Source: a virus
Reading direction: 5' to 3' (one strand)
Length of the DNA: 38,923 nucleotides
IMG/VR virus record: IMGVR_UViG_3300044678_002102
Span: 1-38,923 of that record
Of this stretch, positions 1 to 38,923 are shown in pieces. Under the pieces are notes generated by a model. It ran no database searches, was not told where the DNA came from, and was given only the letters and a program-made list of their open reading frames with translations. Each line of letters opens with the position of its first letter. Within the stretch, counting starts at the first letter, position 1. Position numbers and translations under genes: made by a program.

Positions 1-106
1 ATAATTAAATTTATACAATAACACACAAAGTATAAATCAAAACCAAGATATCTATCAAAGTTTCAACAATTTTATTTTCAGTGAAGACAGAAACTTATTT
101 AATAAG

Positions 107-706
107 TTGTATAGTAGAATTAAATTTTATGAAATGGTTAAAGATTTGAATGGTGATATTGTTGAATGTGGTGTTTTCAAGGGTTCGGGATTGTTAAGTT
201 GGTTAAAAATACTTGATATGAATGAGCCTAATAGTATAAAAAAAGTTATCGGATTTGATTTTTTTGATAATAGTTTTGTTGATAATCTACAAGGTATTGA
301 TAAAACTACAATGGCTGAAGTTTTTTCTAGATGTGAAACAAAAACAGATGACATTTCAATAAACTCAATTGAAAATACTATACTACAAAGTGGATTTCTT
401 CCTGAAAAATTTACTTTAGTAAAAGGTGATATTTCTCAAACAACAAAAGAATTTGTAAAAAATAAACCAGGTTTTAGGATTAGTATTTTATATCTGGATT
501 TAGATTTATATGAACCAACTTATGATACATTAGTAAATTTATGGGATTATATTGTATATGGTGGAATAGTTGTTTTCGATGAATATGCTTATCATAATTG
601 GAGTGAATCTAAAGCTGCTGACCAATTTATAAAAGAAAAAAAAATATCCCTCATCTCAACAAAAGTAAAAGCACCAACAGCTTATTTTATAAAAACAATT
701 AATTAG
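107..706 (+). CDS. TylF/MycF-like SAM-dependent methyltransferase
   Basis: Likely an O-methyltransferase acting on a sugar or surface glycan. The SAM-binding motif GDIVECGVFKGSG lies near the N-terminus and the metal/substrate strand LYLDLDLYEPTYDTL near residue 145, followed by GGIVVFDEY; this order is typical of the macrocin O-methyltransferase (TylF) family. About 199 aa is short for that family (usually 230-270). The start is uncertain. TTG at 107 is used here, ATG at 134 would begin right at the SAM motif, and the frame stays open upstream to a stop at 2-4 without any ATG. It is the first gene of an operon of glycan-type enzymes and ends 3 bp before the next gene. Family assignment is by motif only; the substrate is unknown. 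Confidence 0.65.
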   Translation: MYSRIKFYEMVKDLNGDIVECGVFKGSGLLSWLKILDMNEPNSIKKVIGFDFFDNSFVDNLQGIDKTTMAEVFSRCETKTDDISINSIENTILQSGFLPEKFTLVKGDISQTTKEFVKNKPGFRISILYLDLDLYEPTYDTLVNLWDYIVYGGIVVFDEYAYHNWSESKAADQFIKEKKISLISTKVKAPTAYFIKTIN

Positions 707-709
707 GAT

Positions 710-1747
710 ATGGAAAATTTATTAATATTTTATTTAACCTCAAATGATAGACCATTTGTTTTTGAAAAGTTCGTGGGTGAACTTATGAAATCTAAATATC
801 TCACAAACTTAAAATTATTAGTGGTCAACTCATCAAACGATTTTGAATATTATAGAAAAACTTTGGAAGGAACTAACATCAATTATGAGTTATCAACAAT
901 CCCTTGCCCTCAAAGTAATTATTTACCAAAGGTTAGATTTGCAATAAGTTATGCCATTCAAAATAACTTCAAATACATACTGAAGTATGATAGTGATGTG
1001 TTAATTCCTACTTATACCTTAAATTTTATGCTTGAAAATCTTAATGTATTAGATGATGAAACCAATTTAACATTAGGTCCATCGATGACAACGGGAATTC
1101 CGACTATCGAAACTTTTATAAATAGTTTTTTAACTGAAGATGAAGCAAGACAAGTACGACAAGAATTCAAGAAGTGTGTTTTTCAACTTCAACCATCTAT
1201 TATGGATTATCGTCCAATGAACAAATATTCAATAGAATCTGATGTGTGGGATTACAATCAATACTATAATGGTTTGAACTCATATATGGATAGTTTACAA
1301 GATTTTGGTAATGGTAGAACAATCGATGGATATTCCAAATTTTATAGAGGAATACACCCAATTCGACACGGATTTGGAAATGAATTATTGAATGAGTTTA
1401 TTATTAGAAAAAGAGAACATTTTTTTTCTGAAAAACAGTGTACTATAGTTGAAGACAATTTATGTAAACAATTAGTTGCTATGTGTTTTTTAATAAAAAC
1501 AAGTACATACGATAGAATTCTTAATAAAGAAAATTTAACAATTGATGGTTGTGATGAAGTACCAATTAATCGATTCGGCTGGCAGAATAATGTTAAACAC
1601 TTAATTATTGACAATGGTTATGCAATTCACATAACATATAACTGGAGATGGTATTTGAATCAAGTAGATGGTGGAAGTAATATCGAAAAACCAAAATTAT
1701 CAATGTTAGATTATGAATCAGATTTTATAAAAAAATTATATGAGTAA
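710..1747 (+). CDS. GT-A-like glycosyltransferase family protein, paralogue 1
   Basis: A 345-aa protein with an N-terminal beta-alpha pattern and a DSD motif (YILKYDSDVL, about residue 95) like the metal/nucleotide-sugar-binding DxD of GT-A glycosyltransferases. It shares NGIPT/TGIPT, VWDYNQYYN, FYRGIHPIR, FLIKTS and DEVPIN blocks with the next gene, so the two are tandem paralogues. The role is probably transfer of a sugar to a phage or host surface molecule, but donor and acceptor cannot be inferred. It overlaps the next gene by 8 bp, indicating a single transcript. Fold assignment rests on the DSD motif and the neighbourhood. Confidence 0.5.
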   Translation: MENLLIFYLTSNDRPFVFEKFVGELMKSKYLTNLKLLVVNSSNDFEYYRKTLEGTNINYELSTIPCPQSNYLPKVRFAISYAIQNNFKYILKYDSDVLIPTYTLNFMLENLNVLDDETNLTLGPSMTTGIPTIETFINSFLTEDEARQVRQEFKKCVFQLQPSIMDYRPMNKYSIESDVWDYNQYYNGLNSYMDSLQDFGNGRTIDGYSKFYRGIHPIRHGFGNELLNEFIIRKREHFFSEKQCTIVEDNLCKQLVAMCFLIKTSTYDRILNKENLTIDGCDEVPINRFGWQNNVKHLIIDNGYAIHITYNWRWYLNQVDGGSNIEKPKLSMLDYESDFIKKLYE

Positions 1748-2687
1748 AATACAAATTAACATTTTATTACATAGTTTAGATAGAATAAAATACACATTAA
1801 AGTCTTTAGATTTCTTAAAAAAAATAAAATCTAAAAATAAAGAATTAATTAAAGTAGTTCTCATCGGTGGAGAAAACCCAAACTTTGTAAAAACAATTAT
1901 AGAAGATTTAATAACAAGTAATATTGATTCTGAGTACGTCTTTATTCCTAAAGATGGTAATAACTATATGAACAAGATTAAATATTGTGTTAATAATACA
2001 AATTTCGAGTATTCATGTTCGATGGATGAGGATATTCTACTCTCTAATTTTTTATGGGATTACATCATTGAAAACGTATCTGTTTTAGATTCTGAAAACA
2101 ATTTATTCTTGTCTCCCCTAATATCTAATGGAATACCTTCAGTTGATTTGTTTATTGACGATTTTTTTAATAAAGACGATAAAGAAATAATTCACAAAAT
2201 TTTCCAAGAAACCACAATCGATAACTATTGGGGTGTTGATTATAGTTCATTAAATAAAGAACGTAGAGTTTGGGATTATTATGACTACTATAATGATGTA
2301 AAAAAATTAAATCATTTCTACAAAGGGATTCACCCTGTAAGAATATCGTATGATGCACACAAAAAAATAGCTGAAGTTGTATGTGAAAATTCAGAAAAAA
2401 TAATTAGTAATTGTGATTTTAATATCGAACAACATAAATTCCCTTATTTTTGTAATAGTTTTTTTTTAATTAAAACTTCAGTTTGGAGAGAAATAATAAA
2501 TAACGATGAACTATACAGAGATATGTTTGACGAAGTACCACTGAATTTATATATGCAAAAAAATGATTTGAGTATGTGTTTAATCAGAAATGGTTTTTGT
2601 ATTCATATGGCTTATAATACAATTGGTCAATTGAAACAAAAAGATATTGAAAATTTTTTCTACAATAATTTATTAAATAAAATATGA
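1740..2687 (+). CDS. GT-A-like glycosyltransferase family protein, paralogue 2
   Basis: A 315-aa paralogue of the preceding gene. Shared blocks are ENVSVLDSENN, NGIPSVDLFIDDF, VWDYYDYYN, FYKGIHPVR, FLIKTS, DEVPLN and NGFCIHMAYN. Where paralogue 1 has DSD this one has MDEDI, so the metal-binding motif is altered but still acidic. It overlaps both neighbours (8 bp upstream, 4 bp ATGA downstream), which implies translational coupling. Either member could have become a non-catalytic partner. The function as a glycosyltransferase is an inference. Confidence 0.5.
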   Translation: MSKIQINILLHSLDRIKYTLKSLDFLKKIKSKNKELIKVVLIGGENPNFVKTIIEDLITSNIDSEYVFIPKDGNNYMNKIKYCVNNTNFEYSCSMDEDILLSNFLWDYIIENVSVLDSENNLFLSPLISNGIPSVDLFIDDFFNKDDKEIIHKIFQETTIDNYWGVDYSSLNKERRVWDYYDYYNDVKKLNHFYKGIHPVRISYDAHKKIAEVVCENSEKIISNCDFNIEQHKFPYFCNSFFLIKTSVWREIINNDELYRDMFDEVPLNLYMQKNDLSMCLIRNGFCIHMAYNTIGQLKQKDIENFFYNNLLNKI

Positions 2688-3208
2688 AATTTTTCATTTC
2701 ACATAGAGGTAATCTGGTTGGTAAAAATTATGATTTGGAAAATAAACCAAGTTATATTGATTCCGCAATAAGTGAAGGATTTTATGTTGAGGTTGATTTA
2801 TGGGTAAAGAATACTAAATTATATTTAGGTCACGATGAACCACAATATGAAATTGATGAACAATTTTTATTAGAAAGAAAAAAACATTTATGGATACATT
2901 GTAAAAACTACGAGGCCATTCTACATTTCAATTCTAATAAGTTTAACTATAATTATTTTTGGCATCAATCTGATGACATAACCCTAACATCTAAAAAGTA
3001 TATATGGGTTTATCCAGGTAAACAACCAATAAACAATAGTATTGCAGTTTTACCAGAAATTTATGAAGACGATTTAAGTAAATGCAATGGTATTTGTAGT
3101 GATTACATAAAAAAATACAAAGAAAAATGGCAACAAGAAAAAGACCAACACAACCTCAGAATACTGAGGAAACAAAAAAAACAAGAAAGGAAATTATTTG
3201 TGAAATAA
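2684..3208 (+). CDS. Short glycerophosphodiester phosphodiesterase-like protein
   Basis: A 174-aa protein with the three signature elements of the GDPD/PI-PLC-like TIM-barrel family, in order and early: SHRGN (residues 6-10), YVEVDLWV (about 34-41) and LGHDEP (about 48-53). These supply the His, Glu-x-Asp and second His of the active site. Full GDPDs are about 230-250 aa, so the barrel is shortened; short versions occur in polysaccharide clusters. The Lys/Gln-rich last 27 residues are encoded in an 82-bp out-of-frame overlap with PhoH and are probably a dispensable tail. It may process glycerophosphoryl or phosphodiester-linked sugars together with the surrounding glycosyltransferases. Confidence 0.6.
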   Translation: MKFFISHRGNLVGKNYDLENKPSYIDSAISEGFYVEVDLWVKNTKLYLGHDEPQYEIDEQFLLERKKHLWIHCKNYEAILHFNSNKFNYNYFWHQSDDITLTSKKYIWVYPGKQPINNSIAVLPEIYEDDLSKCNGICSDYIKKYKEKWQQEKDQHNLRILRKQKKQERKLFVK

Positions 3209-3852
3209 TCAAAAAGAAATCCAAAGAAAAGTTCTTATCTGACAATCAAAAATTATATTATGATTTATTGAAAAAAAATCAAATAACGATTTGTTCAGGT
3301 CCAGCTGGTGTTGGTAAATCATATATTGCGATGAAAGCCGCATTAGATATTCTATCAGACCCAACTTCACCTTACGAAAAAATTATAATTGTTAGACCAG
3401 CAGTTGAAGCTGAAGAAAAACTAGGTTCTCTACCTGGAAATGTTGAAGAAAAATTAGACCCTTATATTTTCCCCTCATATTACTTAATGAATAAAATCAT
3501 TGGTAAAGAAAATAGAGAAAAATTAAAAGACATTGACGCTATTGAAGTTTTCGCTTTGGCTTATATGAGAGGTATGAACATTGATAACTCAATTCTTATA
3601 TTTGAGGAAGCTCAAAATTCGACACCTAATCAAATGAAATTACTCTTGACAAGGATTGGGTTCAATAGTAAATTTTTTATCAGTGGTGACTTAGAACAGA
3701 CTGATAGATACAAAGATAAGACACATTCAGGATTGTATGATGCAATCAAGAAATTCAAAGGTTTAGATGATGTTGGAGTATTTGAATTTGACAATAAAGA
3801 TGTGGTTAGAAATCCATTAATCGGAAAAATATTAAAAAGATACGAAGAATGA
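3127..3852 (+). CDS. phoH: PhoH-like P-loop ATPase
   Basis: A 241-aa P-loop NTPase of the PhoH family, very common in large phages. Walker A is GPAGVGKSY (about residues 58-66), followed by the family block IIIVRPAVEAEEKLGSLPG, Walker B ILIFEEAQN and the ISGDLEQTD sensor-like motif. The family is linked to RNA metabolism or the host phosphate response, but its role in phages is unresolved. The first 40 residues are Lys/Thr-rich and variable. The ATG at 3127 lies inside the previous gene and the stop overlaps the next start by 4 bp (ATGA). Confident family call. Confidence 0.93.
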   Translation: MATRKRPTQPQNTEETKKTRKEIICEIIKKKSKEKFLSDNQKLYYDLLKKNQITICSGPAGVGKSYIAMKAALDILSDPTSPYEKIIIVRPAVEAEEKLGSLPGNVEEKLDPYIFPSYYLMNKIIGKENREKLKDIDAIEVFALAYMRGMNIDNSILIFEEAQNSTPNQMKLLLTRIGFNSKFFISGDLEQTDRYKDKTHSGLYDAIKKFKGLDDVGVFEFDNKDVVRNPLIGKILKRYEE

Positions 3853-4499
3853 GAATTGCTATAGATGTAAATGGTGTATTAAGAGATACCATTGGTAAAT
3901 TCAAACATTTATATGAAAAACATTTAATAGAAGGTTATCAAGAGTTTACACCCCAAACATATAAAATTGACTTATCTGGTAATACTGAATTGGAAGCGAT
4001 ATCAGAACCATTTGAATATAAAATTTTATCTCCAATAACCACTTTAGAATTACAAGACCATTTTTCATTCCAATCAAATGAAGAATTTTATTCATTTATG
4101 TATGAAGAGTATTGTATGGAGTTATTTGGGCATGCTCCATCAACTGAAATGACAACATTCAATGATTTAAATGACATTTATGTTGAACATAGGAGACGAT
4201 GGGATTTTATGGTATTGTCCGATGAAATTGGAAAATCAAAACCAGCTACATTATTTTTCTTATCCAAATTTGGTTGTGAATTAGAAAAAGTATTTTTTTA
4301 TTCTAATTTCACAATAAATTCAATATGGAATGAATTTGATGTTTTACTTACGGCAAACCCTAACTTATTATTAAATCATCCAAAGGAAAAAATTTTGATA
4401 AAGTTTGAAACAGAATATAATAAGGATATAAACAAAGATTATTCCATTAATTCAATTAAAGATTTAAAAGGAATTTTAAAACAAATAACAGAATGTTAA
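3849..4499 (+). CDS. HAD-like hydrolase (modified DxN motif)
   Basis: A 216-aa protein that opens with MRIAIDVNGVLRDT, the HAD-superfamily motif I, but with Asn in place of the second Asp (DxN rather than DxD). A later IGKSKPATLFFLSKFG segment gives the motif III lysine, and KVFFYSN stands near motif IV. HAD enzymes usually dephosphorylate small metabolites or nucleotides; the loss of the acid/base Asp may change or abolish phosphatase activity. It overlaps PhoH by 4 bp and the next gene by 7 bp. Family confidence is moderate to good; the substrate is unknown. Confidence 0.65.
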   Translation: MRIAIDVNGVLRDTIGKFKHLYEKHLIEGYQEFTPQTYKIDLSGNTELEAISEPFEYKILSPITTLELQDHFSFQSNEEFYSFMYEEYCMELFGHAPSTEMTTFNDLNDIYVEHRRRWDFMVLSDEIGKSKPATLFFLSKFGCELEKVFFYSNFTINSIWNEFDVLLTANPNLLLNHPKEKILIKFETEYNKDINKDYSINSIKDLKGILKQITEC

Positions 4500-4762
4500 A
4501 AATATTAGGTGAAAATTATTACTTCGATATTGATGCAATTGAAAAATATATCAATGTAGAACCCCCAACTAACTATACCGGTATACCACAGAATCATATA
4601 AGTGTTGTTAAATATGAAATGGTTAAAATGATGACAGAAACACTTATTGTTGAAAATGAAGAAGCCGATGAAGCATTAGGTATGAAAAGTACTGAATTAT
4701 CAATGCCATTTAGATTAGCCTTCAATTCATTACTATATAAAAAATTAATAAACAAAATATAA
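4493..4762 (+). CDS. Small hypothetical protein
   Basis: An 89-aa protein I do not recognise. It is mostly helical by composition (VVKYEMVKMMTETLIVENEEADEALG), soluble, without Cys, signal peptide or membrane segment. It overlaps the HAD-like gene by 7 bp and is followed after 1 bp by a glycosyltransferase, so it is part of the same operon and very likely real. Confidence 0.6.
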   Translation: MLKILGENYYFDIDAIEKYINVEPPTNYTGIPQNHISVVKYEMVKMMTETLIVENEEADEALGMKSTELSMPFRLAFNSLLYKKLINKI

Positions 4763-4763
4763 T

Positions 4764-5822
4764 ATGACACCAGAACAAATTTTAAAGATTGAAAAATCAA
4801 TAGAAAATTTAAAAAGCAAAAAATCAGTTATCTATTTCTTAATTCAAGACACCAAAGGTAACGCAAAAGCATCCGTTGCCTACATTTATCGTATGGCGTA
4901 TGTTCTATCTGAGGGTGGATATAATGTTGTTATGTTACACGAGAAGAATGATTATGTTGGTGTATCAAATTGGTTGGACTCAAAATACATGGAACTCCAA
5001 CATCAATCAATTGATGGCCAAAAACTACAAGTTGCTCCAGAAGATTTCATTATTATCCCAGAACTATATGGTTTTGTAATGAGTCAAATCAGTAATTTAC
5101 CTTGTGGTAAAATTGTTTTATCTCAAGCATATGACCACATATTGGAAACTTTACAACCAGGTCAATCTTGGGCACAACTTGGATTTATGAAATGTATTAC
5201 AACTTCAGAACAACAAAAGGAATACATTTCAAATATTATGAAAAACGTATCAATTGATGTTATTGAACCATATATCTCAGATGATTTTAAACCATCAGAA
5301 TACCCCGCAAATCCAATTATCGCAATTCACGCCAGAGAACAACGTGAAGCCTTAAATATGATTAAGAATTTTTATCTTAAATTCCCCCAATATAGATGGA
5401 TTACATTTAAAGATATGAGAGCAATTAGTGAAAAAGAATTTGCAAATGTTTTACAGAAATCATTTATGTCGGTTTGGATTGATGAAACAAGTGCATATGG
5501 TACATTCCCATTAGAATCAATGAAATGTGGTGTACCTTGTTTAGGTATTGGACCAAGAATGATTCCACAATGGATGTCTGAGGATAATGGAATATGGATT
5601 AGTAATAAAAATGATTTATCTGACTATGTTGCCGATTTCTTACAAAATTGGTTAGAAGATAATATTAGTGATACTTTGTTAAATGAGATGAAAAAGGTTG
5701 TTGAAAATTTACCAACATCTGAAACATTCAAAGACAATGTATTAAATAAATTTGAAGGATATTTGGACGTTAGACTTAAATCCTTTGAGGAACAATATAA
5801 TAAATTACAAACCGTTGAATAA
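4764..5822 (+). CDS. GT-B glycosyltransferase (GT4-like)
   Basis: A 352-aa protein with the two-domain GT-B layout. The N-terminal domain has SVIYFLIQDTKG and a GGYNVVMLHE strand. The C-terminal domain has YGTFPLESMKCGVPCLG (about residues 245-261), which matches the E-x7-E donor-binding loop of GT4-type retaining transferases. It probably adds a sugar from a nucleotide-sugar donor to a glycan; acceptor and sugar are unknown. It ends 1 bp before the next glycosyltransferase, consistent with consecutive steps in one pathway. Confidence 0.72.
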   Translation: MTPEQILKIEKSIENLKSKKSVIYFLIQDTKGNAKASVAYIYRMAYVLSEGGYNVVMLHEKNDYVGVSNWLDSKYMELQHQSIDGQKLQVAPEDFIIIPELYGFVMSQISNLPCGKIVLSQAYDHILETLQPGQSWAQLGFMKCITTSEQQKEYISNIMKNVSIDVIEPYISDDFKPSEYPANPIIAIHAREQREALNMIKNFYLKFPQYRWITFKDMRAISEKEFANVLQKSFMSVWIDETSAYGTFPLESMKCGVPCLGIGPRMIPQWMSEDNGIWISNKNDLSDYVADFLQNWLEDNISDTLLNEMKKVVENLPTSETFKDNVLNKFEGYLDVRLKSFEEQYNKLQTVE

Positions 5823-5823
5823 T

Positions 5824-6618
5824 ATGGAAAAATTTGATTTATCAGTAATACTACCACTTAAATCTTCATCACACCCTTGGTTTGAGGATTATTTTAACAA
5901 AGCAATAACATCAATCAAAACCCAAGAAGTTGAGATTAATGAATTAATTCTTGTTCATACCGATGAAACGAAATTGGTTGAATTTTTAGATACATACGAT
6001 TTTAGTGGAATCAATGTGACTAGAGAAGTGTGGACTAAAAAACCTGGTTTTGCTGAACAAGTAAATCACGGAGCAAGAATTGCAAAATCAAAATGGATAT
6101 CAATTTTTGAATTTGATGATGAGTATTCTAAAATTTGGTTTAAGAATGTTGACAAATATTCTAAAATCTATAAAAACACCGATTGTTTCTTACCAATTGT
6201 TGTTGATGTAACTGAGAATGGACAATTTGCTGGATTTACCAATGAGGCAACATTTGCTGTAAATATTTCTAGTGAAATAGGTATATTAACCAATGAGACA
6301 CTTTTGAGTTATCAGAATTTCCAAATGTCTGGTATGGTCATTAAAAAGTCATCATTTGTTGATTTTGGACTACTTAAACCTTCGTTTAAACTCACATTTG
6401 GTTATGAATTATTTTTACGTCTAACACACAATTCTGTGAATATTATGACCATTCCAAGAATTGGATATAAACATACTAATCTCAGACAAGGGTCTATCTT
6501 TTGGGATTATAAAAATGGGGATGAAGTTCTTAGTAAAGAAGAAATTCAATTTTGGATTGACTCGGCCAAAAAAGAATCTTTTTTCCTTGTAGATAGAGCA
6601 ATAAAATATCAATCTTAA
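5824..6618 (+). CDS. Family 2-like (GT-A) glycosyltransferase
   Basis: A 264-aa GT2-type protein. It has LSVILPLKSSSHPWFEDYF at the N-terminus, a NELILVHTDE strand, PGFAEQVNHGARIAKSKWIS and then FEFDDEYS, the DxD-like metal site. Later, NFQMSGMVIKKSSF and FGYELFLRLTH match the acceptor-side region. The frame is open back to 5752, but the ATG at 5824 is chosen because it is directly downstream of the previous stop and starts at the conserved first strand. A surface or virion glycosylation role is inferred from the gene set. Confidence 0.78.
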   Translation: MEKFDLSVILPLKSSSHPWFEDYFNKAITSIKTQEVEINELILVHTDETKLVEFLDTYDFSGINVTREVWTKKPGFAEQVNHGARIAKSKWISIFEFDDEYSKIWFKNVDKYSKIYKNTDCFLPIVVDVTENGQFAGFTNEATFAVNISSEIGILTNETLLSYQNFQMSGMVIKKSSFVDFGLLKPSFKLTFGYELFLRLTHNSVNIMTIPRIGYKHTNLRQGSIFWDYKNGDEVLSKEEIQFWIDSAKKESFFLVDRAIKYQS

Positions 6619-6625
6619 AAATTTA

Positions 6626-7378
6626 ATGACAAATGAAAAAAATTTGTCCGAGGATACAAGTTTAGAGTCAAAAAAGAAAGGGAGAAAACCCAAGAAAGAT
6701 AAAATTTATTTTGGTGAAATACAAGAATTGGCAGTTAGAGATTTTTTAATTGCCGATTCTTTTGAGGAAAAAAACAAAATCTATAATGATTTTTTAAGAC
6801 ATCCAATAGATAAAATGATTTCCTCAATTATAAGGACTTACAAACTATATCGTAAAGACGTTGAATTTGAAGAAATTCACCACGACACCCACTCCTTTTT
6901 GATGACAAAAATTGATAAATTTAAACCATCAAAAGAAAAGAAAGCATATTCCTATTTTGGAACAATATGCAAACATTATTTAATGGGTCAGATTCAAAAA
7001 GACCAAAAAGAAACAAATAGAAAGGTATCGTATGAAGATATTTCATCTGATTTGGAAAACGATGAAAACCTTTCATATAGTATTGACAATGAATCCATAG
7101 AAGCGGATGATGTTATTAAAAGATTTTTAAAAGAATTGGATGAGGTGTTCAAACAGAATACGCTTAATGAAAATGAAATTAAATTAGGTGAAGCTCTATA
7201 TGAAATATTTGAAAACTATGATAAAATATTTATTAGTACATCAAATAATAAATTCAATAAAAATATCATCTTATTATCATTAAGAGAAATGACAAATTTG
7301 AGTACAAAAGAAATTCGTTCATCACTTAAAAAGTTCAAGTTTTTATATGTTAATATGATTGAAAAAATGGTTAGATAA
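6626..7378 (+). CDS. 55: RNA polymerase sigma factor, T4 gp55-like (late)
   Basis: A 250-aa protein with a basic start (KKKGRKPKKDK). Around residues 105-135, AYSYFGTICKHYLMGQIQKDQKETNRK matches the region 2-like block of T4 gp55-type sigma factors (in T4-like phages usually A-Y-x-Y-F-x-x-I). The C-terminal part (MTNLSTKEIRSSLKKFKFLY) looks like a degenerate helix-turn-helix. T4 gp55 is about 185 aa, so this is longer. It would direct host RNA polymerase to late promoters; the repeated TATTTATA octamer in this window is the obvious candidate target. It sits between glycosyltransferases and virion genes on the plus-strand operon. Confidence 0.72.
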   Translation: MTNEKNLSEDTSLESKKKGRKPKKDKIYFGEIQELAVRDFLIADSFEEKNKIYNDFLRHPIDKMISSIIRTYKLYRKDVEFEEIHHDTHSFLMTKIDKFKPSKEKKAYSYFGTICKHYLMGQIQKDQKETNRKVSYEDISSDLENDENLSYSIDNESIEADDVIKRFLKELDEVFKQNTLNENEIKLGEALYEIFENYDKIFISTSNNKFNKNIILLSLREMTNLSTKEIRSSLKKFKFLYVNMIEKMVR

Positions 7379-7390
7379 ATATTTACTATT

Positions 7391-7765
7391 ATGCCAAGAC
7401 CTTTAAAAAAAGAAATCAATCTATCTAAGGAATCTATTTTATCCTTAATGCAGGAAATCTACAATGAACTTGTGGAACAGAGAAATACCGCAATGCGTAT
7501 TCAAAACAAAATGTTGACAATGATGAAAGAACCTGAAGATATGACTCTTATAGGTCCTGTTATTGAAAAACAACAAAAAATAATCAATGATTGTGTTGAA
7601 AAAAAATTATCTCTTTCTAAATTACAAGCTTCAATTTGGGAAAAAACAAACTCTACGAAAGAATCATTTTCTATTTCAGATATTAATATGGATGATGATA
7701 TTATTAAAGATTTAATGGAGAGAGATATTACTAAGTCAGACAACCAATACAAAATGAAAAAATAA
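7391..7765 (+). CDS. Hypothetical helical protein
   Basis: A 124-aa protein, largely alpha-helical and charged (SLMQEIYNELVEQRNTAMR, then PVIEKQQKIINDCVEKKLSLSK), with coiled-coil potential in residues 15-85. No known motif is recognised. Its last base overlaps the first base of the next ATG (TAATG), so it is coupled to the 703-aa virion-type protein. It may be a chaperone or assembly partner of that protein; this is inference from position only. Confidence 0.55.
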   Translation: MPRPLKKEINLSKESILSLMQEIYNELVEQRNTAMRIQNKMLTMMKEPEDMTLIGPVIEKQQKIINDCVEKKLSLSKLQASIWEKTNSTKESFSISDINMDDDIIKDLMERDITKSDNQYKMKK

Positions 7766-9876
7766 TGGGTTTAGATTTAAAATCAGATTATAAACAACTC
7801 AGAGATAAAGTTTCCGCAACACAATCATATAACGAACTTAAGAAAGAATACAATAGCGTAACAAAAAGTGTTGGGGAAAGTTTTGATGATTTAAAAGAAT
7901 CAACATCAAATAAATTATCTGAGTTAAAAGGTAAAGTAAAAAAATTTGAAAAAGATACACAAGGTCAACTTGATAGATTATTAGGTGTTGCAACTTTATC
8001 AAATAATAACGAAAAAGGTACTATTGGATTTATTAAAAAATTACTTTTAAAGGTAATAAAAAAAATTGAACCAATTCTTTCGGAAATATTATTTGACGAG
8101 ACAGTAAAAGCCATTGGTTGCGACCAACAACAAAGATATCAACCAGGACAAGTAGTTTATATAAAAGTATCAGCATTGGATTTATTGGGGTTATTGAAAA
8201 TAGACCCCAATGATGGTATTGGTAAATTTTTATACGAAACCAACCCTATTTCTATTCAAGACAATCCGTTCTCAATGAATAGACAATTGTATGAGTTAAC
8301 ACAAACAAATATATCATATTCAGGTTTAACTGGACAATTGTACAAAGGACAATCAGGACAAGATTTATTTGATATTGAGTATACTGAAACAAATAACTTA
8401 AATCAACCAGGTCCTTGGTTTAAAATCACATTAGCTCCAAGATTTGCTAACGCAACAACTGTTGTACAATTTTTACTTGATTATTATAAATCAATTAGAG
8501 TTGTTGAATTTAACAATATCATAGCAAACATAATGAATATATTAACAGGTGCTTTAGATATTGGATTAAATACTGGTTCGAATCAACTTGAAGTTAATTC
8601 TAAATTCCAAATCTTATTGTTAAGAATATTAGGTATTTGTTTTGACAACAGAAAAGAAATTGATGTTAGTGGTGTTGCAAAAGTACCTCAAGACGATCCA
8701 ATAGATGATTCTTTTTTTGAATTTAGTGCAATTGATTTAAGAAACATTGAAATCAGAATTAGTAACATTAAAAAAGGTGTAGTACAATATGTTGATTGTG
8801 GTAATGTAGAACTACCAGTTGATGTTGATAGTATTGTAGGTGCATTGGATGCTTTAAGATTTGTTCCTGATGAAGACCAAGTTAATGCTGCTAGTCAAAT
8901 AACCCAATCTGTAACTAATAATCCAAACTGGAATATTAATATACCTGGGGGAAATATTGTTGCGGCCGTTGATGCAAACTTTATTAAATTAATGGGACAA
9001 GGAGTTGTTTTCTCATTATTAAGTCCAAAAGTTTTATTACCTTTTTATACGATGTTATTATCATTAGGGCAACAAGATATTAATCTTAATGACAATCTTA
9101 TTGAATTTACAAAAAAATTCAAAAAATTTATGGTTAATTTGATTTCAAGAGTTGGGGCTCAATTCATTGAAACATTATATAATAAGATTAAAAAGGATTT
9201 ATTAAAATTGATTGACTCAACTATACAAGATATTGAAGATGAAAAGAAAAGAAAAACGAATGTAATAATTCTAAAACTAATTCAAATTTTATTATTGGTT
9301 GGACAATTAATAACCGATTGGAGAAAATGTAAAAATGTTGTGGATGAACTATTAAAAATAATTAGTTTAACACTAGAATTTCCAGGTGTGGCAAAAGGGT
9401 TAAGCAAAACCGCAAAAGCAGTAACCAAAGGTATTGAAACCGCCACAGATGCTACAACTAATTTCATTGATGGTATTAGTAAAAAAGAAGGTAATCGTGA
9501 TGGTAGTACAACCAAAAGTGATGGTAGTGATGAAGATGAAGAAAACTCAAATGGTAGTTCAGGTGGAGTTTTAGGTGCTTTAGCTGGTGCAATAAATCAA
9601 ATTCCACTCCCATTATTATTTGCTTCTGAGTTTTTGGATGGATTTTCTGAGTCAAGAGCATTTATTAATACTATTGAGGAGATGCAGAAATTAGGAATCC
9701 CAACAGGACCAATGCCAGATGGCTCACCAAATTTAACAGTGCTATCAGTTTTTGGTAACATAAAAGGTACTGAAAGAGAAAATACAAATCGTAAAGTTTC
9801 GGTTGCATTAAAACCTACAGCAGTAACACCTGCTGGATTAACTGTTCCAAATGTAGCATTTGGTTTAGGTCTTTAA
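7765..9876 (+). CDS. Large virion/baseplate-associated protein, unknown
   Basis: A 703-aa protein. Residues 1-75 are a charged coiled coil. The middle has beta-rich segments (QPGQVVYIKVSALDLLGLLK, NQPGPWFKITLAPRFA). Residues 440-560 are long helices with KKFMVNLISRVGAQFIETLY and a hydrophobic KLIQILLLVGQLI. A Ser/Gly/Asp linker (about 580-605) precedes an Ala/Gly-rich hydrophobic stretch and a conserved-looking C-terminal domain. It lies just upstream of the gp5-like baseplate gene, so a structural role in the baseplate or tail is likely. No specific T4 homologue is recognised. Confidence 0.55.
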   Translation: MGLDLKSDYKQLRDKVSATQSYNELKKEYNSVTKSVGESFDDLKESTSNKLSELKGKVKKFEKDTQGQLDRLLGVATLSNNNEKGTIGFIKKLLLKVIKKIEPILSEILFDETVKAIGCDQQQRYQPGQVVYIKVSALDLLGLLKIDPNDGIGKFLYETNPISIQDNPFSMNRQLYELTQTNISYSGLTGQLYKGQSGQDLFDIEYTETNNLNQPGPWFKITLAPRFANATTVVQFLLDYYKSIRVVEFNNIIANIMNILTGALDIGLNTGSNQLEVNSKFQILLLRILGICFDNRKEIDVSGVAKVPQDDPIDDSFFEFSAIDLRNIEIRISNIKKGVVQYVDCGNVELPVDVDSIVGALDALRFVPDEDQVNAASQITQSVTNNPNWNINIPGGNIVAAVDANFIKLMGQGVVFSLLSPKVLLPFYTMLLSLGQQDINLNDNLIEFTKKFKKFMVNLISRVGAQFIETLYNKIKKDLLKLIDSTIQDIEDEKKRKTNVIILKLIQILLLVGQLITDWRKCKNVVDELLKIISLTLEFPGVAKGLSKTAKAVTKGIETATDATTNFIDGISKKEGNRDGSTTKSDGSDEDEENSNGSSGGVLGALAGAINQIPLPLLFASEFLDGFSESRAFINTIEEMQKLGIPTGPMPDGSPNLTVLSVFGNIKGTERENTNRKVSVALKPTAVTPAGLTVPNVAFGLGL

Positions 9877-9880
9877 AAAT

Positions 9881-10093
9881 ATGGATAAAAAAGAACAAGC
9901 TGAAAAAGCACTAAAAATAATTAAAGATTACAAATCTTCACCAAATAGAGATTTAACATTTGCTATGGATTTTATCCAAGAAGATTTTAAATTCACTAAA
10001 GAAACTCTTATCAAATTAACAGAACACTTAGATAAGTTGGAATTGACATATAACACAATCTTAAAAGAATACGAAAGTAGAGTTAACAAATGA
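9881..10093 (+). CDS. Small helical hypothetical protein
   Basis: A 70-aa, highly charged, all-helical protein (EKALKIIKDYKS, then LIKLTEHLDKLELTYNTILKEYESR, a likely coiled coil). It is placed 4 bp after the 703-aa gene and overlaps the gp5-like gene by 4 bp (ATGA). It may be a small baseplate assembly factor. No family is recognised. Confidence 0.55.
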   Translation: MDKKEQAEKALKIIKDYKSSPNRDLTFAMDFIQEDFKFTKETLIKLTEHLDKLELTYNTILKEYESRVNK

Positions 10094-11667
10094 GTGAAAT
10101 AACTAAACAAAATCAACATCAAATAATATTTGCGGGTAGAGTATTAGATAATAATGACCCAATGATGTTAGGAAGACTTCGTGTTATTCCTGAAACAGAT
10201 GATTATACGGCAATTATTGGAGCAATTAATGATTGGGATGAAGAAAAAATGAAATGGACTACTAAAGACCCAATTGTTTTTTTACCATTATTACCATTTT
10301 TTGTTAGTCAAGTACCTCAAATTAATGAATATGTTCATATAATTTATATGAATAAAGAATATAAAAGAATAAATCAATTCTATATTCAAGGACCATTCTC
10401 AAGCCCATTATTAAGTCCATTTGAGAATTTTCAAGGAGCTAAAAAATTCTTAGCAACTGGAACTAGAATTTCACAAGGATTGGCACTTCGTAATCCTGAT
10501 GGTTCGTATTTGTCTTCAAGTGGGGGTAGTGTTGAAGGTATATTTCCAAAACCACAAGATGTTGGTATTCTAGGTAGAGGTACGGCTGATTTAATATTGA
10601 AAGAAAATGAAGTATTGTTACGTGCTGGAAAAACACCAGAATTAAAATATAGTAAATTACCAACACCAAATAATAACAGAGCATTCTTACAATTATCTTA
10701 TTTCCCAATTCAAGAAACCAAAGAATCACCACAAAAAACAACCTCATTAAAGGAGGTTATTAAATCAATTGAAAAAGTTGTTGTTTGGCATATTGATAAT
10801 CTTGAAAATACACAAAATGTATTTAACGGATTTGTCCAATTATATTCATACAACAAGGAAGACTTAAGATTTGATACATCAAATTTTAATCCTCAAACAA
10901 TATTAAATTTAAACATTGGTACAACCTTAAAACCAACTGATGCTAAAATTGATATAGTTGGAAAAACTTTTGATGAAACTGTTTATATCATCAACACATT
11001 TATCAAAGGTGTGTTTGAAGGGTTTCTAACTTATAGTGGTTATTCTTCCCCAAATCAAACAGCCTTCCAAAACTCGTTTCCATTTGTTGTTACTCCATCA
11101 CAATTAACTTACGAACTAGGTAATAGTTTTACATCAACAACATTAAATACCGAAACCACAAATTTTTTAAAATTTAGCTCTAAAATTCTTTTAGATTACG
11201 GGTCAAAAGAAAGTGGTTATTTTCTAGTATCAGGTAGAAATGGAGAAAGACCAATATATGGTACTCAATATGATGTAGTAACAGATACTGTATTCCCAAC
11301 TTCATTTAAATCAGAACCAATAAGTTATGGTGTTATGGGAGCACAAAAGATTTATTTATTATCCCAAGACGCAACTAGTTCAAAACAAAAAATTGACTTA
11401 CAAGACACTATCTATGGTATACCACAGAATTCCTTCGTTAGGGGTGAAACATCCTTACAAAACCTAACATATTCAACCGTTAGAGGTGAAGTAATTATTG
11501 AACTACTAAGAAAGATGTATGCCTTCTTGGAAGGACACGTTCATCCAATTGCAATTATTAAACCAGCTAAACGTGCAAGTGGGAATGGACAAAGACTTGA
11601 AGATATTGAAACTTTATTGAATAATGCTGAAAGTTTAATCCTAAATCAAAATATTAGAATTAATTGA
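10090..11667 (+). CDS. Baseplate hub/spike protein, gp5-like OB-fold
   Basis: A 525-aa protein. Residues 10-95 look like the OB-fold of T4 gp5 and VgrG-type spike proteins: IIFAGRVLDNNDPMMLGRLR, then VFLPLLPFFVSQVPQINEYV. The region GILGRGTADLILKENEVLLRAG resembles the start of the repetitive beta-region behind the OB domain, and the C-terminal part carries AFLEGHVHPIAIIKPAK, a His-rich motif frequent at the end of such proteins. There is no lysozyme domain of the kind T4 gp5 has. It would form the central hub or spike of the contractile tail baseplate. Confidence 0.68.
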   Translation: MSEITKQNQHQIIFAGRVLDNNDPMMLGRLRVIPETDDYTAIIGAINDWDEEKMKWTTKDPIVFLPLLPFFVSQVPQINEYVHIIYMNKEYKRINQFYIQGPFSSPLLSPFENFQGAKKFLATGTRISQGLALRNPDGSYLSSSGGSVEGIFPKPQDVGILGRGTADLILKENEVLLRAGKTPELKYSKLPTPNNNRAFLQLSYFPIQETKESPQKTTSLKEVIKSIEKVVVWHIDNLENTQNVFNGFVQLYSYNKEDLRFDTSNFNPQTILNLNIGTTLKPTDAKIDIVGKTFDETVYIINTFIKGVFEGFLTYSGYSSPNQTAFQNSFPFVVTPSQLTYELGNSFTSTTLNTETTNFLKFSSKILLDYGSKESGYFLVSGRNGERPIYGTQYDVVTDTVFPTSFKSEPISYGVMGAQKIYLLSQDATSSKQKIDLQDTIYGIPQNSFVRGETSLQNLTYSTVRGEVIIELLRKMYAFLEGHVHPIAIIKPAKRASGNGQRLEDIETLLNNAESLILNQNIRIN

Positions 11668-11675
11668 TATTTATG
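11668..11675 (+). promoter_or_regulatory. Putative late promoter octamer (variant TATTTATG)
   Basis: TATTTATG lies 14 nt upstream of the ATG at 11690 and starts directly after the stop codon of the gp5-like gene. It differs by one base from the TATTTATA octamer found before other late genes here, with the same spacing and orientation. Confidence 0.4.
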
Positions 11676-11689
11676 TATAAAGAATATAA

Positions 11690-13153
11690 ATGTCAATCCA
11701 CAAATCATATTTCAGTAGAAATAATACATTAATATACAATAGTTATACCAATACTGGTAGAAACCCAGTAACGGAACTATTTTTTGGAACTACAGCAATA
11801 TCACAATATCCAATAGGTTATAGTAGATTCATTTTTGATTTAGATTTGGATTCTCTTATAGCCAAACTAACAAATGGCGTTATATCAACAACTTGTTCAA
11901 CAATGAAACATACGTTGAGAATGACAAATACCTCTAACTTTGATATTGAATTATTAAACACATTCACATCACAAGGAAGATTAAGAGCAACATCATTTGA
12001 TTTACTTTTATTAAGAATTCCTCCAATTAATTTTGACCCAAGTTTACCACAAATTTGGGACGAAGGTGTTGGTTATGATTTCGCAGATTTACAATATCAA
12101 TACGTAATAACAGATAGGAATTATTCAACAAGACCTTCAAATTGGTTTGAAACAACAACCATTGGTGTATGGGAAGAAAATGGTATCTATAACAATAGAA
12201 ATTTATCTCTTGTCCCATTCTCAGCATTAACATTGGTGGCTGAACAACATTTTGAGTTCGGTGATGAGAATATTGAATTTGATATGACCAATGAAATCAA
12301 TGGTATATTAAACAATACAATATCTGGTGTTACAGGTTGGGTTATAGCTTACAAACCCCAGCTTGAATTGTTCTCAGGTTTAACTGACACATATGAAGTT
12401 CAATTCTTTACAAGACACACTCAAACGTTCTATGAACCACATTTAGATACATCTTATAATGATTTAATAGAAGATGATAGAAATTTATTTACCCTAGGTA
12501 AAGTTAATAAATTATATCTTTATCTTTATGAAGATGGTAATCCACTCAATTTAGATTTTCTTCCATTAATTAATATCATTGACAATTCCGGTAACCCAAT
12601 ACTTGGATTAACAGGTTTAACTGGTTGTCAAAGAACTCAAGGGGTATATGAGGTAACAATTCCGCCACTTATGGGGTATAAAACACCTTGTACATTCTCA
12701 GATAAATGGTATAACCTAAGTATTAATGGTTTTCCAATTAATCCAATCACAAATGATTTTACATTACAACCAATGAAGAATTCTATTCAAATTGGTACAA
12801 GTTCTCAAGACCCTAAAATATATGGCTTTGATTATTATGGTATTAAACAAGATGAAAAAATATTCAATACCGATATAAGAAAAGTTGGGGTTATTATTAA
12901 ACAAGCTTATACAACAAATAGATTATTACCAAAAGTAAGTGCTTATTATCGTGTATATGTAAGAGAAGGTCAAACCGAAGTCCAAGTTCAAGATTGGACT
13001 CAAATTAATAGAACTCCTAATGAATACTATTTCATCTTTGACACAAGAGATAAAATTCCAAATGAATATTATATTGATATTAAAGTTGAAAGTAGTGGGG
13101 AGGTTAACACATATAAAAGACAAATAAAGTTCCAAATTGTGAACTATAAATAA
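11690..13153 (+). CDS. Virion structural protein, unknown (tail/baseplate region)
   Basis: A 487-aa, beta-rich protein with many aromatic and Asn residues. A striking FDLLLLRIPPINF segment (about residues 103-115) is followed by WDEGVGYDFADLQ. The C-terminal 110 residues (YGFDYYGIKQDEKIFN onward, RVYVREGQTEVQVQDW, YYFIFDTRDKIPNEYYIDIKV) read as an Ig-like or jelly-roll beta domain. It has its own putative late promoter. It lies downstream of the hub gene, so it is likely a baseplate, neck or fibre-attachment component. I cannot name the T4 counterpart. Confidence 0.55.
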   Translation: MSIHKSYFSRNNTLIYNSYTNTGRNPVTELFFGTTAISQYPIGYSRFIFDLDLDSLIAKLTNGVISTTCSTMKHTLRMTNTSNFDIELLNTFTSQGRLRATSFDLLLLRIPPINFDPSLPQIWDEGVGYDFADLQYQYVITDRNYSTRPSNWFETTTIGVWEENGIYNNRNLSLVPFSALTLVAEQHFEFGDENIEFDMTNEINGILNNTISGVTGWVIAYKPQLELFSGLTDTYEVQFFTRHTQTFYEPHLDTSYNDLIEDDRNLFTLGKVNKLYLYLYEDGNPLNLDFLPLINIIDNSGNPILGLTGLTGCQRTQGVYEVTIPPLMGYKTPCTFSDKWYNLSINGFPINPITNDFTLQPMKNSIQIGTSSQDPKIYGFDYYGIKQDEKIFNTDIRKVGVIIKQAYTTNRLLPKVSAYYRVYVREGQTEVQVQDWTQINRTPNEYYFIFDTRDKIPNEYYIDIKVESSGEVNTYKRQIKFQIVNYK

Positions 13154-13161
13154 AAAGTAAA

Positions 13162-13169
13162 TATTTATA
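13162..13169 (+). promoter_or_regulatory. Putative late promoter octamer TATTTATA
   Basis: AATATTTATAAATAAAACATT precedes the ATG at 13181 with an 11-nt gap after the octamer. It is the clearest plus-strand copy of the motif that otherwise precedes minus-strand head genes, showing that the motif follows gene orientation rather than genome orientation. Confidence 0.55.
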
Positions 13170-13180
13170 AATAAAACATT

Positions 13181-13363
13181 ATGTCAAATTATTTTTATCC
13201 AACAGGTACTAGTGCAAATACAGAAGTTATTATATGTGAAATTTGTAGTGGTACAACTCAAGAAATCATTCCCCCACATCCAATTTGGACTGATGGACAA
13301 AATAATGTTGTTATTCAACTAAATGCAATCACATTGGGCGGGGTTAATGGATTAAATAGTTAA
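13181..13363 (+). CDS. Small hypothetical virion-region protein
   Basis: A 60-aa protein containing one CEIC pair (residues 19-22) and a Pro/His patch (IIPPHPIWTDG), beta-type in composition. It has its own putative late promoter and lies 5 bp before the next gene. A small structural or decoration protein is possible; there is no family recognition. Confidence 0.5.
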   Translation: MSNYFYPTGTSANTEVIICEICSGTTQEIIPPHPIWTDGQNNVVIQLNAITLGGVNGLNS

Positions 13364-13368
13364 ATTAT

Positions 13369-13833
13369 ATGAGAATCACAGAATCACAACTTAACAATCT
13401 AGTTAAAAAAATAGTTAACGAAAAAGATTATGGAAAAATACAAAACTATATGTTTTTTAGTAATCTTGAACAAATGATAAGACAAGCCCAAATGTTATTG
13501 GAATTAGACCCAATGCAAGTAGAACAAATTCTTCAAGATGGTCACGATTGGGCTGATGACCATATTACAGTCGCAAAAGAAAACTTAGACCAAGTATTTG
13601 ACTTTATGATGAATGAAACCAAACATTCTGATGAATTCTATGATGAAGATGTGGTTATGATGGAAGGAAAAAAGAAAACTGGTACAGAACTATGTGCAAG
13701 AGGATATAAAGCAGCAAAAGCTAAATATAAAGTATTTCCTAGTGCATATAGTAATGGTTATGCCGTTCAAGTATGTAAAGGTGACAAACCTGGATTAGAT
13801 GGAAAAAAACGTTGTTCACCACCATATTGTTAA
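13369..13833 (+). CDS. Putative packaged protein with capsid-targeting-like leader
   Basis: A 154-aa protein. Residues 1-18 (MRITESQLNNLVKKIVNE) form an amphipathic leader ending in I-V-N-E, the kind of site cut by T4 gp21-type prohead proteases, followed by KD. Residues 30-90 are acidic and helical. Residues 100-154 form a Cys-containing domain (TGTELCARGYKAAKAKYKVF, PSAYSNGYAVQVCKG and a final RCSPPYC) that I recall as recurrent in proteins of large phages, function unknown. It is the last gene of the plus-strand operon; a terminator follows 18 bp downstream. Confidence 0.6.
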   Translation: MRITESQLNNLVKKIVNEKDYGKIQNYMFFSNLEQMIRQAQMLLELDPMQVEQILQDGHDWADDHITVAKENLDQVFDFMMNETKHSDEFYDEDVVMMEGKKKTGTELCARGYKAAKAKYKVFPSAYSNGYAVQVCKGDKPGLDGKKRCSPPYC

Positions 13834-13851
13834 TCACTATTTTTTTCATAT

Positions 13852-13884
13852 AAAAAAGGTAGAAAAATATTTCTACCTTTTTTT
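13852..13884 (+). terminator. Rho-independent terminator
   Basis: The inverted repeat AAAAAGGTAGAAA / TTTCTACCTTTTTTT with a 4-nt loop and a run of seven T residues closes the plus-strand operon that begins before position 107. Its T-tract overlaps the -33 element of the next promoter. Confidence 0.85.
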
Positions 13885-13913
13885 GTTTTAATAAGAAAAC
13901 CTTTTTATCTTTG
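13883..13913 (+). promoter_or_regulatory. Bacteroidota-type housekeeping promoter
   Basis: TTG (13883-13885), a spacer of 20 nt, then TATCTTTG (13906-13913) fit the Bacteroidota primary sigma consensus TTG-N19-20-TAnnTTTG. The ATG of the lipoprotein gene lies 24 nt further on. It is unlike the late octamer used elsewhere, so this gene is likely expressed by unmodified host RNA polymerase. Confidence 0.65.
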
Positions 13914-13937
13914 TGGAGAATAAAAAAATAACATTAT

Positions 13938-14150
13938 ATGAAAAAAATAATCAGTCTTATTGTAATCACACTTTTTTTTGGTTCTTGTACAGCACCAAAA
14001 ACAATTTTTAATGGTAAAAAATATGTCACAGAAAAAAGATATTTTAAGGATACTTTAAAAATGGTAAAAAACTCATTAAAAAAAATGAGTAAAGAAGACC
14101 AAAAAATTATTCTTGGTAGTGATATAGAATTCAAATATAAAGAAAATTAA
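13938..14150 (+). CDS. Small phage lipoprotein
   Basis: A 70-aa protein with a classic lipoprotein signal peptide: MKKIISLIVITLFFGSC, basic n-region, hydrophobic core, lipobox FGSC with the acylated Cys at 17. The mature part is about 53 residues and strongly basic (KNSLKKMSKEDQK). It would be exported, acylated and held on the periplasmic or outer face of a host membrane. Small phage lipoproteins often block superinfecting phages, but that role is inference. It has a host-type promoter, and its stop overlaps the stop of the convergent gene by 4 bp (TTAA). Confidence 0.7.
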   Translation: MKKIISLIVITLFFGSCTAPKTIFNGKKYVTEKRYFKDTLKMVKNSLKKMSKEDQKIILGSDIEFKYKEN

Positions 14151-15391
14151 ATTTGAGACAAACTACACGCGTCTATAGTTAATACAATTTTTTCTTCGTT
14201 TACTTCTTGTGGTGTAGCAACGTTAAATGAGTTAGTTTCACCCTTTTCATTTATAAATTCTATACCACCAACACCTGCATGACAAGCATATCTCCAAGGA
14301 AGTTTTTCTGTCCCAGATGAGGTTGTATGATCCCATTTGAGCTCAGAATTTGGTACATATGTTAATTGAGTACCATGAAATAGAGTGCCGGGTTTACCAT
14401 CTGGGTTTTTGACTTCAGCTCTAAACCATTCCGATACATCCTTTATTTCTGGATAAGCTTTAACTAAAGAATTTGGGTCTTTATAATAACTGACCAAATT
14501 TTTACATGTTAGTCCAAATGAAATTTTATTATTAGCATCTTGAATTGATTTCATCAATTCATCATCAACTATAAAATTATTTTCTCTAGGTCCACCACGA
14601 TTATTTGATAATGGAAATTTTTTTGTAACCCAAATTGGTTTACCTTTTTCATTTCTTTCTTGTATTTGTTTATCTTGAATGTAATATCCTTCATTATCCA
14701 TTACTCCAGAATTATTAAGTGAAGCATATGAAGCACCATCAACCCTTGTTAAAGGTTTACCATTAATAGTTACTACAAAAACAGCAGAATTACAATTATG
14801 ACCACCATGTACTCCTTCATCATAATATACTCTTATCTTCATATTTTTAGCACAAGGGTTATTAGGCGGTGGTGTCGTAGTTGGCTTTTCTTTACTAACA
14901 ATAGAAAAAGTTATTTCAACACGCCTATCATATTTTTTTTCAGCAGCCGTTTGACCTGTACCTATAACTGTTTCAGGTTCTTCAAATATAGGCATTGTTT
15001 TTATATTTCCATTTTTTAAAGCTTCGTTAAAAAAGTTAGTTAAAAATATTTTTATTGTTTTAGCTCTTCTATTAGCCAATTCAAGGTCACCTAATTTTAC
15101 AGGTGGATTAACTTCGTGATTATAATTTGGGTTATTATCTTCTGATGCAAATATTTTTATTGATGTAATACTACCTTCATTAGCCCTAATAAATTCTAAA
15201 GCCTTATTTAATTCAAGTGTTAAATTTTTAGTACCTACATCACTTAATTTACTAAATTTACCTGAATCAAAAAAATCGGAACTTTTTATTTCTAATTTTG
15301 GTTCAGTATTTTGAGTTTCTTTAATAATTCCATACATAGATAAGATATATTTTTTCTCATCTTCAGTTATGATTAATTTCTTACTACTCAT
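14147..15391 (-). CDS. Putative packaged protein with OmpA-like domain
   Basis: A 414-aa protein. Residues 1-25 (KLIITEDEKKYILSMYGIIKE) form a leader ending in I-I-K-E, a plausible prohead-protease site. Residues about 38-165 resemble the OmpA C-terminal peptidoglycan-binding fold: FFDSGKFSKLSDVG, then ITSIKIFASEDN, LGDLELANRRAKTIKIFL and finally YDRRVEITFS (Arg156-Arg157-Val-Glu-Ile). A Pro/Thr linker (TTTPPPNNPC) leads to a 240-residue C-terminal domain with several Cys, unrecognised. It could bind the cell wall after ejection or in the virion. The OmpA call is by motif; the packaging idea is inference. Confidence 0.55.
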   Translation of the reverse strand: MSSKKLIITEDEKKYILSMYGIIKETQNTEPKLEIKSSDFFDSGKFSKLSDVGTKNLTLELNKALEFIRANEGSITSIKIFASEDNNPNYNHEVNPPVKLGDLELANRRAKTIKIFLTNFFNEALKNGNIKTMPIFEEPETVIGTGQTAAEKKYDRRVEITFSIVSKEKPTTTPPPNNPCAKNMKIRVYYDEGVHGGHNCNSAVFVVTINGKPLTRVDGASYASLNNSGVMDNEGYYIQDKQIQERNEKGKPIWVTKKFPLSNNRGGPRENNFIVDDELMKSIQDANNKISFGLTCKNLVSYYKDPNSLVKAYPEIKDVSEWFRAEVKNPDGKPGTLFHGTQLTYVPNSELKWDHTTSSGTEKLPWRYACHAGVGGIEFINEKGETNSFNVATPQEVNEEKIVLTIDACSLSQI

Positions 15392-15402
15392 TTATTTTTT
15401 TT

Positions 15403-15410
15403 TATAAATA
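15403..15410 (-). promoter_or_regulatory. Putative late promoter octamer TATTTATA
   Basis: On the minus strand TATTTATA is followed by an 11-nt A-rich leader and the ATG at 15391. The plus-strand reading TATAAATA faces the divergent gene at 15427, so a bidirectional role cannot be excluded. Confidence 0.5.
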
Positions 15411-15426
15411 TAAACACACTTCTAAA

Positions 15427-15840
15427 ATGAAAAAGATTATTTTAAGATTTTTAAAAAGATTTTATGTAAAAATGGTGCTATTCAATAGAAAAATGAATAA
15501 CCCAGATTATGACAAAGTCTCCGAGACTCAAAAAAAATGTATGTCAATTGCGAGATTATTGATTCTACATCCAGATTCTAGTTTCCGACTTACTTTTTTA
15601 AGCAAAAAAAGATATATCATAAATAAAACTTTGGGTTTATTTCTAATATTGGATGGGAAATTATTGAGTATAACAAACCATGTTCATCACCATGATATTA
15701 TCATAAGTGACAGAAATTATGATAGGTTCACCAAAATGTACGATGAAAAAGTTGAAACAATACGTCAAAAAGATGAGGATGAAATTATGTCACAAATTGT
15801 TCACTCATTGGATGTAATACTTAATAAAATAAAACAATAA
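15427..15840 (+). CDS. Hypothetical protein, basic
   Basis: A 137-aa protein with a Lys/Arg/Phe-rich N-terminus (MKKIILRFLKRFYVKMVLF) that could be a short amphipathic or membrane-associated helix. A hydrophobic beta-like core follows (KTLGLFLILDGKLLSI) with HVHHHD (four His in six residues), a possible metal site, and then an acidic helical C-terminus. No family is recognised. It is one of the few plus-strand genes in the minus-strand island; its stop codon abuts that of the next gene with no gap. Confidence 0.55.
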   Translation: MKKIILRFLKRFYVKMVLFNRKMNNPDYDKVSETQKKCMSIARLLILHPDSSFRLTFLSKKRYIINKTLGLFLILDGKLLSITNHVHHHDIIISDRNYDRFTKMYDEKVETIRQKDEDEIMSQIVHSLDVILNKIKQ

Positions 15841-16737
15841 TTATTTCTTAGGTTTATAAGAAGTCATTGTCGGTTTATTTCCAGTACCAATTTTGGGGTC
15901 TTTCTTTTCTGCCCTACGTTTCTGAGCACAAGCCGATTTCTTCTCTGAATCTGACATCTTACCAGCTACACCCGCAGCCCTACATTTAGGGTAACTCTTG
16001 GTATCTGCCTCACTCCTTCCACAAGGGGGATGTTTTCCATCTACCTTTCTACAGATATTAACCCAAGGTCCTTTAGGTTGTGATGACCCCTTGGGTTTTT
16101 TCTTTGTTCCAAACCATACCGCCAAATCTTCAGTTAATATTGGAGCTTCTTCATAATCCCACTCATTAATTGTATGGACATAATGTTTATCAAGTTTATA
16201 ACTTCCATCCTTTCCCTTTTCCCACATTCCAACAGTTCTTTTTATATTATCTTTAGTTGTTGATTTAACTTTAATTTTATTTACTTCAGTATCAACAAAA
16301 TCTGAAAATGGTTGTAATTCAGGATTCTTCCATTTTTTCATCCCAATCTCAAGTGGTGCATTATATTCACCACCATATCCAAATGTCGCCTCATTTATTT
16401 TTTTTGATTTACCCTTTGGATAGGGGTTAATTACCTCACCATCGTCATCATTCTGTACTGGATGATTCTTGGCATAGATTGAAGTTTTTTTTGCCTTAGA
16501 TTCAATTTTTTTGATGTCCTTCTTGGATGTTGACATTTTACCATCATAACTATCTGTCGCTAATTCTTGACTATAATACTTTGATACAGACTCACTATAT
16601 GGCCCTAATTCCGATTTTTTAAATATTCTCTTTCCCATTCTTAGAGGAGCAATAAATGAACCTCTACTACCACTAGCATCACTAGTTGCTTCTTTTAATA
16701 TTTCTTGTTTGATTTTTTTAATTAAATTCTGTATCAT
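15841..16737 (-). CDS. Putative packaged protein, internal repeat plus DUF5872-like C-terminus
   Basis: A 298-aa protein. The ATG at 16737 is chosen over an in-frame ATG at 16767 because it sits 12 nt from the late octamer. Residues 1-16 are a leader ending in I-L-K-E, then ATSD. Residues 17-50 and 117-147 are related repeats (E-A-x5-GS/GGE-x-APLxxGxxxxKxxELxPFS), each directly behind a Glu-Ala junction. Residues 206-298 contain GPWVNICRK, HPPCGRSEAD, SYPKCRAA, MSDSEKKSAC and GNKPTMTS, which match a domain I recall as DUF5872, common in large phages and of unknown function. The first junction (EATSD-A-SGS) closely resembles the capsid protein's own cleavage site. Confidence 0.6.
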   Translation of the reverse strand: MIQNLIKKIKQEILKEATSDASGSRGSFIAPLRMGKRIFKKSELGPYSESVSKYYSQELATDSYDGKMSTSKKDIKKIESKAKKTSIYAKNHPVQNDDDGEVINPYPKGKSKKINEATFGYGGEYNAPLEIGMKKWKNPELQPFSDFVDTEVNKIKVKSTTKDNIKRTVGMWEKGKDGSYKLDKHYVHTINEWDYEEAPILTEDLAVWFGTKKKPKGSSQPKGPWVNICRKVDGKHPPCGRSEADTKSYPKCRAAGVAGKMSDSEKKSACAQKRRAEKKDPKIGTGNKPTMTSYKPKK

Positions 16738-16749
16738 TAAAAATGAAAT

Positions 16750-16757
16750 TATAAATA
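16750..16757 (-). promoter_or_regulatory. Putative late promoter octamer TATTTATA
   Basis: It lies in the 29-bp gap between two divergent starts (16737 minus, 16767 plus). It reads TATTTATA on the minus strand with a 12-nt gap to ATG. On the plus strand the same bases read TATAAATA 9 nt before the ATG at 16767, so one element may serve both genes. Confidence 0.5.
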
Positions 16758-16766
16758 TAAATATCA

Positions 16767-16991
16767 ATGGAACAAGAAAAAATTTACGGTAAATTATTTA
16801 ATTCAGTACCTCTATTAACAGAAAACCATCTACAAACATTAATTGATGTGATGGATAGAGAACAAGCAATATTCTTAATCGTACAAGCGGTTAAGTATGC
16901 CTATCATAATGGAATGTACTCACTTGGGGAATCTGAAATAATATCAAAAAGTATTAGAGTATTGTCGGAAAATAAAAAAGGTGAAGATTAA
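16767..16991 (+). CDS. Small hypothetical protein
   Basis: A 74-aa helical protein (LTENHLQTLIDVMDREQAIF, then LIVQAVKYAYHNGMYSLGES). It has the look of a small soluble protein conserved in Bacteroidota phages, but I cannot name it. It diverges from the DUF5872-like gene. Its stop codon lies in the loop of its own terminator hairpin. Confidence 0.55.
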   Translation: MEQEKIYGKLFNSVPLLTENHLQTLIDVMDREQAIFLIVQAVKYAYHNGMYSLGESEIISKSIRVLSENKKGED

Positions 16992-17007
16992 CTTCACCTA
17001 TATTTTA
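16979..17007 (+). terminator. Terminator hairpin overlapping a stop codon
   Basis: AGGTGAAG, a 5-nt loop ATTAA holding the TAA stop, then CTTCACCT and a short TATATTTT tract. The 8-bp perfect stem ends the plus-strand gene and faces the end of the convergent minus-strand operon, so it may act in both directions. Confidence 0.6.
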
Positions 17008-17026
17008 ATCAAATAAACCCGCTATT

Positions 17027-17515
17027 TTACTTTGAATCAGTTAAACCAAGTATCTCGTTTGGATCAGTAAAATTAGATTTAGTAGGTGCGACATATTCTT
17101 TTTTACCTGTCATATTATTAGCCGCATAATCAGTTGATTTAACCGGAGTTATTTCAGTCCCTTGATTCATATTAACACCTTGTAAATTACCATCTTTCGA
17201 TGCGGGATTAATTTTTTCAAAATCTCCAGCACTTGGACTTTTCAAGATATTTTGTTGAGCATTTGTTTGTGTATTTTGTTTAGCCGTTTGTTGTGGTCTA
17301 TAAAGACTAAGACCTAAATTTAGAACATTATTAATTGCTGTTAATGTATTTAGACCAGCTTTTCCATCACTAGTACCAACCTCTGCACGTCCTTTCCTTA
17401 ATAATAAATCTTGTATTTGAGCAATTGTCTTATTTTCCGAATCTTCTTTTAACAAAATTTGTTTAACCAATTTTTTTATTTCACGTTCAGATAATATCAT
17501 CATATTTTGTTTCAT
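17027..17515 (-). CDS. Putative packaged protein with peptidoglycan-binding-like domain
   Basis: A 162-aa protein. Residues 1-24 (MILSEREIKKLVKQILLKE) are a leader ending in L-L-K-E. Residues 30-67 (IAQIQDLLLRKGRAEVG, TSDGKAGLNTLTAINNVL) follow the PG_binding_1 pattern 'xLQxxLxxxG...DGxxGxxTxxAI'. The remainder is Gln/Asn/Thr-rich and probably disordered. It is the last gene of a four-gene minus-strand set that lacks internal octamers and is likely transcribed from the promoter at 20031. Confidence 0.5.
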   Translation of the reverse strand: MKQNMMILSEREIKKLVKQILLKEDSENKTIAQIQDLLLRKGRAEVGTSDGKAGLNTLTAINNVLNLGLSLYRPQQTAKQNTQTNAQQNILKSPSAGDFEKINPASKDGNLQGVNMNQGTEITPVKSTDYAANNMTGKKEYVAPTKSNFTDPNEILGLTDSK

Positions 17516-17523
17516 AATTATTT

Positions 17524-18213
17524 TTATTTAGAGCTGTCTATTGCAGTATACAATAGATTTATGTCTGTTTGTGTTAAAGTTTGTGAAGTTTCATTTGTAT
17601 TGCCGATTTTTGCTCTTATAGTACTAATGACATTTGGTGTGAACACATTATAATATACTTGACCAAAATCACCTCCACTAGTTGTTGTGTTTGTATTTGA
17701 TGTTTGTGAACTTGAATCAGAATTAGAATCGCTTTTTAATGGACGCCCACTTTGTTGTATATTTGAAGCCTGAGCTGTTGTGGTTGTTGTTGGATTTCCT
17801 GACCTTTGTATTGAAGATGTTTTTTGCATTGTGATATCATTTATAGTTTCTTTACAACTATATGTACCAGCATAATTTAGTGTTGTGTCTGGATTATTAG
17901 CATAATCTTTAGAATATTTGTTAACATCAGCAATAGTTGCATATTTCCCATTTGGGAAATAGTAATAAGTTGCGTCAAATCTTAATCGATTACCTTTAGC
18001 AATTTTTAATGATGAGACACAAGGAAATTTACTATAATTCTTATTTGCTGATTTGTCTGCAAAAGGATCAAAATAACTCATAAAATAACTTTCTTCTTCA
18101 GGTTGTTCATTCAAAACACCTCTATCAGTATTTCGTTTATCCTCAAGATATTTTTGTTCTAATAAATAATTAACACTATTAATGTTTCTTATTTTACTAT
18201 AACTTCTATTCAT
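17524..18213 (-). CDS. Putative packaged protein with PC...GxYxC domain
   Basis: A 229-aa protein. Residues 1-36 are a basic leader ending in V-L-N-E before QPEE. Residues 62-132 are one copy of a domain also present twice in the 485-aa protein: KFPC near the start, a YYYFPNGKY strand pair, then AGTYSC. The middle (about 130-180) is Ser/Thr/Gln/Asn-rich and low complexity. The last 45 residues form a helical segment (NVISTIRAKIG, DINLLYTAIDSSK) resembling the C-terminus of the 485-aa protein. It lies 8 bp from the next gene downstream. Confidence 0.55.
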   Translation of the reverse strand: MNRSYSKIRNINSVNYLLEQKYLEDKRNTDRGVLNEQPEEESYFMSYFDPFADKSANKNYSKFPCVSSLKIAKGNRLRFDATYYYFPNGKYATIADVNKYSKDYANNPDTTLNYAGTYSCKETINDITMQKTSSIQRSGNPTTTTTAQASNIQQSGRPLKSDSNSDSSSQTSNTNTTTSGGDFGQVYYNVFTPNVISTIRAKIGNTNETSQTLTQTDINLLYTAIDSSK

Positions 18214-18226
18214 AATTAAAATTTAT

Positions 18227-18544
18227 TTATTGTGCGTAATTAGTTGGGCTTTTTATAAAGTTAGAACTACCGCCCGTATTAGTCCCAATTGGTTTGACAG
18301 CACCACCACCACCGCCTCCACCAATTGGAGGAACAAAATTAGCACTACAACCATTACCAGGAATACTTCTCAAAACTTCTAATAATTTTTTTGCTGTATC
18401 TGGACCTAAATTATTATCTACACTCACACCAATTAATGATTGTAAATCAGCAATTGTAATATCTGTTGATTGTTCAAATAAGAATCTTGGTTTATGTAAA
18501 CTTAAAATCCTTCTTTTTTCACTTTCACTTATTAATAGTCTCAT
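18227..18544 (-). CDS. Small putative packaged protein, peptidoglycan-binding-like
   Basis: A 105-aa protein. Residues 1-24 (MRLLISESEKRRILSLHKPR then FLFE) are a leader of the same type as its neighbours, with Glu24 before Q. Residues 30-60 (ITIADLQSLIGVSVDNNLGP, DTAKKLLEVL) look like a short PG_binding_1 unit ('LQxxxGvxvDxxxGpxT'). A run of seven Gly (about 75-81) and a low-complexity tail follow. It may be a fragment or minimal version of the PG-binding proteins around it. Confidence 0.5.
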   Translation of the reverse strand: MRLLISESEKRRILSLHKPRFLFEQSTDITIADLQSLIGVSVDNNLGPDTAKKLLEVLRSIPGNGCSANFVPPIGGGGGGGAVKPIGTNTGGSSNFIKSPTNYAQ

Positions 18545-18558
18545 ATTTCTTTGTTTGG

Positions 18559-20016
18559 TTATTTTTTATTATTTTTTATGTAATCATATAACTGATTTAA
18601 TGCGTCTTGGTTTAAAGTAGAACCTCCAATCTTAGCACATTTTAATATTTCACTAATATATGATGCAGATATTGAAACTACACCCATTCCATCCATACTA
18701 TTTTTTGGTCTTTCTGGACCTGGGATTCTATATTTTGGTTCAGGTGCCTTTGATTTTCCACTCCAATCACCTTGAGCTGCTGGAGTTACAATAAGTCTAG
18801 ATTTACCAGCTCTTTTACCACTACACTGGAATGTTCCGGTCATATCTTTTTCTTCTTTTTCGTCAAACTCAGTAAGAAACTCCCCATTTATAAAGAAAAA
18901 TACTTTACCTTCAGGGTATTGACTTAATTGATGATGTCTAGCCCTAGACTCATCATCCATTTCTGCTTCATCAGTTATAGTACCCATTATTTTAGCATTA
19001 GATGTTACTAAACAAGGATATTTGTCTATTATACTTTCAGGCTTACCAACTCTAGAACTAGTTGGAGTTAACAAAATTTCTTCTTGACCTATAGAACATT
19101 TAAAATTTCCTGATATTTTATCTCTATCTGAAGTCTTATAATATGTACCATCGTTCTTAAAAAAAGTTTTTTCATCTATTGTTGTTGTTGTACCACCACC
19201 TTCTGACATATCAATTATATTCTTATGGCTACTAGGATTTAAAATATAAACAAATTTAAAATCTTTCGCTTCAGTTGCTATTCCAGCAAAACAAGGATAT
19301 ACATCAACAAACGGTTTAGTTAAATCATCAGCAGTATAAGTTGACCCCTCTTTACCTTTAATTTTCATTTTTTTAGTCCTTCTACCTGTTTCTGGATCAA
19401 TTACTACTTCACTATCATCAACACTATCATCAGTATAGTCATCTACTACTGGAGTATTTTCAGCTAATTGAGTTAAAGTACCTACTATGGCACTTTTATA
19501 AACAGAATTATAACTTATTTCATCAAACATTTGCATTAAATTTTCTCCAGAATCAGCATGTGCTCTACTTGCAAACGCATTAGCCTTACAAAAATTAGGA
19601 ATATTTTTCAAAAGTAATAAAGTGTTTTTCATTACATTAACCATTTTATCACTCACACCTCTATTTGTAAAAGTGCCTCCGTGCATATATGTCTCACTTG
19701 CCAAGGCCTTACCAACAACCTCTACTTGAGCTTGAAGGTCTTGTACTTTAATTGTATTTGTACCTAATAAATTATTAATTATATTCTGTTCGCAATAAGA
19801 AGTTACACTATTTGACCAAGCAGTTCTAGTACCAGTACCAAAATTAGCCAAAAGTTGTAAAAATTCTCGTTTTGCTGGTGGAGACCAAGTTCCAGGCGAT
19901 GCAAATTTAATTGATTCTGGTTGTTCATTTAACCAAAATTTACCAACTTGTCTACTTTTATGTAATTTTAAAATTCTTTGTTTTTCTTCTTCGTTTAAAA
20001 AATATAGTTTTTTCAT
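18559..20016 (-). CDS. Putative packaged protein with duplicated PC...GxFxC domain
   Basis: A 485-aa protein. Residues 1-31 (LNEEEKQRILKLHKSRQ then VGKFWLNE) are a leader ending in W-L-N-E before QPES. Residues 45-190 are helical and unrecognised. Two related domains follow at about 238-319 and 331-412: each begins with YPC, contains a beta-hairpin with a 'NDGTYY' or 'INGEF' turn, and ends with GNFKC or GTFQC plus an I-x-x-TP strand. The C-terminal helix (SASYISEILKCAKIG, LNQDALNQLYDYIKN) resembles that of the 229-aa neighbour. It has a putative late promoter at 20031 and heads a four-gene operon. Confidence 0.55.
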   Translation of the reverse strand: MKKLYFLNEEEKQRILKLHKSRQVGKFWLNEQPESIKFASPGTWSPPAKREFLQLLANFGTGTRTAWSNSVTSYCEQNIINNLLGTNTIKVQDLQAQVEVVGKALASETYMHGGTFTNRGVSDKMVNVMKNTLLLLKNIPNFCKANAFASRAHADSGENLMQMFDEISYNSVYKSAIVGTLTQLAENTPVVDDYTDDSVDDSEVVIDPETGRRTKKMKIKGKEGSTYTADDLTKPFVDVYPCFAGIATEAKDFKFVYILNPSSHKNIIDMSEGGGTTTTIDEKTFFKNDGTYYKTSDRDKISGNFKCSIGQEEILLTPTSSRVGKPESIIDKYPCLVTSNAKIMGTITDEAEMDDESRARHHQLSQYPEGKVFFFINGEFLTEFDEKEEKDMTGTFQCSGKRAGKSRLIVTPAAQGDWSGKSKAPEPKYRIPGPERPKNSMDGMGVVSISASYISEILKCAKIGGSTLNQDALNQLYDYIKNNKK

Positions 20017-20030
20017 AATATTTGTTTTAA

Positions 20031-20038
20031 TATAAATA
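20031..20038 (-). promoter_or_regulatory. Putative late promoter octamer TATTTATA
   Basis: ACATATTTATATTAAAACAAA lies upstream of the ATG at 20016 with a 14-nt gap. It is the only octamer for the four genes from 20016 down to 17027. Confidence 0.55.
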
Positions 20039-20082
20039 TGTTAATTTCTTTAAAAATCATAGATTGTTTTATTTTTTTTTGA

Positions 20083-21237
20083 TTACATTGGTTTATTATT
20101 AGACATAGTTAAATCTTCTTCCTCATCACTAAAACCATCAATATTTTCATCTTCCAAATCGTCTAAATCACCCATATCATCTGAGTCTCCCAAATCACCA
20201 CTACCTTTTAATTTTTCTTTTTCAGAATCTATTCCTTCTTGCACTTCATCAGTTATTTTTTCCAAACCTTGTGTTGTTGTACTTGACATATCAGCAATCC
20301 ATTTTATACCCAATTTAACGGAAAAAAAACTTACAACTTTACTAACAACACCAGATAATGTTGTCATACCTTTAACCAAAGCTGGAAGAAATTTACTAAC
20401 AATACTACCCGCACCAGCCGCCAATTTACCCAAACCAACAAAACTAGTAATACCTTTAAGTATTGAACCTAATCCTTTAGCCAATGCTGGTACTAACAAT
20501 GAAACAATATCAACAACAATATCAACGACTTTATATTCTTTACCAGTCATCATTTTCCATATATCATAAATTAATAAAGCCCCAAATATAATAAGATTTG
20601 GAATTTGTCCTACCACAGGAATAAATGAAACACCAGTCAAAACACTAACACCTAATAATGATGTTGCAACAGTTCTAAGACCTTCCATAAAACAATCAAT
20701 AGCCCCTTGACCTGAAGTACACGTCATTGCCTTACTAATTGTGTCTTTAATATTATTCCAACCCCATTCAGCAAAAGATTTAATACCACCCCATATATTA
20801 CCCAATATGTCTTCCTTAATAATCAAATTATTAATTCTTTCTTGGTACAATGTCTCAACACCATACCAACCTAAATTATAACTTTTAACTATATCTTTAG
20901 GATTAAAATTTTCAGTAATAATTCTTGTGTCAGAACTATATTTTCTTTCCCATTCTGTTAATATACTAGTTCCATTTTTTGAATTTATTTTATTCATCAT
21001 TTCGTATAAAAACTTTCTTGATGAAAACAAATAATCTTCCATTGAAATTAAACCCAAGTTGAATTTAACTTGCATATTTTCCCTCAACATATTAATTCCA
21101 TAACTTAAATTACTGACATTATATTTAATAATGTTTTCATTTAACCTATTATCTATTTGTACAATACCTTTATTTGTAAAAAAATATTTTAAATTGTAGG
21201 AAATAGCTCTAATTCTTATATCATTGTTAGACCTCAT
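20083..21237 (-). CDS. Putative membrane-active internal virion protein
   Basis: A 384-aa protein. Residues 1-140 are basic and helical and contain I-I-T-E and L-I-I-K-E (Glu142) before DILGNIWGGIKSFAEWGW. Residues 185-330 alternate hydrophobic helices: SLLGVSVLTGVSFIPVVGQI, NLIIFGALLIYDIW, VVDIVSLLVPALAKG and VSKVVSFFSV. The FIPVVG...YDIWKMMTGK...DIVSLLVPALAKG pattern recalls pre-toxin/PT-TG-like membrane-proximal segments of polymorphic toxins. The last 50 residues are very acidic (DDMGDLDDLEDENIDG). It could insert into the host envelope during DNA entry. Location between the capsid terminator and the leader-bearing genes supports a virion role; function is inferred. Confidence 0.5.
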   Translation of the reverse strand: MRSNNDIRIRAISYNLKYFFTNKGIVQIDNRLNENIIKYNVSNLSYGINMLRENMQVKFNLGLISMEDYLFSSRKFLYEMMNKINSKNGTSILTEWERKYSSDTRIITENFNPKDIVKSYNLGWYGVETLYQERINNLIIKEDILGNIWGGIKSFAEWGWNNIKDTISKAMTCTSGQGAIDCFMEGLRTVATSLLGVSVLTGVSFIPVVGQIPNLIIFGALLIYDIWKMMTGKEYKVVDIVVDIVSLLVPALAKGLGSILKGITSFVGLGKLAAGAGSIVSKFLPALVKGMTTLSGVVSKVVSFFSVKLGIKWIADMSSTTTQGLEKITDEVQEGIDSEKEKLKGSGDLGDSDDMGDLDDLEDENIDGFSDEEEDLTMSNNKPM

Positions 21238-21253
21238 AATTAATCTTTTATTT

Positions 21254-21261
21254 TATAAATA
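21254..21261 (-). promoter_or_regulatory. Putative late promoter octamer TATTTATA
   Basis: GATATTTATAAAATAAAAG is followed after 16 nt by the ATG at 21237. It lies between the capsid-gene terminator and the membrane-active protein gene. Confidence 0.55.
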
Positions 21262-21291
21262 TCATATAACTAATAAATAGTTTATTTAAAA

Positions 21292-21323
21292 TAAAAAAAA
21301 GAGGAACAAAAACTTGTCCCTCT
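21292..21323 (-). terminator. Terminator after the major capsid gene
   Basis: On the minus strand AGAGGGACAAG, loop TTTTT, GTTCCTCT (one G-T pair), then eight T. It lies 23 bp beyond the capsid stop codon and separates the head module from the downstream island. Confidence 0.8.
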
Positions 21324-21345
21324 CATCATTTTTTATTAAGATTTA

Positions 21346-23214
21346 CTATCTCAATTCTTGTAAGTCAAATGTTCTAACACCATCAACTGTAATTCTGGCA
21401 TAAAATCTGTTGTTCACCATTTTTTTGGCGTAACGTGTCATAATACCCTTGATAGGAGTAAAGTTGAATGGATTATACATTGTTGGAGTTAATTGAAGTG
21501 GAACATACGGAGCGTATATGTAACCAGTATCAAGAAGTGAAGTACCTTTATGTCCGATTAACACTTGGTTAGGTGGGAAGTAAGGGTCACGATATACTTG
21601 GTATCTACCAGCTAATGTACCTACTCTTTCAATACCCATATTGTATTGGTCTTGCTCAGGAGAAGCATTTGATACGTGGAAGTATTCCAAGTCATCAAAG
21701 ATTGCAGAAACCTCAGAAGAAACAACAATCCAGTTAGCACCACCTCTAAGAGTTGATTTGTGGATTTGAGCTGAAAGTTGGTTGATAGCTGTGATAAGAG
21801 TTTGGTTCCAGTCTTTTTGAGTGTAAGAAGTTGTATTTTGAATTCTTCTCCATCCGTTGTAGTCCCATCTCAAGTTCCAAGCAGCACCTTTTCTAAGGTC
21901 ACGAAGGATTTCTCTATCGATTTCAGCAGCAACTTGCTCAGAAAGAAGAGCGGTCAATTCAGCTTCAGCATCAATGTTATGGAATGCTGCAACGTCTTGA
22001 GCAAGTTCAGGAGACCATTGAGCTCTAAGTTTTCTTTCAGTTACAGAAACAGTTACTGATTCAAGGTCGAAAGAAACTTCACCAATTTTATCTTCGAATT
22101 CAAGTTCTTCGTATCTTCTCCAAACAGCTGTGAAAGCGTCTCCAGATAAAGTACTTGTTAAAGTTGTACCAGTGTAACCATCAATTGTGTTAGAATTATC
22201 ACAAGTTGCACATACTGGACAAGAAAGGTCAACTTCTAAATAGATACAACCATCTTGACCACAAATGTCATTGAATGTTCCGCCACCACCATTAGAAGGC
22301 CATGAAGTTTTATTTGGTGTTGATGTTGGAGAAACAATACCTTTACCATATTGTTGAGTTACAACTCTAAACAATAATGATTTTTTACTTCCATCGGCAT
22401 TGTATATTGCATCACAAGTATCTGATGAGAATGCTGAAGAACCTTGGGCGTCAGCAGCAATAAGTTTTAAATCAGACAAGAAAGATTCTGTGTCAATTTC
22501 ATTACCATCAGGTGCAATAAGTTTACCAACACCTAAGTTAGTGAAATTACAAAGTTTAACGATTACTTTTCTGATAGTAGTGTTAGCTGTAAATTGGTCT
22601 GTAGCACCAGTTAATAGACCATTACTCCAAACTTGAACTGTAGCACCAGTTGTAATTGCTGACCAACGACCTTTTGAATAATCAAAAAGACCAGCAGGAT
22701 TTAAACTAGGTTCATTACCTTCGTAAAATAAATCATAAAGATTTTTTTGATAAGCGTAAGCGTCATTAGGACCATAACCAGCTCCTACATTAGTAGGACC
22801 ATTTGGTGCTCCAACAGGTGCATAATGGTCACCAGAAAATTCAGTTGAAGGTGGACCATAAGTATTACTTTCTTGATAACCTTGGATTTTAGGTACGAAG
22901 TAGAACAATTTACCGATAGGTAAGTTCATAGCTTGTACAGATACGATATCGTTTGCTAATAATTTAGAGAATACACGTCTAACGATTGGAAATACAACTG
23001 TTTCAAATGAACCAGAACTTCCATCAGATGTTGCCTCATTGATTAAGTGCGAAGCTTGGTTTTCATATAACTGAGCTACGTTTTCTTTTAGGTGACCTCT
23101 AAGGCCATCAAGGAATCCTAATCTATCCCATTTGTTAATAGTATCTTCTTTGATAACTTTAAGGTGTTTTAAACCAATGTTACCAACAAGACCGCTTTCT
23201 AATAATGCTCCCAT
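21346..23214 (-). CDS. 23: Major capsid protein, T4 gp23-like
   Basis: A 622-aa protein. Residues 1-60 form the delta-type N-terminal peptide ending SHLINE; cleavage by the gp21-like protease is expected between Glu60 and Ala61 (LINE|ATSDG), as in T4 gp23. The mature N-terminus has FETVVFPIVRRVFSKLLAND, then LPIGKLFYFVPK, both typical of gp23. The later region KIGEVSFDLESVTVSV, then ERKLRAQWSPELAQD and the C-terminal GIMTRYAKKMVNNRFYARI also match. Residues about 115-360 hold a large variable insertion, including Cys318, 323, 332, 335 and 338. It is about 100 aa longer than T4 gp23. It lacks its own octamer and is probably read from the scaffold promoter. Confidence 0.93.
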   Translation of the reverse strand: MGALLESGLVGNIGLKHLKVIKEDTINKWDRLGFLDGLRGHLKENVAQLYENQASHLINEATSDGSSGSFETVVFPIVRRVFSKLLANDIVSVQAMNLPIGKLFYFVPKIQGYQESNTYGPPSTEFSGDHYAPVGAPNGPTNVGAGYGPNDAYAYQKNLYDLFYEGNEPSLNPAGLFDYSKGRWSAITTGATVQVWSNGLLTGATDQFTANTTIRKVIVKLCNFTNLGVGKLIAPDGNEIDTESFLSDLKLIAADAQGSSAFSSDTCDAIYNADGSKKSLLFRVVTQQYGKGIVSPTSTPNKTSWPSNGGGGTFNDICGQDGCIYLEVDLSCPVCATCDNSNTIDGYTGTTLTSTLSGDAFTAVWRRYEELEFEDKIGEVSFDLESVTVSVTERKLRAQWSPELAQDVAAFHNIDAEAELTALLSEQVAAEIDREILRDLRKGAAWNLRWDYNGWRRIQNTTSYTQKDWNQTLITAINQLSAQIHKSTLRGGANWIVVSSEVSAIFDDLEYFHVSNASPEQDQYNMGIERVGTLAGRYQVYRDPYFPPNQVLIGHKGTSLLDTGYIYAPYVPLQLTPTMYNPFNFTPIKGIMTRYAKKMVNNRFYARITVDGVRTFDLQELR

Positions 23215-23250
23215 TTTGTATTTGATTTTTGTTTTAATTTTGTTTATTGT

Positions 23251-24747
23251 TTATTTTAATTTTGACATTAAATCCTTCATTCTTAAGAATTGAGGATTTT
23301 CATATGTTTTTGATTCAATTAAATTAATTGCCGAACCTGTTGAAGGTGTTTTTTCGATTGTTCTTTCAATTGATTCTGTAATTTGACTAGTCTTAGTTGT
23401 AGTAAGTTCGTCTTTAATAATTCTGTATAAATTTTTTGATTCTTTAAGAGTTTCAACACCATCAAATCTTTGTAGAATATTAATTTTTTCTTGTTTTGAA
23501 GTTGAATGTTCTGTAAACAATCTAGTTGCGTACGCTAAGTTTGAATTAAAGATTGCAACTTCATCAAGTTTATTTCTAAAAATATTTAATGCTTTTCTAT
23601 ACTCTTCATTTTTTTCTCTAAGGATTAGAAGTTCAGTATTGTCAATAGATTCTTTTCTGATATGACGTGGTGCCGCTTTTGGTTTTGGAAGTCCTTCTCT
23701 ACCCCAATATTTTCCGTTTCCTAAAGTACGTGCAGCCTCTTTTGTTTCTACTTTTTTAGGCATCATCGTCATACTTTCTTTTGTTTCTTTTTTGGGTTTG
23801 ATTTTAAAGTCACCTTTAATTGGTGTTTCTTTATATACATTTACTTTTTTAGCAGAACCCATACCTACACCTTTAGTGCCTTGTTTCATATCTTCTTTGA
23901 AACCACCTTCTTGATTTGGTTTTTTAGAATATTTGAATTTAGATGCTGAACCAAAACCCATGCCTTTTGGTTTTTTTGTTGATTTTTTTGATTCCATCAT
24001 ATATTCATCTTCTTCATCTTCAAAGTCAAAACCTTCTCCGAATTCATCTTCAAACGCTGATTCAACATCATAGTCATCCATTTCAATTTCGTATAAAGTT
24101 TCTTCTTCCTCATCCATACCATAACCCATATCGTCCATTTCCATCATGTCCATTTCATCGTCCATTTCCATCATGTCCATTTCATCATCCATTTCCATCA
24201 TGTCCATTTCATCGTCCATTTCCATCATATCCATTTCATCGTCCATTTCCATCATATCATTAGAATGATACATTTCATCGAATTCATCCATACCTTCGGT
24301 AACAATCATATACTCTTTGTTTGTTTCTTGGTCTTTTAAGTTTATGTTGCCCGCAGTATCTTTGGTTACAACGATTTCATCTTCAGGGCTTAAAAGTTTG
24401 AATACTTTTAAGACTTCTGACGTTGGTTGTTTTGTGAGATCTATTGTATCAACCTCCATATCAGGTTCTGACATATCCATATTATCCTCTATGTCCATAT
24501 CGTCATCCTCTATGTCCATATCATCATCCTCTATGTCCATATCATCATCCTCTATGTCCATATCATCATCCTCCATATCATCTTCAACCTCTTCATCGTC
24601 TTGTTCTTTGAGAGATTCTTTTACCAATTCTTTGATTTCTTGTCTCATTGTTGAGGCAAGTATTCCTTTTGCATTTTCAGTTACAACATCTTCCAAATTT
24701 TTCATTTGTAAGATTGTTTCTTCAACTAATGATTTCTTTTCTGCCAT
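23251..24747 (-). CDS. 22: Prohead scaffold/core protein, gp22-like
   Basis: A 498-aa, extremely acidic protein directly upstream of the capsid gene, the position of T4 gp22. Residues about 55-90 carry four DDDMDIE heptads, and about 163-205 carry nine-residue repeats of M-D-D-E-M-D-M-M-E. Residues 240-365 are basic (KPKGMGFGSASKFKYSKKPN). The C-terminal 130 residues (RKALNIFRNKLDEVAIFNSN, LAYATRLFTEHS) match the helical core of gp22-type scaffolds, ending in QFLRMKDLMSKLK. It would be degraded by the prohead protease during maturation. T4 gp22 is about 270 aa; the extra length is the acidic and basic repeat region. Confidence 0.82.
   Translation of the reverse strand: MAEKKSLVEETILQMKNLEDVVTENAKGILASTMRQEIKELVKESLKEQDDEEVEDDMEDDDMDIEDDDMDIEDDDMDIEDDDMDIEDNMDMSEPDMEVDTIDLTKQPTSEVLKVFKLLSPEDEIVVTKDTAGNINLKDQETNKEYMIVTEGMDEFDEMYHSNDMMEMDDEMDMMEMDDEMDMMEMDDEMDMMEMDDEMDMMEMDDMGYGMDEEEETLYEIEMDDYDVESAFEDEFGEGFDFEDEEDEYMMESKKSTKKPKGMGFGSASKFKYSKKPNQEGGFKEDMKQGTKGVGMGSAKKVNVYKETPIKGDFKIKPKKETKESMTMMPKKVETKEAARTLGNGKYWGREGLPKPKAAPRHIRKESIDNTELLILREKNEEYRKALNIFRNKLDEVAIFNSNLAYATRLFTEHSTSKQEKINILQRFDGVETLKESKNLYRIIKDELTTTKTSQITESIERTIEKTPSTGSAINLIESKTYENPQFLRMKDLMSKLK
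24131..24258 (-). repeat. Coding tandem repeat, 27-nt unit
   Basis: About 4.7 copies of a 27-nt unit starting at 24131, 24158, 24185, 24212 and 24239 encode the MDDEMDMME repeats of the scaffold protein. Copies differ at single positions (tcg/tca, atg/ata). Confidence 0.85.
24484..24576 (-). repeat. Coding tandem repeat, 21-nt unit
   Basis: More than four copies of a 21-nt unit (atcctctatgtccatatcat on the plus strand) encode DDDMDIE heptads in the scaffold protein. Confidence 0.85.
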
Positions 24748-24761
24748 TTCGTTTTTTATTA

Positions 24762-24769
24762 TATAAATA
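24762..24769 (-). promoter_or_regulatory. Putative late promoter octamer TATTTATA
   Basis: ACATATTTATATAATAAAAAA lies 14 nt from the scaffold ATG at 24747. It is probably the promoter for scaffold and capsid genes together. The rest of the 24770-24850 gap is A/T-only sequence in which I see no gene. Confidence 0.55.
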
Positions 24770-24852
24770 TGTTAATTTTTCAAAAAAAATTTTTTTGTAT
24801 ATGATACAACACAAAAAAATATATTTTATATAATATAAATATGATGTTTTGA

Positions 24853-24893
24853 CAAAAAAATAAGGATAACCCATTTTTTTGGATTATCCTTAT
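24853..24893 (-). terminator. Terminator after the 71-aa gene
   Basis: On the minus strand ATAAGGATAATCC, an A7 loop, GGGTTATCCTTAT, then TTTTTTGTC. The 12-bp stem has one G-T pair and ends the protease operon 20 bp after its last stop. Confidence 0.8.
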
Positions 24894-24913
24894 CAAAATT
24901 ATTGATGAATTAT

Positions 24914-25129
24914 TTACTCTATTACTTCATCAATTTTACTTTCAACAATTGCTGTAATACGCCAATCAGTTGTGTAATGTTCATAAATCTTGGTTATTTT
25001 AGCTTCAACATCAGTTGGAGAATAACCCATAACTAATTTTTCTAGTTTAACCTTTTTTTTCTTTCCTGTTTCATCATCATTAAACTCTTCAGCAATTTTT
25101 GCTACGAAATATTTTTGTCCTTCTTCCAT
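24914..25129 (-). CDS. Small DUF4494-like protein
   Basis: A 71-aa protein with pattern KYFVAKIAEEFNDDETGKKKKV, then KLEKLVMGYSPTDVEAKITKIY and finally ITAIVESKIDEVIE. It resembles the small DUF4494 family seen in Bacteroidota genomes and their phages (expected 'xWYxxKV...E.yLv.a.s.teAEa.i'). It lies between the protease and scaffold genes, so a prohead role is possible. Family assignment is from memory of the pattern. Confidence 0.5.
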   Translation of the reverse strand: MEEGQKYFVAKIAEEFNDDETGKKKKVKLEKLVMGYSPTDVEAKITKIYEHYTTDWRITAIVESKIDEVIE

Positions 25130-25156
25130 AATTCTAGATTTTTTTTAAAATATTAA

Positions 25157-25876
25157 TTAATATCCCAAATAATCGTTTAATCTTTTCATTAAGTCAAGTG
25201 ATTTATTACCAGTTTGACCAACATTTCTTTCAACGGACATTTTTTTATCATCATCTAAATTCTCATCTAAACTCGCTCTATCTTCTTTATTTAAAAAAAG
25301 ATATGCTCCAGGTGTAGATGGAGAAGATACCAAATCAAAACAAATTAATTCAAAATCGTCTTGTACTTCATTTTGTTCACCAACTTTTTTAAGTGAACCA
25401 ACACCACGAGAAGATATACCTAGGGTAACACCTTGTCTTAGATAGTTTGCCGCCATATCACCTTTTGTTGATACAATTCCTCTCTCGTGAAAACCTGGAC
25501 TTGTTAGTAACTTTAATTTACCCATTAAAACTGGTCCTTCCCACCATACCTCAGTAATTAAATGTGAAGCCCTATCTAAGTCAATTAGAGATGATTCTGG
25601 GTGGTTTAATTCGGATAAAGATGTTCCTTTTTGAATCATCTTTTTATAATTCTCAGCTTCTCTTTTTAATATTCTCTCAGGATAAACTCTACCATTACGA
25701 TTTGGTGTATTGTATTTTTGCAAAACAGCAAAAAATTCAAATGGTTTTGAGTAATCTAAATAAGATTTTTGTTCTAATATAAATGAATTATGTTCAGTTC
25801 TTGGAGATACCCAACCATCATTCTCAATTAATATTCCTTTACCTAATTCACCTGGATTTAAAATTCTTAAGTTCAT
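25157..25876 (-). CDS. 21: Prohead protease, T4 gp21-like
   Basis: A 239-aa serine protease of the herpes/T4-type prohead protease fold. FEFFAVLQKYNTPNRNGRVY is the family N-terminal block. SELNHPESS gives the catalytic His92, and LGISSRGVGS gives the catalytic Ser (155 or 156). FDLVSSPSTPGA (Asp181) follows as in other T4-like homologues. It would cleave the capsid protein after Glu60, digest the scaffold and, if the leader hypothesis is right, trim the internal proteins encoded at 13.4-21.2 kb. T4 gp21 is about 212 aa. It has a variant octamer upstream. Confidence 0.92.
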   Translation of the reverse strand: MNLRILNPGELGKGILIENDGWVSPRTEHNSFILEQKSYLDYSKPFEFFAVLQKYNTPNRNGRVYPERILKREAENYKKMIQKGTSLSELNHPESSLIDLDRASHLITEVWWEGPVLMGKLKLLTSPGFHERGIVSTKGDMAANYLRQGVTLGISSRGVGSLKKVGEQNEVQDDFELICFDLVSSPSTPGAYLFLNKEDRASLDENLDDDKKMSVERNVGQTGNKSLDLMKRLNDYLGY

Positions 25877-25891
25877 TTTGTGATTTTTATT

Positions 25892-25899
25892 AATAAATA
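25892..25899 (-). promoter_or_regulatory. Putative late promoter octamer (variant TATTTATT)
   Basis: AAATATTTATTAATAAAAATC is followed after 15 nt by the protease ATG at 25876. It has one mismatch to TATTTATA. Confidence 0.45.
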
Positions 25900-25900
25900 T

Positions 25901-26359
25901 TTATGTTTTTATATTTATTAACTTATCACTCTTTTTAGTTAAACTAAAACTGAAATAATAATTGTTGGTAAGATTTTCTTGGATAATTTTTTTTGTTAAA
26001 TTTTTTAAAATTTCCTTAACATTGTTTGACTTAAAATCTATATCTTTTTGATTTAAGAAAAAATTAATCTCAAGATTAAGGAAAGATTTTTTATCCATTT
26101 GTAGCCCACTAGACCTTAAATCCAAATCGACTATAAAATTTTTTTCAAATAATTCAGTATTTATATTATTGTAAATGGTGTGTTTGACTTTTCTTGATAA
26201 ATTCAATGTAACACGATTCCAATTTTCAAGTTCAAGTTGAGGTTCAACCCAAGTTTGTATGTTGAGATACATTGATTTAAATTCAATTGAATCAACAGTT
26301 CCATATAAAATCTTTGCAGTTTTAAATCCTTGGATTTTTGAAGTTTTTCCTTTTTTCAT
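25901..26359 (-). CDS. Hypothetical head-module protein
   Basis: A 152-aa protein with a basic start (MKKGKTSKIQGFKTAKI) and an IEFKSMYLNIQTWVEPQLE, then ENWNRVTLNLSRKVKHTIY block followed by FIVDLDLRSSGLQMDKKSFL. The pattern looks conserved in T4-like phages of this kind but has no function I can name. The position just upstream of the protease and divergent from bS21 suggests a head-assembly role. Confidence 0.55.
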   Translation of the reverse strand: MKKGKTSKIQGFKTAKILYGTVDSIEFKSMYLNIQTWVEPQLELENWNRVTLNLSRKVKHTIYNNINTELFEKNFIVDLDLRSSGLQMDKKSFLNLEINFFLNQKDIDFKSNNVKEILKNLTKKIIQENLTNNYYFSFSLTKKSDKLINIKT

Positions 26360-26433
26360 TCATAAAATATTTCTTTGTTTATTTTTGAATAAAAAATAAG
26401 TAAAATTTGAATAAATGTCAAAAAAACCAAATT

Positions 26434-26622
26434 ATGTTAATTGTAAAAGTAGATAACAAAACCCCAATTGAAAAAGCACTTAAACTCTTTAAGAGTAAAG
26501 TAATTAAAACTAAATTAATGACTGAATTGAAACAGAGAAAAGAATTTACCAAAAACTCTATTAAACGTAGAGACGAAGTTAAAAAAGCGATTTATTCCCA
26601 AAAAACAAAAAAAGAAGATTAA
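26434..26622 (+). CDS. rpsU: Ribosomal protein bS21
   Basis: A 62-aa small, basic protein matching bS21: MLIVKVDNKTPIEKALKLF (the N-terminal strand and helix of bS21), then KLMTELKQRKEFTKNSIKRR and DEVKKAIYSQ. The KRR...KAxY(S/V/I)Q pattern, with Tyr at residue 54, is the Bacteroidota form rather than the longer proteobacterial one. The ATG at 26434 is chosen over an upstream non-ATG extension at 26407. It would replace or supplement host bS21 on the 30S subunit next to the anti-Shine-Dalgarno. There is no Shine-Dalgarno sequence before it. It is inserted on the opposite strand inside the head module, and its stop overlaps the stop of the next gene. Confidence 0.88.
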   Translation: MLIVKVDNKTPIEKALKLFKSKVIKTKLMTELKQRKEFTKNSIKRRDEVKKAIYSQKTKKED

Positions 26623-27338
26623 AGGCTTTCGTTCAGATTTTTTAATTTGAAATAAGTCAATTTATCAAACTTTTCTTCTTTTAGTTTTGATATGGTTTCA
26701 TCAATTCTTATTGATGTATCAGAATCCGATTCTAATTTATGGTTATTTAATTTTACTAATACTTCAAGTTTTGTTGATTCATAACTCTCTTTCATAATCT
26801 TTTCATCTTGAGACAAGAATCTTACTAGTTCACTCTTATCACTTTCATTTAAATTTTCAATATAAGACAAAATAGATTTATTAGCTAATTTAATCATTGA
26901 ACTAATTGGTAAATTAATTACCTCCTTAGTTTCTTCTTTTTTAATTAACGATTCCGCAATTATTTTTTTATTGATAACTTTATTTTCTAGTGTTAGGATA
27001 TTGGTTGAAAACAATTTATCAATATTTTCATATTGGTTTTCAGCCTCAATACCATTTAACCAGTAGTCCAACTTTTTATAGTCAATTGGTTTTAATTTAT
27101 TGATAGTATTTTCATATATAGTAATTGATTGATTGATGTAATCATCAACAATGTTTTTATCCATATTTCTTTTTGTAGTTAATTCATCATATAAATAAAA
27201 AAGTTTGCTAAGGTTTTTGTTCTCCAAAATATTATTTTTAAAGAATTTCATTTCCACTTTAAAATGTTCATCATTCTTGAATGATTCTGATAATACGTAA
27301 TCTATTTTTGATTTAATAATTCCAAATTTCATATTCAT
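26619..27338 (-). CDS. Hypothetical protein upstream of bS21, head module
   Basis: A 239-aa helical, Lys/Asn/Ile-rich protein without recognised motifs. It lies downstream of the portal gene, the place held by the small core proteins gp67 and gp68 in T4, but is larger and not recognisably related. Two ATGs are possible, at 27338 and 27332; the second gives a 13-nt gap from the late octamer, matching the other genes, and may be the true start. It ends in a 3-bp overlap with the bS21 stop. Confidence 0.55.
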   Translation of the reverse strand: MNMKFGIIKSKIDYVLSESFKNDEHFKVEMKFFKNNILENKNLSKLFYLYDELTTKRNMDKNIVDDYINQSITIYENTINKLKPIDYKKLDYWLNGIEAENQYENIDKLFSTNILTLENKVINKKIIAESLIKKEETKEVINLPISSMIKLANKSILSYIENLNESDKSELVRFLSQDEKIMKESYESTKLEVLVKLNNHKLESDSDTSIRIDETISKLKEEKFDKLTYFKLKNLNESL

Positions 27339-27345
27339 TTTTTAT

Positions 27346-27353
27346 TATAAATA
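27346..27353 (-). promoter_or_regulatory. Putative late promoter octamer TATTTATA
   Basis: TAATATTTATAATAAAAAATG lies directly after the portal stop codon; 7 nt to the first ATG (27338) or 13 nt to the second (27332). Confidence 0.5.
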
Positions 27354-29144
27354 TTACCCATTTAAAAGTTTATTTAAATGAACCTCCATTTCACCTAAGA
27401 AATTTTTTCCTTTTGATAAATCAATGAAAGTTTCATCATCTAATAACCCATCAGATTCCAATAATATTTTCAAATTATCTTTCTTTTCATTTTCAGGTAA
27501 TCCCATTGGAGCTCCCCCTTCAGGTGGAGGTGGTGCACCTCCATCAGGTGGTGGTGGTGTTCCGCCAGCTGATGTTGTACTACCACTTTTTTGAGTATAT
27601 AATTTATCAATATTATCAAATATACCAGTTTTAGTAATAATCGTTGCAGTATTATTTAATTCGGCCCCAACAGCTCTTTCAATACGTTGTTGTAATAAGT
27701 CATTTTTAATTTCCTCGTCAGAGAAACCTAATACATGTTTCTTTGCCCAAGTATGTGATGTTGGAGCAGTACCATCTTGTAATGCCGTAACAGATTCTTT
27801 ATATACCGTGATTTTTTCTTTCCAAACCTCAATACCCAACAAATCAGCTTGTTTTGATGGATTTGTTAACCCTAATGTAAAATTATTCAACTCATCTTCA
27901 AATCCCAACAAAAATAAATGTATAATGGCAATTTTATTTAATTCGGCAATCATTGACTTTTGAATCTTATTAATTGTTCTTGAAAAACGAATATCAATTA
28001 AAGATAAATTCTTACCATCACCAACTGGTTCTTCAAAACCTAAAAATGCTTTAGGTACACGAAGTGCGGTCAATAATTTCTTTTGGATATATTCAATATC
28101 AGCAATTTCACCTAAGTTTGTACCACCCGCTAATGTTTCAATTGGACTTGCTTGAGCAGGGTCACGAACTGGAATAAAGTAATCTTGATCCACCGCCATT
28201 TGATTAAACCTCATATCAACATTACCTGTTTGGGAATCAACAACTTGACTACGTTTAAATTTATTCGCAACACGATTTACATATGGTTCAACATCTTTAT
28301 CATCCATATTACCCACAAATACTTTGAATACTCTTCTTTCAGGTGCTCTTGATGTTCTATATATTAACATTGCATCTTCAGCCAATAACAACTGTTTCCA
28401 AATACGTCTTGCCTTCTCCAACATTGATGTACCATAAGGTAACTTTCTATCATCCCCTAATAATCTAAAGTGAGCAATTTCCCAAGAATTAAATTCCATA
28501 TCCTTGACTTTCCATTTAAATCTTAGTCCTTTGTTTTCTGAGGGTTCTTCAACATTTTGTCTTGTCGCTTGAGCGGGCATCCCCCTCTCCAAACGTTCAA
28601 TTTCAATGTTTGGTAATTGCATACAACCAACAATTCCTTTTTCTGGGTCAAGTTTCAGATAAACAAAATTATCACCATACTTACAAGTATTTCTAGTCCA
28701 CATTGGTAAATTAGTATTTATATCCAATGCGTTATTAAATAAATCAGCCAAAATACCTTTTATCCTTTTTGATTCTGAATAGATTTGTAACATAAACCCA
28801 TCTTGATTTACAGTAGTGGATTCTTCCCCATATATGTCTAAAGCTGTTGATATTTCTGGGGTAAACTCCATAGATTCATAATCATAGAAAGAAGCCAATC
28901 TAGTTGGTTCATAATATATTGCTTGAGTATAAAGATTACTTTCAATCTTTGTCCACTGATTACCTAGGTAATAAGTTTGTTGAGCTTGTAATAATTCTTT
29001 TTCGTACTCTTGTTTTGATGTTGTACGTAATAATTCTTTCTTATCAAACTTATATGTCGGATAATCTTGATTTAATAATGCGTTAGGTCCAAAGGCTTTA
29101 GACAACCTTTGCCATACTGTTAAATTCATATCATTTTGTTCCAT
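27354..29144 (-). CDS. 20: Portal protein, T4 gp20-like
   Basis: A 596-aa portal protein. Diagnostic blocks are YDYESMEFTPEISTALDIY (N-terminal wing), NTCKYGDNFVYLKLDPEKGI, WEIAHFRLLGDDRKLPYG, then TSMLEKARRIWKQLLLAEDA and MLIYRTSRAPERRVFKVFVG (stem/clip), and LGEIADIEYIQKKLLTALRV, then PKAFLGFEE (crown side). These follow the order of T4-like gp20. A Pro/Gly-rich segment (PPPPDGGAPPPPEGG) lies near the C-terminus. It forms the dodecameric DNA channel at the head vertex and docks the terminase. It has no octamer of its own and is likely co-transcribed with the 46-aa gene. Confidence 0.93.
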   Translation of the reverse strand: MEQNDMNLTVWQRLSKAFGPNALLNQDYPTYKFDKKELLRTTSKQEYEKELLQAQQTYYLGNQWTKIESNLYTQAIYYEPTRLASFYDYESMEFTPEISTALDIYGEESTTVNQDGFMLQIYSESKRIKGILADLFNNALDINTNLPMWTRNTCKYGDNFVYLKLDPEKGIVGCMQLPNIEIERLERGMPAQATRQNVEEPSENKGLRFKWKVKDMEFNSWEIAHFRLLGDDRKLPYGTSMLEKARRIWKQLLLAEDAMLIYRTSRAPERRVFKVFVGNMDDKDVEPYVNRVANKFKRSQVVDSQTGNVDMRFNQMAVDQDYFIPVRDPAQASPIETLAGGTNLGEIADIEYIQKKLLTALRVPKAFLGFEEPVGDGKNLSLIDIRFSRTINKIQKSMIAELNKIAIIHLFLLGFEDELNNFTLGLTNPSKQADLLGIEVWKEKITVYKESVTALQDGTAPTSHTWAKKHVLGFSDEEIKNDLLQQRIERAVGAELNNTATIITKTGIFDNIDKLYTQKSGSTTSAGGTPPPPDGGAPPPPEGGAPMGLPENEKKDNLKILLESDGLLDDETFIDLSKGKNFLGEMEVHLNKLLNG

Positions 29145-29181
29145 AAATCTAATTTAATTGATTAATGAGATAATTAAAGAG

Positions 29182-29322
29182 TTAATTATTCCCTTTAATT
29201 TTGGTAGTTTTGATTTCTAATTTGTCTGGTATTTGTATCTTAGAGGTTATAATACCTTGATTAGGTACTAATACTTTTGAATCTATTATTTTACCTGATT
29301 TTTTTCTGTCAACTAGTCCCAT
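29182..29322 (-). CDS. 46-aa protein between terminase and portal
   Basis: A short ORF encoding MGLVDRKKSGKIIDSKVLVP followed by NQGIITSKIQIPDKLEIKTT and KIKGNN. It has the full signature of a late gene: a TATTTATA octamer with a 13-nt gap to its ATG, and placement in a gap just before the portal gene. Basic and probably structural or an assembly factor. No family is recognised; coding status rests on promoter placement and reading frame. Confidence 0.55.
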   Translation of the reverse strand: MGLVDRKKSGKIIDSKVLVPNQGIITSKIQIPDKLEIKTTKIKGNN

Positions 29323-29335
29323 AATGTTTTTATTT

Positions 29336-29343
29336 TATAAATA
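29336..29343 (-). promoter_or_regulatory. Putative late promoter octamer TATTTATA
   Basis: ATAATATTTATAAAATAAAAA abuts the terminase stop codon (29344) and is 13 nt upstream of the 46-aa gene. It probably drives that gene and the portal. Confidence 0.55.
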
Positions 29344-31113
29344 TTATCTTCTTTGGTTTCCAAATAACCAAGAGTATTTCATATAATCATCCTTTGAAAC
29401 ATTTTGATTCCTTTGTTGTAATCTATCGTGATTAAATGGCATTACTGGATTAAAGTCCAATTGTTTTCCCATATTTTCATTGTTGGATACCGCCCAAGAT
29501 TCCAACATTGCTTTTGTCCGTTCAGTGACTTTTTCCAAACTACTAAATGATGATTCCGCAACATAAGTCGCCATTGCAATTGACATAATAAGGTCATCGT
29601 GTTGTCCTTTTTGGTGGTCGGGTCTTCCATTTACATAAATAAAGGTATTCATCTCATCAAATAACCTTGAACTATATATCTTAAATTCATGTCTCATTGC
29701 TTCCTCAAAAGAAGCAATAATTTGAACTCGTTTGTTATTGAAATTTAATCCAGGGATTTTATCCAATGCCTTGGGGTCATACTTCCATTTGTTAGCTAAA
29801 TCAACCCCATCCACATATAAATTTTTATAACCCAACTCTTGTAATTTTCTTGATGTTGAAACTCCCATACCACCAGTTATATCTATTACAATAAAACAAT
29901 TATACATATTGCCCCACTTATAACATATTTCAGCCATTGTATCTGGGGGTAACTTCCCAACATATTCTGCAACTTGTTCTCTTGTGTCAAAATCAATAAT
30001 TTGGAAAGAACTAAAGTCTTCACTATCACCTCTACTGACATCCACACCCATAACGTATTTATGTCCCATAATAGGTTCTTTCCATATCCATAGAGAATTA
30101 CCCATCATTTTATTTTGAGGTTCTTTAATCATATTTTCTTTAACTCTCTGCATTAAAAGAGAATCAAATACATTATCACCTGACCCAAGAAAATTACATT
30201 CTAATTCTTGGGAAACTTTTCTTTTATCATACTTAAGTTTCTTTACCATTCCCTCAAACCAAGATGAACAAGGTTTGTACCCTGAATTCATCATTAATTT
30301 AAGTTCCTCGTAATTTCTTTCTTCAAATGGAATATGTCCCCAACTTATAACATTACTATCACTATATTCCGTTTTATTACGAAGATAATGAACAACATCT
30401 TGCGTTTTGACTAGATATAAATCTTTTGTATATCTTGGGTCTCTAAACCAATACATTTCAGAAATCTTGAAATCATTCATTCCTCTATTTGCTTGATTAT
30501 AAATCTCATAATAAATTGGGTCATATCCATTTGGAGTTGATACTACAATAACTTTACCTCCAGTTGATAGTGAGGCCATACAAGCCGCCCAAAAGTCTGA
30601 ATCCGCGTCAATAAATGCCGCCTCGTCAAATACTAGGATTGTTGGTGTAAAACCACGTAGAGCATCCTTTGATGTCGCCACAGCTTTTACTTCACATCCA
30701 TTGTTTGTCTTGTAATGTTTTTGTGAATTTTTATCAGTTGAAAAATCAATTCCAACCCAACTAGGCCATTGACCAATAAACATTCTTATTTTATTTGCCA
30801 TCTCCATAGATGTATCTAATTTGTTGGCAATGATTAGAATCTTTTCAGGTTTTGTCTTTTTGGCAAAAGCAATTTTTAACGATACCCAAGCTGCGGTAAC
30901 GGTAGTTACTCCAGCTTGTCTGTACTTTAATGCAATGTTTTCATTGTAATTTTCATAGTCATTAAGTAATGAAATTTGGTCAGGAAATAACTCTAATGGG
31001 ACATATTTTGATACTGTATTATCATAGGTTTCCAGATATGTTCTTAACGCGTATGGGGTATCTTTCATACACTTAAGATATTCAATCATTACTTGTTCTT
31101 TTGTTAAACTCAT
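29344..31113 (-). CDS. 17: Terminase large subunit, T4 gp17-like
   Basis: A 589-aa packaging motor. The ATPase domain has a deviant Walker A KYRQAGVTT (residues 63-71, Val where T4 has the GKT lysine), Walker B ILVFDEAAF (159-167, Asp163-Glu164) and motif III VVSTPNG (190-196). The nuclease domain (after about residue 345) has GVDVSRGDSEDFSSFQIIDF, FIVIDITGGMGVSTSRKLQE and a final HDDLIMSIAMA with the conserved acidic residues. It cuts concatemeric DNA and pumps it through the portal. The sheath and tube genes that follow gp17 in T4 are missing here. Confidence 0.95.
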   Translation of the reverse strand: MSLTKEQVMIEYLKCMKDTPYALRTYLETYDNTVSKYVPLELFPDQISLLNDYENYNENIALKYRQAGVTTVTAAWVSLKIAFAKKTKPEKILIIANKLDTSMEMANKIRMFIGQWPSWVGIDFSTDKNSQKHYKTNNGCEVKAVATSKDALRGFTPTILVFDEAAFIDADSDFWAACMASLSTGGKVIVVSTPNGYDPIYYEIYNQANRGMNDFKISEMYWFRDPRYTKDLYLVKTQDVVHYLRNKTEYSDSNVISWGHIPFEERNYEELKLMMNSGYKPCSSWFEGMVKKLKYDKRKVSQELECNFLGSGDNVFDSLLMQRVKENMIKEPQNKMMGNSLWIWKEPIMGHKYVMGVDVSRGDSEDFSSFQIIDFDTREQVAEYVGKLPPDTMAEICYKWGNMYNCFIVIDITGGMGVSTSRKLQELGYKNLYVDGVDLANKWKYDPKALDKIPGLNFNNKRVQIIASFEEAMRHEFKIYSSRLFDEMNTFIYVNGRPDHQKGQHDDLIMSIAMATYVAESSFSSLEKVTERTKAMLESWAVSNNENMGKQLDFNPVMPFNHDRLQQRNQNVSKDDYMKYSWLFGNQRR

Positions 31114-31125
31114 ATAATCTTTTTA

Positions 31126-31133
31126 TATAAATA
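31126..31133 (-). promoter_or_regulatory. Putative late promoter octamer TATTTATA, fused to a terminator
   Basis: TATATTTATATAAAAAGATT lies 12 nt from the terminase ATG. The octamer begins 2 bp after the stem of the preceding terminator, so the terminator's U-tract and the promoter share sequence. Confidence 0.55.
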
Positions 31134-31135
31134 TA

Positions 31136-31167
31136 AAAACCCCCACTTATTTCTAAATGGGGGTTTT
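31136..31167 (-). terminator. Terminator between the 402-aa gene and terminase
   Basis: A perfect 10-bp stem (AAAACCCCCA / TGGGGGTTTT) with a 12-nt loop. On the minus strand it follows the 402-aa gene stop by 3 bp and is followed by TTTTTATATTTATA. It may also work on the plus strand. Confidence 0.85.
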
Positions 31168-31170
31168 ATT

Positions 31171-32379
31171 TTAATCTAACCAACTTAAATCAATTGGTTT
31201 ATCATCATCTGTTGTCGTTGTTGTTTGTATTATTGGTAAAACATCAACTGCACCTTTATTCCCATCTCCACCATATATAATCATTTCAATAAATTCATCA
31301 AAATATTCCATTGGATTTACCATTTCACCTTCAAATTTAACTTCCTTCTTTCCATCAATAACACCATCATACATAATCATATTATACATTAATATTTCAT
31401 CGTTTGCCAATTTGTTGAAATTTTTGATTATGATATTATATAACCATCTTTCATATTTTTTTATAGTTGATTCAGTTACTTCACCTTTTTCATTGGTTGG
31501 TAATCTTTTTTCTTTTATAAATTGATTAATTGCTGTATCAATGTGAGGTTTAATATGATAATTAAGTCCTAAACTTATTTGTTTACCTGTAAGCATATTT
31601 CTTATTTCATGGTCATGAACATCAGTTGTTTTTACAAGAGCATCTTTTACAAATTTATCTTTTGACATATAAAGATAAGTTAGAAAATCCTCACCAACTT
31701 TTTCTAATTCGTGCATTAATAAAGGAAAGTTAGGGGCTCTAACTACTAATATATGAGCTTTAGGATTCGTTGGGTCATCAACAATTTCACAATACGCAGC
31801 AACACCTGACGCGTTTTTTGCCATTTCCTCCAATTGAGCTAAATTATCATTATAAAAAACCGTTGCGGATTTGCCAAAATTTTTATATTTTTCAACTAAT
31901 TGTGGATTTATATTTTCAATATCATTTAAAAATTCTTTATCATTTTCAAAATCAAAACCACGATTCCAGCTATTACCTTGTGTTATAGCATTTTGAAAAT
32001 TTCTTCCTTTTATTCGTTCATTAAATAATGGGTCTTTTTTTTGTGCTTGCTCTATTTCTTCAGGTGTAACCTTTTCTTGAGGTCTTCTAGCGGCTGGTGT
32101 TGTTGAAATTTGAACATCTAACGAAACTAATCCCTCGTCTATCTTTTCTTTAATCTCATAAAAATTTTCTAAAAATTTATCAATGGCCAATTGGACTAAT
32201 TGTCTTTTGTATGGTGCTTCCTTATTTGGTAACCCACGCATTAAATTTCCCATTTCATAGCTACTACCACCTTCAGTTTTGTTGGTATTATATTTTCTAA
32301 TTTGAGCCACGTTTATTTTTTCCATTGATTCTTTACTGATAAAATCATCAATTGGGGCTTCATACAAAATTCTTTTCAT
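31171..32379 (-). CDS. Hypothetical virion-region protein
   Basis: A 402-aa, mainly helical, charged protein. It starts MKRILYEAPIDDFISKE; I-L-Y-E followed by Ala is a possible very short protease site. It contains AHILVVRAPNFPLLMHELEK, then VGEDFLTYLYMSKDK, VHDHEIRNMLTGKQISLGLN and YHIKPHI. The C-terminus is a Thr run and DDDKPIDLSWLD. I do not recognise the family. It is upstream of terminase and separated from it by a strong terminator. Confidence 0.5.
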   Translation of the reverse strand: MKRILYEAPIDDFISKESMEKINVAQIRKYNTNKTEGGSSYEMGNLMRGLPNKEAPYKRQLVQLAIDKFLENFYEIKEKIDEGLVSLDVQISTTPAARRPQEKVTPEEIEQAQKKDPLFNERIKGRNFQNAITQGNSWNRGFDFENDKEFLNDIENINPQLVEKYKNFGKSATVFYNDNLAQLEEMAKNASGVAAYCEIVDDPTNPKAHILVVRAPNFPLLMHELEKVGEDFLTYLYMSKDKFVKDALVKTTDVHDHEIRNMLTGKQISLGLNYHIKPHIDTAINQFIKEKRLPTNEKGEVTESTIKKYERWLYNIIIKNFNKLANDEILMYNMIMYDGVIDGKKEVKFEGEMVNPMEYFDEFIEMIIYGGDGNKGAVDVLPIIQTTTTTDDDKPIDLSWLD

Positions 32380-32397
32380 TTTATATAATTTTAATAA

Positions 32398-33666
32398 CTA
32401 AATATTATTTCTTCTGTTTAAAATTTCATTTATTTTATCCAAGTTTCTTCTAAAACTTTCCGTAAATTTTGATGTATTTTTAGGACCAGCTTTTGGTAAC
32501 CTTAATGTGTCTGGATCAATAGTACTATGTTTGTCAACATCTGGTGTAAATTTACCAAATTTTTTTATTCTAGGTCCACTATCACTACTAGTATCTGTAC
32601 CATAAGATGTCTCTACCCCAAATTGTGATTTACCACCTCCTTCTTTTTTATTAAGTTTTAAATCTATTATACAATCATTACATTCACTATATGTTTCAAT
32701 TATTCCAAAATCACTAGGTTCTTTTCTAACCATTTTGATAACTTGAACACAATAGTTACTTCCACCATCACTAATCATATAAATGTCACTAGGACTAGTA
32801 GATTTTTTTGGTTTAATATAAAATGTTTGTCCTGTCTCACAATCTTCTACCTCAGCAACTTTTGATAACTCTCTTTTGGTTTCAAAGTCAGTTTCAGTAT
32901 CAAATGTAGTCACTTGTTCACCATATAATGATTCCCCTAATTCACTACCATAATAAAAATCTTCATTCAAACCTTTTTTACGTTTGATTTTAGATTCAAT
33001 TAGTTTTAATAAATCTCTTTTTTTCATAGTTGGTTTTAAATTTTTTTCAATTATTTTTTCAATATTTTCTTTTGTTAAATTACCGATTGTTTTACCCATA
33101 GCATTATTGGCATAAACACTTGATAGTTTATCAAAATAATTTGCCATTGTGAACTCCTCGTTTGTTTTTTTCTTTTTGTATTTTACAGTCTTTTCAGGAT
33201 GTTTTTTTTCTGGCATTTTTTCATATTGTTTCTTTGATGTACTATCTGAAAATTCTTTTGCCATTTTACACCACTTACAATCTTCACTTTTGCATTTTTT
33301 ACAACGTGCCCAAAATAATCCTTGTTGAGCCTTAGACTCAAATTTTTCATCAATTTCTTCAGTTTCTGTTACAGGTTTCCCACTTGTTGGTGTAACTGTC
33401 GCAACACCACCTTGATTAGTAACTTTTACATTATTGATGTCTACTTCACCCCCCGCAGGTATTTTATAAGCAGTTGTCGCTGGTATAGTTACTTTTTGTA
33501 CATTAGTAGATGCTGCTTGTTCTTTCGTCTCTTTTCTCTTTGACATTTTCTCAAAAAGAAAATTAATTTTACTTTCAGTCAATGATGAAATAAACTCAGG
33601 TTTAAACCCATTATCTAACAACATACCAATTTTTTTATTAAGATTCATATTGAACTTTTTTTTCAA
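32398..33666 (-). CDS. Hypothetical protein with CxxC-x4-CxxC knuckle
   Basis: A 422-aa protein. The start may be ATG 33666 or 33648 (smaller overlap with the previous gene). Residues 28-40 (SLTESKINFLFEK) resemble the packaged-protein leaders. SKAQQGLFWARCKKCK, then SEDCKWCKMAKEFSDSTSKK (residues 111-146) looks like a DUF3008-type 'SKAQQRxF...SMSKK' segment into which a Cys122/125/130/133 knuckle is inserted. LLKLIESKIKRKKGLNE (219-235) is a second leader-like site. A 'CETGQTFYI...NYC...C..C' region follows. Probably a virion-processed protein; function unknown. Confidence 0.5.
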   Translation of the reverse strand: MKKKFNMNLNKKIGMLLDNGFKPEFISSLTESKINFLFEKMSKRKETKEQAASTNVQKVTIPATTAYKIPAGGEVDINNVKVTNQGGVATVTPTSGKPVTETEEIDEKFESKAQQGLFWARCKKCKSEDCKWCKMAKEFSDSTSKKQYEKMPEKKHPEKTVKYKKKKTNEEFTMANYFDKLSSVYANNAMGKTIGNLTKENIEKIIEKNLKPTMKKRDLLKLIESKIKRKKGLNEDFYYGSELGESLYGEQVTTFDTETDFETKRELSKVAEVEDCETGQTFYIKPKKSTSPSDIYMISDGGSNYCVQVIKMVRKEPSDFGIIETYSECNDCIIDLKLNKKEGGGKSQFGVETSYGTDTSSDSGPRIKKFGKFTPDVDKHSTIDPDTLRLPKAGPKNTSKFTESFRRNLDKINEILNRRNNI

Positions 33667-34045
33667 ACTCTAAAACGATATCTCTTTCGTATAGTTTATT
33701 TTTAACACTTTCAATAGTATCACCAAATCTAAAAACTAATCTTTTTTGAATATCAAAATTAACTTGTTCTGATTCGTTTTCCCAAGCCAAGGCAATAACA
33801 TCATCCATTCCATCTATTATTGAAAATATATCAGAATTTTGTAAAACTTCAAAATCTAAAACATTTTTCAATACTCCAACTTTAGTAACAAATTCTATAT
33901 TTGGTGGAGATGGATAACCATTCGCAGGTTTACTATCCCAAGATTCTCCCCAAATATCTTTAATACTATCAGAAAAAATAAACTCGTATAAATTCTCACC
34001 TTTATAATTTGAACCTAACTTATTTACATAAATCAATAAACTCAT
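33638..34045 (-). CDS. Hypothetical protein
   Basis: A 135-aa protein. Pattern: MSLLIYVNKLGSNYKGENLY, then EFIFSDSIKDIWGESWDSKP and GYPSPPNIEFVTKVGVLKNV. It looks like a conserved globular protein of T4-like phages but no function is recognised. It overlaps the upstream gene by 4 bp (ATGA) and the downstream one by up to 29 bp, so the three are translationally linked. Confidence 0.55.
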   Translation of the reverse strand: MSLLIYVNKLGSNYKGENLYEFIFSDSIKDIWGESWDSKPANGYPSPPNIEFVTKVGVLKNVLDFEVLQNSDIFSIIDGMDDVIALAWENESEQVNFDIQKRLVFRFGDTIESVKNKLYERDIVLEFEKKVQYES

Positions 34046-35259
34046 ATTACATTACCCTTTGGACTTACTCTTACTCTTTCATATTCATTTTCAAAAACTA
34101 AATACCCTTGTTTGTTTTTACCCAAAAGTTTAAAATCATTATTTTCATTAATAAATTTAACTGATTGAGTTTCTTGTCTAAATGATTCAGATAGTTTTTG
34201 AATTTTTGAAATTAAATTATTTGGTTTGTATTGTTGTTTTACACCAAAATATTTACTCAAAACTTTATCTACCTTAGATTCAGAAAAAACTTCCTCAAAA
34301 ACATCTTCAATAGATTGATGTTTATTTTTTCTAGCTCCGTGTATACGATATTCTGCCATTTCACCACTTGGTGGAGGTGGAGGAGGTGTCATACTTTCAC
34401 CAGGTACTGGAGGTGGGGGCATAGCCCCTTCTTCATCACCCATATCAGGCATTTCTTCATCACCCATATCAGGCATTTCTTCACCTTCATCTTCACCGCC
34501 CTCAAATTTAGACATAATTTCATCCAAATCATCATTATCCAATGATTCTAAATCTAATGCAGATAGAACTGAATTAATAACATATTTTGTATTTTCTGAT
34601 GTCATTTCATTTTCTTCATTAGATAAGAATTCTCTAATTTTTTGTGCTAACCTGCCAGTTGTTTTTTGAATTGTTTTAAAAGTAACTTCTTCTTCATCAC
34701 CCTCATCATCATCTTCCATATCCATTGGTTCTTCAGGTTCAGGCATTGGTTCTTCTGGCATAGGTGGCATATCACCTTCAGGTGCTGGAGGCATATCAGT
34801 TGGAGGTGCTGGTGCTGGTGCTGGTGCGGGTGCTGGTGCTGGTGCTGGTGCTGGTGCTGGTGCTTCTTGTTCTTCCAAATCTAAAACATATTCCATATCT
34901 TCATCACTTTCAACAAATAATGAAATATTTTTTGTTTGACCCTCATTTAAGTTTACTTCTTTTGTAATAAAATTCAAACGTTTCAATGCTTGAGAATATG
35001 AAGGATAAAATCTTCTATTTTTGATTGGTTCAATATATTCGGCAGTTGATTCATAAAGTCCTTTTTTAATTACATATCCAGTTTTTTCTTTAACAATATG
35101 ATATGTATTTCCATCTGCCAAGGTCTTTCTATATTCATTAGATGAAACTTCATTAATAGGTTTTGGTGTAATAAGATTATATTGAGATATCTCAATCATT
35201 CTTCTTATTTTATCCATTCCTTCTAATTTTTCACTACCAATAGGTCTTAATTTTCCCAT
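34042..35259 (-). CDS. Acidic, Pro-rich hypothetical virion-region protein
   Basis: The ATG at 35259 (MGKLRPIGSEKLEGMDKIRR) is preferred over 35301 because the octamer at 35279 would otherwise lie inside the gene. That gives 405 aa. Residues about 20-130 are a conserved-looking domain containing PINE and LNE sites, NTYHIVKEKTGYVIKKGLYE and RRFYPSYSQALKRLNFI. A linker of about ten Ala-Pro pairs follows, then very acidic PEEPMPEPEEP / DDDEGDEEE stretches and two MPDMGDEE repeats. A C-terminal globular part ends ENEYERVRVSPKGNVI. Possibly a core or internal head protein; unproven. Confidence 0.5.
   Translation of the reverse strand: MGKLRPIGSEKLEGMDKIRRMIEISQYNLITPKPINEVSSNEYRKTLADGNTYHIVKEKTGYVIKKGLYESTAEYIEPIKNRRFYPSYSQALKRLNFITKEVNLNEGQTKNISLFVESDEDMEYVLDLEEQEAPAPAPAPAPAPAPAPAPAPPTDMPPAPEGDMPPMPEEPMPEPEEPMDMEDDDEGDEEEVTFKTIQKTTGRLAQKIREFLSNEENEMTSENTKYVINSVLSALDLESLDNDDLDEIMSKFEGGEDEGEEMPDMGDEEMPDMGDEEGAMPPPPVPGESMTPPPPPPSGEMAEYRIHGARKNKHQSIEDVFEEVFSESKVDKVLSKYFGVKQQYKPNNLISKIQKLSESFRQETQSVKFINENNDFKLLGKNKQGYLVFENEYERVRVSPKGNVI
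34800..34862 (-). repeat. Ala-Pro hexanucleotide repeat
   Basis: About ten tandem copies of ggtgct (plus strand; one ggtgcg variant) encode alternating Ala-Pro, likely a stiff extended linker. Prone to length variation by slippage. Confidence 0.85.
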
Positions 35260-35278
35260 AATTTTTTTGTTTTTATAA

Positions 35279-35286
35279 TATAAATA
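35279..35286 (-). promoter_or_regulatory. Putative late promoter octamer TATTTATA
   Basis: ATATATTTATATTATAAAAAC lies 19 nt from the ATG at 35259. It would drive the three overlapping genes 35259 to 32398. Confidence 0.5.
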
Positions 35287-35297
35287 TATTGAAATAA

Positions 35298-36041
35298 TCA
35301 ATTCTTTTCTTTTTCCGCTAAAGAAAGTTTTTTGTCAATAACTTTTGTTGGTGTATTATATAATTTCTCAATATAACCATTACGTCTCAAAACTTTAAAG
35401 ACTAAATTTTCTAACCCCAATTCACCAGATTTATCTAAACCACTTATTCTATATTTTTTTAATTTATCTTTAATCACTTTTACACCATTACGAATTGTTT
35501 CAATATCTTCACCTTCCAAATGTTTAATTAAATTATCAATAATTCGCATCCATTTTTTAACGTTAATTGTAATGTCTTCATTACTAGCTTTCATTTTTTC
35601 TTTGGTTGGTTTTTTAATCCATTCATCATTTAGAATAGAATAAATACCACCACTAACACCTTTATCATCAATACCCTCAACATATGTTTCAACATCATAA
35701 CCAAAAATTTTTATGTTTCTTTTTTGATTAAAAACTATTTTTTTTAAGTCAAAATACTCGACATACATATCTTTAAGTTTATCTGAAAATTGTTTGTAAT
35801 CTACTAATATATGTAAATCAACATCCGAATATTCTGACCAATTATAATTTGCGATTGAACCTTTAACAATAATATCATCAATTACTACATCCACCCCAAA
35901 AGAATCAATGAATTGATTTGCAATTTCTAGTAAATGTTTTCTAACATTTGGATTCATTCTTGAACCTCCATCAACCCAAATTTTTGGTTGTAATGTTGAA
36001 TTTAATTTAAAACTAGATATAACTTTATTTAAACTTTCCAT
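35298..36041 (-). CDS. Pol-beta-like nucleotidyltransferase
   Basis: A 247-aa protein with the nucleotidyltransferase signature VKGSIANYNWSEYSDVDLHI (Gly61-Ser62 and Asp73-x-Asp75). A candidate third carboxylate lies on the strand FGYDVETYVEG near residues 113-123. The C-terminal 100 residues are basic and helical. The fold transfers NMP to RNA, protein, sugar or antibiotic; MNT-type antitoxins share it, but no HEPN partner is adjacent. A variant octamer (TATTTATC) lies only 4 nt upstream of the ATG, so its promoter is uncertain. Confidence 0.75.
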   Translation of the reverse strand: MESLNKVISSFKLNSTLQPKIWVDGGSRMNPNVRKHLLEIANQFIDSFGVDVVIDDIIVKGSIANYNWSEYSDVDLHILVDYKQFSDKLKDMYVEYFDLKKIVFNQKRNIKIFGYDVETYVEGIDDKGVSGGIYSILNDEWIKKPTKEKMKASNEDITINVKKWMRIIDNLIKHLEGEDIETIRNGVKVIKDKLKKYRISGLDKSGELGLENLVFKVLRRNGYIEKLYNTPTKVIDKKLSLAEKEKN

Positions 36042-36073
36042 AAATGATAAATATTAGTACACCACTATAATTA

Positions 36074-36316
36074 TCACAATCTTTTGTATTTATATACTTT
36101 TGCTATTTTGGAATTAAAAAACTTACCTTGGGATTCCGACATCCTAAATTGGGTATACAATTGATGAGGAACATTTTCATAGGAATATATGAGTCCGTTG
36201 TTAAATTCAACAACTAACTCTTTTGATTCTGTATCAAATTCTGTCTTTCTAATATTACTTGACTGAATTTCATTAATAATTTTTGTACCTCTGATTTCTT
36301 CTCTTAATATTGCCAT
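36074..36316 (-). CDS. KTSC domain protein
   Basis: An 80-aa protein that fits the KTSC domain: SSNIRKTEFDTESKELVVEF, then NNGLIYSYENVPHQLYTQFR and SQGKFFNSKIAKVYKYKR. The domain is small, found alone in phages and bacteria or fused to lysyl-tRNA synthetase; its function is not well defined. It is placed just after a terminator. Confidence 0.78.
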   Translation of the reverse strand: MAILREEIRGTKIINEIQSSNIRKTEFDTESKELVVEFNNGLIYSYENVPHQLYTQFRMSESQGKFFNSKIAKVYKYKRL

Positions 36317-36324
36317 AATTTTTA

Positions 36325-36355
36325 AATTTAAAAACCCCTCAATTTAGAGGGGTTA
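36325..36355 (-). terminator. Terminator after the UVR gene
   Basis: An 8-bp stem AACCCCTC / GAGGGGTT with a 6-nt loop, followed on the minus strand by TTTAAATTT. It begins 4 bp after the UVR gene stop. Confidence 0.75.
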
Positions 36356-36358
36356 TGA

Positions 36359-36793
36359 TTAGTTTATTTTTTTTAATTCATCTCGGATTTCAATTGCCCT
36401 TTCAAAATTTTGTTCTTTAATCGCAACATCTAACTCTTTTTTCAAATCTTTGACCTTAGATGAGTTATTTTCAAGTTCTTTAATTTTATCTCTTAATCTT
36501 GCCGCTTCCTCAAAATCTTGATTTGATACACATTCATTTAATTTAGATTTCAACTCATTAACTTCACTCTTATCGCTAAATGGTGGATTAGTAAAAATGA
36601 AACTAATAGTTGTAAATAACCCATCATTAGATTCTTTAATCGACTTTCTATATTTCTTCATTTCGTTTGAAATGTCATCTGGATTTAATGCTTTTAAAAA
36701 TCCATCCATAGGTGTATTAAATTTTTGATTGTCTTGATTGAAAAATTGATTGAAAAATTCCTCGAATCTTTTATGAAAATCTTTTCCGTTCAT
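36359..36793 (-). CDS. UVR-domain protein (McsA/ClpC-partner-like)
   Basis: A 144-aa protein. Residues 1-75 are a Phe/Asn-rich start (KRFEEFFNQFFNQDNQKF) and a short linker. Residues 78-106 (LKSKLNECVSNQDFEEAARL then RDKIKELE) and 116-143 (LKKELDVAIKEQNFERAIEI then RDELKKI) are two tandem UVR motifs (L-x-x-A/C-x-x-x-x-D/N-F-E-x-A-x-x-x-R-D). UVR motifs mediate protein contacts in UvrB/UvrC, ClpC and its adaptor McsA. It is divergent from a ClpC-like gene that itself has a UVR motif, so it is a candidate adaptor. It has a near-consensus sigma70-type promoter. Confidence 0.72.
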   Translation of the reverse strand: MNGKDFHKRFEEFFNQFFNQDNQKFNTPMDGFLKALNPDDISNEMKKYRKSIKESNDGLFTTISFIFTNPPFSDKSEVNELKSKLNECVSNQDFEEAARLRDKIKELENNSSKVKDLKKELDVAIKEQNFERAIEIRDELKKIN

Positions 36794-36835
36794 AATAATA
36801 TATTTTTTAAAGTTTATTTTTATTGTTATAATTCA

Positions 36836-36864
36836 ATTATATATCAATTAAATTAACTAGTCAA
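36836..36864 (-). promoter_or_regulatory. Sigma70-like promoter for the UVR gene
   Basis: On the minus strand TTGACT (36859-36864), a 17-nt spacer, then TATAAT (36836-36841): 11 of 12 bases match the E. coli consensus with ideal spacing. The leader before the ATG is about 36 nt. Such promoters resemble T4 early promoters. Confidence 0.6.
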
Positions 36865-36903
36865 GAATAAAAATAATATTAACAAATTGTCAGTTTAACA
36901 TAG

Positions 36904-36931
36904 TTGAAAATGTAAAAATAAATATTATAAT
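36904..36931 (+). promoter_or_regulatory. Sigma70-like promoter for the ClpC-like gene
   Basis: TTGAAA (36904-36909), a 16-nt spacer, TATAAT (36926-36931), then the ATG at 36949. It is divergent from the promoter of the UVR gene within the same 155-bp gap. Confidence 0.55.
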
Positions 36932-36948
36932 TAATTAAAAAGAAAAAT

Positions 36949-38923
36949 ATGATAGAATCAAAAGATGGAGATTACTCAACAAAAGGTAAAGGTGATACCC
37001 CAGTGTTAAATAACTTTGCAAAGGATTTAATCAAACTTGCCGAAGAAGGAAAATTAGATCCCGTGGTAGGTAGAGATAGAGAAATAACAAGAATTGCTCA
37101 AATATTATCAAGAAGAAAAAAGAATAACCCAATCATAATAGGTGAACCTGGTTGTGGTAAAACTGCCATAGTGGAAGGTTTGGCTTTAAAAATATTGAAT
37201 GGGGAATGTCCAAGAAATTTGATGGATAAAAGAATTATGTCTTTGGATATGACATCTATTGTTGCGGGAACAAAATATCGTGGACAATTTGAAGAAAGAA
37301 TGAAAGTTATCATTGAAGAACTACAATCTGCCCCAAACATAATTCTTTTCATTGATGAAATACACCAAATTGTTGGTGCCGGGAATTCATCAGGTTCATT
37401 GGATGCCTCAAACATATTTAAACCAGCTTTGGCCCGGGGTGAAATACAATGTATTGGTGCGACAACATTGGATGAATATAGAAAGAATTTTGAAAAAGAT
37501 GGGGCATTAGAAAGACGTTTCCAAAAAGTAATTGTTGACCCATCTACAAAAGAAGAAACCTTACAGATTTTAATTAATGTTAAAGACAAATATGAAAATT
37601 ATCATAAAGTAAGTTATAGTGATGATATTCTAAAACTTTGTGTTGATTTGGCTGAAAGATATATCACTGATAGAGAATTCCCTGATAAAGCTTTTGACAT
37701 TATTGATGAAGTTGGAGCAAGAAGTCAAGTGGAAATAAAAATGCCTAAAATAATTGAAGACTTGAAACTTCAAGCGTTGGATATTAAACAACAAAAGATT
37801 GAGGTTGTTAAAAGTCAAAATTATGAACAAGCTGCAGATTTGCGAGATAAAGAAACAAAAATATTGGATAAATTAGAATCAGAAAAGAAAAAATTTGAAT
37901 CTGATTTATTAACCAAGAAGAAAGATATTTCATTTGAATTGGTATATGAAGTTGTATCTAATATGACCAAAATACCCGTATCAAAAATGAACTCAGATGA
38001 AACAAATAAACTTTCATCATTGGCTGATAATCTATCTTCCAAAGTCATTGGTCAATCTGAAGCTGTATCAAAAATTGCCAAATCAATCCGTAGAAATAGA
38101 CTTGGTATCAAAGACCCAAGTAAACCTATAGGTTCATTTATTTTCTTGGGTTCAACTGGTGTGGGTAAAACGTATTTAGCAAAACAATTGGCCAAAGAAA
38201 TATTCGGTAGTGAAGAAAACCTTATCCGAGTTGATATGTCAGAATTTCAAGAAAAACATTCAATATCAAGATTGATTGGTTCACCTCCAGGTTATGTTGG
38301 TTATGATGAAGGTGGACAATTAACTGAACAAGTTAAAAATAAACCATATTCAGTTATTCTATTTGATGAAATTGAAAAAGCAAATAAAGATGTATTCTCA
38401 ACATTACTTCAAGTATTGGATGATGGACATCTTACTGATGGATTGGGAAGAAAAATCAATTTCAAAAATTGTATCATAATTATGACCTCCAATCTTGGGG
38501 TTAAAAAATTCCAAGAATTTGGAACTGGTGTTGGATTTAAAACAAGTTCAAATTCTTATATTGAGGAAGAAGAAAAAAGGGATATGCTTAAGAAAGAACT
38601 TAAAAAGTTTTTTGCACCAGAGTTCTTAAATCGTATTGATGAAATTATTGTATTTAATACTTTGAAAGAAGAAGAAGTTAAACAAATTGTAAAACTTGAA
38701 ATTGAAAAATTAATTAATAGATTGAATGGATTAAATTATAATATAACTTGTGATGAATCTGTTTATGATTTAATATCAAAAGTTGGATTTGATGATACGT
38801 ATGGTGCAAGGCCAATAAAACGAGCCATACAAGACAAAATTGAAGATTTCATATCGGAGGAAGTACTTAACGGAAATGTTGCTGAGAATGAAAAATATGA
38901 ACTCACAACCAATGAAGAAAACA
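36949..38923 (+). CDS. ClpC-like AAA+ unfoldase, N-domain lacking (partial at window end)
   Basis: 658 codons are visible and the frame is open at the window edge; the end is probably near, as the C-terminal D2 subdomain is reached. The first AAA+ module starts almost at once: VGRDREITRIAQILSRRKKN (residue 40 on), Walker A GEPGCGKT (65-72), Walker B ILFIDEIH (132-139), arginine pair at 189-190. A middle region carries one UVR motif (NYEQAADLRDKE, 291-302), characteristic of ClpC. The second module has GSTGVGKT (401-408) and VILFDEIE (469-476). GTGVGFK at 525-531 matches the VGF-type ClpP-docking loop. The usual N-terminal adaptor domain (about 150 aa) is absent. It probably unfolds proteins for host ClpP. 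Confidence 0.9.
   Translation, partial: MIESKDGDYSTKGKGDTPVLNNFAKDLIKLAEEGKLDPVVGRDREITRIAQILSRRKKNNPIIIGEPGCGKTAIVEGLALKILNGECPRNLMDKRIMSLDMTSIVAGTKYRGQFEERMKVIIEELQSAPNIILFIDEIHQIVGAGNSSGSLDASNIFKPALARGEIQCIGATTLDEYRKNFEKDGALERRFQKVIVDPSTKEETLQILINVKDKYENYHKVSYSDDILKLCVDLAERYITDREFPDKAFDIIDEVGARSQVEIKMPKIIEDLKLQALDIKQQKIEVVKSQNYEQAADLRDKETKILDKLESEKKKFESDLLTKKKDISFELVYEVVSNMTKIPVSKMNSDETNKLSSLADNLSSKVIGQSEAVSKIAKSIRRNRLGIKDPSKPIGSFIFLGSTGVGKTYLAKQLAKEIFGSEENLIRVDMSEFQEKHSISRLIGSPPGYVGYDEGGQLTEQVKNKPYSVILFDEIEKANKDVFSTLLQVLDDGHLTDGLGRKINFKNCIIIMTSNLGVKKFQEFGTGVGFKTSSNSYIEEEEKRDMLKKELKKFFAPEFLNRIDEIIVFNTLKEEEVKQIVKLEIEKLINRLNGLNYNITCDESVYDLISKVGFDDTYGARPIKRAIQDKIEDFISEEVLNGNVAENEKYELTTNEEN

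Follow-up and report, generated by a model that had tools for sequence, protein, structure and literature searches.

In phage T4 the early protein Spackle (gp61.3) acts in the periplasm, where it inhibits gp5, the tail lysozyme that an incoming phage brings (PMC7677548), and in phage T5 the superinfection-exclusion lipoprotein Llp faces the periplasm and acts on the FhuA receptor (PMC9586334). Polymorphic toxin–immunity pairs include phage-borne MuF toxins (PMC5576092, PMC3482391), and the internal head proteins of T-even phages share only a capsid targeting sequence (PMC3012670). Through the locus described here, a lipoprotein that was an orphan can be placed in a slot that recurs among uncultivated T4-like phages and is marked by a promoter. 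Its best explanation, to which we give a probability of about 0.45, is that the lipoprotein would be the early periplasmic half of a polymorphic pair with a role in exclusion or self-immunity.

The window, that is the whole stretch of DNA analysed, is a 38.9 kb virus fragment. It encodes the gp23 major capsid protein (Pfam E 5e-75) as well as portal, terminase, prohead protease, PhoH and a gp55-like late sigma factor, and is therefore assigned to a T4-like phage. Among named records, Flavobacterium phage immuto has a capsid protein near to that of the window (40%); this likeness and the type of promoter described below suggest that the phage infects Bacteroidota. Adjoining gp23 is a gene for a 498-aa protein (23251-24747) with long acidic repeats (DDDMDIED..., MMEMDDEMD...), which looks like a scaffold or core protein. 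The features of the lipoprotein locus are collected in Table 1.

Table 1. Features of the lipoprotein locus and the late sigma factor gene, in positions of the window
Feature	Position	Strand	Remarks
Late sigma factor, T4 gp55-like	6626..7378	+	PHROG 234, E 0.001
g154, upstream flank of the insertion site	13369..13833	+	conserved
Hairpin terminator of the upstream g154 unit	13852..13883	.	z -5.3 on both strands
Host-type promoter	13882..13913	+	TTTG 13882-13885, N20, TATCTTTG 13906-13913
70-aa lipoprotein gene	13938..14150	+	lipobox FGSC; homologues; codon usage
g414, 414-aa partner	14147..15391	-	tail-to-tail with the lipoprotein gene, 4-nt overlap
Late-type motif ATATTTATA	15403..15411	-	about 20 nt 5' of the g414 start codon
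g137	15427..15840	+	gene behind the host-type promoter in nearly all relatives

The open reading frame that the earlier note had read as a 70-aa lipoprotein does have the features of one. Its N-terminus, MKKIISLIVITLFFGSC, has the basic start, hydrophobic core and lipobox with cysteine of bacterial lipoproteins, giving a signal peptide of residues 1-16, a lipid-carrying Cys17 and a mature part of 54 aa; the Pfam LPAM_1 match was below cut-off only. A spurious reading frame was considered and rejected on the basis of homologues at 37-44% identity and a coding-like codon usage (score 0.20, a value reached by 2% of 41 spurious ORFs). In a home-made scan this was the only gene of the window bearing a signal or transmembrane segment. 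An AlphaFold model of the protein alone places two helices in the mature part, at a pLDDT of 63 that is too poor for a fold search. In surface lipoproteins of Bacteroidota, acidic residues at positions +2 to +6 following the cysteine serve as an export signal (PMC5080379). The corresponding stretch here, C-TAPKT, contains no D or E at +2 to +6, a signal that presupposes the probable Bacteroidota host and may not be the only one in use. The lipoprotein is therefore predicted to face the periplasm, and the surface exposure proposed previously is not supported.

Used alone as a query, the lipoprotein gave only chance matches in viral contigs, species genomes, named phages, PADLOC and the PDB, and its homologues surfaced only through the neighbourhoods of relatives. 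At locus L174 a 72-aa lipoprotein occupies the convergent position and shares 44% identity with the window protein over 59 residues. A profile built from these two sequences retrieved further copies among the relatives and no homologue in species genomes. Every close homologue with a readable neighbour converges on a gene on the gp23 side, the two being -3 to +4 nt apart. A clear host-type -7 element lies 32 nt ahead of the start in all of them but the L188/L189 pair; homologues from other lineages are likewise convergent on the gene adjoining gp23. The description of the gene as isolated thus has to be replaced, as its stop overlaps the convergent 414-aa gene and it forms half of a recurring two-gene cassette.

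Upstream, the terminator that had been claimed is present as a hairpin with a 14 bp stem (MFE -14.4 kcal/mol) and a T-tract on both strands, so that g414 transcription on the minus strand can end there as well. It is kept in L002, L004, L010 and L023. The element TATCTTTG fits TAHHTTTG, the -7 consensus measured in Flavobacterium johnsoniae, in which the -33 element is weak (PMC6847099), and is followed by a 24-nt leader and then the lipoprotein ORF. The TTTG, the spacing of about 19-21 nt, the TAHHTTTG and the short leader of a Bacteroidota housekeeping promoter are all found in the window. A count restricted to the window's intergenic upstream regions gives one TTG-N19-20-TAnnTTTG where shuffles would give 0.01, and across the whole window TTTG-N19-21-TAnnTTTG is at chance level (3 vs 2.2). 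Stronger evidence than such motif counts comes from conservation among relatives, which upholds the promoter assignment: of 97 distinct relatives, 89 have the -7 element TAHHTTTG at the orthologous position, 5' of g137, and none has the late-type motif described below there. An earlier, first set had given 52/54 and 0/54. That the -33 element is built into the T-tract of the terminator is correct for the window, where TTTG ends the tract, but this is a feature of one subclade only. As the -33 element is weak in F. johnsoniae and L007, L009 and L018 have the promoter without an adjoining hairpin, the overlap is probably incidental.

The genes g154, g137 and g308 are co-located in this order in 161 loci. 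In the closest relatives of the window (L002, L010 and L023) the same hairpin, promoter and leader lie immediately 5' of g137. The window and L003 are exceptional because a small exported gene separates the promoter from g137; in the window the lipoprotein gene and the convergent g414 sit between the two and displace g137. Judged by this comparison of sequences, the host-type promoter predates the lipoprotein gene at this site. L004 has an exported gene with its own copy of the promoter; the first 27 nt of this gene are those of the window lipoprotein gene save one position. In L003 (9331-11355) a related pair of exported genes, of 113 and 115 aa, flanks a g414 homologue; the second lies directly under the hairpin and host-type promoter, before g137.

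Other genes occupy the same region. HNH-type endonuclease-like genes (CxxC...C near the N-terminus) recur in the g154-g137 spacer, at 6502-7050 of L004 and also in L041, L049, L058, L066 and L142. The g137 family, with its host-type promoter inside the structural region in the 161 loci, gives a confident model (pLDDT 90); in fold searches this matched only phage proteins, all uncharacterised but for one with a ferritin-like annotation. Its relatives are found in phages only, and the one in Flavobacterium phage immuto is annotated as ribonucleotide reductase/ferritin-like. Directly 3' of g137 (L019, L047, L049-L060 and others) lies a short gene, convergent on g308 and variable in sequence between lineages, whose product has a membrane segment at its N-terminus.

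A second class of promoter is suggested by the motif RTATTTAT(A), which both the window and a 141-kb relative show at 10-20 fold enrichment about 20 nt before start codons. In the window RTATTTATA precedes terminase, head, tail-type and g414 genes and is absent before the lipoprotein gene; in relatives RTATTTAT(A) is found before 34/50 g308 and 11/13 g414 genes. Given the genes behind it and the presence of the gp55-like sigma factor, which likely reads it, the motif is taken as a putative late promoter. The placing of a host-type promoter between late units agrees with this distribution, since late genes carry RTATTTATA and exported genes do not. The motif lies upstream of about 13 genes at 11690-36041 of the window, marks structural genes and differs from the TATAAATA of T4. 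TATAAATA was itself tried as a T4-type late motif and dropped, its occurrences here being mostly opposite-strand readings of RTATTTATA.

The partner protein g414 consists of an N-terminal peptide (MSSKKLIITEDEKKYILSMYGIIKE), an OmpA-like part and a variable C-terminal part. The OmpA match of the window protein is weak (Pfam E 0.12); the partners of L040 and L136 match above cut-off, and most partners have an OmpA-like remainder after the N-terminal peptide. OmpA was the sole Pfam find, and no toxic domain was recognised in the partners. Their alignment gives the N-terminal consensus MIKQxWxISxxExxRILxLHESATKNLYLIxEQ, followed by a variable C-terminus. The T4 prohead protease cuts at LxE-type sites; the partner peptide ends in an LxE/IxE-type site, in the window a putative IKE|TQN, and a prohead protease gene is present in the window. 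The peptide is a candidate capsid-targeting sequence like that of T4, and g414 looks like a virion protein. The window partner is closest, by a modest margin, to the partners of the lipoprotein homologues L183/L187, and is less similar to those of its closest backbones L003/L004. Further late proteins of the window share an N-terminal helix-like peptide ending in hydrophobic-x-Glu (e.g. ISESEKRRILSLH...LFE and LNEEEKQRILKLHK...LNE). The genes concerned, at 17027-17515, 18227-18544, 18559-20016 and 15841-16737 besides g154 and g414, may encode packaged proteins with candidate capsid-targeting peptides.

Among the relatives a small signal-peptide gene flanks 13/25 g414-type genes, compared with 12/628 other large genes; these counts follow a home-made signal-peptide rule, which missed several genes (including those of L033 and L150) and falsely called g137 of L032/L116. 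Perfect TAHHTTTG elements lie within 75 nt of 18 of the 21 distinct exported genes convergent on partners, and the late motif before none (0/21). In all, 32 pairs in convergent, tandem or divergent orientation comprise 6 partner types and 12 exported families, where an earlier clustering had given 15. Each family goes with one partner type, with the exception of the window's own family, as L188/L189 have an unrelated 227-aa gene where the OmpA-type partner is expected. The exported slot holds lipoproteins, secreted proteins and one CAP-domain protein (the L137 family), folds so diverse that they could have diverse functions. For 103 loci spanning the region, the raw counts of both genes, partner only, exported gene only and neither are 22/3/3/75. 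After contigs were de-duplicated and three missed signal peptides and the false calls were corrected by eye, these become 17/1/2/54; the Fisher p of 1e-13 overstates the co-occurrence because the loci are related.

The two genes also change together. L038 and L040 share 96% identity until 29 nt into the exported ORF and 95% from about partner codon 40 through gp23; between these points there is no similarity, so that the exported protein and the partner C-terminus differ jointly. L136, L137 and L150 show the same block swap. The swaps delimit the conserved ends as the promoter and signal-peptide start on one side and the partner N-terminal peptide on the other. Flavobacterium phage immuto has no such convergent pair beside gp23. 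These comparisons give strong support to the anatomy of the cassette, with its two classes of promoter and its genes linked tail-to-tail, which co-occur and are swapped as a block. A functional pairing of the exported gene with its partner is reasonably probable. Tail-to-tail linkage alone can yield block swaps without physical interaction, and functional pairing and exclusion are therefore offered as interpretations.

In the mechanism proposed, host RNA polymerase would transcribe the lipoprotein gene from the TTTG/TAHHTTTG promoter on DNA entry, and g414 would be made late from the ATATTTATA-type promoter. The partner would be carried in the virion and act on the envelope. As the partner looks like a late virion protein, the lipoprotein may protect the infected cell, shielding its envelope from the partner-type protein of a second phage of the same type, in the mode in which T4 Spackle blocks the gp5 lysozyme. 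A terminator scan found none between the two stops or within the lipoprotein gene, so that the late g414 transcript should run antisense across the lipoprotein gene to the bidirectional hairpin, which would switch the lipoprotein off late. We infer the early and late timing, the periplasmic location of the lipoprotein, the location of the partner in the virion, the physical interaction and the exclusion. The profile of the gene fits the superinfection exclusion originally suggested, and exclusion or self-immunity as its function is put somewhat short of even odds. The lysogenic conversion suggested alongside it is not retained for this T4-like phage, since no integration gene was noticed among the window proteins scanned.

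The alternative that survives best, although unlikely, is a receptor-blocking exclusion lipoprotein of the T5 Llp/Cor type, which would jam an outer-membrane receptor from the periplasm with g414 only linked to it. The lipoprotein matches Llp in size, lipid anchor and host-type promoter, and in the periplasmic face predicted for it (PMC9586334), and Cys17 is followed by no export signal (PMC5080379). Against this, the lipoprotein has no sequence match to Llp or Cor in the PDB, Pfam or PHROGs, its neighbour is the OmpA-like gene on the gp23 side and not a receptor-binding gene, and OmpA-like partners co-occur with many unrelated exported proteins, some of which are not lipoproteins. A second, rather improbable account is that the two proteins cooperate, the exported protein readying the envelope (for entry, assembly or lysis) for the phage's own late partner. 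This would explain the tight linkage, co-occurrence and block swapping, and both proteins are expected at the cell wall; the separate promoter classes, early and late, and the presence of one gene without the other speak against it. In L032/L116 the partner stands with no exported gene beside it, and in L188/L189/L162 the lipoprotein has no partner of the OmpA type.

It is also improbable that a recombination hotspot gathers unrelated accessory genes, the lipoprotein gene and g414 being together merely as neighbours. The HNH endonuclease and other genes inserted near g137 would fit such a hotspot, and the conserved ends would steer block exchange without interaction; yet the pairing is found at three different sites and in three orientations, and the other insertions show no such pairing. 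An outer-membrane spanin or other lysis lipoprotein, to which the small size and lipid anchor would correspond, can practically be dismissed, given the host-type rather than late-type promoter and the lack of an adjoining inner-membrane spanin-like gene or any other signal- or TM-bearing gene in the window scan.

The early periplasmic half of a polymorphic exclusion or self-immunity pair thus remains the preferred reading. A more speculative extension, which we consider unlikely, is that T4-like Bacteroidota phages carry a polymorphic cassette for phage–phage competition, in which a late, capsid-delivered protein that acts on the envelope and a cognate early exported protector lie tail-to-tail and exchange their variable ends as a block, the window lipoprotein being one of many types of protector. 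For a dozen unrelated exported proteins the cassette predicts the partner, the time of expression and the compartment. Should the pairs be cognate, this would be a superinfection-exclusion system that changes specificity by cassette exchange, and who excludes whom could be read from sequence.

By analogy the lipoprotein may be a Spackle/Llp-like superinfection-exclusion or immunity factor, although it matches no defence family searched and has no sequence match to T4 Spackle in Pfam or PHROG. Like Spackle it is a small exported protein of an apparently early phage gene, with a cell-wall-acting phage protein as its proposed target. Spackle is, however, soluble and generally conserved, whereas the window protein is lipid-anchored and occupies a slot in which many unrelated proteins are found, exchanged together with a linked late partner. 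With T5 Llp it shares small size, a predicted periplasmic face and a place among the late genes of a lytic phage; llp adjoins the receptor-binding protein gene, whereas the neighbour here is OmpA-like and on the gp23 side. The partner resembles the internal head proteins of T-even phages in its conserved N-terminal peptide with an LxE-type site, its diverse remainder and the position of its gene beside gp23, but the peptide sequence differs and most partners are OmpA-like. Polymorphic toxin–immunity pairs similarly combine a conserved N-terminal delivery part and an exchangeable C-terminus with a small linked gene that is co-exchanged, an arrangement seen here in the L038/L040 and L136/L137/L150 swaps, the partner alignment and the table of families. 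The cassette differs from them in having no recognised toxic domain, in its carriage by a T4-like phage, and in its small gene, which is convergent, has an early host-type promoter and encodes an exported protein. As far as can be read from its genes, the cassette stands outside the Llp/Cor and Spackle families by sequence and shares the architecture of polymorphic effector–immunity systems.
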